DNA of 64,000 bases. Origin: Maribacter algarum (ex Lu et al. 2025) (nom. illeg.). Lineage in GTDB: Bacteria > Bacteroidota > Bacteroidia > Flavobacteriales > Flavobacteriaceae. The notes below the pieces were generated by a model that had not been told where the DNA came from, searched no databases, and saw only the letters and a list, made by a program, of their open reading frames with translations. Below are positions 1 through 64,000 of this stretch, piece by piece. The translations under genes and the position numbers were made by a program. The first letter of the stretch is position 1. Each line of letters starts with the position of its first letter. The stretch is from the NCBI GenBank assembly GCA_947495915.1, contig CANMAW010000004.1, positions 62,001 through 126,000 of the forward strand. The letters run 5' to 3'.

Positions 1-944
1 ATAGTAGCTAAATAACGTTCAGCATCTAAAGCAGCCATACAGCCTGTACCTGCTGCCGTCACCGCTTGACGATATTCTTTATCTTGTGCATCACCGCATG
101 CAAATACTCCGGGTAAATTTGTTTTTGTGGTTTTACCTTCTGTAATTAGGTATCCGGTTTCATCCATATCTAATTGGTCACGAAATATATCGGTATTTGG
201 TTTATGACCAATAGCAATAAATAAACCAGTAATAGCAATATCTTCCTTTTCACCAGTTTGATTATTTACCATACGTAACCCATCTACCACTTGATCACCT
301 AATACCTCATCAACCTCTGTATTGTAACGAATTTCAACATTTTCAAGACTATTTACACGATGCTGCATTGCCTTCGATGCTCTCATATGATCTTTACGAA
401 CTAACATCGTCACTTTATTACAAATATTAGCTAAATATGAAGCTTCTTCCGCAGCAGTATCACCTGCACCAACAATAGCTACGTCTTGACCTTTATAGAA
501 AAAACCATCACATACCGCACATGCTGAAACACCACCACCTCTTAACTTTTGTTCACTTGGCAATCCTAAATATTTTGCCGTAGCACCTGTGGAGATAATT
601 ACAGTTTCTGCTTCAATCACTTTATCTGAATCGTCAATAGTAGCTTTATGTATACCCCCTGGCTCTTTACTTAATTCAATGGCGGTGACCATTCCTATAC
701 GAACCTCAGTACCAAAACGCTCAGCCTGTTGCTGTAATTGCACCATCATTGTTGGGCCATCAATTCCCTCCGGATATCCAGGAAAATTATCAACTTCTGT
801 AGTTGTGGTCAATTGCCCACCTGGCTCCATACCTGTATATAATAATGGTTTAAGGTCTGCTCTTGCTGCATAAATAGCGGCTGTATAACCAGCAGGACCC
901 GAACCAATAATTAAAGTTTTAACTCTTTCAATTTGCTCTGACAT
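1..944 (-). CDS. trxB: Thioredoxin-disulfide reductase, C-terminus cut by window edge
   Basis: NADPH:thioredoxin reductase, a cytoplasmic flavoenzyme that reduces thioredoxin. Translating the minus strand from the ATG at 944 gives MSEQIERVKTLIIGSGPAGY, an FAD-binding GxGxxG site. It is followed by a PGGQL segment, the redox-active pair C142-A-V-C145 in SACAVCDG, a second dinucleotide site (IVGAGDTAAEEA) and the late motif FACGD. About 314 residues are visible and the frame stays open to base 3. The family is usually about 315-325 residues, so only the last few are missing. The gene is transcribed leftward, away from the LytTR regulator. Confidence 0.95.
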   Translation of the reverse strand, partial: MSEQIERVKTLIIGSGPAGYTAAIYAARADLKPLLYTGMEPGGQLTTTTEVDNFPGYPEGIDGPTMMVQLQQQAERFGTEVRIGMVTAIELSKEPGGIHKATIDDSDKVIEAETVIISTGATAKYLGLPSEQKLRGGGVSACAVCDGFFYKGQDVAIVGAGDTAAEEASYLANICNKVTMLVRKDHMRASKAMQHRVNSLENVEIRYNTEVDEVLGDQVVDGLRMVNNQTGEKEDIAITGLFIAIGHKPNTDIFRDQLDMDETGYLITEGKTTKTNLPGVFACGDAQDKEYRQAVTAAGTGCMAALDAERYLAT

Positions 945-1266
945 AATTAAAATCTTCTATTGAATTTATTTTAGTAAAAGTAGCTTTTTTGAGCAAAAAC
1001 TTACATTTAAGTTATTAAAAGTTTTCTTAAACCAAAATAGGTTCAAATTCACCAAAAATTTAAAAGGATGCGAGGCAAAAAAAATATTTTTATTTTTTTT
1101 AACAATCAGTTGTCTTACTTTTTTAGAAATAATGATTTACAAAATGTCAGAAATATACAGGCGGAAGTCAGCAAACGCAAAGTAATGACACGATTGTTGT
1201 AAGATTTTTTTAACAAAAATGAAGCGCACTTCAATGAATTAACATTTTTAAAAAGTCAAATTGGTT

Positions 1267-1274
1267 TATCTTTG
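1267..1274 (+). promoter_or_regulatory. Candidate -7 element upstream of the LytTR regulator gene
   Basis: TATCTTTG matches the Bacteroidota -7 consensus TAnnTTTG exactly, 96 bases before the ATG at 1371. No convincing -33 TTG lies at the expected distance, so the call rests on the -7 box. The rest of the 426-bp gap between trxB and the regulator (945-1370) is AT-rich and shows no ORF or strong hairpin, apart from a weak CACCA/TGGTG inverted repeat near 1330-1350. Confidence 0.4.
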
Positions 1275-1370
1275 GCAAGAAAGTTGAAGTAATGCCTCTG
1301 AACGAACTAAGGTATACATAACGTAACTCACCATATTACCAGCTGGTGTGATTACATAGACTTTAAACCA

Positions 1371-2084
1371 ATGAAAACAAACAAACTAAGAACAATAGTA
1401 GTTGACGATTCTTCGCTACAAAGAATGGCTGTATGTAAGCTTATAAAAGATCAGCCTAATTTAGAGCTTGTTGAAGAATATCAAAACGGTATGGAAGCGT
1501 ACAAAAATGTTGAAAAAAATCAAATTGATTTGATTTTTCTCGATGTGGAAATGCCTATTTTAAATGGATTCGAATTTATTGAATCACTAACCAATAACCC
1601 TCAAATTATTTTAATTACTGGCAAGCCTGATTATGCGGTAAAAGCCTTTGATTATGCAGTAACTGATTATTTACTAAAACCAATTACGAAATCAAGGTTT
1701 GATGACGCTGTACGTAAAGCTGTTGCAAATGCCACAAATCAATCAACAGCATCTGCGAATGAAGCTCACATTTATGTGAATAGTAACCTTAAAAAGGTGA
1801 AAGTAATTGTTAATAGAATTAAATGGATAGAAGGACTTGGTGATTATATAAAACTGGTTACCGAAGATCAGAATATTCTAGTCTTGTCTACTATGAAAGC
1901 GTTTATTGAAAAATTACCACAAGATAAATTTCTACGCATTCATAAAAGTTATATCGTTAATCTTGAAAAAGTTGAAAAATTTAGTAGTGCTTTGGTTGAA
2001 GTTAGTGGCACAAAAATACCATTAAGTCGTTACAAAAAGCTTCAACTTGAAGAAGCTCTTTTAAGCACCGAACAACAAAACTAA
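1371..2084 (+). CDS. LytTR-family response regulator
   Basis: Cytoplasmic two-component response regulator of 237 residues. The receiver domain covers about residues 7-120, with acidic pocket D12-D13, phosphoacceptor D58 in FLDVEMP and conserved lysine K103 in LLKP. A LytTR DNA-binding domain follows from about 135 to the end, with the family pattern IKWIEGLGDYIKL and FLRIHKSYIVNL. No sensor kinase is adjacent, so it is an orphan here; its partner would be a membrane kinase elsewhere. It ends 18 bp from the convergent galK. The target genes cannot be read from the sequence. Confidence 0.92.
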   Translation: MKTNKLRTIVVDDSSLQRMAVCKLIKDQPNLELVEEYQNGMEAYKNVEKNQIDLIFLDVEMPILNGFEFIESLTNNPQIILITGKPDYAVKAFDYAVTDYLLKPITKSRFDDAVRKAVANATNQSTASANEAHIYVNSNLKKVKVIVNRIKWIEGLGDYIKLVTEDQNILVLSTMKAFIEKLPQDKFLRIHKSYIVNLEKVEKFSSALVEVSGTKIPLSRYKKLQLEEALLSTEQQN

Positions 2085-2102
2085 ATCAAATAGCTGTTTC
2101 TA

Positions 2103-3227
2103 TTAAATTACTTGCGTTCCTCCACTTGGTTGCACTTCAAACGCTTCTAATTCAATATTAAATTTGTTTTTGTAGGCTTCTGAAGCTTCTTTTATAAAAG
2201 CATCAACAGCATTTTCGTGTATGATATTAAGGGTACAGCCGCCAAATCCGCCTCCAGTTTGTCGCGCACCTAAAACAGCATCATTATCTTTTGTGAAATC
2301 AACCAAAAAATCAGATTCAGGACAACTTACTTCGTATAGATTGCTAATTCCCTCATGTGCCGTATAAAGTATACTTCCTACGGTTTTTAAATCATTCTTT
2401 TTTAACGCTTCAGTCATTGCTATAACTCGATCATTTTCATCAATTATAAACGAACAGCGATCATACACTTTAGAAGGCATTTCACTCTTTCCTTTTTCTA
2501 ACATTGCTCTAGTTACCTCACGTAACGACATGACTTCTGGATTACTTTTTTGTAGAATGGCAACACCTTGTTCACATTCCATTTTACGAGTATTATACTC
2601 ACTCGAAGCCAAATTATGTGAAACTTTAGTATTTAACATGATCAATTTATAAGGTGCAATATGTATAGGAATATATTGATATTCTAATGATCTACAATCT
2701 AATAATATCACATGACCTTCTTTGCTCATAACCGAAGCAAACTGATCCATAATCCCACATTGTGTTCCCACATAAGTGTGCTCTGCTCTTTGAGATAATT
2801 CAACCATGGCAAGCTTTGATAACCCTAAATCGAAAAGTTCGTTTAAGCCATAGGCTAATCCGCACTCCATTGCCGCTGATGAACTTAAACCTGAACCTAA
2901 AGGTAAATTACTTTCAATAGTGCAATCAAACCCTCTAACTTTATCAGTTAACTTACTTATTTCACTAATTACCCCTAGTATATAGTTTTCCCATTGAACA
3001 TCGCTAACAGCTATTTCTTTGAGATCAAAACTGAAACCTTGGTAACCAACAGAAAAAACATTACATTCATTATATGAATCATTCCTACTGAATTTAAAAG
3101 TAATCTTGTTTCCTATTGCTGTTGGCAGCACATAGCCCATATTGTAATCAGTATGTTCTCCAATAAAATTTATTCTACCTGGGGAGGTAATAGTTAACTC
3201 TGGTTGAAAATTTTCTAAAAATTGCAT
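2103..3227 (-). CDS. galK: Galactokinase
   Basis: Galactokinase of the GHMP kinase superfamily, 374 residues, the normal length. It phosphorylates D-galactose at C1 as the entry step of the Leloir pathway in the cytoplasm. Visible signatures are the galactokinase motif PGRINFIGEHTDYN (residues about 16-29), the GHMP ATP-binding motif LPLGSGLSSSAA (about 109-120) and the C-terminal glycine-rich GARQTGGGFGGC. It starts at the ATG at 3227, only 13 bp after the stop of the formylglycine-generating enzyme gene, so the two probably form an operon. That pairing links galactose uptake to sulfatase activation and fits a sulfated, galactose-containing substrate. Confidence 0.95.
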   Translation of the reverse strand: MQFLENFQPELTITSPGRINFIGEHTDYNMGYVLPTAIGNKITFKFSRNDSYNECNVFSVGYQGFSFDLKEIAVSDVQWENYILGVISEISKLTDKVRGFDCTIESNLPLGSGLSSSAAMECGLAYGLNELFDLGLSKLAMVELSQRAEHTYVGTQCGIMDQFASVMSKEGHVILLDCRSLEYQYIPIHIAPYKLIMLNTKVSHNLASSEYNTRKMECEQGVAILQKSNPEVMSLREVTRAMLEKGKSEMPSKVYDRCSFIIDENDRVIAMTEALKKNDLKTVGSILYTAHEGISNLYEVSCPESDFLVDFTKDNDAVLGARQTGGGFGGCTLNIIHENAVDAFIKEASEAYKNKFNIELEAFEVQPSGGTQVI

Positions 3228-3240
3228 TCGAATTACTGAT

Positions 3241-4386
3241 TTATAATTTTGAATTAATCATGTTTACGGTGGTTACTGTTCTGAACCCTAAATGTTCTAG
3301 AGAAGAGTCTAAACTGGTCGCCATACGAGCTGAAATTCGGTAACTTGCACAATAAGACGCATTGCACAAAAAAGAACCACCTTTCATTACTTTCTCACGT
3401 GCATATGGATCTCTTTCATTAAAAGGCTGCTCAGCACCTTGTGGATTTTTAACAACTCCATTCATTTGTGCAATTTCTTGATAATACTTGGTATTGTACC
3501 AATCACTAGTCCACTCCCACACGTTACCTGCCATATCATACAAACCAAAATCATTCGCAGGGTAAGATTTTACCGGCGCTCTGCCTTCATAACCATCTTC
3601 CTTGGTATTTTTTGTTGGAAATTGACCTTCCCAACTATTCACTTTTTTTGACAGCAAAGTTTCATCATCTCCCCAAGAATAAATTGCATTTTTGTGATTC
3701 CCTTCTGCTGCTCTTTCCCATTCAGCCTCAGTTGGCAATCTTGTACCTGCCCATTCGCAATATGCTAAAGCATCTTCATAGGCCACATGAACAACAGGGT
3801 CATTGTCTTTTCCTAATATATTGCTTTCTGGACCATTTGGATGCTTCCAGTTAGCACCAATCGTCCATCTCCACCATTGCGAAAAATCAAACAAATTGGC
3901 AACAGGTTCTTTAGTTTTTTTAAAAGTTAGCGAACCTGGTTGCATGATACTATCATGAGGTTTAGAAGTTCCGACAGGAAGTTGTTTTTTCATTTCCTCC
4001 CAATCAATAGCCCTTTCCGCAACTGTTGTGTAATTTGTTTCATCAACGAATTTCTGAAATTGAGCATTGGTAACTTCTGTAATATCCATAAAAAAACCAT
4101 CAACCCTCACTTCATGATTTGGTTTTTCGTGTTGCATTGCCCCTTTATCATGAGACCTTGCACCTTGCCTAATTGTTCCTCCTGGAATCCAGACCATACC
4201 TTCAGGTGTCTCGATGTCTTTTGGTTTTCTAACTAATATTGATGGGTCACTTTTGATATCTGAAGTAGTGATTTCTTTCTTTACTTTTTGCTCAACTTGA
4301 GTAATTTTCGTTTTTTCATTTTCCTTGCAACCGTAACCAAAGCTTACTACTAAAAGAAAATAAAATACCATCAACAAACGTTGCAT
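3241..4386 (-). CDS. Formylglycine-generating enzyme (sulfatase activator), predicted lipoprotein
   Basis: SUMF1/FGE-family protein of 381 residues. FGE oxidises the active-site cysteine of type I sulfatases to C-alpha-formylglycine using oxygen and copper. The fold motifs MVWIPGG, GTRLPTEAEWERAA and GNVWEWTSDW are present. Both catalytic cysteines of true FGEs are kept: C341 and C346 in GGSFLCNASYCASYR, which separates it from the many SUMF1 relatives without the enzyme activity. The N-terminus (MQRLLMVFYFLLVVSFGYGC) looks like a lipoprotein signal with lipidated C20, so activation would take place outside the cytoplasm. Five sulfatases lie in the same window. It is transcribed ahead of galK. 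Confidence 0.9.
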   Translation of the reverse strand: MQRLLMVFYFLLVVSFGYGCKENEKTKITQVEQKVKKEITTSDIKSDPSILVRKPKDIETPEGMVWIPGGTIRQGARSHDKGAMQHEKPNHEVRVDGFFMDITEVTNAQFQKFVDETNYTTVAERAIDWEEMKKQLPVGTSKPHDSIMQPGSLTFKKTKEPVANLFDFSQWWRWTIGANWKHPNGPESNILGKDNDPVVHVAYEDALAYCEWAGTRLPTEAEWERAAEGNHKNAIYSWGDDETLLSKKVNSWEGQFPTKNTKEDGYEGRAPVKSYPANDFGLYDMAGNVWEWTSDWYNTKYYQEIAQMNGVVKNPQGAEQPFNERDPYAREKVMKGGSFLCNASYCASYRISARMATSLDSSLEHLGFRTVTTVNMINSKL

Positions 4387-4414
4387 ATTGATTATTTGTA
4401 AAAAAATTAAGCTA

Positions 4415-4422
4415 CAAAAATA
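4415..4422 (-). promoter_or_regulatory. Candidate -7 element for the FGE-galK operon
   Basis: Read on the minus strand this is TATTTTTG, an exact TAnnTTTG match, ending 29 bases before the FGE start codon at 4386. This predicts a short leader of about 20 nt. No matching -33 box was found, so confidence is moderate. Confidence 0.4.
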
Positions 4423-4539
4423 CTCTATTTTTCTGTTATTAAACCATCTTTATAGGCGCTAAAGCTAATGTCTTCTTTTTCAAAGAAAATAGGTCAATCT
4501 CAAATTAATTCTGACCAGTTTAAAACTATATCTTAGCCT

Positions 4540-5877
4540 CTACATGACTATGCTCTTACCCGGCATCGGAATATCATATTTACCTTCTGCATTAGGTAAC
4601 ACTGGTGCTTTCGAATTCCAGGTGAGATTTTCTGGCACCAACACGAGGTTTGAGGTTAATGCTTCATCCCACTTAATCACTTTTCCTGAGTATGTAGCCA
4701 TTCTTCCTAAAATAGCAGTCATTGTACTTTTGGCTCCATTTTCAGCATCAGCGATTACACCTCCGTTTCGAATCGACTGAAACAACTTATTGTGCTCTAC
4801 TTGATATGGATTAGGGTCATCTTTGCCTCTATGCATATTCAGTACTTCACCACTCCAGTCTTTTATTTCATAATTATCGCCTGCGGTAGCAATAGTTCCT
4901 TTGGTACCTTGAAAAAATTCTGAAACTTTCCGCATAGTATCTGGTTGATGCCTACATTGACTGGCAATTACTGCGCCACTCGGATATGTAAATTCTACAA
5001 AATGATGATCAAATATTTCACCGTGATCTTTGCCGTTTCTCACTTGTCTACCCCCCATTCCTTGAGCAGAAATAGGATATTCACCAATAAACCAATTGGC
5101 AACATCAATATTATGTATATGCTGTTCTAAAATATGATCACCACATAACCAATTGAAATAATACCAATTACGCATCTGATATTCTAATTCCGTTTGCTCG
5201 GGTTGCCGTTCACGTACCCAAACACCTGCGCTATTCCAATATACCTGTCCTGAAACAATTTTACCAATTTTATCATTTTTAAGCTGCTCTAAAGCTAATA
5301 AGTAACTATCTTGATAATGGCGTTGAAGACCTACAACCACGTTTAGTTCTTTTTCTTTAGCCAATTTAGCTGCTGCTAGTACTTTTCTGACTCCAGGCAC
5401 ATCGGTAGCAACCGGTTTTTCCATAAACACATGTTTTCCATTATTAATGGCATATTCAAAATGTTGTGGTCTAAACCCCGGTGGGGTTGCCAAAATTACA
5501 ACATCAGCTAAATCCATTGCTTTCACCGCCGCATCAAAACCGACAAATTGATTTTTCTTCTTTACATTCACTTTTTTTGATTCACCCAACTCCTTTACAA
5601 TATTTGCGAGGCTTGCGATTAATCTATCTTCAAAAGCATCTGCCATTGCTACTAACTCAACATTCTCATCTGCATTAAGTGCTTGAACTACCGCACCAGT
5701 TCCTCTACCACCGCATCCAACCAAAGCAATTTTAAGTTTCTTATTTTTAATTGAACTACCCATTGCATTCATATGTAAATTTGGTAATAACAATGTTCCA
5801 CCAGTTACCAAGGCTGATTTTTTAACAAAATTTCTTCTAGAACTTTTAGGCTCATTATGATTTTTTGAATCTTTCAT
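4540..5877 (-). CDS. Tat-exported Gfo/Idh/MocA-family oxidoreductase (1)
   Basis: NAD(P)-dependent sugar oxidoreductase family, about 445 residues from the ATG at 5877; a TTG nine bases earlier is less likely. A twin-arginine signal SRRNFVKK (R14, R15) comes first and indicates export of the folded, cofactor-loaded protein. A Rossmann site IALVGCGGRG follows, then the family motif MEKPVATD and a C-terminal oxidoreductase domain with EQHIHNIDVANW. Relatives include GH109 glycosidases, which use NAD+ as a tightly bound cofactor, and glucoside 3-dehydrogenases. Substrate is unknown. It is divergent from the hybrid sensor-regulator gene and begins the polysaccharide locus. A second, distinct family member is at 13.9 kb. 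Confidence 0.85.
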   Translation of the reverse strand: MKDSKNHNEPKSSRRNFVKKSALVTGGTLLLPNLHMNAMGSSIKNKKLKIALVGCGGRGTGAVVQALNADENVELVAMADAFEDRLIASLANIVKELGESKKVNVKKKNQFVGFDAAVKAMDLADVVILATPPGFRPQHFEYAINNGKHVFMEKPVATDVPGVRKVLAAAKLAKEKELNVVVGLQRHYQDSYLLALEQLKNDKIGKIVSGQVYWNSAGVWVRERQPEQTELEYQMRNWYYFNWLCGDHILEQHIHNIDVANWFIGEYPISAQGMGGRQVRNGKDHGEIFDHHFVEFTYPSGAVIASQCRHQPDTMRKVSEFFQGTKGTIATAGDNYEIKDWSGEVLNMHRGKDDPNPYQVEHNKLFQSIRNGGVIADAENGAKSTMTAILGRMATYSGKVIKWDEALTSNLVLVPENLTWNSKAPVLPNAEGKYDIPMPGKSIVM

Positions 5878-6294
5878 TGTAAACAATTTTTAGTGAATTT
5901 AATAGGTTGCTGATTATGAAGTCTTTTGTGAATATAAAGATAAAAATAGACTTCGTTTTATTACCCCTGGCAAACTTCAACAACTGTATAAAGCATTGCT
6001 ATACTAATCAATTAAAATGCAAAATAAGACTGAATAATCATTTGTTATAGGGAGAAAACCATATACAACCTTTCTTCATTCTAAATTGATTTAAGTTGCT
6101 AAAGATTATAGAGGCGATCAATTCTTACTCCTTAAAAAATGTATGTCTAGGCTTATAATAATTATAGTATTAGATTCAATATTCATACTTATTTAAGAAT
6201 AAAAATAGGCATCTATTATAGTAAGACAAAGAATTATTGAATTTAATAGGATGACTTTAATTTGGTATATTTAAGATAGCAAGAAAGCCCCTTA
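5878..6294. other. 417-bp intergenic region between divergent oxidoreductase and hybrid sensor genes
   Basis: AT-rich spacer with no ORF of coding character. The only promoter-like signal is TATATTTA at 6266-6273 on the plus strand, one mismatch from TAnnTTTG, 21 bases before the ATG of the hybrid sensor. A TTG at 6237-6239 is slightly too far upstream (26 nt) to be a firm -33 box. No strong hairpin or repeated operator was seen. Confidence 0.4.
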
Positions 6295-9200
6295 ATGATG
6301 CAAAGACCTATGAAGACTGCCAATTTATTTTTGATCATTTTTATAACCGCTGCAACCGGCATTTTAAACCATTTAACAGCTCAAGAAAATATTGTTTTTG
6401 ATCATTTAACTACCGAAGACGGACTGTCACAAAATGATGTGAACGCCATTTATCAAGATCATCAGGGTTTTATGTGGTTTGCTACCCATGATGGTTTAAA
6501 CAAGTACGATGGTTATGAATTTAAGGTTTTTACTCCTGACCCAACCAACCCGGGAAGCATTAATAGCAATTTGGTGTTTGACATATGGGGTGAAGAAAAT
6601 GGAAACCTATGGATTGGCACTACAGGTAGTGGTTTAAACTTTTTTGATCGCTCAACAAACAGGTTTCGCAGTTTCAAACATGATTCAAAAATTGCTTCAA
6701 GTTTAATTAGTGATCATATTTCAGTTTTAAAAAAAGATATAAATGGTTACTTGTGGATAGGTACTAACAACGGTGTAGACCGATTAAACCTTAATAAACC
6801 TTTAGACAGCGTACACTTTCAGCATATTAGTATGGAGCAGCCTATTGTTTCAAACTGGGATCAAAAACGAATTTCAGAAATTTTTGAAACTAGCAAAAAT
6901 CAAATTTTGGTTGGTGGTATAGGCGGTATATTCAAACTTTCACGTGATCAAAATGGTGCCGCATACTTAAAACCAATTAATCAAGAACTCGGCCTTCCAC
7001 CCAATATAAACATTCAAAGTATTAGAGAAGATAAACAAAATAGGCTTGTTATTGGTTCTAATTTTGGAATATACCTTTACCCAGGAACACAAGATCGCAC
7101 TAAGGCAGAACGCTTTTCCGTTGGAAATTTTAACACGATTGCTATTGATAATAAGAATCAAATTTGGAGCGGAACTAACAACGGATTACTACTGTTTAGA
7201 TCTGATGAGAATCAATTGCCCCAATTAGTAAACAGATTCGTATATAACCCGCTGAAGCCTAATAGCATCACTAAAAATATCATTAAATCACTCACTATAG
7301 ACCGAACAGGAATCTTATGGGTAGGTACCAATGGTGGTGGTGTAAGTAAGTATGACCCTGAACGAAAGAAATTTACAAATGTCAAAAAAACTTTAGATCC
7401 TAATAGTTTAAGTTATGACAAGATCAGATCAATGTTTGAAGATAGCAACGGAACCCTGTGGATTGGAACTGAAGGAGGAGGCCTAAATATGTTAAGTAAT
7501 GACTCCGAAAACTATGAAACATTTAAAACATTTAACAATGTGTCTAAACCGTTTGCTCTATGTGAAACGATAATAGACAACAAAAAAACTCTTCTTATTG
7601 GTGCTGAAAGTAACCCTGGCTTATTTCAGTTAGATATAAGTGACCCCAATAACATAAATAACAAAAGAATTAAGGGCTTAGACAATATTAGTAATAGTGT
7701 TTTTGCTTTATTAACAGACAACCAAGACAATATTTGGATAGGCACATACGGCGGTGGTGTAAAAAGATGGATCAGAAAAAAGGACCAAAGAATGTTTCAA
7801 AAAGATGCTCTGGTTTACAATGAACATAATAAAAACGGTCTTTCAAGTGATATTATTCGAAGTATATTTCAAGATTCACGTGGCAATATCTGGTTCGGTA
7901 CTGGCAATGGGTTGTGCATGCTTACCAAAGAAGAAGCATATCGCAAAAATCCTAGTTTTAAAATTTTTAAAAATGACAGTAGTAACCCCCATTCTATAAG
8001 TCATGATTACGTTTTATCGCTTTTCGAGAGTAGTAACGGTGATGTGTGGATCGGTACGTTTGGAGGTGGCCTGAATAGATATATTCCCCCTTCAAATGCT
8101 GAACCTGCAAAATTCGAATCATTTACAAATGCCAATGGTTTACCAAATAATGTCATCAAAGGCATTCTTGAGGATAATGATAAAAACTTATGGCTTTCTA
8201 CCAATCAAGGATTATCTAGATTTAATATGAAATCTAAAAAATTTAGAAATTTTGATGTTAATGATGGTCTTCAAAGCAATGAATTTCAAGAACTTGCTGC
8301 ATTAAAAAGAAAAAGCGGTGAAATGCTTTTTGGTGGTGTTAATGGTTTTAACGCTTTTTATCCTGAAGATATTGAAGAAAACAATATTGCATCTGAAACA
8401 GTACTAACCGAATTTTCAATATTCAATAGACCCATAAAGGTTGATGAAGAATTCAATAACCGTATCATATTAAATCAACCTCTTTATGACACCAAAACAA
8501 TTAAACTAAAACATTGGGAAAACAGCATTTCTTTTCAGTTTGCATCGCTTCACTATGCCTCACCTCAAAAAAACCAATTTGCGTACAAACTTGAAGGTTT
8601 TGACAAAAACTGGATTAATACTGATTACAGCAAACGTTTTGCTACGTATACCAACTTAGAACCAGGGGTATATACTCTCAAAGTCAGGGCTTCAAATAAT
8701 GATGGTATTTGGGACGAAAGTCCGTCTACCCTTCAAATAAAAATAGTACCTCCCTTTTGGCAAACTGGTTGGGCTTATGCACTTTATGGAGCCATTGCCC
8801 TACTGTTATTATTTGCATATAGAAAGTTTACTATAATTAAAACCACTGAAAAACACAGGTTAGAACTCGAGCATTTAGAAAAAGAAAAATATGAAGAAAT
8901 GCAACAGATGAAACTTGAATTTTTCACTAACATTTCTCATGAGTTTCGTACGCCGTTAACTTTAATTAAAGGGCCGTTAGAATATTTACTTAAAAAAGGA
9001 AGTAAAATAAGTGACACCAAAGCAAGAGAGCAATATAGCCTAATGCAAAAAAACACAGATTACTTAATGCGCTTGGTCAATCAATTACTTGACTTTCGTA
9101 AAGTAGGTCAAGGTAAAGCAAGATTGGTCGTAAGAAATAGCAACGTAATTTCTTTTGTAAAAGAGGTTGGTGAACCGTTTCAATTTACTGCCCATCGCCG

Positions 9201-10557
9201 CGATATACAATTTAATATATTCTCAAAAAAAGAAACGCTATTCAGCTGGTTTGATCATGAAGCTTTAGAAAAAATCATGAATAATTTACTCTCAAATGCT
9301 TTTAAATTCACTCCGGAATTTGGTAAGATTACTGTAGAAATTAGCGAAGATGTTGACGATCATATTAAAGCCGAATTAGCATTAGAAAACAACTCAAATG
9401 CTTTCTTATTCATACAAGTTAAAGATACCGGATCAGGAATTCCAAAAGAAAGTGTTACCCATATTTTCGAACGATTTTATGTAGAACAAGATAAAGAGCA
9501 AAAAAACCTAAATGGTGCAGGAATTGGACTTTCATTCGTGAAAAATTTAGTCGAATTACACCAAGGTAAAATAACCGTAACTAGTGAGCCAAATGTACAA
9601 ACCAACTTTATTGTAGCACTACCTATTGAAAGAAGTACGTATACTGGCATTGATGAAATAACAATTAAAGAGGAGACTGAAAACGATTATAAAATGAGAT
9701 CTTCTGAAGCAGAATCATTTGCTATTAGTTTAAATGACGAAATTTTAGACCATCAACAAAATGAAGAACAACTTAAATTACCTTCATTATTAATAGTAGA
9801 TGACAACCGTGATATTCGATCATTTATTCGAAATACTTTAGAAGAAGAATACATCATTTATGAGGCCGAAAATGGTAAGGAAGGATATGACCAGGCTGTT
9901 TCCCTTGTTCCAAATATTATATTAACTGATGTCGTAATGCCTATAATGGATGGGCTCGAACTTTGTGAAAAAATAAAAACGCGAACAGTTACTAGCCATA
10001 TTCCAGTGGTTATGATTACCGCAAAATCATCTCAAGAAAGTGAAGTTGAAGGGTTGACAAATGGAGCTGATGACTACATAAGAAAACCATTTGACATTGA
10101 ACTACTACAGCTCAAGCTTAAAAATATAATGACGCAACGCGAAGAGTTACGTAAGCGTTTTAATAGAGAAATCACCTTACAACCAAAAGAAGTCACGGTA
10201 ACTTCATCTGATGAATTGTTTCTTCAACAGGCAATTGAAACTGTTGAAAAACATATGACCAATACCGATTTCAATGTCGAAATGATGGTTAAAGAGATGG
10301 GGCAAAGTAGAAGTAATTTGTATTTAAAATTCAAGGAAATTACCGGTTTATCTTCAAGTGAATTTATACGAAATATCAGATTAAAAAGGGCAGTTCAGCT
10401 ATTTGACCAAAGTGATCTTTCTGTAAAAGAGATTATGTACATGACCGGTTTTAATACAGCTTCCTATTTCTCTAAATGCTTTAAAAAACAGTTTGGCATG
10501 ATTCCTAGTGAATATGTGGCCAAAAGAAAATCAGAACGAAAACCACTTAAAATATAG
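6295..10557 (+). CDS. Hybrid two-component system sensor-regulator (HTCS) of the polysaccharide locus
   Basis: One-protein two-component system, 1420 residues, the usual form for Bacteroidota polysaccharide loci. After an N-terminal signal, periplasmic Reg_prop beta-propeller repeats fill about residues 30-740, recognisable from repeats such as LWIGTTGSGLNFFD and IWIGTYGGGVKRW. A Y_Y_Y domain follows, then a membrane helix at about 826-845. The kinase has phosphoacceptor H882 in NISHEFRTPLT and ATPase boxes NNLLSNAFKFTP and DTGSGIP. A receiver with D1212 in LTDVVMPIMDG and a C-terminal AraC-type helix-turn-helix (about 1310-1410) complete it. It should bind an oligosaccharide in the periplasm and switch on nearby genes. 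Two sulfatase genes follow directly. Confidence 0.95.
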   Translation: MMQRPMKTANLFLIIFITAATGILNHLTAQENIVFDHLTTEDGLSQNDVNAIYQDHQGFMWFATHDGLNKYDGYEFKVFTPDPTNPGSINSNLVFDIWGEENGNLWIGTTGSGLNFFDRSTNRFRSFKHDSKIASSLISDHISVLKKDINGYLWIGTNNGVDRLNLNKPLDSVHFQHISMEQPIVSNWDQKRISEIFETSKNQILVGGIGGIFKLSRDQNGAAYLKPINQELGLPPNINIQSIREDKQNRLVIGSNFGIYLYPGTQDRTKAERFSVGNFNTIAIDNKNQIWSGTNNGLLLFRSDENQLPQLVNRFVYNPLKPNSITKNIIKSLTIDRTGILWVGTNGGGVSKYDPERKKFTNVKKTLDPNSLSYDKIRSMFEDSNGTLWIGTEGGGLNMLSNDSENYETFKTFNNVSKPFALCETIIDNKKTLLIGAESNPGLFQLDISDPNNINNKRIKGLDNISNSVFALLTDNQDNIWIGTYGGGVKRWIRKKDQRMFQKDALVYNEHNKNGLSSDIIRSIFQDSRGNIWFGTGNGLCMLTKEEAYRKNPSFKIFKNDSSNPHSISHDYVLSLFESSNGDVWIGTFGGGLNRYIPPSNAEPAKFESFTNANGLPNNVIKGILEDNDKNLWLSTNQGLSRFNMKSKKFRNFDVNDGLQSNEFQELAALKRKSGEMLFGGVNGFNAFYPEDIEENNIASETVLTEFSIFNRPIKVDEEFNNRIILNQPLYDTKTIKLKHWENSISFQFASLHYASPQKNQFAYKLEGFDKNWINTDYSKRFATYTNLEPGVYTLKVRASNNDGIWDESPSTLQIKIVPPFWQTGWAYALYGAIALLLLFAYRKFTIIKTTEKHRLELEHLEKEKYEEMQQMKLEFFTNISHEFRTPLTLIKGPLEYLLKKGSKISDTKAREQYSLMQKNTDYLMRLVNQLLDFRKVGQGKARLVVRNSNVISFVKEVGEPFQFTAHRRDIQFNIFSKKETLFSWFDHEALEKIMNNLLSNAFKFTPEFGKITVEISEDVDDHIKAELALENNSNAFLFIQVKDTGSGIPKESVTHIFERFYVEQDKEQKNLNGAGIGLSFVKNLVELHQGKITVTSEPNVQTNFIVALPIERSTYTGIDEITIKEETENDYKMRSSEAESFAISLNDEILDHQQNEEQLKLPSLLIVDDNRDIRSFIRNTLEEEYIIYEAENGKEGYDQAVSLVPNIILTDVVMPIMDGLELCEKIKTRTVTSHIPVVMITAKSSQESEVEGLTNGADDYIRKPFDIELLQLKLKNIMTQREELRKRFNREITLQPKEVTVTSSDELFLQQAIETVEKHMTNTDFNVEMMVKEMGQSRSNLYLKFKEITGLSSSEFIRNIRLKRAVQLFDQSDLSVKEIMYMTGFNTASYFSKCFKKQFGMIPSEYVAKRKSERKPLKI

Positions 10558-10563
10558 ATACAA

Positions 10564-12387
10564 TTGCACACTTATCAAAAACTTATTAAATCATTATTTT
10601 TAGTTTTAATTGCGCTATGCTGTTCTTGTAATGATCAAAAAACTAGTGAAACAGCAATTTCTAAAACATCAGAAAAAAAACCTAATATTATTCTTATTCT
10701 TACCGATGATCAGGGCTATGGTGATATTGGCTACCATGGCAATCCTATTCTTAATACACCACATTTAGATCAATTTGCTAAAGAATCATTAGAGCTAACT
10801 AATTTTCATGTAGGTACTACTTGTGCTCCAACAAGAGCGGGCATTATGACCGCGCGCAATGCCAATAGAAATAATGCATGGCACACCATTGCAGGTTGTT
10901 CAATTTTACTTGATGATGAAGAAACAATGCCTGAAGTTTTCGCTAAGAACGGATACAATACTACAATGTTTGGAAAATGGCATTTGGGTGATAATTACCC
11001 TTATCGTCCTTTTGATAGAGGGTTTCAAAATGCATTTTATCACGGTGGTGGCGGAGTACAACAAACCCCTGATCTTTGGAATAACAACTATTTTGATGAT
11101 ACTTATTTTAGAAACGGTATTCCTGAAAAAACCGAAGGATACAGCACTGATGTATGGTTTAATGAAGCCATTGCGTACACTAAAAAACAAAGTAATTCTC
11201 CTTTCTTTATGTACTTAGCCTTAAATGCTGCTCATAGTCCTTTTAACGTACCTAAAGCATATGCCGATTTATATGCAAACGCTGAATTGACTGATGTTCA
11301 AAAAAGATTTTATGGAATGATCTCTAATATTGATGATAATTTTGGGAGATTTATTAAACACCTAAAAGAAACAGATGTGTTCGACAATACCATCATTATT
11401 TTCACTACAGATAACGGCACCGCTGCAGGAATTAAATACCAAAAAGAAACAAAAGAACCACTAGGGTACAATGCTGGTTTAAAAGGAACCAAAGGCAGCC
11501 ACTACGACGGCGGCCATAAAGTACCTTTTTTTATAAGTTGGCCCAAAGGTGGTATCAAACAAAAAACTGCAAGCAATGAATTAATTGCACATGTCGATCT
11601 CTTACCCACATTAGCAGAACTAACAGGTTTAAACTATGAATCTAAAAAAGTGCTAGATGGCAAAAGCATGGCGGCAAGTTTAACTGGGCAAGCGACCGAT
11701 ACTACCCGAATGCTAGTAGTTGACACTCAACGCAATCAATGGCCTGAAAAAGGTAGAAACTCTACTGTTATGCAAGGCACATGGCGCCTTGTAAACGGAA
11801 CGGAATTGTACAATACCAAGAACGACCCCGGACAACAGAATGACATTTCCAACACCTATCCGAATCGTGTAAAAAAAATGCAAACCTTTTATGATTTATG
11901 GTGGCAAAGTTTACAAAATGATATTCGCTATGCTGAAATTCCTTTAGGGAATGATAAAGCAAACCCCGTATTAATTACGGTTCATGATTTGCACACAGAA
12001 GAAAATCTACCATGGAATCAAGTACAAATTCGACAGGCGAAAGCATTTCCCAAAGGATATTACAGTGTCAAAATTGTTGAAGACGGTACTTACGAGTTTA
12101 AGCTGTATCGCTATCCTCCAGAAACACAACTAGCATTGAATGCAACTGTTAATGAGATACCCAAAACCCCATTTATCAGTGAACTACCGACTGGTAAGAT
12201 TCTAGCCGTTAGTGGTGGAGTTATTCAAATAGACGACCAAAAATTTGAATCTAGTAAGAACGCATCAGACGAATTCATTTTAATTAAAACAGAATTAAAA
12301 AAAGGAAGCTATAAGCTAAAAAGTAATTTCATACTTGAAAATGGCAAAACAGTTTCTGCTTATTATACCAAAATTGAAAAAATATAA
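10564..12387 (+). CDS. Sulfatase 1 (S1 family), lipoprotein, TTG start
   Basis: Type I sulfatase, 607 residues, hydrolysing sulfate esters on sugars. The metal-binding D48-D49 pair is in ILTDDQGYGD, and the formylglycine site is C87-A-P-T-R. Further sulfatase motifs are FGKWHLGD and FTTDNGT. About 150 extra residues form a C-terminal domain. The N-terminus looks like a lipoprotein signal (cysteines near 19-22). No ATG exists in the signal region: the frame opens with TTG at 10564, two codons after the in-frame stop of the hybrid sensor gene. Expression is therefore probably coupled to that gene. The S1 subfamily and sulfate position are not decided. Confidence 0.9.
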   Translation: MHTYQKLIKSLFLVLIALCCSCNDQKTSETAISKTSEKKPNIILILTDDQGYGDIGYHGNPILNTPHLDQFAKESLELTNFHVGTTCAPTRAGIMTARNANRNNAWHTIAGCSILLDDEETMPEVFAKNGYNTTMFGKWHLGDNYPYRPFDRGFQNAFYHGGGGVQQTPDLWNNNYFDDTYFRNGIPEKTEGYSTDVWFNEAIAYTKKQSNSPFFMYLALNAAHSPFNVPKAYADLYANAELTDVQKRFYGMISNIDDNFGRFIKHLKETDVFDNTIIIFTTDNGTAAGIKYQKETKEPLGYNAGLKGTKGSHYDGGHKVPFFISWPKGGIKQKTASNELIAHVDLLPTLAELTGLNYESKKVLDGKSMAASLTGQATDTTRMLVVDTQRNQWPEKGRNSTVMQGTWRLVNGTELYNTKNDPGQQNDISNTYPNRVKKMQTFYDLWWQSLQNDIRYAEIPLGNDKANPVLITVHDLHTEENLPWNQVQIRQAKAFPKGYYSVKIVEDGTYEFKLYRYPPETQLALNATVNEIPKTPFISELPTGKILAVSGGVIQIDDQKFESSKNASDEFILIKTELKKGSYKLKSNFILENGKTVSAYYTKIEKI

Positions 12388-12390
12388 TTC

Positions 12391-13893
12391 ATGAAAAAAA
12401 TTGTTTACGTAGCCCTATTATTATGCGTAGTTGCTTGTCAAAACCAAGACTCAACTGCCATTAAACAACCAAATTTTGTGTTCGTTTTTGCAGATGATAT
12501 GACTTTTACCGCCCTCAATGCCTTAGGTAATACAGAGATAATTACACCGAACTTAGATCGTTTGGTCAATAACGGTACTACATTCACTCATGCTTATAAT
12601 ATGGGTGCATGGAACGGAGCTGTTTGCGCTGCATCACGAGCAATGATAATTTCAGGTAGAAGTGTTTGGGATGTAAATAAATATCGACAGGGTTGGCTTG
12701 AAAACAAAAATTTCGACAACACATGGGGAAAGCTAATGGAAAAAGCTGGTTATGAAACTTATATGACTGGCAAATGGCATGTTGATGCTCCTGCTGACTC
12801 CGTATTTCAAAATGTTGCTCATGTAAGGCCAGGCATGCCACGCGATTCTTGGAGCCATAAAAATACTATTCCACACATTAATTCAATGATTAAATCAGGT
12901 GCCTCTGAACAAGAACTATTAGCCATAGGATATAATAGACCACTAAACGAAAAAGATACGCTATGGAATGCAACTGACCATAAATTTGGAGGGTTTTGGC
13001 AAGGGGGTAAACATTGGAGTGAAGTCGTTAAAGACGATGCTCTAGGTTTTATAAAAAAAGCTGCATCAAGCAAACATCCTTTTTTTATGTATTTAGCATT
13101 TAATGCTCCGCATGATCCTCGTCAGGCTCCCCAAGAATTTCTTGACTTGTATGATATTGAAAATATTTCAGTACCAGAGAGTTTTATACCAATGTATCCT
13201 TTTAAAGATAGTATTGGTAATGGTAAAAGTTTAAGAGATGAAGCCTTAGCCCCTTTTCCGCGAACCGAATTTGCAGTTAAAACCCATATCAAAGAATACT
13301 ATGCCCTAATTACGCATTTAGATGAGCAAATAGGCCAAATTATAAAAGGTTTAGAAAATTCTGGAAAAATTGACAATACCTATATTGTATTTACTGCAGA
13401 TCATGGGCTTGCCATCGGAAAACACGGCTTGCTTGGTAAACAAACGCAATTCGATCATAGTATTAGAGCACCTTTTATGATTGTTGGGCCAAATATTCCA
13501 AAAGGAAAAAAAATAGATGCAGATATCTATTTGCAAGATGTAATGCCTACAAGTTTGGAATTAGCCGGAATAAAAAAACCAGATCACGTATTTTTCAATA
13601 GCCTTATGAGTTTGATAGATGGTAGCAGAACAGAAAGCCATTATGATGCCATTTACAATGGTTATATAAATTACCAACGCATGATTCGAAAAGATGGCTT
13701 TAAGTTAATCGTATACCCTAAAATTAATAAGTTGCTATTGTTTGATATGGAAAATGACCCTGAAGAAATGACTGACTTATCTGACCTACCAGAACACCAA
13801 GATAGGCTTAAAACAATGAGCAAAGAATTACTCGAACTGCAGAAAAAGTTAAATGACCCCTTAGATATCTCCTCGTTATTAAGTCAAAAGTAA
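12391..13893 (+). CDS. Sulfatase 2 (S1 family) with variant CAASR active site, lipoprotein
   Basis: Type I sulfatase of 500 residues with a lipoprotein signal (LLCVVACQ, lipidated C16). Metal ligands D35-D36 are in FVFADDMTF, and the formylglycine cysteine is C79. The signature reads C-A-A-S-R rather than C-x-P-S-R, so the proline is replaced by alanine. Later motifs TGKWHVD and FTADHGLAIGKHGLLGK are intact, which argues for an active enzyme. Sequence around the site (AYNMGAWNGAVC) resembles that of sulfatase 5 (AYLMGAFTGATC), as does the shared FNAPHDPRQAP / FHAPHDPRQAP, so the two are paralogues. It lies 3 bp after sulfatase 1. Confidence 0.9.
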   Translation: MKKIVYVALLLCVVACQNQDSTAIKQPNFVFVFADDMTFTALNALGNTEIITPNLDRLVNNGTTFTHAYNMGAWNGAVCAASRAMIISGRSVWDVNKYRQGWLENKNFDNTWGKLMEKAGYETYMTGKWHVDAPADSVFQNVAHVRPGMPRDSWSHKNTIPHINSMIKSGASEQELLAIGYNRPLNEKDTLWNATDHKFGGFWQGGKHWSEVVKDDALGFIKKAASSKHPFFMYLAFNAPHDPRQAPQEFLDLYDIENISVPESFIPMYPFKDSIGNGKSLRDEALAPFPRTEFAVKTHIKEYYALITHLDEQIGQIIKGLENSGKIDNTYIVFTADHGLAIGKHGLLGKQTQFDHSIRAPFMIVGPNIPKGKKIDADIYLQDVMPTSLELAGIKKPDHVFFNSLMSLIDGSRTESHYDAIYNGYINYQRMIRKDGFKLIVYPKINKLLLFDMENDPEEMTDLSDLPEHQDRLKTMSKELLELQKKLNDPLDISSLLSQK

Positions 13894-13920
13894 TTCTCCT
13901 CAAATGCTATTGTAACCGCC

Positions 13921-15252
13921 ATGAAGAATAAAAATACCAACAACAAAACACCTATGAAGAATAAAGCTTCTTTTTCTAGACGTAGTTTTATAAAAAAATC
14001 TACCCTCGCTGCAACAGGATTTTCCATAATTCCTCGATTTGTGATGGGACAGGGTTTTACCCCACCGAGCGACAAAATTAATTTAGGTTTCATTGGGTTA
14101 GGTAAACAAAGTGTTGGTTTGGCTTCGCGGTTTATTGAAAATACAAATGCACAAATTGTTGCAGGATGCGATGTATGGTCTACAAAAAACACGGCATTTC
14201 AAAACCTAGTTAAAAAGCAATATGCAAGTAATCGCAAGAAAGAAACATATAACGGTATATCAGTACATAAAGAGTACAAAGCGATATTAGAACAATCAAA
14301 CATCGATGCCGTGGTGATTGCAACACCAGATCATTGGCATGCTATTCAGGCCATTGATGCCTTAAACGCAGACAAACATGTTTATTGCGAAAAGCCTTTA
14401 ACACATCGTATTTCAGAAGGTATCGCATTAGTTGATACCGTTAAGCAAACTGGGAAAATACTTCAGACTGGCAGCATGCAACGTTCTTGGGAAAATTTCA
14501 GAAAAGCCTGTGAGCTTGTTAGAAATGGATACCTTGGTGAAATAACTAAAATATTGGTAAATGTAGGAGACCCCGCAATTGATTATAACTTTGAAGAAGA
14601 GCCAGTACCTTCTGAAGTGAACTGGAATAATTGGTGCGGACCTGCACCCCTATTAGCTTATAACCATCGCTTAGCACCAGCAAGAAACAATGTTGATTTT
14701 TGGCCTGATTGGCGACTTTTTAAAGAAACTGGCGGTGGTATTCTCTGCGATTGGGGAGCACATATGTTTGATATCGCACAATGGGCAATAGGTATGGATC
14801 GTTCGGGTCCTATACGCTACATTCCGCCAACCGATCGAACGGCCGTTAGAGGGTTACGAATGTTTTACGCGAATGGCATTGAAATGGTACATGAAGATTT
14901 CGGAAGAGGATGGGGCGTTCGTTTCATCGGTAGTGAAGGAAGTTTAGATGTTAGTCGAGGGTATTTAGACAGCAATCCAAAACAACTAATTGCTACTGAG
15001 CTTAATGATGCCGATGTTCGGCTCTACGACTCTGAAGGCAAACATTATAATGATTGGTTACAATCAATTGCTAATAACACCTCGCCACTTTGCGACGTTG
15101 AAACGGGTCATCGATCTGCTACCATTTGCAATATAGCAAACATTGCCTACCAATTAAATGAGCCTTTAAATTGGAACCCGAAAGAGCAACACTTTATGGG
15201 TAATATGCGAGCGAATGCCTTACGGTCAAGAGACAATCGTATTTTTAATTAA
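13921..15252 (+). CDS. Tat-exported Gfo/Idh/MocA-family oxidoreductase (2)
   Basis: NAD(P)-binding sugar oxidoreductase, 443 residues. The twin-arginine signal FSRRSFIKK (R20, R21) predicts folded export; an in-frame ATG at 13954 is an alternative start that keeps the signal. The nucleotide site is INLGFIGLGKQS, followed by VVIATPDHWHA and the family motif CEKPLTH. The C-terminal domain has CDWGAHMFDIAQW. It is only distantly similar to the first family member at 4.5 kb, so the pair probably acts on different sugars or positions. It ends the HTCS-sulfatase-sulfatase run and overlaps the convergent araC gene by 4 bases. Confidence 0.85.
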   Translation: MKNKNTNNKTPMKNKASFSRRSFIKKSTLAATGFSIIPRFVMGQGFTPPSDKINLGFIGLGKQSVGLASRFIENTNAQIVAGCDVWSTKNTAFQNLVKKQYASNRKKETYNGISVHKEYKAILEQSNIDAVVIATPDHWHAIQAIDALNADKHVYCEKPLTHRISEGIALVDTVKQTGKILQTGSMQRSWENFRKACELVRNGYLGEITKILVNVGDPAIDYNFEEEPVPSEVNWNNWCGPAPLLAYNHRLAPARNNVDFWPDWRLFKETGGGILCDWGAHMFDIAQWAIGMDRSGPIRYIPPTDRTAVRGLRMFYANGIEMVHEDFGRGWGVRFIGSEGSLDVSRGYLDSNPKQLIATELNDADVRLYDSEGKHYNDWLQSIANNTSPLCDVETGHRSATICNIANIAYQLNEPLNWNPKEQHFMGNMRANALRSRDNRIFN

Positions 15253-16112
15253 AGAGGGGTTCGATTTTTTCGAAACTGCCCCGGTGTTTTTCCGGTTACT
15301 TTTTTGAAAATTCGAGTATAGTAAGACACACTTTCCCAACCTGTTTTTTCTGCAATTTGTGCCAATGTATTTTTAGTTGTAAGTAATAATGTTTCCGATC
15401 TTTCTATACGAACTGTTTGAATATATTTACTAGGCCTCATACCAAATTTCTGCTGAAATACTCTCGAAAAATGATCTGCACTTAAACTAAACTTAGCAGC
15501 TAAATCTTTAACTGTTAACGGCTCGTGAAGATGTTCATTAATATGATTTAAAACCTCATAAAAATCACTTCTAACTTGTGTTTTATTACTAGGATTATTT
15601 AGTATGAATTTTGAAATCAAAAAGGTAAGAATTCCTTGTGTTTCTAGTAATTTTGATGCAGGTAAAGCGTTGTATTCTTTCTCTAATTTGGTAATTATGT
15701 TTCTGTTATCATAAATCCGAGGGTCGTCATTCTTAAGGCCTCTTTTTGGATGTAATTGTATTAATCGCTTTATGCATTGCAGTTCAAAATCGGTTATAGC
15801 AATTTCGTAAAAAAAATCTCTTAAATCGTACATTGACAACCCATCACCAACTTCTTCTAAAAAATGTATATAATACAATTCAAGATTTGAATTACAACGA
15901 TAGCGGCTATAGGTGAAACTAGGCACTAAATATAACACTCCTGGCCGCAAATCAACTTCCTCATAACTATGAAACATCTTTCCAGAACCTTTTACCACTA
16001 AATACAATCTTGAAAAGGCACTGATCACATTATCATGATCCCAAGTGGAGTCTAGGTTAGCTTTTCCAACATGCAATAAACTTACTTTTAATGATCGTAA
16101 TATTTTATTCAT
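15249..16112 (-). CDS. AraC-family transcriptional regulator (1)
   Basis: DNA-binding regulator of 287 residues. The N-terminal half is a cupin-like sensing domain (for example VDLRPGVLYLVPSFTYSRY). The C-terminal half (about 185-285) holds two helix-turn-helix motifs, with LTVKDLAAKFSLSADHFSRVF and the AraC signature ending in GWESVSYYTRIFKK. It probably senses a sugar and controls the flanking genes. It is divergent from the PSCyt gene, with 219 bp between them, so that operon is the natural target (inference). Its end overlaps the preceding oxidoreductase gene by 4 bases. Confidence 0.9.
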   Translation of the reverse strand: MNKILRSLKVSLLHVGKANLDSTWDHDNVISAFSRLYLVVKGSGKMFHSYEEVDLRPGVLYLVPSFTYSRYRCNSNLELYYIHFLEEVGDGLSMYDLRDFFYEIAITDFELQCIKRLIQLHPKRGLKNDDPRIYDNRNIITKLEKEYNALPASKLLETQGILTFLISKFILNNPSNKTQVRSDFYEVLNHINEHLHEPLTVKDLAAKFSLSADHFSRVFQQKFGMRPSKYIQTVRIERSETLLLTTKNTLAQIAEKTGWESVSYYTRIFKKVTGKTPGQFRKNRTPL

Positions 16113-16239
16113 ACTAATTTATCGCGTCGGATTTAAAACATTATAGTTTGAAGGTGCAAAATACTAATAAGCCAATAAAATAATAGTTTTACAACATTTT
16201 GTTTCTTTATATATTTTATAATCATCATCAATTTATTCA

Positions 16240-16247
16240 CAAATATA
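16240..16247 (-). promoter_or_regulatory. Candidate -7 element for AraC regulator 1
   Basis: Read on the minus strand this is TATATTTG, an exact TAnnTTTG match, predicting a leader of about 120 nt before the ATG at 16112. It shares the 219-bp divergent spacer with the promoter of the PSCyt operon. Confidence 0.35.
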
Positions 16248-16303
16248 TCGGAAATGTGCAAATGATAGCCTGATTTAGACAAGACTTGCAGCAAGCAATA
16301 TGA

Positions 16304-16311
16304 TAACTTTG
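16304..16311 (+). promoter_or_regulatory. Candidate -7 element for the PSCyt-DUF1501-NHL operon
   Basis: TAACTTTG fits TAnnTTTG exactly, 20 bases before the ATG at 16332. A TTG at 16286-16288 could be the -33 box but is only 15 nt away, shorter than usual, which may mean an activator is needed. Confidence 0.45.
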
Positions 16312-16331
16312 GTTTAAACGATTTCAAAGAA

Positions 16332-19300
16332 ATGTCAAGACTTTTAATTTCATTATTTGCACTGTCGATTCTATTTTGCTATTCATGTGGCGGACCAGAT
16401 ATGCCTGAAACGGTACAAATAGCGTATGATAGATTACCTGAAAAAATTGATTTTAATCAGCATGTAAAACCAATTCTTTCAGACAAGTGTTATTTATGTC
16501 ATGGGCCTGATGAAGCGAAAATTTCTGCAGGATTACAATTGCATACCGCAGAATTAGCATATAAAGAATCTGAGAATAAACCAGGTAGCTTCAATATTGT
16601 TCCTGGTAACACCAATAAGAGTATGCTTATTGAACGAATTCTATCTAATGACCCAGAAATTATAATGCCAGTTCCTGCATCTCATTTAACGCTAACTGAT
16701 TATGAGAAAGCAGTATTAGTTCGATGGATTGATGAAGGAGCAGAATACAAAGATCATTGGGCATTTATACCTCCAACTAAACAAGATCCTCCTAAAGTTA
16801 CTTACCCTGAAAAAATTACAAACGCCATTGATAATTTCGTTATTGCAAAACTTGAAACCGAAGGCTTAGAACCCTCAAAGACAGCAGACAAAGAGATTCT
16901 GTTAAGAAGATTATATTTTGATTTAACTGGGTTACCCCCTACACTTGATGAAATTGCTAAATTTTTAGAAGATGACTCACCCAAAGCATACGAAAAACAG
17001 GTAGATCGCTTGCTCAGTTCGACACATTTTGCTGAAAAAATGACTTTAGATTGGATGGATCTTTCACGGTATGCAGATACCCATGGGTATACGGTAGATC
17101 GTTATCGTGACGTTTCTCCGTATCGCGATTGGGTTATTAAGGCATTCGATGAAAATATGCCATATGATCAATTCATTCGATGGCAACTTGCTGGTGACAT
17201 GATGAAAAACCCTAGCAAAGAACAAATATTGGCAACTACCTTCAATCGCTTACATCCGCAAAATTTAGAAGGGGGTATTGTTGATGAAGAATTTCGCTCA
17301 GAGTATGTTTCCGACCGTACCAATGTAGTTAGCGAAGGTTTTTTGGGTTTAACCATGGCCTGTGCCAAATGTCACGATCACAAATATGACCCCATCTCAC
17401 AAAAAAATTATTATGAAATGTACAGTTTCTTTAATAATGTAAATGAGTCAGGTCAAATTCCTTGGGATTGGTCGATGCCAGTTCCTAATATGCAACTTCC
17501 TACAAAAGAACAAGAACAGTTTTTATCCTATATTGATAAGCTGGTAGATGAAAAAGAAAACAGTATATCAAAAATCGCTGCTGCTGAAACCGATAAAGCT
17601 GCAAACTGGATTGACACTGAAGGCTATAAAAAATTATACTTGAATAGTGCTCCTAGTAATCTCGTCGCAAAAGTTGACTTTAAAAATGGAAGTCTAAATA
17701 ATGTACTGAATCCACTTCAAAAAGGAAAAATGAACCGTCAATTTGCCCCTAAGCAAATTGCAAACATTGTTGACGGATATGTGGGTAAAGGTTTAGAATT
17801 AGATGGTGACGCTTGGTTAGATTTAAACCCGATTGGTGTTTTTAGACGTCATCAACCATTTAGCATTGGAATACGTGTTAAGTTACCTGAAAATGTTGAA
17901 AATGGTGTAATTTTTCATAAGAACTACGGTACTAGACTACATAGTTACAGGGGGTATCAACTTTCTGTCAAAGAAAATAAGCTTGAACTAATCATGGCTC
18001 ATGTTTGGCCTGATAATGCCATTGTAGAATTAAGTTCAAAAGAAGTACCAAAAAACCAATGGATTCAACTGACAATGACTTATGACGGTTCAAGCAAAGC
18101 CAATGGGTTAAAAATTTACCTTGATGGAGAACAACTTGAAACATCAGTAACCGTTGACAATTTATACAAAGACATCATTTTCAATTCCTATGAAGATATA
18201 ATTTATAAAAATCCCATAGAACCAGGCTTACAAATTGGTGCGCGATGGAGAGGTAAAGGTATTGCAGGTGCTGTTGTTGACGATATTTTAGTATTTCGCA
18301 AAGAATTAAATTCTTTTGAAGTACGGCAGATTACAAATGCAGAAAAGACCAAGGCTCTGCTTGCCAAAAATAAGCACCAACTAAGTACTGCTGATAAAAA
18401 AGAACTTACCAATTATTATATTGCCCATCATTCAAAATCATATACCACCGCATTAAATGAATTAGAGAAAACTCGTGAAATTCAAATAGATAGTGCAGAA
18501 CGAGTTCAAGAGATTATGGTTATGAAAGAAATGGAAAAACCAAGAGAGACTTTTATTCTTGAACGCGGTTTATATGATCAATATGGAGAACAAGTATTTC
18601 CGAATACACCAGAACATATTTTTGCTTTTCCTGACAGTTTAGCTAAAAATCGATTAGGTTTAGCGCAATGGATTACAAGTAAAGAAAATCCGCTTACCGC
18701 TCGTGTGGCCGTGAACCGTTATTGGAAAAACATATTCGGAAACGGTATCGTAAGAACCGTAGAAGACTTTGGTAACCAAGGTGAATTACCCAGCCACCCT
18801 GCCCTACTCGATTGGTTAGCTATTGAATTTATGGAATCAGGATGGAATGTAAAGGCATTACACAAACTCATGGTCATGTCTAGCACCTATAAACAATCAT
18901 CGTTTGCTACTGATGAAATAATGAATATAGACAAAGCCAATAGGTTATTAGCTCGAGGGCCAGCGGGTCGACTTACAGGTGAAATGCTCCGTAATAATGC
19001 TTTGGTAGCTTCTGGGTTACTAAATAGAAAAGTGGGTGGAAAAAGTGTTCACCCTTATCAACCTGCCGGGTTATGGAAAATTAATGGTGCTGCCTATGAA
19101 GAAGATAAAGGCGAAAAATTATACCGAAAAAGCATGTATACCATATGGAAACGTTCTGTACCACATCCAACAATTGCCACCTTTGACGCTCCGGAAAGGT
19201 CTTTTTGTGCCGTACGCCGTCAAGAAACAAACACCCCGCTGCAAGCCCTAGTCTTAATGAATGACCCTACCTATATTGAAGCATCACGGGTATTAGGATA

Positions 19301-19574
19301 TGCTATGTTAGACTATTCAGATACAAAAACTGCAATTGCAGATACCTTTAAAAAATTGACTGGGCGTAGTATAGATGATAAAGAATTACAACTGTTAGCT
19401 GAATTGCAGCAAATAGAATATGAAAAATTCAAGAATAAAAAATCTAGATCTGAAGGTTGGCTAAATTCAGGAGAATTTAGAATCACCAATGCGAACGATG
19501 AAGCTTTAGTGGCTGCAAATGCAGTAATTGCGAGCACTATTATTAATTCTGACGCTGCAATAACTAAACGATAG
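16332..19574 (+). CDS. PSCyt1-PSCyt2-LamG-PSD1 multidomain haem lipoprotein
   Basis: Large exported protein of 1080 residues with the domain order found in planctomycete-type surface cytochromes. A lipoprotein signal (LFCYSCGG, lipidated C19) comes first. A PSCyt1 haem-binding domain has C53-Y-L-C56-H57 and is followed by PSCyt2/DUF1549 (about 160-370), which carries a second CxxCH, C344-A-K-C347-H348. A LamG/concanavalin-like carbohydrate-binding region spans about 460-660 and PSD1/DUF1553 about 730-1010. The two CxxCH motifs suggest c-type haem and hence electron transfer at the cell surface or in the periplasm; no activity is known. It heads an operon with DUF1501 and NHL genes inside a sulfatase-rich locus. 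Confidence 0.9.
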   Translation: MSRLLISLFALSILFCYSCGGPDMPETVQIAYDRLPEKIDFNQHVKPILSDKCYLCHGPDEAKISAGLQLHTAELAYKESENKPGSFNIVPGNTNKSMLIERILSNDPEIIMPVPASHLTLTDYEKAVLVRWIDEGAEYKDHWAFIPPTKQDPPKVTYPEKITNAIDNFVIAKLETEGLEPSKTADKEILLRRLYFDLTGLPPTLDEIAKFLEDDSPKAYEKQVDRLLSSTHFAEKMTLDWMDLSRYADTHGYTVDRYRDVSPYRDWVIKAFDENMPYDQFIRWQLAGDMMKNPSKEQILATTFNRLHPQNLEGGIVDEEFRSEYVSDRTNVVSEGFLGLTMACAKCHDHKYDPISQKNYYEMYSFFNNVNESGQIPWDWSMPVPNMQLPTKEQEQFLSYIDKLVDEKENSISKIAAAETDKAANWIDTEGYKKLYLNSAPSNLVAKVDFKNGSLNNVLNPLQKGKMNRQFAPKQIANIVDGYVGKGLELDGDAWLDLNPIGVFRRHQPFSIGIRVKLPENVENGVIFHKNYGTRLHSYRGYQLSVKENKLELIMAHVWPDNAIVELSSKEVPKNQWIQLTMTYDGSSKANGLKIYLDGEQLETSVTVDNLYKDIIFNSYEDIIYKNPIEPGLQIGARWRGKGIAGAVVDDILVFRKELNSFEVRQITNAEKTKALLAKNKHQLSTADKKELTNYYIAHHSKSYTTALNELEKTREIQIDSAERVQEIMVMKEMEKPRETFILERGLYDQYGEQVFPNTPEHIFAFPDSLAKNRLGLAQWITSKENPLTARVAVNRYWKNIFGNGIVRTVEDFGNQGELPSHPALLDWLAIEFMESGWNVKALHKLMVMSSTYKQSSFATDEIMNIDKANRLLARGPAGRLTGEMLRNNALVASGLLNRKVGGKSVHPYQPAGLWKINGAAYEEDKGEKLYRKSMYTIWKRSVPHPTIATFDAPERSFCAVRRQETNTPLQALVLMNDPTYIEASRVLGYAMLDYSDTKTAIADTFKKLTGRSIDDKELQLLAELQQIEYEKFKNKKSRSEGWLNSGEFRITNANDEALVAANAVIASTIINSDAAITKR

Positions 19575-19593
19575 ATTATTAAATCCGAATGAT

Positions 19594-21120
19594 ATGTGTT
19601 ATAATCATCATGATATTTTAAGGTCGAACAATAAAGACCTACAAGAATTAGAACGTAAAATAGATCGACGTAATTTCTTGACAAAAACCTCTATGGGGTT
19701 AGGAGCTATAGCGTTAGGTTCACTTTTAAATGCAGATAAAGCTTTTGCCTCTGTAAAAAATGGAGGAATAGACAAAGCTGGTGCAGATGCGTTATTAAAA
19801 TCATATAACAAAAATCGATTAGGACTGCCCCATCACCTGCCAAAAGCGAAACGAATTGTGTATTTGTTTCAAAGTGGTGGCCCCTCACAACTTGAAATGT
19901 GGGATTATAAACCGAAACTTAAAAACATGTTTGGCCAAGATTTGCCTGATTCTGTTCGTCAAGGTCAACGCCTTACTGCTATGAGCGCAGAACAAACAAG
20001 TTTTCCGATGGCACCTTCCATTTTTAATTTTAAACAATACGGAAAAACAGGAACATGGGCTAGCGAGTTACTTCCCTACACATCAGAGGTTGTTGATGAA
20101 TTATGTTTCATTAAATCAATGCAAACTGATCAAATTAATCATGACCCAGCCATTACCTTTATGCAAACTGGCAATCAGCTAGCAGGTAGACCATCTATAG
20201 GTTCATGGTTAAGTTATGGTTTAGGGTCAGACAATGAAAATTTACCAACATTTATAACTTTGATCACAAAAAACATGGGTGGTCAACCCTTATATTCAAG
20301 ACTATGGGGCAATGGTTTCTTACCCACAGAACACCAAGGGGTACAATTTAGAAGCGGAAAAGACCCTGTGTTGTATTTGAGTGATCCGGAGAATTATGAC
20401 GGGCATGATCGACGACAAATGCTAGATTATTTAGGAAAGTTAAATGAAGTGCAACACGACGCGTATGGCGATCCTGAAATAAATGCTCGAATGGCGCAAT
20501 ATGAAATGGCTTTTCGTATGCAAACTTCAGTTCCTGAGGTTACTGACATGTCAGATGAACCTGATTACATATTTGACATGTACGGTGAAGATAGTAGAGA
20601 CCCAGGCACATATGCAGCTAACTGCTTAATGGCTAGAAAATTACTCGAAAAAGATGTGAAGTTTGTTCAAATATATCATCAAGGTTGGGATCAACATAGC
20701 TATTGCCCGGGCGGGGTGAAAGCACAATGTAAAAGAACAGATCAAGCCAACGCTGCTTTAATAAAAGACCTTAAACAACGTGGCATGCTTGAAGACACAT
20801 TAGTTGTTTGGGGAGGAGAATTTGGTAGAACTGTTTATTCTCAGGGTCAATTAACTCCTGAAAATTACGGTCGCGATCATCATCCTAAAGCATTTACTAT
20901 GTGGATGGCGGGTGCTGGCGTCAAAGATGGCTACACCCACGGTGAAACAGATGATTTCAGCTATAATGTGATTAAAGATCCTGTGCATGTGCATGATTTT
21001 CATGCCACCTTACTGCATTTATTTGGTATTGATCATGAAAGATTGACATTCAAACATCAAGGAAGACGTTATCGCTTAACAGATGTTCATGGCCATGTAG
21101 TTAAAGATATATTATCATAA
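19594..21120 (+). CDS. DUF1501 protein, Tat-exported, alkaline-phosphatase-superfamily fold
   Basis: Protein of 508 residues of the DUF1501 family, which by fold belongs with alkaline phosphatases and sulfatases. The twin-arginine signal is IDRRNFLTK (R25, R26). Conserved family stretches include YLFQSGGPSQLEMWDYKP, INHDPAITFMQTG, VVWGGEFGRT and GRDHHPKAF. It contains no formylglycine-type CxPSR motif, so it is not a classical sulfatase. DUF1501 genes nearly always follow PSCyt/PSD1 genes, as here (19-bp gap), which suggests one complex or pathway. Substrate and activity are unknown; a metal-dependent hydrolase is likely from the fold. Confidence 0.88.
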   Translation: MCYNHHDILRSNNKDLQELERKIDRRNFLTKTSMGLGAIALGSLLNADKAFASVKNGGIDKAGADALLKSYNKNRLGLPHHLPKAKRIVYLFQSGGPSQLEMWDYKPKLKNMFGQDLPDSVRQGQRLTAMSAEQTSFPMAPSIFNFKQYGKTGTWASELLPYTSEVVDELCFIKSMQTDQINHDPAITFMQTGNQLAGRPSIGSWLSYGLGSDNENLPTFITLITKNMGGQPLYSRLWGNGFLPTEHQGVQFRSGKDPVLYLSDPENYDGHDRRQMLDYLGKLNEVQHDAYGDPEINARMAQYEMAFRMQTSVPEVTDMSDEPDYIFDMYGEDSRDPGTYAANCLMARKLLEKDVKFVQIYHQGWDQHSYCPGGVKAQCKRTDQANAALIKDLKQRGMLEDTLVVWGGEFGRTVYSQGQLTPENYGRDHHPKAFTMWMAGAGVKDGYTHGETDDFSYNVIKDPVHVHDFHATLLHLFGIDHERLTFKHQGRRYRLTDVHGHVVKDILS

Positions 21121-21141
21121 AATTTAGATTAGCACCAACTT

Positions 21142-22245
21142 ATGAAAAACAGAAGAGATTTCATTAAGAAAACCACACTGGCAGGCGCCGCAGTAGCCAC
21201 TACTCCATCATTCGGGTTTCATATCTTGAAAAAACCAAGATTAGAGCAAGAAATTGTTGGCCATGGTAACTATAAATACAAAATAGTTCGAGACTGGGCT
21301 CAAATTGGCACATCAAGACCGCTACTAAATTGTCATGAAATGGTTTTAGATAGTAAAGGTCGATTAATCATGATTGGCGATCATCCCGCAAATAATATCT
21401 TAATATTTGATAAGTCGGGTAAACTATTAGATTATTGGGGTACATCATACCCTGGAGGACATGGCTTATCTATAAATGATGAAGGAGGAGAAGACTTTTT
21501 ATATTTGACTGATTCAGGTTGGTACTTAAATAAATTTGGCAAAATGACACCTCATAATGGTCGCGTTAGTAAAACTACCGTTGACGGTAAAGTGGTTTTT
21601 GATATTGGCCATCCTCAAACCATTGGCGTTTATAAACCAGGCGACCCATTTAGACCAACAGAAGTTGCAGTTCATACTAATGGAGATATATACGTAGCCG
21701 ATGGCTACGGCATGGATTATATTATTCAATACAATTCAAGAGGTGAATATATAAGGCATTGGGGCGGTAAAGATAATAATGATCAAAACTATAACTTATC
21801 AAATGCACATGGTGTTGCTATTGACTATCGTGATTCTAACAACCCAATGGTAGTTTGCACCTCTCGTAACGAGCAAAGTTTTAAATTCTTTTCGTTAGAA
21901 GGTAAATATATAAAGACTCTACATTTACCAAACATGAAGGTCTGTCGACCAGTTTTCGATGACACCAATCTCTATGCTGGTGTTTGTTGGTCGCAACCAA
22001 AAGTTGGGAAAACCGACTGGCAAGATCATACTGGTTTTGTAACCATATTAGAAGGTGATACGGTTGTTTCAAACCCAGGAGGCACCGCCCCGGTATATGA
22101 CAAAGGTGTTTTACAAAAATCATATCAACTTGAAAGCAGGCCAATTTTTCACGGTCATGACGTTTGTGTTGATGAAGATAAAAACCTATACGTATGTCAA
22201 TGGAATGCTAACAGAACCCCTCCATTGAAACTAGAACGAGTTTAA
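21142..22245 (+). CDS. NHL-repeat beta-propeller protein, Tat-exported
   Basis: Protein of 367 residues. The twin-arginine signal is KNRRDFIKK (R4, R5). The mature part is a six-bladed propeller with NHL-like repeats such as GHGLSINDEGGEDFLYLTD, PTEVAVHTNGDIYVADGYG and VCVDEDKNLYVCQWN. Relatives include the lyase domain of peptidyl-alpha-hydroxyglycine enzymes and sugar lactonases, but no catalytic set could be assigned. Export through Tat suggests a bound metal or cofactor. It is the last gene of the PSCyt-DUF1501 operon (21-bp gap) and may be a partner of these proteins. Confidence 0.8.
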   Translation: MKNRRDFIKKTTLAGAAVATTPSFGFHILKKPRLEQEIVGHGNYKYKIVRDWAQIGTSRPLLNCHEMVLDSKGRLIMIGDHPANNILIFDKSGKLLDYWGTSYPGGHGLSINDEGGEDFLYLTDSGWYLNKFGKMTPHNGRVSKTTVDGKVVFDIGHPQTIGVYKPGDPFRPTEVAVHTNGDIYVADGYGMDYIIQYNSRGEYIRHWGGKDNNDQNYNLSNAHGVAIDYRDSNNPMVVCTSRNEQSFKFFSLEGKYIKTLHLPNMKVCRPVFDDTNLYAGVCWSQPKVGKTDWQDHTGFVTILEGDTVVSNPGGTAPVYDKGVLQKSYQLESRPIFHGHDVCVDEDKNLYVCQWNANRTPPLKLERV

Positions 22246-22304
22246 ATTAGTCATTTGTTATAGACAATTAATCAATCTCCATTTTTATCACATACATCCT
22301 TAGT

Positions 22305-22312
22305 TATATTTG
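22305..22312 (+). promoter_or_regulatory. Candidate -7 element for the sulfatase 3 operon
   Basis: TATATTTG, an exact TAnnTTTG match, in the 205-bp gap before sulfatase 3, giving a leader of about 130 nt. A good Shine-Dalgarno-like AAAGGAGA lies just before the start at 22451, unusual for this phylum. No -33 box was found. Confidence 0.4.
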
Positions 22313-22450
22313 AATCGTGCAATAGTAACCTTTTTGAACAGGTCATTTTTCACTTGATCAAAGCGTCTAAATCTATTTGCAATTCATTTAAATATAAATT
22401 GAAATGTTCACCTGCGAGCATATTTACAATTATCTAAAGGAGATTGGTTT

Positions 22451-23860
22451 ATGATTTATAATCGAAGCATCATTCTGTTACTGCTTTTTGGATTGTGTAT
22501 TTTTAAGGCTTTTGGCCAAAAAAAAGACCCTGAAAACCAAAAACCCAATATCATTGTAATACTAACAGACGATCAGGGCTGGGCTGATGTTGGTTTTAAT
22601 GGTGGCACTGACATTCCTACTCCTAATCTTGATAGAATTGCAGCAGAGGGAGTAATTTTCTCAAACGGTTACGTTTCACACCCTTATTGCAGTCCATCTA
22701 GAGCTGGTCTTTTAACAGGGCGTTATCAAGCCCGATTTGGTCATGATTGCAATATGCCATATACTGGCGAAAATGATGCGTCTATAGGCACGCCATTGTC
22801 TGAAAAGATGATATCAGAAGCATTAAAAGAGCAAGGCTACCGCACTAGTGCCATCGGTAAATGGCATGTTGGAGACCACCCTGATCTACATCCAACAAAT
22901 CAAGGATTTGATCATTGGTTCGGGTTCGCAGGAGGAGGTATGAACTATTGGGGAATACCTCAAGGCCCCCTACAAACTATTCTTAGAAATGGAAAACCAG
23001 TTCCTGAAAATGAACTATCGTACCTAACTGATGACTTTACAAATGAAGCCATACAATTTATTACAAAAAAAGAAGATCAACCGTTTTTCATTTATCTGGC
23101 TTACAATGCGCCACATGCGCCTGATCAAGCAACAGAAAACTATCTAAAAGAGACAAAGCATATTGAATACGGAGGCCGCAGTGTTTACGGCGCCATGGTT
23201 AATGCCGTTGACAATGGTGTAGGTAAAATTGATTCCACCTTGATAGCTAACAACCTAAAAAAGAACACGCTTTTAATCTATTTAAGCGATAACGGAGGTA
23301 GATCACAACACGCTGACAACAAACCCTTTAGAGGTTACAAAGGAATGATTTACGAAGGTGGTATTAAAGTTCCGTTTTTTATGACCTATCCTAAAGAAAT
23401 ATTAAAGAATCAGCATTACGACCATATGATTAGTGCTTTAGACATTTTTCCTACGGTATTAGATGCTTCAGGCGCAAATGTATCTAAAGAAAAGCAACTC
23501 GACGGCGTAAATTTATTACCCTACGTGAAAGGCACAACTAACAAACCACCACATGAAGCGCTATTTTGGCGTTCTGTAGGCGGGTTTGAATACGCTGCTC
23601 GAATAGGTGATTACAAATTATATCATAGAGCAAATGAAAAAAATCTTATGCTTTTTAATATAAAAAATGACCCTTACGAAAGAAATAATATTGCGAATGA
23701 TAATTCAGTAATCGTTCAAGAACTTGAACTGGCGTATGAAGAATGGAATGCAAAAAACATACCTCATGGTTGGGAAGATCCACATGCAGAAAATGTTTTA
23801 AAAGAACAAAATCAATTAAATGCCATACGGACAAAGGCCTTACCTCTAAAAAAAAATTAA
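22451..23860 (+). CDS. Sulfatase 3 (S1 family)
   Basis: Type I sulfatase, 469 residues, with an N-terminal signal peptide cleaved near AFGQ (about residue 23). Metal ligands D40-D41 are in ILTDDQGWAD. The formylglycine site is the canonical C80-S-P-S-R. Conserved IGKWHVGDHP, YLSDNGG and the C-terminal YKLYHR region follow. It resembles arylsulfatase A-type enzymes acting on carbohydrate sulfates in periplasm. It is the first gene of a four-gene run (sulfatase, sulfatase, GH28-like, sulfatase). Regiospecificity cannot be inferred. Confidence 0.92.
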   Translation: MIYNRSIILLLLFGLCIFKAFGQKKDPENQKPNIIVILTDDQGWADVGFNGGTDIPTPNLDRIAAEGVIFSNGYVSHPYCSPSRAGLLTGRYQARFGHDCNMPYTGENDASIGTPLSEKMISEALKEQGYRTSAIGKWHVGDHPDLHPTNQGFDHWFGFAGGGMNYWGIPQGPLQTILRNGKPVPENELSYLTDDFTNEAIQFITKKEDQPFFIYLAYNAPHAPDQATENYLKETKHIEYGGRSVYGAMVNAVDNGVGKIDSTLIANNLKKNTLLIYLSDNGGRSQHADNKPFRGYKGMIYEGGIKVPFFMTYPKEILKNQHYDHMISALDIFPTVLDASGANVSKEKQLDGVNLLPYVKGTTNKPPHEALFWRSVGGFEYAARIGDYKLYHRANEKNLMLFNIKNDPYERNNIANDNSVIVQELELAYEEWNAKNIPHGWEDPHAENVLKEQNQLNAIRTKALPLKKN

Positions 23861-23861
23861 A

Positions 23862-25553
23862 ATGAAAATTGCTTCAAAATCTCATATAAACTTAAAAACC
23901 ATTTGTCTTTCATTTTTCTTGTTGTCATTGATTCAGCTGATGACAGCTCAAGAAAAACCGAATATTATATTTATTCTAACAGATGATCAAAGTTATGGCA
24001 TGCTAGGTTGTACCGGTAATACTGTTGTACAAACTCCGAACATTGATAAATTGGCTTCTGAAGGGGTTCTATTTACAAATGCACATGTAACAAGTGCAAT
24101 TTGCACCCCGAGTAGAGCAAGTATTTTGACAAGCCAGTTCGAAAGAAAACATAATATAAATTTCAATTCTGGTACCAGTATGTCAGAAGAAGCGTGGAAA
24201 AACACGTACCCCGTAGTTATGAGAAATCATGGTTACTACACTGGATGGATTGGAAAAAATCATGTTCCTATCGGAGAAGGTGGTTATGAAAGTGGATTAA
24301 TGGAAAAAAGTTTTGATTACTGGTATGCTGGCCATGGCCATTTAAGATTTTATCCGAAGAAAATTCATGATATTTTTAAAAACGCAAAACACGACACTCA
24401 AGTTGAAGTGGTTGGTGAAGGCATTCAAGATTTTTTATCTAACGAACAAAAGTTAGAAGGCGCGGTAAAATTTATTGATCAACGACCTAAAAACAAACCA
24501 TTCATGCTATCTGTTAGTTTCAATCTTCCGCACGGAGCAGGTACTTCTACCATGGAGATGCGAGAAACTGATGATGAAATTTACCGAACATTATATCGCG
24601 ATAAAGAAATTGCTTTACCCAAAAACTATATTGCGAGAGATAGTATCAAAACTCCGAAATTACCCATTGAGATTCACCATGCTGAAGACCGGCAAGTGAG
24701 TTATGATTGGGTAAACACCCCCCAAAGTTATCAAGAACGCATGGTACGTCAATATCAGGCTATGACTGGTATTGACCGTTTGGTTGGCCAACTTCAAGTG
24801 ACATTAAAAAAGCAAAAGTTAGAAAAAAATACGATTATAATTTTCACTTCAGACCATGGTTTATTTGGTGGACAATTTGGTTTAGGTGGAAAAGCCCTAT
24901 GTTATGAAGTTGCTACTCATGTTCCGATGATTTTTTACAATCCACAAGCTAAAACAAAAAATAAAAAAAGAAAATCTGATGCGCTCGTTCAAACTATTGA
25001 TATTGCCCCTACAATGTTGTCAATGGCAGGTATTTCAATACCTGAAACTTACCAAGGAAGAGATTTAACTCCCCTTTTGAATCAAGAAAAAATTTCAATA
25101 AGAGATTATTTGTATACCGAAAATTTATGGTCAACTTCTTTTGGAAACCCAAGATGTGAATCTGTTCAAAATGCAGAATGGAAATATATTCGTTATTACA
25201 AAAACAACAACCCATCGGCACTAAACCAAATTGCGGTAGCCAAAGAAATGAATATTCCTTTAGCTAATGTATTATATCGCGTATATGATAAACAACTTAC
25301 GCTGTATAGATCTTTTGTAGAAGGTCCTCTTAATGGTGAAGAAACGGTTTATGAAGAATTGTATAATTTAAAAGTAGATCCTAATGAAACTACAAATCTA
25401 ATTGCAGATAAATCATTAAGCGAAGTATTATCAAACCTAAAGTTAGTCTGGAAACAGAAAATCATCAATGCACGAGGCACAGAAAACCCAAAAGTACTTC
25501 GGTACACGACGGATAGTACTTTTGAAAAAGGACTACTAATTGAACCTAAGTAA
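23862..25553 (+). CDS. Sulfatase 4 (S1 family)
   Basis: Type I sulfatase, 563 residues, starting one base after the stop of sulfatase 3, so the two are translationally close. A signal peptide ends near LMTAQ (residue 30). Ligands D41-D42 are in ILTDDQSYG, and the formylglycine site is canonical C81-T-P-S-R. Motifs IGKNHVPIGEGGYE and FTSDHGLFGGQFGLGGK follow. IGKNH replaces the common GKWH, marking a subfamily different from sulfatases 1 and 3. Probably acts on another sulfate position of the same glycan (inference). Confidence 0.92.
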   Translation: MKIASKSHINLKTICLSFFLLSLIQLMTAQEKPNIIFILTDDQSYGMLGCTGNTVVQTPNIDKLASEGVLFTNAHVTSAICTPSRASILTSQFERKHNINFNSGTSMSEEAWKNTYPVVMRNHGYYTGWIGKNHVPIGEGGYESGLMEKSFDYWYAGHGHLRFYPKKIHDIFKNAKHDTQVEVVGEGIQDFLSNEQKLEGAVKFIDQRPKNKPFMLSVSFNLPHGAGTSTMEMRETDDEIYRTLYRDKEIALPKNYIARDSIKTPKLPIEIHHAEDRQVSYDWVNTPQSYQERMVRQYQAMTGIDRLVGQLQVTLKKQKLEKNTIIIFTSDHGLFGGQFGLGGKALCYEVATHVPMIFYNPQAKTKNKKRKSDALVQTIDIAPTMLSMAGISIPETYQGRDLTPLLNQEKISIRDYLYTENLWSTSFGNPRCESVQNAEWKYIRYYKNNNPSALNQIAVAKEMNIPLANVLYRVYDKQLTLYRSFVEGPLNGEETVYEELYNLKVDPNETTNLIADKSLSEVLSNLKLVWKQKIINARGTENPKVLRYTTDSTFEKGLLIEPK

Positions 25554-25605
25554 GTTCCAAAGCATTTATAAACTAATCATAATTATTTCTTTTTCTAATT
25601 CGTAC

Positions 25606-27021
25606 ATGAAACAACACTGGTCAAAAAATTATAACTATCGATTTAGTTTTATTGCGGTCATTTTGATGCTACTGCTGGTAAACTGCACATCATATGATAT
25701 CACTATTGATGTAAAAACCTATGGAGCTATAGGTGATGGTATAACAGTAAACACAAAAATCATACAAAAAGCGATTGACGATTGCCATGCCAAAGGAGGC
25801 GGCACCGTTCAAATTGATGATGGCACTTATGTGACTGGAACATTATTATTAAAAGACAGTGTAAGATTACACATCACAGAAAACACTATTTTGTTAGGCA
25901 GTTCAAACCCTTTAGATTACACCAGTATTGACACGTTTATCGATGCCACCGGACAGGAAAGAGGTAATTGTTTAATAGGAGCAAAAAATGCAAAGAATAT
26001 CTCAATATCAGGTAAAGGAACCATCGATGGTAATGGTACCGCATTTTTATCTGATAATTTAAAAAAGACTAGAAAAAAGTTAGAATTAACAGAAAACCAA
26101 ACAAAAAAATTCGGCACCAATCGTCCATTTTTACTACGATTTGTCAATTCTTCACAAATTAAAATTAAACAAATAAAATTAAGACAACCTGCAGCTTGGA
26201 CCTGTCACTTTTACCAATCTAACGATATAGAAATCGATCAAATCAGTATTTATAGCCATGCTCATCGCAATAACGATGGTATTGATCTTGATTCAAGTCA
26301 TGATGTCATTATATCTGATTGTACTATAGATACAGGTGATGATGCCATTTGCTTTAAAACAACGAGTCCGAAACCCACATATAACGTACAAATAAACAAT
26401 TGCAGGTTAAAAAGTGATTGGGGTACTATTAAATTCGGAACTGAATCAATGGGTGATATGTATGATATTTCAATTAAGAATTGTAGTATCACTGATACCA
26501 AAGGTGGTGGTATCAAAATTTTAAGTGTAGACGGTGCCAACATTTACAACATTGAAATTGATAGCATTAAAATGAGTAAGACCGATATGCCCATTTTTAT
26601 TCGCTTAGGAGAGCGACTAAGAACATACAGAAACGCAAAACCACAACAAGTGGGCTCTATTGATGCCATAAGTATTAAGAATATTGAAGCTACTACTCGT
26701 AAACCTTCAAATTCAAGAATAAACCCGCCTAATGGTATGCTAATTACCGGCACTCCAAATCATAGTATCGGAAACATTTCTTTAGAGAATATTACTATTC
26801 AATTACCAGGAGGTGGCTTGTTGGCTGATACTGATATCGAGGTTCCTGAAGCGGAAACAAAGTATCCTGAATTTAGTTTTTTCGGTGTTTTACCTGCCTA
26901 CGGATTGTACGCTAGACATATTAATGAGTTAAACTTGATAAATACCACTTTTGAATTAATTGAAAAAGATGCAAGAGAAGCTTTGATTCTCGAAGATGTA
27001 AGCACATTAAATACCAACTAA
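25606..27021 (+). CDS. GH28-like (polygalacturonase fold) lipoprotein
   Basis: Right-handed beta-helix glycosidase of the GH28/pectin-lyase-like group, 471 residues from the ATG at 25606. A longer frame from the TTG at 25540 would overlap sulfatase 4 and bury the signal peptide. The lipoprotein signal is LMLLLVNCTSYD. Early KTYGAIGDGITVNT is the usual start of the fold. The putative catalytic acids are in NNDGIDLDS and TGDDAICFK, matching the GH28 pattern NxD...DD. Characterised GH28 enzymes cleave galacturonic-acid or rhamnose-type alpha-linkages in pectins. In a sulfatase operon the target may be a uronic-acid or deoxysugar linkage in a marine sulfated glycan (inference). Confidence 0.85.
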   Translation: MKQHWSKNYNYRFSFIAVILMLLLVNCTSYDITIDVKTYGAIGDGITVNTKIIQKAIDDCHAKGGGTVQIDDGTYVTGTLLLKDSVRLHITENTILLGSSNPLDYTSIDTFIDATGQERGNCLIGAKNAKNISISGKGTIDGNGTAFLSDNLKKTRKKLELTENQTKKFGTNRPFLLRFVNSSQIKIKQIKLRQPAAWTCHFYQSNDIEIDQISIYSHAHRNNDGIDLDSSHDVIISDCTIDTGDDAICFKTTSPKPTYNVQINNCRLKSDWGTIKFGTESMGDMYDISIKNCSITDTKGGGIKILSVDGANIYNIEIDSIKMSKTDMPIFIRLGERLRTYRNAKPQQVGSIDAISIKNIEATTRKPSNSRINPPNGMLITGTPNHSIGNISLENITIQLPGGGLLADTDIEVPEAETKYPEFSFFGVLPAYGLYARHINELNLINTTFELIEKDAREALILEDVSTLNTN

Positions 27022-27036
27022 TTTTCAGCACGAACC

Positions 27037-28611
27037 ATGAATAAAATGAAAAATTCATTTCACATCATTATCTTATTTTTCATAACTGTTTCATTACCTG
27101 TTACTGCTCAAAAACGAACTGTAGTAAAAGACCAGAAACCCAATGTTATTGTTATTTACACCGATGATCATCGTTATACTGGGGTAAATGCTTTTGGTGC
27201 ATCTCAAGTTCAAACACCAAATTTGAATGCTCTAGTATCAGATGGAGTGTCGTTTTCGAACGCGTACCTTATGGGCGCCTTTACCGGGGCGACTTGTATA
27301 CCGAGTAGGGCTATGTTGTTAACAGGTAGAAACTTATTTGAACTTGAAGGGCGCGGAAAGGTGATATCTGAAGCACACCAAACTATGGGGGAAACCTTCC
27401 AACAAAACGGGTATTATACTCATATCGTTGGAAAGTGGCATCAAAATAACGCTTCTCTGGTCAGATCTTTCAATTCAGGTGACAAGATAATGGGAAGAAG
27501 CGCCTACTTGGTAGATCACTATAGAATGCCATTGTGGGATTGGAGTGCTGCCCCTGATTTTACAAGAAAAGATGCCTATCTCTTAACTTTCAACAACCAA
27601 AAGGAAATTGTTAGACGAGCATTAACCATTGAAGATAAAAGAGGACCAATTGGCACAGAACTAAATGGCCCGCATACCTCTGAAATATTCGCAGAAGATG
27701 CTTCTAAATTCATCAAAGAGTATCAAAAAAAGAAACCTTTCTTTATGTATTTGGCCTTTCATGCACCCCATGACCCCCGTCAAGCACCAGAAGAATTTAA
27801 AAAAATGTATCCTGTTGAAAATATAGAATTGCCCCCCTCCTACATGCAACAACATCCGTTTGATAATGGCCATATGTTTCTGCGAGATGAACAACTCGCA
27901 CCATGGCCTAGAACAACCGAGATTGCAAAACAAGAATTAGCTGATTATTATGCCATAATTACTCATTTAGATACTCAAATCGGCAAGGTGATTAAAGCCC
28001 TAAAGGAAAGTGGCGCCTATGACAACACTTTAATTGTATTTGCCGGCGACAGCGGTCTTGCTGTTGGCAATCACGGACTAATTGGAAAACAAAATATTTA
28101 TGATGAAGATGGCGTTCACATACCGCTTGTTTTTTCGGGGAATCTCATAAAAGACAAGGGTTCTCAAAAAGAAGCTTTTGTTTACAATTTTGATATTTTT
28201 CCTACCATCTGCGACATTGTGGGTATCAAAACACCAGCTTCAGTTACTGGAAAGAGTTTGCAGCCCATTTTAAATAATCAATTAAAAACAGTACGAGATC
28301 ATACTTATCACGCCTACAGACAATTTCAAAGAGCCTACCGTAAAGGAGATTATAAACTCATCGAATATGTACGTGCCAAAGACGTATCAAAAGATGTAGA
28401 TGAACATTTTAGGGGTTCTCGTGTAACTCAACTTTTCAATGTTAAAAACGATCCATGGGAAATATATGATCTTTCCTTTTTTCCAGATCATAAAGAGCTT
28501 TTAGAAAAAATGCAATCTGAAATGAAGGCCAAGGCCGTAGAATTAGGCGATCAAATACAAAATGTTGCTGAAGAAAAGTTTGATTTTTGGGATTATTACC
28601 ACCCTAAATGA
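27037..28611 (+). CDS. Sulfatase 5 (S1 family)
   Basis: Type I sulfatase, 524 residues, with a signal peptide ending near PVTAQ (residue 25). Ligands D43-D44 are in IYTDDHRYTG, and the formylglycine site is C87-I-P-S-R. VGKWHQNN and FAGDSGLAVGNHGLIGK follow. It shares its active-site surroundings with sulfatase 2 but keeps the canonical proline, so the two are paralogues that may act on different sulfates. It is the last gene of the run starting at 22451. Its final 16 bases overlap the end of the convergent mutarotase gene. Confidence 0.92.
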   Translation: MNKMKNSFHIIILFFITVSLPVTAQKRTVVKDQKPNVIVIYTDDHRYTGVNAFGASQVQTPNLNALVSDGVSFSNAYLMGAFTGATCIPSRAMLLTGRNLFELEGRGKVISEAHQTMGETFQQNGYYTHIVGKWHQNNASLVRSFNSGDKIMGRSAYLVDHYRMPLWDWSAAPDFTRKDAYLLTFNNQKEIVRRALTIEDKRGPIGTELNGPHTSEIFAEDASKFIKEYQKKKPFFMYLAFHAPHDPRQAPEEFKKMYPVENIELPPSYMQQHPFDNGHMFLRDEQLAPWPRTTEIAKQELADYYAIITHLDTQIGKVIKALKESGAYDNTLIVFAGDSGLAVGNHGLIGKQNIYDEDGVHIPLVFSGNLIKDKGSQKEAFVYNFDIFPTICDIVGIKTPASVTGKSLQPILNNQLKTVRDHTYHAYRQFQRAYRKGDYKLIEYVRAKDVSKDVDEHFRGSRVTQLFNVKNDPWEIYDLSFFPDHKELLEKMQSEMKAKAVELGDQIQNVAEEKFDFWDYYHPK

Positions 28612-28946
28612 AACACTTTTTCCATGGGTACCCACTTCTCTCCTTCTTTTGCCCAAGGTAAGGCCTGTTGGTACTTCCACATCAGATCTTCCCAATCTTG
28701 AACCTTAGAATTATTTGCATCCATTTCAGCTTTTCGAGCCGGATCAAAAGTTTCATCAACATCCATAATCATAAACATACGATTTCCCGTGAGGTAAATT
28801 TGTAAATCTACAATACCAGCATCTGTAATACTTTTTGTGATTTCAGGCCAAGCATTTCCTTTTGCGTGATACTCCTTATACTCTGCCATTAACTGTGAAT
28901 CGTCTTTTAAATCACATGAGAAACAAAATCTTCTAATTGAATTCAT
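28596..28946 (-). CDS. L-rhamnose/L-fucose mutarotase family (DUF718)
   Basis: Small cytoplasmic protein of 116 residues of the RhaM-like mutarotase family, which speeds alpha/beta interconversion of free 6-deoxyhexoses. Family features are the early FCFSCDLKDD, a central YKEYH (catalytic histidine region), MFMIMDVDE and the late W-rich segment DLMWKYQQALPWAKEG. It lies 3 bp behind the FucP-type permease gene, which points to L-fucose rather than L-rhamnose (inference; no rhamnose isomerase or kinase is present). It is the last gene of the sugar-acid pathway operon. Confidence 0.88.
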   Translation of the reverse strand: MNSIRRFCFSCDLKDDSQLMAEYKEYHAKGNAWPEITKSITDAGIVDLQIYLTGNRMFMIMDVDETFDPARKAEMDANNSKVQDWEDLMWKYQQALPWAKEGEKWVPMEKVFHLGW

Positions 28947-28949
28947 AGT

Positions 28950-30278
28950 TTAAATTTTATTCATTTTTGCGCTACTATACCCATACCAAGCTACTACAGC
29001 TAAACAAATCAACGGTAAAATAAACGAAAATTTTACTTCAGGAATAAAACCTAATATCTGCAAATCTGCAAAACCGCTGCCTCCCCAATCTAAAATACTT
29101 GCTTGAAGAATTGGAAGCAGTGCTCCCCCAACAATAGCCATAACCAACCCCGCAGAACCAATTTTAGCTTCATCGCCCATATTCTTAAGTGCGATTCCAT
29201 AGATTGTTGGAAACATAATTGACATAAACAGTGAAATACCTACTAAGGCAAATAAACCCGCAATACCAGGCAATAGAATTGCCCCAGCGGACATTAACAC
29301 ACCTCCTAAACCAAAGAGCATTAAAAGTCGAGATGGATCAATCGTTTTCATCAAAATTGTACCAACCCATCTACCAGCTAAAAATATTACCATTGCAGCT
29401 ACATTGAACCAAGTAGCTGTTAATTGTTCTTCACTGGCAAGTTCTGAATTCAGATTATCGACGTATTGAAAGATATACGTCCAACACATAATTTGTGCCC
29501 CAACATAAAACGCCTGAGCCATTACCCCTTTTAAATAATTATTGTTTGCAAATAACTTTTTGAAAGACTCAGAAATGGTCATTTTATCTTCATCAGCAGT
29601 TTTAGGCATTTTTGTAAAAATGATAATGGCCATAATGATCAGAACCAAAATACCTAACCCAATATAGGGTATACTTATGATTCCCAAATCATTTTCTCTA
29701 ATCACCGCTAACTCATCTGAAGTTAAAGCATTATATGCCTCAGCTGTATAATCATCAGATCGCAAGGCACCAATTACAAATACCTGAGCTATTATCATAC
29801 CCGTTAATGACCCCATTGGGTTAAAAGCTTGAGCGAGGTTTAAACGTCGCGTTGAGGTTTCTTTATCTCCCAGCGCTAAAATCAACGGATTTGAAGTCGT
29901 TTCAAGAAACGCTAAACCACACGTTAATACCCACAGTGAAATCAAAAAATAGTTATATTCTTCATAAGCGGCTGCCGGGTAAAACAAAAATGCTCCCACA
30001 GCATATAGAATTAGACCTAAAATAATTCCTGATTTATAGCTGTATTTACGAATAAATAATGCCGCCGGAAGCGCCATAAAAAAATAACCAAAATAAAAGG
30101 CGAACTGTACAAGTGATGCTTGCACATTGGTTAGTTCAGGCATCACTTTCTTAAAAGCAGATACCATAGGGTTCGTTAAATCATTTGCAATGCCCCATAG
30201 TGCAAATAAGGAAGTTATTATAATAAACGGAAAAAGTAATTCTTTACGAACCACTGGAATTTTAGTAGTGCTACTCAT
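28950..30278 (-). CDS. fucP: L-fucose:H+ symporter family permease
   Basis: Inner-membrane sugar transporter of the FucP/major-facilitator group, 442 residues with about 12 hydrophobic helices. Family signatures include ALWGIANDLTNPMV in helix 1, FYFGYFFMALPAAL, LAFLETTSNPLILALG and LNLAQAFNPMGS. FucP proteins bring L-fucose (also D-arabinose and L-galactose) into the cytoplasm with a proton. Neighbouring dehydrogenase, lactonase, dehydratase and mutarotase genes support fucose as substrate. It ends directly before the mutarotase gene. Confidence 0.9.
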   Translation of the reverse strand: MSSTTKIPVVRKELLFPFIIITSLFALWGIANDLTNPMVSAFKKVMPELTNVQASLVQFAFYFGYFFMALPAALFIRKYSYKSGIILGLILYAVGAFLFYPAAAYEEYNYFLISLWVLTCGLAFLETTSNPLILALGDKETSTRRLNLAQAFNPMGSLTGMIIAQVFVIGALRSDDYTAEAYNALTSDELAVIRENDLGIISIPYIGLGILVLIIMAIIIFTKMPKTADEDKMTISESFKKLFANNNYLKGVMAQAFYVGAQIMCWTYIFQYVDNLNSELASEEQLTATWFNVAAMVIFLAGRWVGTILMKTIDPSRLLMLFGLGGVLMSAGAILLPGIAGLFALVGISLFMSIMFPTIYGIALKNMGDEAKIGSAGLVMAIVGGALLPILQASILDWGGSGFADLQILGFIPEVKFSFILPLICLAVVAWYGYSSAKMNKI

Positions 30279-30368
30279 TATTGCTGAGGTTGGTTAATTA
30301 GTATAACAAATTACTACAATCTACCATAGAATCAAGCAACCGTATGAACACAAAAACAAAACAAATGA

Positions 30369-31160
30369 TTATTCTGTTAACAAAGAGCGGTCTAAATGTA
30401 CATAGCCGCCGTCTATAGTAATAAACTGACCGGTGGTATGCGATGATTTTTCAGAAATGGTAAATAAACATGTATCTGCTATTTCTTGTGGTGTTGTCAT
30501 TCGATTTTCTAACGGAATTTTTTTGACGATTTCTTTCAATTTTTCTTCTCCGTTTTCCAAGGTTTTAATCCAAGCGTCGTAGGCAGGCGTCCAACTTTCT
30601 GCTATAATAATCGCATTTGACCGAATTCCGTCTTTGATTAAGTCCACAGCCCATTCACGTGTTAACCCTAAAACACCTCCCTTTGAGGCTGCATAACCTG
30701 AAGTACCCCCTTGGCCTGTTAAGCCTACTTTTGATCCTATATTTAGAATGTTTCCTTTAGCCTTTTTAATATATGGTAGTAAATACTTGGTCATTGCAAA
30801 AAAACTTACAAGATTCAATTTTAAAGACCACATAAAAGCATCGATAGACGCATCTAAACCAGCACCATCATTCACACCAACATTATTAATTAATGCGTCA
30901 ACACGCCCGTATTTATCAGCAATAATTTTTGCTGCTGCTTCGATTTGGGCAGGATCAGACAAATCAGTTTTTACAAAAATAGCATCGATACCTCTTTCTT
31001 GCAGGTCTTTTTCATAACCGTAACCGCGATCATTTCTGCAAACAATTACCGGGATTGCCCCTTCATTTGCTAATGATTGAACTATAGTTTCGCCAATACT
31101 ACCTTTAAGGCCAGCAGCACCAGTTACGACGACAACTTTATCTTTTAATCCTAAATCCAT
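30369..31160 (-). CDS. SDR oxidoreductase, probable L-fucose dehydrogenase
   Basis: Cytoplasmic short-chain dehydrogenase, 263 residues. It has a nucleotide site VVVTGAAGLKGSIGE, the NNVG motif, a catalytic Ser in NIGSKVGLTG and Tyr-Lys in GYAASKGG. The C-terminus FITIDGGY is typical of the family. By position between a FucP permease and an L-fuconolactonase-like gene it should oxidise L-fucose to L-fucono-lactone with NAD(P)+. The Campylobacter jejuni fucose locus has the same SDR-permease-amidohydrolase grouping. The precise substrate is inferred from context. Confidence 0.8.
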   Translation of the reverse strand: MDLGLKDKVVVVTGAAGLKGSIGETIVQSLANEGAIPVIVCRNDRGYGYEKDLQERGIDAIFVKTDLSDPAQIEAAAKIIADKYGRVDALINNVGVNDGAGLDASIDAFMWSLKLNLVSFFAMTKYLLPYIKKAKGNILNIGSKVGLTGQGGTSGYAASKGGVLGLTREWAVDLIKDGIRSNAIIIAESWTPAYDAWIKTLENGEEKLKEIVKKIPLENRMTTPQEIADTCLFTISEKSSHTTGQFITIDGGYVHLDRSLLTE

Positions 31161-31206
31161 AATAATCTCATTTACGTTATTTCATGCTTCAGCTAAAAAG
31201 GTTCTA

Positions 31207-32034
31207 TTACAGCTTATAAAATGAAGTTGCATTTTCTCCCATTATTGCCGATTGTTCTATAGTACTAAGTTGGCTTATAAAATTAGTGACCAACAATTTC
31301 ACTTGCTGATAATTACCGGCAACTAAGCAAACTGGCCAATCAGAACCAAACATCACTCTTTTCGTTCCAAAAGCATTTAAGATTACCTCCATATAAGGTC
31401 GAATTTGCTCAGGTTTCCAACTTTTATAATCTGCTTCTGTAATCATGCCCGATAGTTTACAATATACATTTTCATGTTTTGCAATCTCTTTCATCAGAAC
31501 CGCCCATCCTTCAAAATAAGCATCTTTAATGTATGGTTTTGCAATATGATCAATCACAAACTTTTGATGTGGAAATAGCTTTACAAATTCTAAAGTCGCC
31601 CCTAATTGATGCGGAAACACTAATATATCATAGGTATAATTGTACTTTTCTAAATACGAAATACCTCGAACAAAGTTTGATCTCAACAAAAAGTTATGAT
31701 CGGCTTCACCTTGCACCACATGCCTCCATCCTTTTAATTTTGTTTGAGAGTGATATTGCTCTAATGTTGCATCAATGTTAGCTTCTCTAAGATCTGCCCA
31801 GCCTACAACACCTTGAATAAAATTATTCTTTGAAGCTAAATCGATAAGAAAATCTGTCTCAGCGAGCGTTTGGTCAGCCTGAACCGCCACACACCCATCA
31901 ACATTATTTTCTTCGTATACGGCCTTTAAATCGTTAGGAAGAAAGTCTTTTCGAATTACTGCCATATCTTCGTCAATCCACGAATGTTTAACTGGCTCAT
32001 ATTTCCAAAAATGCTGGTGAGAATCAATTATCAT
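31207..32034 (-). CDS. Amidohydrolase-2 family lactonase, probable L-fuconolactonase
   Basis: Cytoplasmic TIM-barrel hydrolase of 275 residues. It opens with the metal-binding DSHQHFW, continues with GVVGWADLR, VIDHIAKP and YCKLSGM, and ends with FGSDWPVC, whose aspartate is catalytic. This is the pattern of L-fuconolactone / L-rhamnono-lactone hydrolases of COG3618. It would open the lactone made by the neighbouring SDR enzyme to L-fuconate. It starts 1 bp after the stop of the UxaB-type gene and belongs to the same operon. Confidence 0.85.
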   Translation of the reverse strand: MIIDSHQHFWKYEPVKHSWIDEDMAVIRKDFLPNDLKAVYEENNVDGCVAVQADQTLAETDFLIDLASKNNFIQGVVGWADLREANIDATLEQYHSQTKLKGWRHVVQGEADHNFLLRSNFVRGISYLEKYNYTYDILVFPHQLGATLEFVKLFPHQKFVIDHIAKPYIKDAYFEGWAVLMKEIAKHENVYCKLSGMITEADYKSWKPEQIRPYMEVILNAFGTKRVMFGSDWPVCLVAGNYQQVKLLVTNFISQLSTIEQSAIMGENATSFYKL

Positions 32035-32035
32035 T

Positions 32036-33484
32036 TTATATTTTTTTTAGGCTTTCAACAATTCCAATATCATTAATTGATTCAATGTTTGATGTTACCA
32101 ATTTTGTTAATCCATCATACTTGGTTAGGTCTTCTCCCCAAATTGAAATATCACTCAAAATAATAGCTACTAAAACAATTAAATTCAATTCTTTAGAATT
32201 AAATTTCGCCCAGTTTTTAGAAAATAACTGCAGCGTTTTTTGATCATCATTTAAATCAATCTTCTCCCCGTCAAAACTACCGCTGTACATTCGAATTAAA
32301 GCCGAAAGACCAAATGCTATTCTTTTTGGAATTACGCCTTTTAAGAGGTAATACTCTTTGAATGTTGGTAACAAACGAGTTACGAATTTTGATGTACTAT
32401 TTAAGGAAATACTAATTAATTGATGTTTTAACAATGGATTTCTAAAACGATCTAACACATCTGCAATAAACTGCAATTTTGTATCTTCAGGAAAGTCTAA
32501 GGTTATTGCCGATTCTTCTTTTAAGAGGGTCTCTACAAAATTACTAACCTTTTCGTTATGCATTGCTTCTTGAACATAGCGAATGCCTGCAAGATATCCG
32601 ACAGGAACCATAGCAGTATGCGCCCCGTTTAATATTTTCACCTTCATCTCTCGGTAGGGGGCCAAATCGGTTACAAACTGAACATTCAAATTTGTTTTAC
32701 GAAATGGCAACTCTTTTTGAACAACACCGTCACCCTGAATTACCCAAGAGTGATAATACTCGCCAGCAACTAATAGCGCATCTTCATATCCTATTTCATT
32801 TTGAATTTCTTGGGCCCTATCAGTTGGGTATCCAGAAACGATTCGGTCAACCAATGTGTTTGCGAAATGATTTGAGCTATAAATCCAATTTTTAAAATTT
32901 TCACCTAATGCCCAATGGTCTGCGTAAGCAATAACGGTATTTTTTAAAACTGCTCCATTGTCTTCAATCAATTCACAAGGCAGCAAAACACATCCTTTGT
33001 CCACAGCTCCTTTAAAAAATTGGAAACGGTTATAAAGCCATATCGTTAACTTAGCCGGAAACTCTTTTGGGGGTTCATCAATAAATTGGTCTTCAACATT
33101 AAACTTAATACCTGCTTCCGTTGTATTTGAAACTATAAACCGTACATCAGGGTTTTCAGCTAAATTTAAGTAGGCATCCCATTCATTATAGGCATGAATC
33201 ACCTCTTGAATGCATGAAACAATAGTTTTTTCGGCAATTAGCTCTCCGTTTTTTATACCATCGAGTACGACGGTAAATAATCCGTCTTGAGCTTTAAGCG
33301 CACTGTAATCACCTCTTTCTGTAGGTTTAACTATAGCTACCCCGGCATTAAAATCAGCTTCAGTATTTAATTGCTGAATCATCACATCTACAAAAGCGCG
33401 TAAAAAGTTACCTCCACCAAATTGCATTACTTTTATTGGCAGTGATTTCGAAATATCTTTATTGGTACGGTTTAATTTTATCAT
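32036..33484 (-). CDS. UxaB-type (tagaturonate reductase / mannitol dehydrogenase family) oxidoreductase
   Basis: NAD-dependent polyol/sugar-acid dehydrogenase of about 482 residues. The ATG at 33484 is preferred to a GTG at 33508, which overlaps the upstream gene and only adds a non-conserved extension. It has an N-terminal nucleotide site VMQFGGGNFLRAF and the central conserved KILNGAHTAMVPVGYLAG with the catalytic lysine region. Family members interconvert D-tagaturonate and D-altronate. No uronate isomerase (UxaC) is visible, so it may serve galacturonate or act on a deoxy sugar acid of the fucose route. It lies between the UxaA-type dehydratase and the lactonase. Confidence 0.85.
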   Translation of the reverse strand: MIKLNRTNKDISKSLPIKVMQFGGGNFLRAFVDVMIQQLNTEADFNAGVAIVKPTERGDYSALKAQDGLFTVVLDGIKNGELIAEKTIVSCIQEVIHAYNEWDAYLNLAENPDVRFIVSNTTEAGIKFNVEDQFIDEPPKEFPAKLTIWLYNRFQFFKGAVDKGCVLLPCELIEDNGAVLKNTVIAYADHWALGENFKNWIYSSNHFANTLVDRIVSGYPTDRAQEIQNEIGYEDALLVAGEYYHSWVIQGDGVVQKELPFRKTNLNVQFVTDLAPYREMKVKILNGAHTAMVPVGYLAGIRYVQEAMHNEKVSNFVETLLKEESAITLDFPEDTKLQFIADVLDRFRNPLLKHQLISISLNSTSKFVTRLLPTFKEYYLLKGVIPKRIAFGLSALIRMYSGSFDGEKIDLNDDQKTLQLFSKNWAKFNSKELNLIVLVAIILSDISIWGEDLTKYDGLTKLVTSNIESINDIGIVESLKKI

Positions 33485-33491
33485 AATGAAT

Positions 33492-35144
33492 TTATAATGA
33501 CATACCACGTTTCCATGGAATAAAATCTTCTTGACCTAAACGAACGGCTGCGGTTGTCTTTTTACCACTAGCAACATCAATGATGTACTCTAGTAATTCT
33601 TCTCCTTTTGATTCAATCGTATCTTCACCAGTAATAATGGTACCAGTATTGAAATCGATGATATCTTTCATGCGTTCACTTAAGATATTATTACTTGATA
33701 TTTTAATCACTGGCGCTACTGGATTTCCGGTAGGAGTTCCTAATCCGGTTGTAAAACAAATAACATTACAGCCCGAACCTGCAAGACCTGTTGTACTCTC
33801 AACGTCGTTACCTGGGGTACATAATAAATTGAGCCCTTTAGATGTTGATTTTTCAGTATAATCTAATACATCTGTAATTAGCGAAGTTCCTCCTTTTCTT
33901 GCTGCACCTGCTGATTTCATGGCGTCAGTAATGAGTCCATCTTTAATATTTCCAGGAGACGGATTATTTTTAAAAGATGATCCCAAAGCAACAGCTCTAG
34001 CGGCGTAAGTACTCATTAAATGAGAGAATTTTTCTTTATTTTCTTTCGATTCGCATCGATTAATTAATTCTTGTTCTACGCCATTTAATTCAGGAAATTC
34101 TGACAAAATAGCGGTACCTCCTAAAGCAACCAATAAATCAGAGGCATAACCCAAAGCCGGATTTGCAGAAATACCTGAAAAACCATCAGAACCACCACAT
34201 TCAAGACCTAAAGTTAGGTGCTTTAAAGCTGCTGGTTTTCTTTCAATTTTATTGGCTTCGATCAAACCTAAAAAGCTCAATTTCACCGCTTCTTCAATAA
34301 ACTCACGTTCACTACTACTTTTCTGTTGCTCTAAAATATGTAGTGGTTTTGTAAAGTTAGCATCTCGCTTTTGAATAGCTGCTTCTAAAGTTTTCGTTTC
34401 GGCATTTTGACAACCTAAACTGAGTATTGTTGCCCCGGCAACATTCGGATTTGTGATATACCCTGCTAACAAATTACATAAGGTATCAGAATCTAATCGA
34501 AAACCGCCACACCCGCCGTCATGCGTCAAAAATTTAATGCCATCGACATTAGTAAAAGTTCGATTTTGTTTAATTTCTTCAGGCGTTTTAATAATTGACT
34601 GCATTAACAACTCCTCTTTTGTAGCCCCATGAGTGTATTTTTCTACTAAGACACCAGTATCAACTACAAAATCTTGAGTCGTAAGGTACCCAAGAGATTC
34701 TTGAAGAGCTGTTCGCATTACCTCAACATTTCTATTTTCACAAAATACCATTGGAATTACCAACCAATAATTGGCTGTACCTACACTACCATCTGACCGA
34801 TGATAACCATTAAAGGTTTTTGATTTCCATTTTGAAATATCAGGGGCTTGCCATGAATACTGTTCAGAACCAACGGTATAATTTGCACTTGCATGTACAC
34901 AATTTTCGATGGTAATTCGGGCTCCTTGACTAATGTTTTTTATTGCTTTTCCAACGAGCGCCCCATACATAATGATCTCATCACCTATCTCAAAATCTAA
35001 TAAGGCAAACTTGTGCTTTGCAGGAATATCTTCAAAAATTTCAAAAGAATGGCTTTTGGTTTGAATAAGAAATCCCTTTTTCAAATCATAAAGTGCAGGA
35101 AGTATATTATCTTTTGGATGTAATTGCAAGAAAGCTCTTTTCAT
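33492..35144 (-). CDS. UxaA-family sugar-acid dehydratase (altronate dehydratase type; L-fuconate dehydratase candidate)
   Basis: Cytoplasmic dehydratase of 550 residues. An N-terminal SAF domain (about 1-95) precedes the large altronate-dehydratase domain, in which GYHRSDGSVGTANYW, HDGGCGGFRLD, LECGGSDGFSGISANPALG and CFTTGLGTPTGNP are conserved. UxaA removes water from D-altronate to give 2-keto-3-deoxy-gluconate. In Campylobacter jejuni, UxaA-type proteins in the fucose locus are proposed to dehydrate L-fuconate, and the neighbours here favour that use. It is the first gene of the 35.1-28.6 kb operon. The 136-bp gap to the upstream dehydrogenase shows no TAnnTTTG box on this strand. Confidence 0.85.
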   Translation of the reverse strand: MKRAFLQLHPKDNILPALYDLKKGFLIQTKSHSFEIFEDIPAKHKFALLDFEIGDEIIMYGALVGKAIKNISQGARITIENCVHASANYTVGSEQYSWQAPDISKWKSKTFNGYHRSDGSVGTANYWLVIPMVFCENRNVEVMRTALQESLGYLTTQDFVVDTGVLVEKYTHGATKEELLMQSIIKTPEEIKQNRTFTNVDGIKFLTHDGGCGGFRLDSDTLCNLLAGYITNPNVAGATILSLGCQNAETKTLEAAIQKRDANFTKPLHILEQQKSSSEREFIEEAVKLSFLGLIEANKIERKPAALKHLTLGLECGGSDGFSGISANPALGYASDLLVALGGTAILSEFPELNGVEQELINRCESKENKEKFSHLMSTYAARAVALGSSFKNNPSPGNIKDGLITDAMKSAGAARKGGTSLITDVLDYTEKSTSKGLNLLCTPGNDVESTTGLAGSGCNVICFTTGLGTPTGNPVAPVIKISSNNILSERMKDIIDFNTGTIITGEDTIESKGEELLEYIIDVASGKKTTAAVRLGQEDFIPWKRGMSL

Positions 35145-35237
35145 ATTTTAATTGAACTTTTTAGGTTGTTTGCGACTATTCATTTTTTATCATCTCATAG
35201 TGATATTTTAATTGAACTAGCCAGCAATAAAAACATA

Positions 35238-35247
35238 TTATAAATGC
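35238..35247 (+). promoter_or_regulatory. Third copy of TTATAAATGC, upstream of the UxaA-type gene
   Basis: Single copy of the decamer found twice before AraC regulator 2, here 93 bases upstream of the UxaA-type start at 35144 in a gap that otherwise shows no promoter box. It may be an activator site for the second half of the fucose cluster. In an AT-rich genome a single decamer could arise by chance. Confidence 0.3.
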
Positions 35248-35280
35248 AACAATGCTCTTTAAATGTAATTTTATATGCGG

Positions 35281-36294
35281 TTAAAAGTTTACTGTAGCTT
35301 TGATAACTCCCGTTTCTGGTTTTAACCAACTATCAAAATTTGATATCATTGCTGTACAATCAACATTATGTGTAATGAAGGATTCTATAGGAAATTGGCC
35401 ATTTTCAAGTACTTCAATAACTTTTTCAAAATCTTCTATAGTGGCATTTCTGCTACACATTAAAGTGGTTTCTTTAGCATGAATTTTAGGATGAGTAAAA
35501 GTTAATTCTCCTTTAGATAAACCTACTAAAATATAACACCCACCATGAGACATGTAATCTGTACCAGATTCTAGTGCACCTCTATGGCCAGTGGCATCAA
35601 ATACTGCTGTTGCTAAATCACCATTAGTAATATGTTGTATTTGCTCAACAGCGCCATCACCTGCCAGGACTGTATAATCAACACCAATTTTCTCTTTTGC
35701 GTAATCAAGTCTACTTTGATTTACATCAATAGCAATAATCTTAGCACCATCAATTTGTGCTAATTTCATGATACCTATTCCAATTGGTCCGCAACCTATA
35801 ACAACAATCGTTTCACCTGCTGATATGTTTGCTCTACGAATAGCATGTGCTCCAATAGCTAATGGTTCTACCACTGCCATTTGATCATCAGTAAGCTTTT
35901 TTGCAGGAATTAAAATATCAACGGGTACCGTAATATATTCTTGCATTCCACCATCAGTATGAATACCCAATACGGCAATATTTGTACAACAATTAGTTTT
36001 ACCAACCTTACAGGCAACACAATTACCACAGCTTAAATATGGCATAACCACCACATTATCTCCAGCTTTCAAACCCATATTATTATCATCAATATCTTCA
36101 ATCACCGTTGCCAACTCGTGACCTAAAATTCGTGGGTATGTAAAAAAAGCTTGATTACCGGCATATGCATGTAAATCAGTACCGCAAATTCCAACTTTAG
36201 TTACTTTAAGTAAGGCTTCATCCTTTTTTCTAACCGGAGATTCTTTTTCCTTTAAAACGAAAGAACCAGGCTCTTCACAAACAATATATTTCAT
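35281..36294 (-). CDS. Zinc-dependent medium-chain alcohol dehydrogenase of the fucose cluster
   Basis: MDR-family sugar-alcohol/acid dehydrogenase of 337 residues. Catalytic zinc ligands C37 (GICGTD) and H59-E60 (LGHE) are present, as is the structural zinc set C89, C92, C95 and C103. The NAD site is VVIGCGPIGIG. Similar enzymes oxidise L-threonine, galactitol or L-gulonate. Its place upstream of the fuconate genes suggests oxidation of 2-keto-3-deoxy-L-fuconate or of a sugar acid (inference). It is divergent from AraC regulator 2. Confidence 0.85.
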   Translation of the reverse strand: MKYIVCEEPGSFVLKEKESPVRKKDEALLKVTKVGICGTDLHAYAGNQAFFTYPRILGHELATVIEDIDDNNMGLKAGDNVVVMPYLSCGNCVACKVGKTNCCTNIAVLGIHTDGGMQEYITVPVDILIPAKKLTDDQMAVVEPLAIGAHAIRRANISAGETIVVIGCGPIGIGIMKLAQIDGAKIIAIDVNQSRLDYAKEKIGVDYTVLAGDGAVEQIQHITNGDLATAVFDATGHRGALESGTDYMSHGGCYILVGLSKGELTFTHPKIHAKETTLMCSRNATIEDFEKVIEVLENGQFPIESFITHNVDCTAMISNFDSWLKPETGVIKATVNF

Positions 36295-36328
36295 AAGTAT
36301 TTTAAATCTTTTATGCTAACTGCTATAT

Positions 36329-36336
36329 CAAATGTA
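36329..36336 (-). promoter_or_regulatory. Candidate -7 element for the fucose-cluster dehydrogenase
   Basis: Read on the minus strand this is TACATTTG, an exact TAnnTTTG match, about 35 bases before the ATG at 36294. It predicts a leader of about 28 nt. No clear -33 box is present, in keeping with activator-dependent transcription. Confidence 0.45.
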
Positions 36337-36384
36337 CTTGATGTAATATTTTATTACTACTACAATATATGCACATTATAATAC

Positions 36385-36392
36385 TATTTTTG
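36385..36392 (+). promoter_or_regulatory. Candidate -7 element for AraC regulator 2
   Basis: TATTTTTG, an exact TAnnTTTG match, 68 bases before the ATG at 36460. The two TTATAAATGC repeats lie just downstream of it, where bound protein would block transcription. Confidence 0.4.
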
Positions 36393-36418
36393 CTCAAATC
36401 GTCGTGCAAACACTATTT

Positions 36419-36455
36419 TAGCATTATAAATGCTATAAGTATTTTTTATAAATGC
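36419..36455 (+). promoter_or_regulatory. Paired TTATAAATGC direct repeats, candidate AraC-type operator
   Basis: The decamer TTATAAATGC occurs at 36424-36433 and 36446-36455, 22 bp apart or about two helical turns, the usual spacing of AraC-family half-sites. The first copy is part of a perfect 7-bp inverted repeat, TAGCATT-ATA-AATGCTA (36419-36435). A third copy lies at 35238-35247, just before the UxaA-type operon. All sit around the genes this regulator would control. Binding is inferred. Confidence 0.45.
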
Positions 36456-36459
36456 ACCG

Positions 36460-37329
36460 ATGAAGTTACATTTATTAAATAGGAATAACCGAGAAAACAG
36501 TTCTTTTACGGTAACTCACCACCAAGAGTCATCTTTTTTAAAGGTTTGGCATTATCATCCTGAATTAGAATTGGTTTTGTCTTTAAAAGGAACAGGAACT
36601 CGTTTTGTTGGAGATAGTATAAAAAAATTTGAAGAAGGTGATTTGGTTTTGATTGGAAAAAATTTACCACATATGTGGCTTAATGATGAAGCTTACTTTT
36701 TAAAAGGAAGCAAACTGGTCGCTGAAGATATCGTAATTCACTTTAGAAAAGAATTTTTAGGTTTTGATTTTCTAGATACTAATGAAATGGAGCAAATTTC
36801 AAAGTTGTTTTATATTGCTCGCTATGGCATAAAATTTAAAGAGCTCTCACAAAAATTTAAGAAAAAAATTAAAAATCTTGATCAATTAGAAGTAGGCTTT
36901 GAACGTACCATTGAATTTCTTCAAATTCTAAATGTTTTAGCGAACCACAAAAACAAAGAATTGCTTTCAAGTGAAGGGTTCGTAAATTCATTTAAACAAA
37001 ACCAGAATGAATATTTAGATAAAACATATGAATACATTTTCGAGAATTTTGCTAAACCTATCTCACTTAAAGATGTAGCAGAGGTCGCAAATATGAATCC
37101 GTCTGCGTTTAGTCGCTTTTTTAAAAGAGTAAATAGAGTAACTTTTTCAAGGTATTTGAATGAAGTTCGAATTGGTTACGCGTGTAAGCAACTAATAGAA
37201 AATAAACATAAGATTGCCACTATTTGTTATGATTCAGGTTTTAACAACTTATCAAATTTTAACAGACAATTCAAAGCCATCAAACACATGTCACCAAAAG
37301 AATATTTAGAAAGACAAAAAATTGATTAA
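36460..37329 (+). CDS. AraC-family transcriptional regulator (2), probable fucose-cluster regulator
   Basis: Regulator of 289 residues. It has an N-terminal cupin sensing domain with HYHPELELVLSLKGTG (residues about 30-45) and LIGKNLPHMW. The C-terminal double helix-turn-helix spans about 185-285, with ISLKDVAEVANMNPSAFSRF and YDSGFNNLSNFNRQFK, and the typical end MSPKEYLERQ. It is transcribed away from the fucose cluster and probably controls it and itself through the TTATAAATGC repeats in the shared spacer. The ligand is probably fucose or a fuconate intermediate (inference). Confidence 0.9.
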   Translation: MKLHLLNRNNRENSSFTVTHHQESSFLKVWHYHPELELVLSLKGTGTRFVGDSIKKFEEGDLVLIGKNLPHMWLNDEAYFLKGSKLVAEDIVIHFRKEFLGFDFLDTNEMEQISKLFYIARYGIKFKELSQKFKKKIKNLDQLEVGFERTIEFLQILNVLANHKNKELLSSEGFVNSFKQNQNEYLDKTYEYIFENFAKPISLKDVAEVANMNPSAFSRFFKRVNRVTFSRYLNEVRIGYACKQLIENKHKIATICYDSGFNNLSNFNRQFKAIKHMSPKEYLERQKID

Positions 37330-37338
37330 ATAAAAAAA

Positions 37339-37370
37339 GGGCGCAAACTATACACCTATAGTCTGCACCC
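37339..37370 (-). terminator. Rho-independent terminator of the fucosidase gene
   Basis: A 14-bp stem (12 of 14 paired) around a 4-base loop. On the minus strand the hairpin is followed by seven Ts, so it works for the GH29 gene that ends at 37389. In the other direction it may also stop the araC transcript, but the T-run there is poor. Confidence 0.75.
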
Positions 37371-37388
37371 CAAAAACTAAACAAAAAT

Positions 37389-38942
37389 TTATAGGCTAAT
37401 TTCTAATACGTAGGCATAATCACCTACTTTTTCACCTAATCCTGTTACATGAAGGCCTTCAGCAGTTGTTTCAAATTTGATGTTTGCATCGCTACCGAGT
37501 AATTTTATACGCTTAACCGATATACCTTCTGCATATTCACTATCGCTACCTAATGACTTTATTAACACCTCTCCCCCTTTTGGCCATGCTAAAATGGTGG
37601 CGTATAATATGTCATCTTTTTTAGTAAATCGAATGTCTTCAGAAGTGAAACCTGCTTTATTATCATGCTCAGCCATGTAACCACCTTTTTCAATTGTTGG
37701 TCCTTCGCCAAATGTATTCCAATAGGTTGTGTTAAAAATAGCAGCACCATTAACATCTAACCATTTACCGATGTTCAATAAAATATCTTTTTGTTCTTCA
37801 GGAATAGAACCATCAGCTTTAGGCCCGATGTTTAATAGTAGATTTCCATTTTTTGAAACAATATCTACCAAATCATCTACCAAATTATCAACATTTTTAT
37901 ATTCTTCATTATTAACATGTGACCACGAATGTTTACCAACAGAGGTATCGGTCTGCCAAGGTAGTTTTCGAATACCAGGCAGTTTTCCTCTTTCTAAATC
38001 GTAGATAACTAATCCTTCAGGAAAAGCCTCATGATTTAGATTCTTATCATTAATCACTACTTCTTTGCCCCATTCAATACCTTTGTTATAGTAGTATGCG
38101 GCAATTTTTGGGCGTAAATCTGCAAAATCAGGAATGTCAAGATAAAAATCAAACCACAGCACATCAGGTTGATAATTATCAATTAGGTCAGTGGTTCTAT
38201 CCCACCACATTTGTTTAAACTCCTCAGAAACTGGTTGATTTAAATCTTTTCCCTTAGGGGAATATAAATCAGCATATTCAGGATCTACTGTATCAAAATG
38301 ATCTTTCTTATTATAAAAAGACCAATTAAAAGCGTAATGTGAAGAGGCTCCCATTTTCAATCCCTTTTGACGGCCCTCTTTAAATAATTCTCCTAAAATA
38401 TCTTTTTTAGGTCCCATATTTGCTGCATTCCATTTCGTTGTCTTTGAAGCAAACATTGCAAAACCATCATGATGATCAGCTACCGGAATCACATATTTAG
38501 CACCTGATTTTTTAAATAGATCAATCCATTCACCCGCGTTAAACTTTTCGGCTTTAAACATTGGAATAAAATCTTTATAACCAAATTCCTTTTGATCACC
38601 CCAATTCTTTTTATGGTGTAAAAATGTTTCGTTCGGTCCACTATGTTGTGGTTTCAGCTGTGCTGTAAAAGTGGCTGTATCCATATACATGCGTCTTGGA
38701 TACCATTCTGAACCGTGAGCGGGTACAGCATAAGCCCCCCAATGAATAAAAATTCCGAATTTATCTTGATTGAACCATTCAGGGTCTTTATAGTTTTTAC
38801 GAATAGATTCCCAATTCGCTTGGTAAACCGTAGCGGGTTCTTTTGTACTTTTTTCAGTTTTGCTTTTTTCAGAATTCGACCCACAGGAAGATAAAACACC
38901 CATAAAAAGAAGGTAAACACCAAATCTTGTTATCAAAGTCAT
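37389..38942 (-). CDS. Alpha-L-fucosidase, GH29, lipoprotein
   Basis: Exo-acting GH29 fucosidase of 517 residues that releases L-fucose from glycan ends. The lipoprotein signal is GVLSSCGS. GH29 features are WFNQDKFGIFIHWGAYAVPA, YVIPVADHHDGFAMF (active-site histidines) and DVLWFDFYLD, which holds the nucleophile aspartate. NLLLNIGPKADGSIP ends the catalytic domain, and a beta-sandwich C-terminal domain follows. It is next to the fucose regulator and supplies the substrate of the fucose pathway. The perfect repeat AGGCA-ACGG-TGCCT (38962-38975) lies in its leader. Confidence 0.95.
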   Translation of the reverse strand: MTLITRFGVYLLFMGVLSSCGSNSEKSKTEKSTKEPATVYQANWESIRKNYKDPEWFNQDKFGIFIHWGAYAVPAHGSEWYPRRMYMDTATFTAQLKPQHSGPNETFLHHKKNWGDQKEFGYKDFIPMFKAEKFNAGEWIDLFKKSGAKYVIPVADHHDGFAMFASKTTKWNAANMGPKKDILGELFKEGRQKGLKMGASSHYAFNWSFYNKKDHFDTVDPEYADLYSPKGKDLNQPVSEEFKQMWWDRTTDLIDNYQPDVLWFDFYLDIPDFADLRPKIAAYYYNKGIEWGKEVVINDKNLNHEAFPEGLVIYDLERGKLPGIRKLPWQTDTSVGKHSWSHVNNEEYKNVDNLVDDLVDIVSKNGNLLLNIGPKADGSIPEEQKDILLNIGKWLDVNGAAIFNTTYWNTFGEGPTIEKGGYMAEHDNKAGFTSEDIRFTKKDDILYATILAWPKGGEVLIKSLGSDSEYAEGISVKRIKLLGSDANIKFETTAEGLHVTGLGEKVGDYAYVLEISL

Positions 38943-39112
38943 ACTATGTAATTGGTTAATGAGGCAACGGTGCCTAAGTTATTTTGTTAAACGAAGGTCA
39001 AGATTTTCAATTAGATCACTAATACTTTATGTTTAAATAACTACAACAAATGGTCTTTACCACTGTTAGCGTTAATTCTAATTAGTTCTTCATGTAAATT
39101 TTGACAAGTTAC

Positions 39113-39985
39113 TTATTTTAAAAATTCAGGAATTACCTTTATTCTTTTTATTCGAATATTTCGATAAAAAGCTTCGGCAGCCTCTGATTGTAATTGTATT
39201 TTACCCTTAGTAACGGTTTCAAAACCATTTTCCGTTTTACGTTCGGCTTTTTCAAGAATCATTACCACTTCGCCGTTAACAATATGATACGACTTTCCAT
39301 TGAAACACACCAGTTCTAATGTATTCCATTCTCCATTCGGCTTTTCGAAATTTTGATCTCTAACAGCTCTATACTTATTTTTACCTTTAATTACAGTACC
39401 TAATTGCATGGCCACACCTTGTTTCTCATATTGATAAAAATCATCTTCATTTTTCACAACTCGTATTGTATTCACGCCACCTGCTAATCCAAAGTAATCA
39501 CCCATATCACCTTCTTGAATTTGAAATTCTTGCGATTCCATCCAAACATTCCAAAAAGCACCATGCTCTCCGTTGCAGTGATAAAGTAGTCCGTTATCTC
39601 TTTTATCTTTTAGGCGAGGTTCCCACTTTTTATGACCCCATTTAAATTCAAGTTTCAAATGATAATTTTCATATACTTCTTTTGAAGTGAGTGCTCCGTA
39701 AATCTCACCAGTTACATGTAGAACCAATTGATCATCTTCAGCAATTGTTGAAAAAACTTTCAATGGGTCGTTATTTAAACCTAATGGAATTCCTTCCATA
39801 CCATCTCCTTTAGGCACACTATCTAAACCCTTAATAGTATGATGCGGCACGCCCATAAATACATCCCAATTTGATAATTCTTGATCTAGCAACATCTCCC
39901 ATTCTGGTGTTTGAGCACTTAAAATTGACGTTGAAATAAAAACAAAAATTAACAATACTCGTAACAATTGGTTTTTAACTATCAT
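39113..39985 (-). CDS. DUF1080 (3-keto-disaccharide hydrolase-type) secreted protein
   Basis: Exported protein of 290 residues, with a signal peptide ending near ILSAQ. The mature part is one DUF1080/LamG-like beta-sandwich: WEMLLDQELSNWDVF at the start, YHLKLEFKWG, GLLYHCNGEHGAFW, WNTLELVC and the end KIQLQSEAAEAFYRNIRIKRI. Members of this family cleave 3-keto-glycosides in a pathway where Gfo/Idh/MocA dehydrogenases first oxidise the sugar. Two exported enzymes of that type are in the same locus. The family assignment is firm; the activity is inferred. Confidence 0.85.
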   Translation of the reverse strand: MIVKNQLLRVLLIFVFISTSILSAQTPEWEMLLDQELSNWDVFMGVPHHTIKGLDSVPKGDGMEGIPLGLNNDPLKVFSTIAEDDQLVLHVTGEIYGALTSKEVYENYHLKLEFKWGHKKWEPRLKDKRDNGLLYHCNGEHGAFWNVWMESQEFQIQEGDMGDYFGLAGGVNTIRVVKNEDDFYQYEKQGVAMQLGTVIKGKNKYRAVRDQNFEKPNGEWNTLELVCFNGKSYHIVNGEVVMILEKAERKTENGFETVTKGKIQLQSEAAEAFYRNIRIKRIKVIPEFLK

Positions 39986-40034
39986 GTTTTTTCCTGTTGC
40001 AATATATTATTTAAGCAAACTAATTAAATCATAA

Positions 40035-40042
40035 CAAACATA
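40035..40042 (-). promoter_or_regulatory. Candidate -7 element for the DUF1080 gene
   Basis: On the minus strand TATGTTTG, an exact TAnnTTTG match, 50 bases before the ATG at 39985. The 294-bp spacer to SusC also has TATATTTA near 40233 on the plus strand, one mismatch from the box, as a possible SusC promoter. Confidence 0.35.
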
Positions 40043-40279
40043 GGTTTTATCGATCATTCGACTTTTACCAACCTACCATTTATAGGGTAACAAAACGTGA
40101 TTCTTGTATAACAAATGTCTTTTCATGGCTAACAAATAAACCTATAAATTGACGTTGTTTGGAATTTTAACTATAACCATTTGTGGCACATTCAAAACTT
40201 TTCGTGATTCTACCCTACTGAACCCATTTCTATATTTATCCAACTTAAATAACTAACAGCTTTAATCAATTCAACGCTT

Positions 40280-43200
40280 ATGAAAATGTTTAAAAAAATT
40301 CAACTAAAATGTCCATCTCGTATATTACTTTTTGCGTTTTTATGGCTTGCCGCTTTAGCTGTAAGCCACGCACAAGATGTATCAGTAAGTGGTACAATTA
40401 CAGATGAAGCCGGAGAACCATTAGCAGGGGCTAATGTATTAGTAAAGGGAACCACTAACGGAACCCAAACAGACTTTGATGGAAATTACGCCATCAATGC
40501 AGATAGCAATGCAACCTTAGTGATTAGCTATATCGGCTTTACAACAATAGAAGAAAACATTGCGGGTAGAACAACCATTAATTTAACCCTTGGAGAAGAT
40601 GCCAGTCAACTTGAAGAAGTGGTAGTAATTGGGTATGGTACGCAAAAGAAAAGTGATGTTACTGGTGCAGTAGCTACAGTAGATGCAGAAAGCATCGAAA
40701 AATTTACTTTTACAGATGCTTCTCAAGCACTACAAGGGCAACTTGCTGGGGTTAGCGTTCAATCAAATGGCGGTGCTCCTGGTGCTGGCAGTGATATTGT
40801 AATACGGGGTATTGGAACCTTTTCTAATAATGGACCTCTTTTTGTTATTGATGGGGTAATTACTGGTAGCATGAGCTCTTTAAACCCATCTGATATAGAA
40901 AGTGTATCAGTATTAAAAGATGCCTCAGCACTTGCAATTTATGGTTCTCGTGCAGCAAATGGTGTTGTAATTGTGAATACTAAAAAAGGTACAAGAGGTA
41001 AGTTAAGTATAGACTTAAATACTAGTTATGGTGTTGCTACAGTAATTCGAGAATTAGACTGGGCGAATAATAGACAGTATGCTGATATTGTAAACCGTGC
41101 CAATGATAATGATGGTAATGCTAGGTTTCCTGCAAATGATACTCAATTTGATCCTAATTTTGGTAGTGATTTATACGGTGAATCTGTACAAACTGCCTCC
41201 ATTCACGATACAAACCTTAGACTGTCAGGCGGTGGAGAGAACACGTTAATGAGTTTATCTTTAAACCATTTTGATCAAGAAGGGGTTATTAAGAACTCTG
41301 ATTTTCAAAGAACTACTGCTCGTTTTAATGGTAGTTTCACCAAAGGAAACTTCCGATTAGAAAGTACTATAGGTTTAACGCGTACGGTAAACAACCCGAA
41401 CCCTTATTTCAATAAAGAACGTAATTTACTACCGACTATTAATCTAAGAAATAGTGCAGGTGAATACAGTGCTTCTGATTTGGAAGATAGAGGAATTGAC
41501 GCTGCCTTAGGTGCTTTTTACGGCCCTGGTACTATTGTTAACGAATTAGGTCTCGCCTCTTTAGAAGATAGAACTGTAACAAGAAACACCGTATTAGGAA
41601 ATTTAGCTGCATCGTATGAAATTTTTGATGGGTTGACTTATAAATTAAGTTTAGGTATTGAATCATATGCCAATAACAATTACAGATTTAGTCCTGCAGA
41701 ACGCGTTATTTTCGATGGATCAAATAGAGCTTTCTCTGAATTAAGCGAAACCAATGAAAATTTTCTATCAACCTTAGTTGAAAACACTTTAAACTACAAA
41801 AAAGTCTTTGGTAAACATGCCATAGATTTATTAGGTGGTTTTACAGAACAAGTGAATGATGTTCGTAATTTAGGCGTAAATGCTATAAACTTTCCTTCAA
41901 ACGATATTCGTGTAGCATCTGCTGGTGAGGTTCAAAACACACCTTCCTTTCAAGGCACTGATGCTATTCAATCATACTTCGGTAGATTGAATTATACCTT
42001 TGGTGATCGTTATGTGATTACAGGTACACTACGTCGTGATGGTTCTTCTTTGTTTAAAGAAGGTTTAAAATGGGGGTCATTTCCATCGGCGGCAATCGCT
42101 TGGAATGTAAGTAATGAACCCTTCATGAAAAATGTAGAAAGTATCACAAACATCAAATTAAGAGCTGGTTATGGTGAAATAGGTTCAAATAACGTTGGAC
42201 GCTATGCCACTGACCCCGTTTTAAATTTGTTTAGCGAATATATATTGGGTCAGAATCAAACAAGGGTTACTGGTTATTCTATTACCAATAGTGTCAACCC
42301 AGATCTAACTTGGGAAACAACCAAAACGACCAATGTTGGTTTAGAATTCAATACCTTCAATAATAGCCTAAGTATTACAATGGATTACTTCAAAAAAGAT
42401 ACGGAAGACATATTAGTATCGACTCCATTATCTTTTATAACTGGTACGGGAAATGCAGTTCCAGCAAATAGAGGTAGTATTACTAACAGCGGTTTTGAAT
42501 TTTTAGCAAATTATAGAAATCAAATCAGTGATGACTTTTCGCTAAATGCCACCTTTAACTTTTCTACATTAAACAATGAGGTTACCTCTATAGGTGATGG
42601 TTCTCCTATTCGTAGTGGTTCATTTACTTCAAATACTATTTTTGGAACTAGAACAGATGTTGGTGAAGCAATTGGTTCTTTCTACGGATATACCGTTGAT
42701 GGAATTTATCAAACAGATGCAGAAGCCACAGCAGCAAATGATCAACCAGGGAACCCCGTTGCCGGAGATTTCAGATTTAAAGATATTGACGGCGATGGTG
42801 ATATCGATGAAGATGATCAAACATATATCGGTAATCCTGCACCAGATTTTGAATACGGATTAAACCTTTCTGCTGAATATAAAGATTGGGATTTAAGCCT
42901 GTTCTTCAATGGTGTTTCAGGCAATGAAATATTAAACGGTACCAAATATCGTGGATATTTTGATTTCAATGGTAATTATTTAGCTGATGCGTTGAACGGA
43001 TGGACACCATCGAATACCAACACTGATATTCCTAGAAACACGCAAGCAGATCCTGGATTTAACCGTAGAATGTCTACCTTTTATTTAGAAGATGGCTCAT
43101 ACTTTAGATTGAAAAACGCTCAAGTAGGTTACTCCGTACCTGATGAGATTCTAGATAGAATTAAACTAGCAAAATTAAGACTATACGTATCTGCTATTAA

Positions 43201-43348
43201 TCTTTTTACGATCACAGATTACGAAGGCTATTATCCTGAGGTAGGTCGAAATAACAGAGGCGGCCGTGGTGTTTTTACAAGAGGTGTAGACGAAGGTTCT
43301 TACCCGACCCCACGAACCTTTCAGCTTGGATTACAAGTTTCTTTTTAA
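40280..43348 (+). CDS. SusC/RagA-type TonB-dependent outer-membrane transporter
   Basis: Outer-membrane importer of 1022 residues for oligosaccharides. It has a signal peptide, an N-terminal carboxypeptidase-regulatory-like domain (about 35-115) and the TonB-box region EEVVVIGYGTQKK, then the plug with GQLAGVSVQSNGG and LKDASALAIYGSRAANGVV. A long beta-barrel ends in the aromatic residue of LGLQVSF. It works with SusD, which follows after 17 bp, and energy comes from TonB/ExbBD. It is the only SusC in the window, so it probably imports the glycan that all the surrounding enzymes act on. Confidence 0.97.
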   Translation: MKMFKKIQLKCPSRILLFAFLWLAALAVSHAQDVSVSGTITDEAGEPLAGANVLVKGTTNGTQTDFDGNYAINADSNATLVISYIGFTTIEENIAGRTTINLTLGEDASQLEEVVVIGYGTQKKSDVTGAVATVDAESIEKFTFTDASQALQGQLAGVSVQSNGGAPGAGSDIVIRGIGTFSNNGPLFVIDGVITGSMSSLNPSDIESVSVLKDASALAIYGSRAANGVVIVNTKKGTRGKLSIDLNTSYGVATVIRELDWANNRQYADIVNRANDNDGNARFPANDTQFDPNFGSDLYGESVQTASIHDTNLRLSGGGENTLMSLSLNHFDQEGVIKNSDFQRTTARFNGSFTKGNFRLESTIGLTRTVNNPNPYFNKERNLLPTINLRNSAGEYSASDLEDRGIDAALGAFYGPGTIVNELGLASLEDRTVTRNTVLGNLAASYEIFDGLTYKLSLGIESYANNNYRFSPAERVIFDGSNRAFSELSETNENFLSTLVENTLNYKKVFGKHAIDLLGGFTEQVNDVRNLGVNAINFPSNDIRVASAGEVQNTPSFQGTDAIQSYFGRLNYTFGDRYVITGTLRRDGSSLFKEGLKWGSFPSAAIAWNVSNEPFMKNVESITNIKLRAGYGEIGSNNVGRYATDPVLNLFSEYILGQNQTRVTGYSITNSVNPDLTWETTKTTNVGLEFNTFNNSLSITMDYFKKDTEDILVSTPLSFITGTGNAVPANRGSITNSGFEFLANYRNQISDDFSLNATFNFSTLNNEVTSIGDGSPIRSGSFTSNTIFGTRTDVGEAIGSFYGYTVDGIYQTDAEATAANDQPGNPVAGDFRFKDIDGDGDIDEDDQTYIGNPAPDFEYGLNLSAEYKDWDLSLFFNGVSGNEILNGTKYRGYFDFNGNYLADALNGWTPSNTNTDIPRNTQADPGFNRRMSTFYLEDGSYFRLKNAQVGYSVPDEILDRIKLAKLRLYVSAINLFTITDYEGYYPEVGRNNRGGRGVFTRGVDEGSYPTPRTFQLGLQVSF

Positions 43349-43365
43349 CCTTAAAAAAATTGAAG

Positions 43366-44943
43366 ATGAAAATATATAAAACAATGAATCGAAACATAAA
43401 AATGGGGATAGCCCTAGCCGGTATTAGCCTGTTAAGTCTTAACTGTTCTGATGATGTTTTAGATCAGACCAACCCGAATTCAATTACCCCTGCATCATTC
43501 TGGAAAAGTGCTGATGATGCTAACAAAGGTGCTTTTGGTATGTACACGCCTTTTACCAATATTTGGTACTATACACGTTTTGAAATCTTTACCTCTGACT
43601 ATAGAGATGATGTAATTAATGGTTATAACACTTCAGAACGTACAGCGGTAGGGTATTTTAGTGGTACACCTGATAGTAATGCTACATTCTGGGTATGGCA
43701 AGCACAGTTTCAAGGTGTTGCAAGAGCAAATGAAGTGATTTTCAATGTTCCAAATATTGATATGGACGCCGGCCTTAGAGATAATATCGTGGGCGAAGGG
43801 CATTTCATAAGAGCTTTCAACTACTTTAATCTATTGAATAGTTGGAGAAATATACCTTTAGTTACCTTACCAACTTCAGAATACGATTTGAACGAAGTAG
43901 TACAGGCTGATCCTGCAGATGTATGGACACAAATTGAAAATGATTTGATGGCAGCACAAAGTATGCTACCAAATTCATGGTCTGCAGATTTTACAGGTAG
44001 AGCTACTGCTGGAGCTGCTGCCGGCATGCTAGGTAAAGTATATTTATATCAGGGTAAATGGACAGAGGCTAAGGCTCAATTCGCTGATATTATGTCTGGC
44101 ACCTACGGTAATTACCAACTTATGGATGATTATGCAGCTAACTTTACCGAAGAATTTGAAAATAATGCAGAATCATTATTTGAAATTCAATTAGTAAATG
44201 ACGGCAACGGTGGCTGGGGAGGCGACGGGGCCGGACGTGGAAAAGGTTCAGCTTATCAGCCAGATTTAGCACCAAGAGGATTTACCAACCAAAATGGTAT
44301 GCGTGTGAACCAATGGGCATATGACCTATTTACCGATGAATTAACAGTAGACGGAGAATTAGACCCAAGAACATACACCACTTTCTTTGCTAACAGCGAT
44401 GAAACAACAGAGTACCAAGGAAAAACCTTATCATTCAAAACATTTACAGATAAAACGTATAGTGAAGCTTACCCTGACGGAGGTACAGAAATTTGGGGTA
44501 ACAAATGGATGGATTGGGAATTTACCGGTCGTGAGCAGTCGCTAGATGGTGGTTGGCACGGTGGTGGTAATAACCTAAGAATTCTACGTTATGCTGATGT
44601 TCTTTTGATGTTTGCTGAAGCTGAATTCATGCTAAATGGATCAACACCAGCAGCTCTTGATGCCATTAATCAAGTGCGTGCTCGAGTAAATATGCCTGCA
44701 TTTACAGCAATTACAATGCAAGACATTGAAGATGAACGAATCAAAGAATTAACTTTTGAACGAACAAGATACTTTGACTTACTTCGTTGGGATAGAGTTG
44801 TTGAAAGAATCGTAAATAACCCTGAGTTTAAATCAGAAAGTGCAGGAACTGGCGCTTATAAGCCTGGTAGAGAGTATATTGCAATTCCGCAAAATGATAT
44901 TGATAGAAACGCACCAAGATGGCAACAAAATCCGGGATATTAA
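43366..44943 (+). CDS. SusD/RagB-type glycan-binding lipoprotein
   Basis: Surface lipoprotein of about 525 residues that caps the SusC barrel and binds glycan. The ATG at 43366 is preferred to the TTG six bases earlier. The lipoprotein signal is LLSLNCSDD. SusD features are NSITPASFWKSADDANKG near the N-terminus, the helical repeat VGEGHFIRAFNYFNLL, and the C-terminal ILRYADVLLMFAEAEF and ELTFERTRYFDLLRW. It is followed by a strong terminator, so the SusCD message probably ends here. Confidence 0.96.
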   Translation: MKIYKTMNRNIKMGIALAGISLLSLNCSDDVLDQTNPNSITPASFWKSADDANKGAFGMYTPFTNIWYYTRFEIFTSDYRDDVINGYNTSERTAVGYFSGTPDSNATFWVWQAQFQGVARANEVIFNVPNIDMDAGLRDNIVGEGHFIRAFNYFNLLNSWRNIPLVTLPTSEYDLNEVVQADPADVWTQIENDLMAAQSMLPNSWSADFTGRATAGAAAGMLGKVYLYQGKWTEAKAQFADIMSGTYGNYQLMDDYAANFTEEFENNAESLFEIQLVNDGNGGWGGDGAGRGKGSAYQPDLAPRGFTNQNGMRVNQWAYDLFTDELTVDGELDPRTYTTFFANSDETTEYQGKTLSFKTFTDKTYSEAYPDGGTEIWGNKWMDWEFTGREQSLDGGWHGGGNNLRILRYADVLLMFAEAEFMLNGSTPAALDAINQVRARVNMPAFTAITMQDIEDERIKELTFERTRYFDLLRWDRVVERIVNNPEFKSESAGTGAYKPGREYIAIPQNDIDRNAPRWQQNPGY

Positions 44944-44971
44944 AAATTTTGAGTTAGTTTTAGTTTAATTG

Positions 44972-45001
44972 AAAGGAACCACTTTTATTAGTGGTTCCTT
45001 T
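44972..45001 (+). terminator. Strong hairpin terminator behind SusD
   Basis: Perfect 11-bp inverted repeat AAAGGAACCAC / GTGGTTCCTTT with an 8-base loop, 28 bases after the SusD stop and 11 bases before the next start codon. A T-rich tail follows. It probably lowers the level of downstream genes relative to SusCD. Confidence 0.8.
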
Positions 45002-45012
45002 TATCTTTGTAT

Positions 45013-48000
45013 ATGTTAAAAACCATTACATTTTTTATAGTTTGTTTACTGTTGTTTAATTGTTCTCAAGATTTTAAAGTAAACAATGGTGCCATGTCAT
45101 TCACTGATATGCCAAGCGATAGTACAGGGGTAAATTTTTCCAATGATATAATTGAAAATGACACTCTGAATTATTTTAACTTTCCATATTTATATCTCGG
45201 AGGAGGTGTATCTATTGGAGACATTAACAATGACGGACTTGATGATTTATACTTTACAGGAAATTTAGTCCCTAACAAATTATACCTCAACAAAGGTAAT
45301 TTTCAATTTGAAGATATTTCAGTAAAAGCAGGAGTTGCTGGCGATCAGCGGTGGTATACAGGTAGTACTATGGCTGATGTAAATAATGACGGCTTCTTAG
45401 ATATTTATGTTGGAGTTTCTCAATATACCGATCAAAGCGCCAACCAACTTTTTATAAATAATAAGGATGGAACCTTTTCAGAAAAAGCACAAGACTATGG
45501 CCTAGCAGATCAGAGCACATCCATTCAATCTACATTTTTCGATTACGACAATGATGGCTATTTAGATGTATTTGTAGCAAATTACCCTATAGTTCCTGTT
45601 AGTATGGGCAATCAATATTACCATCAAAAAATGATGATGAATCATTTTGAAGATTCTGGTCATTTATACCGAAATAACGGAGATCAAACATTTACCGATG
45701 TTACTACAACCGCTGGTTTACAAAAATTCGGTTTAAGTTTGGGTATCATAGCAACAGACTTCAATAATGACGGTTTTAAAGATCTTTATGTCTCAAACGA
45801 TTTTAATGTGCCTGATTATTTCTATAAAAATAATGGTGATGGCACCTTTTCAGAAATTTCTAAGCAAAGTACACGGCACACTTCTATGTTCGGTATGGGA
45901 ATTGACAGTGGTGACCTCAACAATGACGGACTTATAGATTTTCTGCAAGTTGATATGACTGCTGAAGACTATAAACGTTCGAAAACCAACATGGCAAGTA
46001 TGAGTCCAGAAACCTTTTATGAGGCTGTTGATTTGGGTTTTAACCATCAGTACATGCAAAACGCCTTACAATTGAATAATGGCATCAATTCTAATGGTAT
46101 ACCCGTTTTCAGTGATATCTCTCGCTTTGCCAGTATGTCAAATACAGACTGGAGCTGGGGAGCCCTATTTGCTGATTTTGATAATGATGGTTTTAAAGAT
46201 GTTTTTGTTTCTAACGGAGTAAAACGAGACGTAAATAATAACGACATTAACGAACAGTATAAAAACCAAAATCCATTCGGAAATTCAGGTAAAAAAGATT
46301 TTCGAAAACTACCAAGCACGCCAATTTCTAATTACGCATTTCAAAACAATGGCGATTACACTTTTTCTAAAGTAACAACAGATTGGCTTCTAGATAAAAA
46401 AGGATTTTCAAACGGATTTTCTTATGCTGATTTAGACAATGATGGTGATTTAGACTTGATCATTAATAATATTGATGCTAAAGCTTCGGTATATAGAAAC
46501 AACGCCAATGAAACCAACAATCACTATGTAAAAATAAAATTAAAAGGCGCTAAAAATAACCCGTTTGCATTAGGTACTAAGGTATTTGTAAAAACACCCG
46601 ATGCTAATCAACTTCAAGAACTAACCTTAACTCGGGGCTATCAATCTAGTTCGTCTCCGGTACTACATTTTGGAACTGGAAAACATGAAATTGCAGAAAG
46701 CATTACCATCAAATGGCCAAATGGCAGTGAAGAAATTTACCAAAATTTGAAACTAGATACCCTCATGCAATTCACACAAGCTGTTTCAAAACTGGGTACT
46801 CATACACAAGAAAACAACGATTATAAATTCACCGATATCACTGAAGCTTACGAGGTATCCTTTAAACATACCGAAGATGAATACGATGATTTTCTCAAAG
46901 AACCCCTACTACCCCATCGCAATTCTCGTTTAGGTCCTGCTTTAACTGTGGGTGATGTTAATAATGATGGGTTAGATGATTTTTTCGTTGGAAATGCTAA
47001 AGGTTCCTCTGCTAAACTATATATTCAAAATTTAACTGGAAAATTTAGTGAAATACCGGGTCCGTGGAGTCAAGAAAGCGAATACGAAGATACCAACGCA
47101 TTACTTTTTGATGCCGACAATGATAACGATCTTGACTTGTACATTGTTAGCGGAGGTAATGACCCCAATTTACAAGACAATTTGTACCAAGATCGGCTTT
47201 TCATAAATACTTCTAATGGTTTTGAAAAAACCGAAAATGCACTGCCTAGTATGCCTACTAGCGGTTTAAATGTTATTGCTTCTGATTACGACTCAGATGG
47301 AGATTTAGACTTATTTATTGGTGGCAGATTAGTTCCCGGGCAATATCCTTCACCGGCTTATAGTTACATTTTAAGAAATGATGGCGGAACAGATCTTAAT
47401 ATCAAATATACCAATGTAACTCAAACTATTGCACCCGAATTACAACGAGCGGGTTTGGTAACTTCTGCACTTTGGGATGATTTTGATTCAGATGGAAAAA
47501 TAGATCTTATAGTAACCGGAGAATGGATGCCCATTCGATTTTTTAAGAATACTGGTCATAAATTTAAAGAAGTAACCGAAACCTTAGGCTTTAATAAAAC
47601 ACGTGGTTGGTGGAATACCATTGAAAAAGTAGATTTTGACAATGATGGTGATCTCGACTACTTAGTCGGTAATCTAGGTTTGAATTACAAATATAAAACG
47701 AGCGCCGAGGCCCCATTTGATATCTATGCTAACGATTTTGATGAAAACGGGAGTATTGATATTGTTTTAAGTTATCAGAAAAAAGGCACAAAACTACCAT
47801 TAAGAGGCAGGGAGTGTTCTTCTCAACAAGTACCTGCCATAAAACAACGTTTTGAAACCTTTGAATCATTTGCCAATGCAGATTTAAACGATATTTACGG
47901 TGAAAATATGTTGAATAACTCACTTCATTATCGTGTTGACACCTTTGCTCATCAGTGGATTGAGAATAAAGGCGAGGGTAGTTTTCAACTACATCAACTA

Positions 48001-48312
48001 CCCAATGCCGCACAATTTTCATCCATTAATGCTTTTTTGCCTTTTAAGTATAATAATGATTCGATTACCGATATCATGCTTGGTGGTAATCAATATCAAT
48101 CTGAAATAGAAACCCCGCGTGCTGATGCTAGTATCGGCTTGGTACTTTCAGGGGGTACGAAACCAAAGGTGATTAATACTTCAGAAAGTGGACTTTTCGT
48201 AGCAGGAGAAACCAAAAAAATCGCTAGAATACGTTTAGGAAAAGACCAAAAAGAAGCATTTCTTTTCGCTCGAAATAATGATTACTTAAAACTATTAACT
48301 TTAAAGAAATAA
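45013..48312 (+). CDS. FG-GAP/VCBS repeat lipoprotein with ASPIC/UnbV domain (CRTAC1-like)
   Basis: Large surface lipoprotein of about 1099 residues. The ATG at 45013 is preferred to the TTG at 45007; the signal is LLLFNCSQ. Two blocks of FG-GAP repeats with Ca-binding DxDxDG-like motifs make beta-propellers, for example IGDINNDGLDDLYFTG, DFDNDGFKDVFVSNG and DADNDNDLDLYIVSGG. Between them (about 510-590) an ASPIC/UnbV segment is seen in HYVKIKLKGAKNNPFALG and ITIKWPNGSEE. Such genes commonly follow SusCD in flavobacteria and probably bind glycans or surface partners; no enzyme activity is known. Confidence 0.88.
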   Translation: MLKTITFFIVCLLLFNCSQDFKVNNGAMSFTDMPSDSTGVNFSNDIIENDTLNYFNFPYLYLGGGVSIGDINNDGLDDLYFTGNLVPNKLYLNKGNFQFEDISVKAGVAGDQRWYTGSTMADVNNDGFLDIYVGVSQYTDQSANQLFINNKDGTFSEKAQDYGLADQSTSIQSTFFDYDNDGYLDVFVANYPIVPVSMGNQYYHQKMMMNHFEDSGHLYRNNGDQTFTDVTTTAGLQKFGLSLGIIATDFNNDGFKDLYVSNDFNVPDYFYKNNGDGTFSEISKQSTRHTSMFGMGIDSGDLNNDGLIDFLQVDMTAEDYKRSKTNMASMSPETFYEAVDLGFNHQYMQNALQLNNGINSNGIPVFSDISRFASMSNTDWSWGALFADFDNDGFKDVFVSNGVKRDVNNNDINEQYKNQNPFGNSGKKDFRKLPSTPISNYAFQNNGDYTFSKVTTDWLLDKKGFSNGFSYADLDNDGDLDLIINNIDAKASVYRNNANETNNHYVKIKLKGAKNNPFALGTKVFVKTPDANQLQELTLTRGYQSSSSPVLHFGTGKHEIAESITIKWPNGSEEIYQNLKLDTLMQFTQAVSKLGTHTQENNDYKFTDITEAYEVSFKHTEDEYDDFLKEPLLPHRNSRLGPALTVGDVNNDGLDDFFVGNAKGSSAKLYIQNLTGKFSEIPGPWSQESEYEDTNALLFDADNDNDLDLYIVSGGNDPNLQDNLYQDRLFINTSNGFEKTENALPSMPTSGLNVIASDYDSDGDLDLFIGGRLVPGQYPSPAYSYILRNDGGTDLNIKYTNVTQTIAPELQRAGLVTSALWDDFDSDGKIDLIVTGEWMPIRFFKNTGHKFKEVTETLGFNKTRGWWNTIEKVDFDNDGDLDYLVGNLGLNYKYKTSAEAPFDIYANDFDENGSIDIVLSYQKKGTKLPLRGRECSSQQVPAIKQRFETFESFANADLNDIYGENMLNNSLHYRVDTFAHQWIENKGEGSFQLHQLPNAAQFSSINAFLPFKYNNDSITDIMLGGNQYQSEIETPRADASIGLVLSGGTKPKVINTSESGLFVAGETKKIARIRLGKDQKEAFLFARNNDYLKLLTLKK

Positions 48313-48339
48313 AACACATCACCTTGTAATACAACAACC

Positions 48340-49500
48340 ATGGCATCTCAAATAATTATTGATAAGATTGAACTTTTCAAAGTACCCCCACGGTGGCTAT
48401 TCTTAAAAATTACAACCAACGAAGGTATTGTCGGTTGGGGTGAACCCGTAGTAGAAGGTAAAGCTGAAACCGTAGAGGCTTGTGTAAATGAATTACAACA
48501 ATATCTTATTGGCAAATCTGCCCGAAACATTGAAGACATTTGGCAGATATTATACCGCGGAGGGTTCTACCGAGGAGGCCCCATTTTAATGAGTGCCATT
48601 TCTGGTATTGATCAAGCCTTATGGGATATTAAAGGAAAATCACTAGGTATACCTGTTTACGATTTATTAGGTGGAGCAGTACGTCAAAAAATGAAAATGT
48701 ATTGTTGGATTGGTGGTGACAATCCTCAGGTCATTCTCGAACAAGCCCAAGAAAAAGTAAATGCGGGGTACCAAGCGGTGAAAATGAATGCCACAGGACC
48801 AATGGATTGGATTTCTTCCCTTCAAGACGTGAAAAAAGTAGCCAACAATATCAAAGTTCTTCGTGAAGAATTTGGAAACAGTTTAGATATCGGTCTTGAC
48901 TTTCATGGTCGTGTTCATAAAGGCATGGTGAAACGGTTAATTGATGAATTGACACCTTATGAACCTATGTTTATTGAAGAACCTGTATTGAGTGAAAATA
49001 ATGAAGCATTAAAACATATTTACCCCTATACAAGTATACCCATCGCTACGGGAGAACGTATGTTTTCTCGTTGGGATTTTAAACCTTTATTAGAACAAGG
49101 TACCGTTGACATTATTCAACCCGACCTGAGTCATGCTGGTGGTATTTCAGAAGTACGTAGAATTGCAACCATGGCAGAGGCCTATGACGTGGCTATTGCA
49201 CCGCATTGTCCTCTCGGACCAATATCATTAGCCTCTGCACTTCATCTTGATTTTGTTTCTGCTAACGCTTGCATTCAAGAAAGTAGTTTAGGAATTCATT
49301 ACAACCAGGGTTATGATTTGTTAGATTATGTATTAAACTCGGAAGATTTCACCGTAATAGATGGGTATATTTCACTATTTAAAAAACCAGGGTTAGGGGT
49401 TGAAATAGATGAAGAAAAACTAAAAGAAGCACAAAAAATAGGTCACAATTGGTCGAACCCGATCTGGCGTGGTATAGATGGAAATTTTACAGAATGGTAA
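48340..49500 (+). CDS. dgoD: D-galactonate dehydratase (enolase superfamily)
   Basis: Mandelate racemase/enolase-superfamily dehydratase of 386 residues that converts D-galactonate to 2-keto-3-deoxy-D-galactonate in the cytoplasm. The sequence follows E. coli DgoD closely: VPPRWLFLKITTNEGIVGWG, FYRGGPILMSAISGIDQALW and IGLDFHGRVHKGM. The metal ligands lie in LDFHGR, FIEEPV and ATGERMFSR, and the catalytic histidine in IAPHCPLGP. The end GLGVEIDEEK also fits. It implies an oxidative galactose route beside galK, although the next enzymes (kinase, aldolase) are not in the window. Confidence 0.92.
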   Translation: MASQIIIDKIELFKVPPRWLFLKITTNEGIVGWGEPVVEGKAETVEACVNELQQYLIGKSARNIEDIWQILYRGGFYRGGPILMSAISGIDQALWDIKGKSLGIPVYDLLGGAVRQKMKMYCWIGGDNPQVILEQAQEKVNAGYQAVKMNATGPMDWISSLQDVKKVANNIKVLREEFGNSLDIGLDFHGRVHKGMVKRLIDELTPYEPMFIEEPVLSENNEALKHIYPYTSIPIATGERMFSRWDFKPLLEQGTVDIIQPDLSHAGGISEVRRIATMAEAYDVAIAPHCPLGPISLASALHLDFVSANACIQESSLGIHYNQGYDLLDYVLNSEDFTVIDGYISLFKKPGLGVEIDEEKLKEAQKIGHNWSNPIWRGIDGNFTEW

Positions 49501-49511
49501 TTATACAATTT

Positions 49512-50570
49512 ATGAATACAAAACTACTACCAATCATTAGCTTAATTCTATTAGTAACTTCCTGTAAAAACAAGGAAACCGAAGAGAAGGCTACGATTAT
49601 ACCCAAGGTAAAGCAAAGTGAATATAGCGATATTTCAGCCAACTTTGAAATTGAGATTTTTGATAAAGAGGCTCTTGAAATTATTGATGCGAATACAGAA
49701 ATTGAGGTTCGAGCAAGCGGATTCACATGGGTTGAGGGGCCTCTTTGGATTGAAGATGGACAGTTTTTATTATTCTCTGACATTCCAAATAACAAAGTAT
49801 ATAAGCTCAATGCGGAAAATGACACAACTACGTATTTACACCCTTCAGGGTTTACTAAAGAAAACTTTACGGGTCATGAACCTGGTTCAAATGGCCTGTT
49901 ATTAAATAATGAAGGTGAATTGGTACTTATGCAACACGGAGAAAGAAGAGTCGCCAAAATGAATGCTCCTTTAGATCAACCTGATGAAAACTATGAAGTT
50001 TTAGTTCGAAAATTTAAAAACAAACGATTGAATAGTCCCAATGATGGTATTTACGACAAGGAGGGTAACTTGTATTTTTCAGATCCTCCATATGGGTTAC
50101 CAGAACAATTAGATGACCCTAATAAGGAGCTTGATTTTCAAGGGGTTTATTGTTTACTCAAAACAGGAGAACTTCTATTAATTGATGCAGATTTAAAATT
50201 TCCTAATGGGGTCACACTCTCACATGATGAATCTGTTTTATTGGTTGCGGTTTCCAATCCGGAAAAGCCAGCTTGGTACCGTTATGATATTACCGCTCCT
50301 GGTAAAGTGCGCAATAAACAAGTTTTACTTGATGTATCAGAACTAGTAGATGAAGAATCTGAACATGGTTTACCTGATGGTTTAAAAGTAAATTCCAAAG
50401 AGGTTATTTTCGCTACCGGGCCATATGGCGTATGGGTGTTAACACAGCAGGGAAAGGTTCTGGCTCGTATTCGAACAGGCCAATTGACCTCTAATTGCGC
50501 ATTATCAACTGATGAAAAAACTCTTTTTATGACCGCGGATAATTATATTTTATCAGTTGCCTTGAAATAA
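49512..50570 (+). CDS. SMP-30/gluconolactonase-family lipoprotein
   Basis: Calcium-dependent lactonase-like propeller of 352 residues. The ATG at 49512 gives a clean lipoprotein signal ILLVTSCKN; longer frames run into dgoD. SMP-30 motifs are GFTWVEGPLWIEDG with the metal-binding glutamate, EPGSNGLLLNNEGEL, NSPNDGIYDKEGNLYFSDPPYG (typical NDG) and LPDGLKV. Located right after dgoD, it may hydrolyse galactono-lactone, but as an exported lipoprotein it would act in the periplasm. It ends one base from the convergent DUF255 gene. Confidence 0.85.
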   Translation: MNTKLLPIISLILLVTSCKNKETEEKATIIPKVKQSEYSDISANFEIEIFDKEALEIIDANTEIEVRASGFTWVEGPLWIEDGQFLLFSDIPNNKVYKLNAENDTTTYLHPSGFTKENFTGHEPGSNGLLLNNEGELVLMQHGERRVAKMNAPLDQPDENYEVLVRKFKNKRLNSPNDGIYDKEGNLYFSDPPYGLPEQLDDPNKELDFQGVYCLLKTGELLLIDADLKFPNGVTLSHDESVLLVAVSNPEKPAWYRYDITAPGKVRNKQVLLDVSELVDEESEHGLPDGLKVNSKEVIFATGPYGVWVLTQQGKVLARIRTGQLTSNCALSTDEKTLFMTADNYILSVALK

Positions 50571-52649
50571 TTAAAAATTCATCATCTGCTTTAGGGCTTC
50601 ATCAACCGATTTCACCGGAAGCTTACAAGTACTATTTTGACATACGTAAATAAAAGTTTCATTTTCAACGTATCTATCTTTAAACAATGGCTCATTGCTG
50701 TTTGTTGTACTACCAACAATTAAAGCATTTGGTAAGTGTTTCGATTGTAACTTCTGTACGATTTCTTTTGCATCTTTACCAACTACTACTATTTCAAAAA
50801 AGGGTTGTGATGTATTCAGAAATAAATGTGCCCATTTTGCATAACCATCAGTATAATCGGTAACATATGGCAGTACCGTAGTCAGCATAGTTTTTGCATT
50901 ATTTATATGTTCAGCATTGTAGTCAATATGCCCCAAATAAAATAAATTTTGCGCCATTACTGAGTTTGGAGAAGGCAAATCGCCATCATTAGTTTTAATA
51001 ATTTTTGAAATTAAATTTTGCTCATTACTAAAGGCAAACATTCCTGATGATTTATCTGAGAATTGCTCTATAACTGTTGCATTTAGTTTTTGGGCAAAAT
51101 CGAGATATTCCTTTTGTAAAGTGACCTCATATAGCTTTAATGATGCTTCAATTAAAAAAGAATAATCTTCTAGAAAACCTTCTTTACGTTTACTGTCTTT
51201 CTTAAATGAATGAAGTAAGTGATTTTCTTTGTAACTATTCAGTTTAATAAAATCATAAACCGATTTAGCACTATCAAGCAAAGCTTTATCACCAAAGGCT
51301 TTATAAGCATCAACATAACCACTTATCAAAAGTGCATTCCAAGATGTAATAATTTTATCGTCTTTTGTAGGGTGTACTCTTTTTGACCTTTCCTCTAGTA
51401 ATTTTTCCTTCCAGACTTGAATAAGAGCGGCATCAATTGTGTTCGATTGCGATGTTGCTTTAGAGGTATTTAAAATATACTTATCTCCTTCCCATACTGA
51501 TGTTTCATTAATATTATAGTATTCAGCAAATAGGGCAAAATCATCGCCGATAATTTTTTCTAATGCTTCCTTTTTCCAAATGTAAAATTTTCCCTCCTCG
51601 CCTTCACTATCAGCATCTAAGGTTGCATAAAAACCGCCAGCGTCATTCTTCATTTCACCTTCAAGAAATGCTAATGACTGATATACTACATTTTTATAAA
51701 GGGGATTTTTAAATACCTTATATGCCTTAGCATACAAACTGACCGCTTGCGCATTATCATAAAGCATTTTTTCAAAATGCGGCACTTTCCATTCAGAATC
51801 AGTGCTGTAGCGATAAAAACCTCCTCCTAAATGATCAAATAGCCCGCCCTCTGCCATTCGGTTTAAGGTGTTTTGCACATGATTTAGTGTTTCTTCATCT
51901 TCTAAAATAACTCCGAAATCTAATAGAAAACTTAAGCCGCTAGGAATCATAAACTTCTCTCTACCCTTATTACCTCCCGATACGGGGTCCCATTGAGTTT
52001 TCCAATTATCAACCCCTGCTGATAAAGCTTCAACAGTTAGTTTTTCAAAGTCAGATGATGGTTGTAAAACGTTGGTTTCTTGTATTCCCGCTGCCAATTG
52101 ATTCGCATATTCGTTTGCCTGAGCAGGATCATCAGCATAAAGTTGATTAACCTTTGTAAGTACCTCATTCCATTGTTTTTTAGGCAAATAAGTTCCTAGG
52201 TACAATGGTTTTCCATTGGGTAATGCAATTACATTTAGCGGCCAGCCACCACCTTGCCCTATCAATTGAATTGCTGTTTGGTATACTTGATCAACATCAG
52301 GCCTTTCTTCTCGATCTACTTTAATATTAATGAATTTTTCATTCATTAGTTTGGCAACCTCAACGTCTTCAAAAGTTTCGCGCTCCATAACATGACACCA
52401 ATGACAAGAAGAATAACCTATACTGATCAAGACTAATTTATTATCACGTTGAGCTTCTTCAAAAATATTCGAGTTCCAAGCCCTCCAATTTACCGGGTTA
52501 TGCGAATGCTGTAATAAATAAGGGCTAGTCTCTTGTGCTAATTCGTTTGTGAATGTATGGGCTGTTTTAGATGTATCTTCCTCTTTGCACGAAATGGAAA
52601 TACATAATAACAACAATGCTATCAAAAAATTAAAACGTCTACTAAACAT
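50571..52649 (-). CDS. DUF255 thioredoxin-domain lipoprotein (YyaL/SPATA20 family)
   Basis: Protein of 692 residues with a lipoprotein signal ([12 protein letters not shown]). The N-terminal thioredoxin-like DUF255 domain carries the CxxC pair in [16 protein letters not shown] and [13 protein letters not shown]. The remaining part is an alpha/alpha-barrel of the glycosidase/epimerase type ([47 protein letters not shown]). The family is nearly universal but without a proven biochemical role; redox or sugar-linked functions have been suggested. It is probably not part of the polysaccharide locus. Confidence 0.88.
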
Positions 52650-52845
52650 AAATACTGCATTTGGATATTTAGCTAAAATACTATAATCATATCATTAATA
52701 CTTTTAGGTATCAAAATTTAAATTTTGTAAGAATATTTTATCTCACCCTTTACTTATTAAACGTAATTAACTACAAAAAATGACGTATTCACAACTAATT
52801 ACCAAGGTTTTACAACAATTGATTTTTATCATGTAAGAATTTTCT
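52650..52845. other. Spacer between the DUF255 gene and the candidate RNA
   Basis: AT-rich 196 bp with no coding ORF. It must contain the minus-strand promoter for the DUF255 gene, but no exact TAnnTTTG box is visible on that strand. Confidence 0.3.
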
Positions 52846-52853
52846 TATATTTG
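52846..52853 (+). promoter_or_regulatory. Candidate promoter -7 element of small RNA 1
   Basis: TATATTTG, exact TAnnTTTG match. A TTG at 52819-52821 lies 24 nt upstream and may act as the -33 box. There is no plus-strand protein gene for 1.5 kb downstream, so the transcript should be non-coding. Confidence 0.5.
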
Positions 52854-52858
52854 AACTT

Positions 52859-52970
52859 TGGTTATAAACACTAATAGCGCACTTCGCTATATGGAGTTTA
52901 ATTTGGTTGAATAGGTGAAATTCGGAGGGACACGAATTTCAAAATGAAAAGAGGGCTTTGCCCTCTTTTC
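52859..52970 (+). ncRNA. Candidate small RNA 1 with intrinsic terminator
   Basis: About 110-nt transcription unit with no credible ORF. It shows three ordered hairpins: ATAGCG/CGCTAT (52874-52890, 5-base loop), GAAATTCG/CGAATTTC (52917-52940, loop GAGGGACA), and a 10-bp terminator stem AAAAGAGGGC/GCCCTCTTTT (52947-52969) with a 3-base loop. A perfect -7 box stands just upstream. Size and setting are compatible with known flavobacterial small RNA families such as 6S-Flavo or Flavo-1, but membership cannot be tested here. The precise 5' end is estimated. Confidence 0.55.
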
Positions 52971-52981
52971 TGTTTCTAAAA

Positions 52982-53075
52982 CTATAGCAACATTTCTTTA
53001 TGTTGTGAGACTCATAAAGAATGGCTATAGCAGGGGCAACCCGGGCGTCGTATTTGGGAGAATACGGCGCTTTTT
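52982..53075 (+). ncRNA. Candidate structured RNA 2 with intrinsic terminator
   Basis: Directly behind RNA 1. A long hairpin has outer stem CTATAGC/GCTATAG (52982-53030) and inner stem TTCTTTATG/CATAAAGAA (52994-53021). Then comes a 10-bp stem GCGTCGTATT/AATACGGCGC (53045-53070, one G-U pair) with five Ts after it, a clear terminator. No promoter box separates it from RNA 1, so it may be made by read-through or processing, or be a second independent unit. It does not precede a plus-strand gene and so is unlikely to be a riboswitch in this orientation. Confidence 0.45.
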
Positions 53076-53086
53076 GTTTTCAACTA

Positions 53087-53349
53087 TTTTGCTGAATTTG
53101 TAATCAGTTCTTTAAAGATACTCATTACTACTTTGTTTGTAACTAAGAGAAGTAAAACCAGATATGTTGTTAGGTTCACTATCAATTAAATTAATATTGT
53201 TAATAGTAACAAGACAACACCCTTCTTTTACCAGTGAGGTGCAACAAAAATTCATGCTTTTTGCATCTTACTTAAGTAAAAAAAATAGAAATTAAGAATC
53301 TGAGGAAGCAAGATTCTAAAAATCATGCAGATCATGAAATCAACTTTAA
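53087..53349. other. Gene-free spacer behind the structured RNAs
   Basis: About 260 bp of AT-rich sequence without coding ORF. The only visible element is a short inverted repeat GAATCT/AGATTC near 53297-53317. No promoter or repeat family was recognised. Confidence 0.3.
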
Positions 53350-53372
53350 GCATTAATATTCATGGTTAATGC
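53350..53372 (-). terminator. Weak hairpin behind the universal stress gene
   Basis: Perfect 7-bp stem GCATTAA/TTAATGC with a 9-base loop, starting 3 bases after the usp stop codon. The following T-run on the minus strand is short, so termination would be weak. Confidence 0.4.
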
Positions 53373-53375
53373 ACC

Positions 53376-54281
53376 TCATGCAATCGAAATTAAGGTCTGA
53401 CTCTTATTCTTTTTAGATCTAATATTCAAACTCAATTCAGGAATAATCAACAAGGGTATTGTAGTATGAAAAGCAATCTTTTTGACAATTGACTCTCTAC
53501 GAACCCGCTCTAAATAGCCATGCTGATAATTCAGTAAGGCTAACAAGTGAATATCAAGTTCTTCTGTAAACAATTCTAAGGTTCTAGAAATAGATTGTTG
53601 AAAAGAGGTTCGACATAAATAATTCGGTACGTCTTTAAAATACTTTTTAATGATACTCAAATTAAAATTTTGAATCTCTGATAATGGTTGTTCTTTTTCA
53701 GCAACATTTACAATTCGAATGGTCGATTTAAATATTTTAGCTAGATTCAAAACTGGTGCTAATTCTGCTTGAGAATAAAATCTAAACAAATCAGTTGCAA
53801 ACGCTATTTCTAAAGGACTTTCGAAACCAAAATTTTCAGGAATTGCCATAATCGGACAAGACTTGATTGATTTTATAACATGAACAGTGGTACTACCCAT
53901 GAATATTTCTTTCAGTCCTGATGCGCCTTTAGTGCCCATAATTATCAATTCTGCATCAGTATTTTCAATGAGCTCTCGTAAGGCTACCACTAGTAATTTA
54001 GGAGAAGAGACAGGTTTAAAAAAATGCCATGGTTTACCTGAAATTTTTCTCAGGTCTGCAATAAATTTCAACAGATTGTTCTGAGATTTTACTTGGTTGG
54101 TATTAGAGGAGACTTCCAAATTCTCAAATGAATTTGAAATTCTTACTGACGTCTTTTTCATTGGAGCATAAGAATGAACAAGGTGAAAGGTACAGCGCTC
54201 ATTCTTAAAAAGTTTTAAAGCGTAAGCACATGCGTTAATTGCATTCTTAGAAAAGTCGGTTGGTAAAATTATATGCTTCAT
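53376..54281 (-). CDS. Tandem universal stress protein (UspA family)
   Basis: Cytoplasmic protein of 301 residues from the ATG at 54281; the longer frame adds 18 residues and runs across the promoter. It has two Usp domains. The first has MKHIILPTDFSKNA and the ATP-binding pattern IIMGTKGASGLKEIFMGSTT (G-x2-G-x(n)-G-S/T). The second, from about residue 150, ends in VKKIAFHTTIPLLIIPE with a degraded nucleotide loop. It is divergent from ccoI and shares with it the palindromic ATGAC-N4-GTCAT operator, so it is probably induced together with the cbb3 oxidase, most likely at low oxygen. Confidence 0.9.
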   Translation of the reverse strand: MKHIILPTDFSKNAINACAYALKLFKNERCTFHLVHSYAPMKKTSVRISNSFENLEVSSNTNQVKSQNNLLKFIADLRKISGKPWHFFKPVSSPKLLVVALRELIENTDAELIIMGTKGASGLKEIFMGSTTVHVIKSIKSCPIMAIPENFGFESPLEIAFATDLFRFYSQAELAPVLNLAKIFKSTIRIVNVAEKEQPLSEIQNFNLSIIKKYFKDVPNYLCRTSFQQSISRTLELFTEELDIHLLALLNYQHGYLERVRRESIVKKIAFHTTIPLLIIPELSLNIRSKKNKSQTLISIA

Positions 54282-54298
54282 GATAAACTCATTTAATA

Positions 54299-54306
54299 CA
54301 AACCTG
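54299..54306 (-). promoter_or_regulatory. Predicted usp -7 element
   Basis: On the minus strand CAGGTTTG, seven of eight bases of TAnnTTTG. Its last base is exactly 36.5 nt from the centre of the operator at 54329-54342, the same distance as in the ccoI and ccoS promoters. Confidence 0.55.
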
Positions 54307-54328
54307 AGCATAAAATAATCGATAAAAC

Positions 54329-54342
54329 ATGACATTCGTCAT
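54329..54342. promoter_or_regulatory. Palindromic operator ATGACATTCGTCAT shared by usp and ccoI
   Basis: Perfect palindrome ATGAC-N4-GTCAT, whose reverse complement is identical to the site before ccoS. Its form (two 5-base arms, 4-base spacer, TGAC cores) is that of CRP/FNR-family sites. It lies midway between the divergent promoters, with equal spacing to both -7 boxes, which suggests that one bound dimer activates both genes. Confidence 0.75.
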
Positions 54343-54364
54343 ATGCTATTTTTCAATTGATTAA

Positions 54365-54372
54365 CACCTTTG
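54365..54372 (+). promoter_or_regulatory. Predicted ccoI -7 element
   Basis: CACCTTTG, seven of eight bases of TAnnTTTG, 18 bases before the ATG at 54390. The mismatch is the same first-base C seen in the usp promoter, in keeping with activator dependence. Confidence 0.55.
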
Positions 54373-54389
54373 TTTAAGGTATAAAGCGA

Positions 54390-56792
54390 ATGTGTATGAA
54401 TGCAATTAACTGCTACCACTGTGGTGATGATTGTGGTAAAACGGCTATCAAAACAGATGATAAATATTTTTGTTGTAATGGTTGTAAAACTGTTTATGAG
54501 ATCTTTTCATCAAACGATTTAAACTATTATTATGATCTACAATCTGCTGCTGGTAGTTCACCAAATACCCTAAAAAATTCATACGACTTTCTAGACAACA
54601 CTGATATAATCGAAAAGCTTACCGAATTCAATGATGGTGAGTTTCAAATGGTCAATCTATATATTCCTCATATGCATTGCAGTTCTTGTATTTGGGTTTT
54701 AGAAAATTTGCAAAAACTAAATACGAACATAAATACTTCACAGGTTGATTTTCCTAAAAAAATGGTGAGAATCAATTATAAAGCAAATAAAATTTCATTG
54801 AAAGAATTGGTGTTGCTTTTAGCGCGTATCGGCTACGAACCCAATATTTCATTAGAAGATATAGAACAAAAGAAACAAACTACCAACCGCAGTCTAATTT
54901 ACAAACTAGGGGTCGCTGGTTTTGCTTTTGGCAACGTTATGTTCTTATCGTTTCCGGAGTATTTCAATGTAACTATTGCCGGATCTAATGATGGTGAATT
55001 TTGGCTGAACCAATATGAAAATACTTTTCGATGGTTAATGTTTACGTTCTCTTTACCGGTAGTATTCTATGCTGGAAAAGACTATTTCATTTCTGCATAT
55101 AAGGGATTACGAAGTGGTGTTTTAAACATTGATGTACCCATAGCTTTAGGAATATTGACCTTATTCTTAAGGAGTACTGCAGATATTATATTTGATTGGG
55201 GATCAGGCTTTTTCGACTCCCTTACCGGACTCGTTTTCTTCTTGCTTGCTGGCAAGTTTTTTCAACAGAAAACCTATTCTTTTCTATCCTTCGAGAGAGA
55301 TTATAAGTCTTATTTCCCAATAGCCGTCACCCGAATTAATTCCAACGGCAAAGAAGAAGCAATTCAAGTTTTAAATATTGCAGAAGGAGACCGCCTATTG
55401 ATTCGCAATGAAGAATTGATTCCAGTTGATAGTATTCTACGGAGTAAAAGTACTCAAGTTGATTATAGTTTTGTTACTGGTGAATCAGAAGCTGTTCATA
55501 AAACAGCTGGTGATAAATTATTCGCGGGAGGAAAACAACTTGATGGTGCCATTGAAATGGAAGCTTTAAAATCAGTATCTCAGAGCTATTTAACACAGCT
55601 TTGGAGTAATCCTGTTTTTCAAGAAAACAAACAGAGCAAATTTCAATCACTTACAGATAGTATCAGCAAGCGATTTACTATTGCAATTTTATCAATTGCT
55701 GCTATTTCCACTATTTTTTGGCTGTTTTACGACCCTAGTAAAGCGTTGAACGTATTTACCGCAGTTTTAATTATTGCTTGCCCTTGTGCAATCGCTTTAG
55801 CGTCCCCATTTACTTTAGGTAACATGTTGCGGATTTTTGGACGTAAAAAATTCTATTTAAAAGACGCACAAACAATTGAGCAATTGGCTCAGATTGACAC
55901 CGTCATTTTTGACAAAACTGGTACTATTACTACTGCAACAAAAAGTAGAGCAAGTTATGAAGGAATGCCCTTGACTATACAAGAAGAATCACTCTTAAAA
56001 AATACCTTGCGAGCTTCAAATCATCCCTTAAGTAGAACGCTTTATGATATGCTTTCAGCACATAACATTCTAACCCTTGACGAATATGAAGAATATCATG
56101 GTAAGGGTGTTATCGGAAGTTTTGGAAACGAACAGATCAAAATTGGTTCTGCAGCTTTTGTTGGTGACAAAAGCACCAATAATGCATCTCAAACTTCTGT
56201 GCATATAAGCACGAACAATCATTACAAGGGAAAATATGTTTTTGAAAATCAATACCGTGATGGTGTTTCTGAACTGTTTGAAAACATGTCTAAAACAATG
56301 CAACTAGCACTACTTTCTGGAGATAATGAAGGAGAAAAATCACGCCTTGAAGCACTACTACCAAAGTTGACGCCGCTATATTTTAATCAAAAACCAGAAG
56401 ACAAATTAAAGTTCATAAAATCTTTACAACAAAATCTTAAGAAAGTCATGATGGTCGGTGACGGTTTGAACGATGCAGGGGCTCTAGCGCAGTCCGAAGT
56501 GGGTATTGCCATTTCAGAAGATATTAATGTATTCTCCCCTGCCTGTGATGGTATTTTAGACGCTTCAAAATTCAAAAATTTATACCAATATGTTCTTGCT
56601 TCAAAAAAAGCGATGAGCATTATTAAATGGAGTTTTGCCTTATCTCTTGTATACAATAGTGTTGGGCTTTATTTCGCCGTTACTGGCAGATTAATACCCG
56701 TTATAGCTGCTATTCTAATGCCTATTAGCTCTATTAGTATTGTTGTCTTTACAACTGTAATGACCAATTACATCGGTAGAAAATTAGCCTAA
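54390..56792 (+). CDS. ccoI: Copper-translocating P-type ATPase for cbb3 oxidase assembly
   Basis: Inner-membrane P1B-type ATPase of 800 residues (CcoI/FixI), supplying copper for the CuB site of cbb3 oxidase. The N-terminus is a cysteine-rich zinc-ribbon-like segment (CYHCGDDCG, CCNGC), typical of CcoI. A heavy-metal-associated domain follows with HMHCSSCIWVLENL. It has about eight membrane helices, the metal-transport motif CPC in IIACPCAIALASP, the phosphorylation motif DKTGT, and MMVGDGLNDAGAL. It is followed at once by ccoS and the oxidase genes and has its own operator-controlled promoter. Confidence 0.95.
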   Translation: MCMNAINCYHCGDDCGKTAIKTDDKYFCCNGCKTVYEIFSSNDLNYYYDLQSAAGSSPNTLKNSYDFLDNTDIIEKLTEFNDGEFQMVNLYIPHMHCSSCIWVLENLQKLNTNINTSQVDFPKKMVRINYKANKISLKELVLLLARIGYEPNISLEDIEQKKQTTNRSLIYKLGVAGFAFGNVMFLSFPEYFNVTIAGSNDGEFWLNQYENTFRWLMFTFSLPVVFYAGKDYFISAYKGLRSGVLNIDVPIALGILTLFLRSTADIIFDWGSGFFDSLTGLVFFLLAGKFFQQKTYSFLSFERDYKSYFPIAVTRINSNGKEEAIQVLNIAEGDRLLIRNEELIPVDSILRSKSTQVDYSFVTGESEAVHKTAGDKLFAGGKQLDGAIEMEALKSVSQSYLTQLWSNPVFQENKQSKFQSLTDSISKRFTIAILSIAAISTIFWLFYDPSKALNVFTAVLIIACPCAIALASPFTLGNMLRIFGRKKFYLKDAQTIEQLAQIDTVIFDKTGTITTATKSRASYEGMPLTIQEESLLKNTLRASNHPLSRTLYDMLSAHNILTLDEYEEYHGKGVIGSFGNEQIKIGSAAFVGDKSTNNASQTSVHISTNNHYKGKYVFENQYRDGVSELFENMSKTMQLALLSGDNEGEKSRLEALLPKLTPLYFNQKPEDKLKFIKSLQQNLKKVMMVGDGLNDAGALAQSEVGIAISEDINVFSPACDGILDASKFKNLYQYVLASKKAMSIIKWSFALSLVYNSVGLYFAVTGRLIPVIAAILMPISSISIVVFTTVMTNYIGRKLA

Positions 56793-56801
56793 AAATCAAA
56801 C

Positions 56802-56815
56802 ATGACGAATGTCAT
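56802..56815. promoter_or_regulatory. Palindromic operator ATGACGAATGTCAT upstream of ccoS
   Basis: Exact reverse complement of the site at 54329-54342. Its centre is 36.5 nt from the last base of the -7 box of the ccoS promoter and its right end is 50 bases from the ATG. This is a second member of the same regulon signal. Confidence 0.75.
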
Positions 56816-56837
56816 ATTATAAAATAACCAGCAACTA

Positions 56838-56845
56838 TAGTTTTG
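56838..56845 (+). promoter_or_regulatory. Predicted -7 element of the ccoSNOQP operon
   Basis: TAGTTTTG, an exact TAnnTTTG match, 20 bases before the ccoS start. Spacing to the operator matches the other two promoters to the base. Confidence 0.6.
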
Positions 56846-56864
56846 CTACATAATTCAATTAGGT

Positions 56865-57059
56865 ATGAGTGTTATTTATGTGTTATTGACTATCAGCATT
56901 GTCGTTGCTGTCTTTTTTTTCATAGCCTTTATTGTTTCTGTAAAAAGTGGTCAATATGATGACTCGTATACCCCTTCAGTTCGAATGTTGTTTGAAGACG
57001 AACTGGTGACCAAGCATAAATCTACTACTATGAGTTCTAAGAAAAATCCAACTAAATAA
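56865..57059 (+). CDS. ccoS: cbb3 oxidase assembly protein CcoS
   Basis: Small membrane protein of 64 residues with one N-terminal transmembrane helix (IYVLLTISIVVAVFFFIAF) and a short hydrophilic tail. The segment after the helix, SGQYDDSYTPSVRMLFED, fits the CcoS pattern (SGQFDD-type). CcoS is needed for cofactor insertion into cbb3 oxidase. It is the first gene of the structural operon and lies 9 bp before ccoNO. Confidence 0.9.
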   Translation: MSVIYVLLTISIVVAVFFFIAFIVSVKSGQYDDSYTPSVRMLFEDELVTKHKSTTMSSKKNPTK

Positions 57060-57068
57060 GATCAAATT

Positions 57069-59267
57069 ATGGAAGTTCAGCAGTTTTACTACGATAATAA
57101 AATCGTAAAAAAGTTTCTCTACGCAACAATGCTTTGGGGAATTGTAGGAATGTCGGTAGGCTTACTATTAGCCTTTATGTTTATGTTTCCGAACCTTACT
57201 GATGGTATCTCTTGGTTAAGTTTTGGTCGCTTGCGCCCGTTACATACCAATGCCGTGATTTTTGCGTTTGTAGGAAACGCCATTTTTGCCGGGGTTTACT
57301 ACTCTACCCAACGCCTACTAAAAGCGAGAATGTTTAGTGATCTACTAAGCAATTTCAACTTTTGGGGGTGGCAAGCAATTATTGTTGCTGCAGCTATAAC
57401 CTTGCCTTTAGGATACACAACTTCAAAAGAATACGCTGAATTAGAATGGCCAATTGATATTGCAATTGCTTTGGTCTGGGTAGCCTTTGGGGTTAACCTT
57501 ATTGGCACCATGTTAAAAAGAAGACAACGCCATTTATATGTGGCAATTTGGTTTTACTTGGCAACTTTTGTAACCGTGGCAGTACTTCACATTTTTAATA
57601 GTTTAGAATTGCCTGTGAGTGCTTTAAAAAGCTATTCGGTTTATGCAGGTGTTCAAGATGCGCTGGTGCAGTGGTGGTACGGACATAATGCGGTTGCCTT
57701 TTTTCTTACGACCCCTTTTCTTGGGTTAATGTATTACTTCATACCAAAGGCAGCGAATAGACCTGTATACTCTTACCGATTATCTATTGTGCATTTTTGG
57801 TCTTTAATTTTCATTTACATCTGGGCTGGCCCACATCATTTACTATACTCTTCTTTACCTGATTGGGCTCAAAATTTAGGTGTAGCATTCTCTATTATGT
57901 TGATCGCACCGTCGTGGGGTGGTATGATAAATGGCCTATTAACACTTCGCGGAGCTTGGGACAAAGTTCGAACAGACCCTGTGCTCAAATTTATGGTTGT
58001 TGCGATTACAGGTTACGGTATGGCAACTTTTGAAGGACCTATGCTATCGCTTAAAAATGTGAATGCCATTGCTCACTTTAGTGATTGGATTATTGCGCAC
58101 GTTCACGTAGGCGCCCTTGCCTGGAACGGATTCTTAACGTTTGGGATGATCTATTGGATGGTGCCTAAAATGTTTAAAACTAAACTGGCATCAACGAAAC
58201 TAGCCAACTTTCACTTCTGGATTGGAACTTTAGGAATCATTCTATATGCTTTACCAATGTATGTAGCTGGGTTTACACAAGCATTAATGTGGAAAGATTT
58301 TAACCCAGATGGAACTTTAGTTTACGGTAACTTTTTAGAAACTGTAAATGAGATCATGCCTATGTATTGGATGCGTGCCATCGGTGGAAGCATGTATATT
58401 CTAGGAGCTTGTGTAATGATATACAACGTTGTAATTACAATTAAATCTGGAAGCAAAGTAGAAGATGAATTGGCTGAAGCAGCAGCTTTGACCAGAGTAT
58501 CAAAAAGAAGAACAATTGGTGAAACTTTCCATACTTGGTTAGAAAGAAAGCCTATTCAACTAACAATTCTGGCTACAATTGCAATTCTAATTGGGGGTGT
58601 TGTCCAGATCATTCCAACAATATTGGTAAAATCAAACATACCTACAATTACCAGTGTAACTCCGTATACACCCTTAGAATTAGAAGGTCGTGACCTTTAC
58701 ATTCGTGAAGGTTGTGTGGGTTGCCACTCTCAAATGGTTCGACCGTTTAGAAGTGAAGTTGAACGCTATGGTGAATATGCTAAAGCCGGCGAGTTTGTAT
58801 ACGACCATCCATTTTTATGGGGAAGTAAACGTACCGGGCCCGATTTGCTTCGGGTAGGTGGCAAATACTCTGACAATTGGCATTTAAATCATATGTATGA
58901 TCCGCAAAGCACCTCTTCGGGTTCCATTATGCCCGCATATCAATGGTTAGTTCGTAATGAACATGACCGTTCGAACATTCAAGGTAAAATGGAGGCTATG
59001 GTTTCTCTTGGCGTACCATATACCGAATCAGATATTGCCAATGCGACCACCTCAATGAACGAGCAGGCCAAAACTATTGAAGAGAATTTATATACCGATC
59101 CTGACTTTGCTAAAAGTTATGAAGCAGACAAAAAATACGCTTCTGAAAATGGTGAAGCATTTGTTGAAATGCGCGATCGAGAAATTGTAGCACTAATCGC
59201 CTACCTACAACGATTAGGCACCGATATTAAAATCAAGGAAACTGAAGAAGTACTATCTAAAAACTAA
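57069..59267 (+). CDS. ccoNO: Fused cbb3 cytochrome c oxidase subunits I and II (CcoN-CcoO)
   Basis: Inner-membrane terminal oxidase core of 732 residues. The first part (about 1-470) is the multi-helix CcoN haem-copper subunit, with LRPLHTNAVIFAFVGNA, WWYGHNAVAFFLTTPFLG and WIIAHVHVGALAWNG holding the histidine ligands. After a linker and one further helix, the CcoO part (about 515-732) carries c-type haem motif C549-V-G-C552-H553 and the late PDLLRVGGKYSDNWH. Separate genes encode these in proteobacteria; the fusion is common in Bacteroidota. The enzyme reduces oxygen with high affinity. Confidence 0.96.
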   Translation: MEVQQFYYDNKIVKKFLYATMLWGIVGMSVGLLLAFMFMFPNLTDGISWLSFGRLRPLHTNAVIFAFVGNAIFAGVYYSTQRLLKARMFSDLLSNFNFWGWQAIIVAAAITLPLGYTTSKEYAELEWPIDIAIALVWVAFGVNLIGTMLKRRQRHLYVAIWFYLATFVTVAVLHIFNSLELPVSALKSYSVYAGVQDALVQWWYGHNAVAFFLTTPFLGLMYYFIPKAANRPVYSYRLSIVHFWSLIFIYIWAGPHHLLYSSLPDWAQNLGVAFSIMLIAPSWGGMINGLLTLRGAWDKVRTDPVLKFMVVAITGYGMATFEGPMLSLKNVNAIAHFSDWIIAHVHVGALAWNGFLTFGMIYWMVPKMFKTKLASTKLANFHFWIGTLGIILYALPMYVAGFTQALMWKDFNPDGTLVYGNFLETVNEIMPMYWMRAIGGSMYILGACVMIYNVVITIKSGSKVEDELAEAAALTRVSKRRTIGETFHTWLERKPIQLTILATIAILIGGVVQIIPTILVKSNIPTITSVTPYTPLELEGRDLYIREGCVGCHSQMVRPFRSEVERYGEYAKAGEFVYDHPFLWGSKRTGPDLLRVGGKYSDNWHLNHMYDPQSTSSGSIMPAYQWLVRNEHDRSNIQGKMEAMVSLGVPYTESDIANATTSMNEQAKTIEENLYTDPDFAKSYEADKKYASENGEAFVEMRDREIVALIAYLQRLGTDIKIKETEEVLSKN

Positions 59268-59274
59268 TTAAGTC

Positions 59275-59466
59275 ATGCTGAAATTTGTAAAAAATTATAT
59301 GGAAAGTATCGACGGGGTAGCAACGTATCCTATGATATCATTGCTCATCTTCTTTATCTTCTTTACACTCCTTTTTTGGTGGGTTTTCACAACCTCTAAA
59401 GAGCATATTAAGGAAGTAAGTGAAATTCCTTTAGAAAAAGATAACCAACAAAACATAGCAAAATGA
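59275..59466 (+). CDS. ccoQ: cbb3 oxidase subunit CcoQ/FixQ
   Basis: Protein of 63 residues with a single membrane helix (MISLLIFFIFFTLLFWWVF) and a charged tail. Position between ccoNO and ccoP, and size, identify it as CcoQ, a non-catalytic stabilising subunit. Its stop overlaps the ccoP start by 4 bases (ATGA), so the two are translationally coupled. Confidence 0.88.
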   Translation: MLKFVKNYMESIDGVATYPMISLLIFFIFFTLLFWWVFTTSKEHIKEVSEIPLEKDNQQNIAK

Positions 59467-60419
59467 AAAATTCAATTTCTTGGATGAGAGTCGTCGTACT
59501 ATTTTTTATAGTACTAGGTTTAATGGAGTTTTTCATCGACTCTGGTGATAAACCTGCAGTTATTGCCTACCCGATGACCCAATTATTTCTTGTATTAGTA
59601 CTATTACTTCTTATCGGTATAGAGCTAATTCTTCAAGCTGTAGAAAATGTGATGTTTCAGACGTTAAGTCCGGAAGCTAAAGAACGTTACCTGGCAACTA
59701 AATCAGAGTCAAAAGGTTGGAAATGGGGAAGCAAAACCTATCAAAAACTGTTAGGTTCTAAACCTATTGAAGCAGAAGAAGAAATAATTCTTGATCATAA
59801 TTATGATGGTATTCGTGAGCTTGACAACAAATTGCCGCCATGGTGGGTATACATGTTTTATGCTACTATTATTTTCGGAGTAATTTACTTGGTAAGGTTT
59901 CACATTTTAAATGACTACAATCAAGATTTAGAATACGAACAAGAAGTTGCAGCTGCCAGAATAGAAATTGAAGAATACAAAAAGAATGCTAAAGACTTAG
60001 TTGATATTAATACGGTTGAACTCTTTACCGAAACAGCAGATATAACTGCTGGCAAAACTATATTTGAATCAAACTGCGTTGCATGTCATATGGCTGATGG
60101 TGGTGGCGGAATAGGGCCAAATTTAACCGATGATTATTGGATTTTAGGCGGAGGTATCAAAAACGTGTTTAATACAATTTCTGAAGGTGGTCGTGACGGC
60201 AAAGGTATGGTAGCTTGGAAACAAATATTGAAACCCGTTGAAATGGCACAAGTTGCAAGCTATATTTTAACAGAGATTAATGGCACTACCCCGGCTAATC
60301 TGAAAGCAGCAGAAGGTGAATTGTGGTTAGACCCTGAAACAGAAGGTCAAGAGGTTATCGAACAAGCCAAAGATTCTGTAACAGTAGCATCTCCTACGGC
60401 TACAGAAACAGTTCAATAA
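59463..60419 (+). CDS. ccoP: cbb3 oxidase cytochrome c subunit CcoP, one haem motif visible
   Basis: Membrane-anchored cytochrome of 318 residues. Two hydrophobic segments precede an acidic linker; NKLPPWWVYMFYATIIFGVIYL is the anchor typical of CcoP. A cytochrome c domain contains C205-V-A-C208-H209 and IGPNLTDDYW. Only this single CxxCH is found, whereas proteobacterial CcoP has two haems. It passes electrons to the oxidase core. A hydrophilic C-terminal tail follows. Confidence 0.92.
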   Translation: MKNSISWMRVVVLFFIVLGLMEFFIDSGDKPAVIAYPMTQLFLVLVLLLLIGIELILQAVENVMFQTLSPEAKERYLATKSESKGWKWGSKTYQKLLGSKPIEAEEEIILDHNYDGIRELDNKLPPWWVYMFYATIIFGVIYLVRFHILNDYNQDLEYEQEVAAARIEIEEYKKNAKDLVDINTVELFTETADITAGKTIFESNCVACHMADGGGGIGPNLTDDYWILGGGIKNVFNTISEGGRDGKGMVAWKQILKPVEMAQVASYILTEINGTTPANLKAAEGELWLDPETEGQEVIEQAKDSVTVASPTATETVQ

Positions 60420-60461
60420 TGCAAATCTGATTTTAAGACAACTAGTAAAAAGGAGTTTTTA

Positions 60462-61880
60462 ATGGAGCAAAATCAAGAAAATTTTAGAGACGGCATAGGC
60501 ACCATTAATGAAGAAGGCAAGCGGGCATGGGTATTTCCAAAAAAACCTAGTGGTTCATTTTGGCAATATCGCAAATATGTCAGCTACTTTTTACTTGTAT
60601 TTTTAATTACTGCTCCATTCCTAAAAGTCAACGGAAATCAATTCTTGATGTTCAATGTTTTAGAACGTCGATTCAATATTTTTGGGTTCCCATTTTGGCC
60701 TCAAGATTTTCATTTATTTGTTGTTTCTATGATCATTGGAGTCATTTTCGTAGCACTTTTTACCGTTGCTTTTGGTCGTATTTTCTGCGGATGGATGTGC
60801 CCTCAAACCATATTTATGGAAATGGTTTTTCGTAGAATAGAATTCTGGATTGACGGAGATCGAGGTGCTCAAATACGCTTAGATAGACAAAAATGGGACG
60901 CCGAAAAAATAAGAAAGCGTATCACCAAATGGGCTATTTTTTTTCTAATATCATTTTTAATTGCCAATGTGTTTTTGGCTTACCTCATCGGCAGTGACCG
61001 ATTAATTAGATATATAATCGATGGTCCTTTTCAACATTTAAGCACCTTGATTTCACTTCTAATTTTCACTGCAGTATTCTACTTTGTATTTGCTTGGTTT
61101 CGCGAACAAGTCTGCATTATTGCATGCCCATATGGTCGAATGCAAGGAGTCTTACTCGACAACAAATCGATTGTCGTTGCTTATGATCATCAAAGAGGAG
61201 AAGCGGAAAACGGTCGTAAAAAATTTCGTAAAAATGAAGATAGAGCAAGCTTAGGTCACGGCGATTGCATCGATTGTTTTCAATGTGTAAATGTTTGCCC
61301 CACCGGTATTGACATTAGAAACGGAACACAGTTAGAATGTGTGAATTGCACCGCTTGTATCGACGAGTGTGATAGTATGATGGAAAAGGTAAACCTACCT
61401 AAAGGATTAATTCGATATGCTAGTGAAGATGAGATTACTAAAAAAGAAAAATTCAAATTCACACCACGGTTAAAAGGGTACTCTGCAGTACTAGTTATTT
61501 TAATAGGAGTTCTAATCGGAATGCTTTTCTTACGCAATGATTTAGAAGCCAACATTCTGCGATTACCAGGTCAATTGTACGAACATAAAGAAGGGAATAT
61601 TATTAGTAATGTTTACACCTTTAAGCTCGTAAATAAAACAACGAAAGACGTAAATGATGTAAATTTCAAATTACTATCGCATCAGGGCACTGTGAAACTA
61701 GTGCGAAACGAAGACTTTAAGGTTCCCGCTCAAGATTTAGCAGAAGGCACTTTATTTATCGAAATCAATAATTCCGCTTTAAATGGTGATAAAGACAAAA
61801 TAAAAGTGGGTATTTATAGTGGTAATGAGCTCATTGAAACCACCATAACAGCTTTTCTAGCACCAAGAAGTTATAAATAA
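60462..61880 (+). CDS. ccoG: cbb3 oxidase accessory protein CcoG (4Fe-4S polyferredoxin)
   Basis: Inner-membrane iron-sulfur protein of 472 residues with about five membrane helices. Cysteine motifs are CGWMCPQTIF, CIIACPYGRMQG and a ferredoxin-type pair CIDCFQCVNVCPTGID and CVNCTACIDEC. The C-terminal domain is an Ig-like fold (FixG C-terminal type). CcoG reduces copper for delivery to the oxidase. A good AAAGGAG ribosome site is present before the start, and 42 bp separate it from ccoP. Confidence 0.95.
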   Translation: MEQNQENFRDGIGTINEEGKRAWVFPKKPSGSFWQYRKYVSYFLLVFLITAPFLKVNGNQFLMFNVLERRFNIFGFPFWPQDFHLFVVSMIIGVIFVALFTVAFGRIFCGWMCPQTIFMEMVFRRIEFWIDGDRGAQIRLDRQKWDAEKIRKRITKWAIFFLISFLIANVFLAYLIGSDRLIRYIIDGPFQHLSTLISLLIFTAVFYFVFAWFREQVCIIACPYGRMQGVLLDNKSIVVAYDHQRGEAENGRKKFRKNEDRASLGHGDCIDCFQCVNVCPTGIDIRNGTQLECVNCTACIDECDSMMEKVNLPKGLIRYASEDEITKKEKFKFTPRLKGYSAVLVILIGVLIGMLFLRNDLEANILRLPGQLYEHKEGNIISNVYTFKLVNKTTKDVNDVNFKLLSHQGTVKLVRNEDFKVPAQDLAEGTLFIEINNSALNGDKDKIKVGIYSGNELIETTITAFLAPRSYK

Positions 61881-61913
61881 ACGCAAGTCATACTTGCACT
61901 CAAAACATCAATT

Positions 61914-62360
61914 ATGAAATTAAATTGGGGAACCGCGATTGTATTAGCTTTTGCAGCATTTATAAGCTTCATTCTATATTTTGTAATACGAATGAGCACC
62001 GATGATCGTGTAAATCATGATTTAGTTACTGAAGATTATTACAGGCAAGAATTAAGCTATCAACAGGAAATTGATGCTGAGAACATAGCTCAAAAGAATT
62101 CTATGCAATTACTAATTTCGAAAACAAACGACGGGTTAGCCTTGCAATTTCCAAATCAAATAGATCATCATAAAATAAAGGGAACAGTATCCTTATACAG
62201 ACCATCTAATAAACAATTAGACTTTGACTTTGACTTAAGTCTGTCTGATGCACATTTGCTCATACCTGACAAACGTTTGTTGGATGGTCGTTGGGATATT
62301 AAAGTGTTATGGATTTATAATGCTGAACAATATTTACATAAAGAAAGTATAACCTACTAA
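61914..62360 (+). CDS. ccoH: FixH/CcoH-family cbb3 assembly protein
   Basis: Membrane protein of 148 residues with one N-terminal helix (TAIVLAFAAFISFILYFVI) and a periplasmic domain. VNHDLVTEDYYRQELSYQQ is the typical FixH signature. It stabilises the oxidase during assembly. A small inverted repeat GCAAGT-CAT-ACTTGC (61883-61897) lies in the gap after ccoG and has no T-run. Confidence 0.9.
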   Translation: MKLNWGTAIVLAFAAFISFILYFVIRMSTDDRVNHDLVTEDYYRQELSYQQEIDAENIAQKNSMQLLISKTNDGLALQFPNQIDHHKIKGTVSLYRPSNKQLDFDFDLSLSDAHLLIPDKRLLDGRWDIKVLWIYNAEQYLHKESITY

Positions 62361-62362
62361 AG

Positions 62363-63067
62363 ATGATTCTATCAGCAATTGCCTTGGGTTTATTGGGAAG
62401 TTTACACTGCATGGGCATGTGTGGCCCCATTGCCTTTATGCTACCTGTTGATAGAACCAATAATTTAAAAAAGGCCACACAAATTGGTATTTATCATTTA
62501 GGTAGACTTTTAGCTTACGCACTAATAGGGTTAGTATTTGGCTTATTAGGAAAAGGCCTTTATGTTTTTGGTTTGCAGCAAAAGCTATCAATAATCATCG
62601 GTAGTCTAATGATATTAGTGGTCATACTTCCTTATAAAACATTCCATAAATATAATTTTTCAAAACCCATATATAAGATAATTTCTAAAGTAAAAAATAA
62701 GCTAGGAAAAGAGCTTACCAAAAAAACTTCAGATACTTTTTTAACCATAGGTTTTTTAAATGGTTTGCTACCCTGCGGATTGGTTTATATGGCATTATTC
62801 GGTGCCATTGCAATGGGTGATGCATTGAAAGGAAGCTTATATATGATGTTGTTCGGTATTGGTACCGTGCCTTTAATGACTAGCGTAATTTACTTTAGCG
62901 GAATACTAAAGGGTACTGCCCGACAAAAAGTTCAAAAATTAATTCCGGTTTTTGTAGTGCTAATAGGTTTGTTTTTTATCATTAGAGGCCTTGGGTTAGG
63001 AATTCCTTATGTGTCTCCTAAACCAATAGTTGAAGTAGTATCAAGCGAAATAGATTGTCATCAATAA
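62363..63067 (+). CDS. Sulfite exporter TauE/SafE-family (UPF/HupE-like) membrane protein of the cco cluster
   Basis: Inner-membrane protein of 234 residues with about six helices. The N-terminal GLLGSLHCMGMCGPIAFML and the central FLNGLLPCGLVYMALFGAIA are the hallmark of the SafE-like proteins that stand next to ccoGH in many genomes. The conserved cysteines and histidine suggest copper handling. It starts 2 bp after ccoH, so it is part of the operon. Transport activity has not been proven for this group. Confidence 0.85.
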   Translation: MILSAIALGLLGSLHCMGMCGPIAFMLPVDRTNNLKKATQIGIYHLGRLLAYALIGLVFGLLGKGLYVFGLQQKLSIIIGSLMILVVILPYKTFHKYNFSKPIYKIISKVKNKLGKELTKKTSDTFLTIGFLNGLLPCGLVYMALFGAIAMGDALKGSLYMMLFGIGTVPLMTSVIYFSGILKGTARQKVQKLIPVFVVLIGLFFIIRGLGLGIPYVSPKPIVEVVSSEIDCHQ

Positions 63068-63078
63068 TGTAGCAACTT

Positions 63079-63582
63079 ATGAGCACCTTATCTAATGACG
63101 TTATGTTAAGACCACGATTTCAAATAGAAATTTCTAAGAGAAAAGAAGCGGTCTTAAAGTCGTTCGAAACTTGCGAAAACCCTTCGTTTGTAATCAAAAG
63201 GTCTGAAGACCATATTTTCATAAAATTCGATCATAAAGACCATCACTTCTGGTCGCCTCAATTGCATTTAGAAATTGATGAAATAGATCACTCAAATTGT
63301 AAACTCTTTGGTGTTTTTGGACCAAACCCCACCTTATGGACATTTTTTATGTTTCTACATTTTGCCGTGGCCTGCATTTTTATAATACTGAGTATATGGT
63401 GCTATTCAAGTATCTCTTTAGATAAAGATTATAGTATTCCTTTAACTCTTATGATATTTACAATTATCTGTTGGTTTGTACTATATTTTTTTGGCCGCCT
63501 CGGCAAACGCAAAGGAACCCCGCAGATGAACATGTTATACCAATTTATGAAAGATAAATTGACCGTACAGTCAATAATCTAG
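63079..63582 (+). CDS. Hypothetical two-helix membrane protein at the end of the cco operon
   Basis: Protein of 167 residues not recognised by me. The first 90 residues are soluble, with a His/Asp-rich stretch FDHKDHHFWSPQLHLEIDE. Two transmembrane helices follow at about 95-117 and 125-145, and then a basic tail. It lies 11 bp after the TauE/SafE-type gene on the same strand, so it probably belongs to the oxidase operon. The soluble part might bind a metal (His cluster), but this is a guess. Confidence 0.7.
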   Translation: MSTLSNDVMLRPRFQIEISKRKEAVLKSFETCENPSFVIKRSEDHIFIKFDHKDHHFWSPQLHLEIDEIDHSNCKLFGVFGPNPTLWTFFMFLHFAVACIFIILSIWCYSSISLDKDYSIPLTLMIFTIICWFVLYFFGRLGKRKGTPQMNMLYQFMKDKLTVQSII

Positions 63583-63693
63583 ATTGAATAGTTTAAGTAA
63601 CCCGTCAGTAGTTGTTACTTTGAATCTGATTAATTTTAAAGAACCTTTTGTAAAAGAGGCTCACACTTTTTTCTGGAATAATTACTATAAAAA

Positions 63694-63724
63694 AAAGGGA
63701 ATATCGTTTAAGATTATTCCCTTT
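63694..63724. terminator. Bidirectional terminator between the cco operon and the second usp
   Basis: Perfect 10-bp stem AAAGGGAATA/TATTCCCTTT around an 11-base loop. It has A-runs on the left side and Ts on the right, so it can stop both the plus-strand cco transcript and the minus-strand usp transcript. Confidence 0.8.
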
Positions 63725-63744
63725 CTTTAGTTAATTGAGTTAAT

Positions 63745-64000
63745 TTAATCTATTTTAAAAGTGACTACTGGTAATTTAGAATGATTTGCAACATCTTCAC
63801 CTATACTTCCCATAAAAAAATGTGATAACCCTTTGCGCCCATGCGTAGGTATGGCAATCATATCTGCCAAAATACTGTTACTATAATTTAGAATACCCTG
63901 CTCTACCGTGTAATCGTTAAATATTTCGACCTGCTGCCCAACATTGGCTTTAGATAAAAAATCGTTGATTATTTCATAAGCATCATGATTACTTAAAAAA
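63745..64000 (-). CDS. Universal stress protein, C-terminal part only (runs off window)
   Basis: Minus-strand frame open to the window end, with stop at 63745. The visible 84 residues include the ATP-binding loop of Usp proteins, IPTHGRKGLSHFFMGS, and the ending LPVVTFKID. This is the second universal stress gene beside the cbb3 operon. The start and promoter lie beyond base 64000. Confidence 0.85.
   Translation of the reverse strand, partial: FLSNHDAYEIINDFLSKANVGQQVEIFNDYTVEQGILNYSNSILADMIAIPTHGRKGLSHFFMGSIGEDVANHSKLPVVTFKID

Follow-up and report, generated by a model that had tools for sequence, protein, structure and literature searches.

Two palindromes in the cbb3 oxidase gene cluster of Maribacter algarum raise the question of what kind of regulatory site they form and which protein reads them. 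The window, by which we mean the whole stretch of 64,000 nucleotides that was analysed, contains the cluster as a usp gene on the minus strand, ccoI, ccoS, a fused ccoNO and further genes, and 3' of its end lie hemN (named by reading its translation and by a Radical_SAM match), the gene of a kinase containing two PAS stretches, a receiver-Crp/Fnr fusion gene and three usp genes. The features at the locus are as follows.

53376-54281, minus strand: usp, universal stress protein (Pfam Usp match on the longer open reading frame 53376-54335)
54306-54299, minus strand: -7 box of usp, CAGGTTTG, with a weak first base
54329-54342, centre 54335.5: operator A, ATGACATTCGTCAT, common to usp (minus) and ccoI (plus), predicted at -41.5 of both
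54365-54372, plus strand: -7 box of ccoI, CACCTTTG
54390-56792, plus strand: ccoI, copper-transporting ATPase (E1-E2_ATPase, metal-binding ATPase domain)
56802-56815, centre 56808.5: operator B, ATGACGAATGTCAT, exact reverse complement of operator A (ATGACATTCGTCAT), 5' of ccoS, predicted at -41.5
56838-56845, plus strand: -7 box of ccoS, TAGTTTTG, a full match to TAnnTTTG
56865-57059, plus strand: ccoS (FixS), first gene of the cbb3 oxidase operon (FixS match)
57069-60419, plus strand: fused ccoNO, ccoQ and ccoP (open reading frames, named by reading their translations)

The ATPase encoded by ccoI presumably serves the assembly of the cbb3 oxidase, and ccoNO, ccoQ and ccoP would be transcribed from the ccoS promoter. 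For usp, the start at 54281 (MKHIILPTDF) was preferred over that of the longer open reading frame, which begins at 54335, on the strength of its likeness to the starts of neighbouring Usp proteins; the longer frame would extend through operator A.

A preliminary description of this DNA had reported ATGAC-N4-GTCAT at 54329-54342 and its reverse complement at 56802-56815, together with one distance to the -7 box at three promoters. Both palindromes are exact in the window sequence, and the distance from the operator centre to the last base of the box measures 36.5 nt at usp, ccoI and ccoS alike, a spacing that is also kept in loci from across the family (see below). The weak first base that the usp and ccoI boxes were said to share is likewise real, both having C in place of T. 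The motif as first proposed is present, but it was too narrow a consensus, the wider form being TGAYN4RTCA. Two occurrences of ATGAC-N4-GTCAT were found in the window where 0.01 were expected, and none of 100 shuffles reached two; operator and spacing at usp, ccoI and ccoS are far beyond chance.

In the whole genome ATGACN4GTCAT had six exact matches, three intragenic and three intergenic, and the third intergenic one (besides operators A and B) lies at C7:163309 with a box, TAGATTTG, at 37.5. When the wider operator was searched at its fixed distance from the box (TGAYN4RTCA-N23-TAnnTTTG, at most one mismatch), 37 matches were obtained genome-wide against six with the reversed pattern, and nine of the 37 were exact. 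These nine include ccoS, hemN and one usp of the cco cluster; three fall inside 4.5 kb at C2:721-726 kb, 5' of a cardiolipin synthase gene, a usp and an unknown gene; one is 3' of a crp gene and 5' of a probable cytochrome c peroxidase gene; and two more adjoin other crp genes (names by reading). The three that adjoin other crp genes may belong to those regulators. The one-mismatch class comprises 28 matches, among them usp, ccoI and another usp, and part of it is due to chance because the reversed control gave six. With the gap left free (8-38) the outcome was less striking than at fixed spacing, with 30 matches against 15 in the control; eight of the 30 listed stood at 36.5 and no other spacing had more than four. 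The operator is also present at this spacing at hemN and usp genes just beyond the window. The preliminary description had looked to a genome scan at the box distance for respiratory, stress or haem genes and a crp/fnr-type gene. The outcome was favourable: matches lie 5' of hemN, of ccoS and of other usp genes, and the same cluster contains a gene of the crp/fnr type.

Conservation within the Flavobacteriaceae was followed at ccoI, for which 76 matches were taken from the upper part of the match list and 74 loci used (30 + 44), two genomes (G089 and G048) being left out since their ccoI runs to the contig end. TGAYN4RTCA stood at the exact 36.5 spacing, with TTTG, before ccoI in 66 of the 74 loci, and 63 of the 74 had it 36.5 nt from the box of ccoS when a final A in that box was allowed (50 with final G). 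Outside these positions, the loci (307 kb) had two units of operator, spacing and box on the plus strand, while the minus strand had seven at the divergent promoter and three elsewhere. The outermost base of the operator was A or C in 259 of the 264 half-sites counted and T in two. A wider search of 100 family genomes with gaps of 8-37 gave 494 operator-box pairs against 75 with the reversed control, and among the 150 pairs listed, 93 were spaced at 36.5 and eight at 37.5, with six or fewer at any other distance. From comparison of these sequences, a base-exact operator is a mark of putative low-oxygen respiration promoters in most of the examined flavobacteria that carry those genes.

That the pattern reflects chance, or the simple inheritance of functionless AT-rich intergenic DNA, is scarcely credible. 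The sequences are indeed AT-rich and the genomes related, and in a sample of the phylum, where 92 of 296 genomes had a match (gap range 17-27), counts were mostly higher in the family and order and thinned beyond them. Chance is contradicted, however, by the expectation of 0.01 in the window and by the reversed controls (6 against 37, 75 against 494 and, at the fusion loci described below, 3 against 224), and across the 74 loci the central four bases change from genome to genome, with the two arms and the spacing preserved.

The position of the operator relative to the predicted starts points to its mode of action. The primary sigma box of Flavobacterium psychrophilum, TAnnTTTG, is placed at -12 to -5 (PMC9723704). 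This register predicts starts at 54294 (usp), 54377 (ccoI) and 56850 (ccoS) and therefore puts the operator centre at -41.5. The class II geometry put forward in the preliminary description is supported by comparative sequence, and its position, given there as near -42, becomes -41.5. For E. coli FNR, one account counts 23 directly activated promoters whose start is known and places the site of 19 of them within 4 nt of -41.5, and the class II sites it describes (TTGATnnnnATCAA at -41.5) resemble the flavobacterial operator in palindrome length, TGAY...RTCA core, position and association with low-oxygen respiration genes (PMC3688515). They differ from it in that the flavobacterial first base is almost always A or C and not T, that the sigma box is TAnnTTTG and that the likely regulator here lacks the FNR cysteines; the FNR palindrome TTGAT-N4-ATCAA is not matched in full, its core TGAY-N4-RTCA is. 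We consider it very probable that the palindromes are class II activator sites of the Crp/Fnr family and belong to a low-oxygen regulon of the Flavobacteriaceae.

The boxes themselves differ between promoters in a consistent way. Among the 66 exact-spacing sites, the ccoI box had A, C or G as its first base in 63 and T in three, whereas T stood first in all 50 ccoS boxes counted (nominal p = 1e-29, not a true probability since the sequences are related), so that weakness at this base has been conserved at ccoI; a box of this kind would fit a need for an activator. Five further relatives have a second, divergent box on the other side of the ccoI operator, equally far from it, and the divergent gene there encodes plain Fnr, a cysteine-bearing regulator described below, which suggests that plain Fnr may regulate itself in those genomes. 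In the present genome usp holds that divergent position, and the earlier proposal that a single operator serves usp and ccoI divergently is borne out by comparative sequence evidence.

A different reading of the same geometry would make the palindrome a repressor site, or give it some other role, with the spacing arising from overlap with the -33 region. A site at -41.5 does overlap the upstream promoter element, and FNR is also able to repress, but FNR sites at repressed promoters vary widely in position (PMC3688515), whereas the 36.5 spacing is dominant here (93 of the 150 listed). The conserved weak box of ccoI (63 of 66) fits the need for an activator, and the cbb3 oxidase and haem synthesis enzymes are reported to be strongly up under oxygen limitation in F. 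psychrophilum (PMC9723704), which also argues against repression. We therefore regard a repressor or other role as very unlikely. The main text of the F. psychrophilum study contains no word starting with Fnr or Crp (PMC9723704).

If the palindromes are class II activator sites, a Crp/Fnr-type protein should read them, and the preliminary description had noted that none is encoded in the window. Two candidates are encoded elsewhere in this genome, and the likely regulator is the first of them, whose gene lies 3.7 kb past the window end.

C4:129668-130717 (window 67668-68717): receiver-Crp/Fnr fusion, 349 aa (receiver, cNMP_binding and HTH_Crp_2)
C4:236154-236915: third FNR-like protein, 254 aa, with cysteines CxxC...C, among genes reading as globin and haem-sensor genes

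The Crp-type helix-turn-helix model had four matches in the genome and the cNMP-binding model 16. The closest named relatives of the fusion listed were from Aurantibacter, Allomuricauda/Flagellimonas, Croceitalea, Maribacter and other Flavobacteriaceae. Among the best 80 of its 552 relatives, taken as named loci, 76 had the operator within 260 bp 3' of the fusion gene, with a TTT box spaced at 36.5 (the box criterion being TTT at positions 5-7 only, and one of the four misses, L216, being cut by a contig end). Over these 80 loci, which include many close relatives and are hence non-independent, there were 164 units at spacing 36.5 against none in reversed sequence, and 224 against three at all spacings. 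This association between fusion gene and operator is one of linkage, not of binding. Some of the 80 genomes may carry plain Fnr as well.

Plain Fnr is a protein of roughly 225-240 aa whose gene adjoins ccoI in 22 of 30 loci. All 22 have four invariant cysteines, in an arrangement that we take to differ from that of E. coli FNR, and they have no receiver, whereas among 30 fusions the four corresponding positions hold cysteine in 0, 1, 0 and 0. The present genome had no match at the level of similarity of plain Fnr, while a relative of the same genus (G050) has plain Fnr and no match at the level of the fusion. Of seven positions compared in the recognition helix, A, E, I and R are the same in all 52 proteins (22 Fnr and 30 fusions), T is found in 22 of 22 and 25 of 30, the S position is occupied by S or T, and at the fifth position A or C stands against L or F. 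Plain Fnr and the fusion thus have in common the operator and spacing at ccoI and the A, E, I and R of the helix, and differ in their cysteines and receiver, which suggests that two sensor kinds, plain Fnr and an unusual fusion, may be able to read one operator sequence.

For a comparison across genomes, plain Fnr was counted at E of about 1e-28 or better and outside the other two groups, by our own reading of the matches, with five genomes of weaker Fnr matches (G010, G020, G031, G043 and G063) counted as without it; the fusion was counted where the best match had E < 1e-80, G001 and G025 being only 45-46% identical. The ccoI site was kept in 18 of 19 genomes with the fusion only, 31 of 33 with Fnr only, 17 of 21 with both and not in G020, which has neither. 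The ccoS site was kept in 14 of 19, 29 of 33 and 19 of 21 of these classes and in G020, and was rarer in fusion-only genomes (14/19) than in those with plain Fnr (48/54). Among the fusion-only genomes, G042 is without a site at either ccoI or ccoS, and G098 gave no match to the stricter genome-wide pattern although both of these genes have the site there. The mean number of matches per genome was 4.9 with the fusion only, 5.7 with Fnr only, 8.1 with both and 0.96 with neither (control 0.6); genomes with neither are near background except G048, but their low counts are confounded by the small size of several of these genomes. The outermost operator base was C in 23 of 64 half-sites from fusion-only genomes against 11 of 122 from Fnr-only genomes, and a shift in base preference or mere kinship are both possible explanations.

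That the ccoI site is kept in fusion-only genomes suggests that the oxygen sensor was replaced under a conserved operator. The fusion was present in 19 of 19 genomes without Fnr against 21 of 54 with it (Fisher p ~1e-6; with G020 included, 19 of 20, p ~1e-5), but after correction for kinship with independent pairs the association was not significant (median p 0.125), and for this reason we do not take the co-occurrence as proof. On a quick ccoI tree, in which 33 of 71 inner branches are poorly supported, plain Fnr changed nine times (ten with G020) and the fusion 18 times; with nine to ten changes, repeated loss of plain Fnr is likely.

The second candidate, the third FNR-like protein, offers another reader for a class II operator in this genome. 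It has FNR-like cysteines, two at the CxxC positions of plain Fnr and one at the fourth invariant cysteine, and its similarity to plain Fnr exceeds that of the fusion (up to 140 bits against 112). Against it stands its recognition helix, which keeps E, I and R but has T, E and Q in place of A, T and S and so departs from the common residues at three positions. Its orthologues (57-69%), found in 14 other genomes, form a group separate from plain Fnr, and 11 of the 14 genomes also have plain Fnr. In 15 of the 18 fusion-only genomes with a ccoI site this group is not represented (best E 1e-15 to 1e-25), so that the third FNR-like protein cannot be the reader there, and since these 15 are without plain Fnr as well, the fusion is the sole one of the three regulators in them. 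On balance we think it unlikely that the third FNR-like protein reads the operator here, and likely that the receiver-Crp/Fnr fusion would be the protein that binds it in this genome. The idea that C4:236154 is a relocated plain Fnr was rejected because of the same separate grouping alongside plain Fnr.

Directly 5' of the fusion gene is a histidine kinase gene encoding HisKA and HATPase_c domains. The first PAS stretch of the kinase had DosP as its best solved match, with FixL, like DosP a haem oxygen sensor, also among 14 matches, and its His66 and Arg86 pair with His and Arg in the DosP alignments shown. The aligned residues would be the proximal His and distal Arg of haem and oxygen binding. 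Of 30 neighbouring kinases, 27 retain the His (one of the three without it is a gap) and 22 the Arg, and the receiver Asp52 is kept in 30 of 30 fusions. Given these PAS matches and conserved residues, control by oxygen through haem is likely, and with somewhat less assurance than for the reader of the operator we lean towards the kinase itself as the oxygen sensor.

In the mechanism that we propose, low oxygen would render the haem-PAS kinase active and the fusion would be phosphorylated; the phosphorylated fusion would then bind TGAYN4RTCA, touch RNA polymerase from -41.5 and turn on ccoI, ccoSNOQP, hemN and several usp genes. FixJ consists of a receiver and a LuxR-type helix-turn-helix. Judged by its cysteine positions the fusion is not an FNR protein, and judged by its predicted domains it is not FixJ. 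The proposed arrangement is like the FixL-FixJ-FixK system of Alphaproteobacteria in placing a haem-sensing kinase and an Fnr-type protein without an Fe-S cluster over the cco genes. It differs in belonging to another phylum, in having the kinase encoded directly 5' of the fusion and in having the receiver fused to the Crp/Fnr half, so that the transcription step from FixJ to fixK is missing. In the Caulobacterales, loss of FnrN with FixK binding to existing FnrN sites has been proposed (PMC4999443). The accessible portion of the open-access literature yielded no description of this operator or of the fusion in flavobacteria, which is weak evidence of absence. We see the arguments as about evenly balanced on the fullest form of the proposal, in which the haem-PAS kinase and fusion would form a two-component oxygen switch working in one step and would repeatedly have replaced Fe-S Fnr, leaving the operators and their -41.5 position unchanged, with ccoI held to activator-only expression through avoidance of T in its box.

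If true, a major family of bacteria would have its core low-oxygen regulon delimited by a testable operator, spacing and regulator, in a phylum with promoters unlike those of E. coli. The weak box of ccoI against the full box of ccoS suggests selection on the strictness of activator dependence at each promoter. The exchange of sensors would also amount to a natural experiment, with direct Fe-S oxygen sensing and two-component haem sensing swapped at one kind of DNA site, and it would be a parallel, in another phylum and with a fused receiver, to the replacement of FnrN by FixK.

Five crp-family genes in the Maribacter algarum genome are each followed directly, ahead of the next gene, by a site of the class II type, in which the operator centre (TGAYN4RTCA) lies 36.5 nt from the last base of a TAnnTTTG-type -7 box.

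Sites after crp-family genes, by contig and position, with match to operator, spacing and box
C2:391144, exact match
C5:46240, exact match
C10:74966, exact match
C5:9152, one mismatch
C3:456166, one mismatch

Judging from this placement, it is as if each paralogue were driving its neighbour.

Three further exact sites were found inside 4.5 kb of contig C2 (721709-726245; loci L035-L037), upstream of three genes: by reading, one encodes a cardiolipin synthase, one is a usp, and the third, whose function is unknown, adjoins a patatin-like gene. On contig C7 (163278-163322; L031), ATGACTTTAGTCAT stands with TAGATTTG at 37.5, upstream of a 99-aa protein that on reading resembles a glycogen-binding, AMPK-type domain. 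Within the window, the intergenic stretch 52820-52853 carries TGATTTTTATCA together with a TATATTTG box, but their spacing is shorter, 27.5, and this pairing is probably due to chance.

In one relative (G036, C9:129399-131660), the match to ccoI is interrupted by several stops, and the operator with its box is still present upstream of the broken gene. One genome of the phylum-wide sample, G368 (family f46, outside the class), gave 21 pattern matches versus 1 in the control and is an isolated rich user of the operator-box pattern.

A second FNR-like protein with CxxC...C is encoded within the region 231000-241000 of M. algarum contig C4 (L026). Going by their reading, the genes around it encode a globin, a haem sensor, a ferredoxin-type reductase and sirohaem functions; this FNR-like protein perhaps serves a separate nitrogen-oxide regulon.
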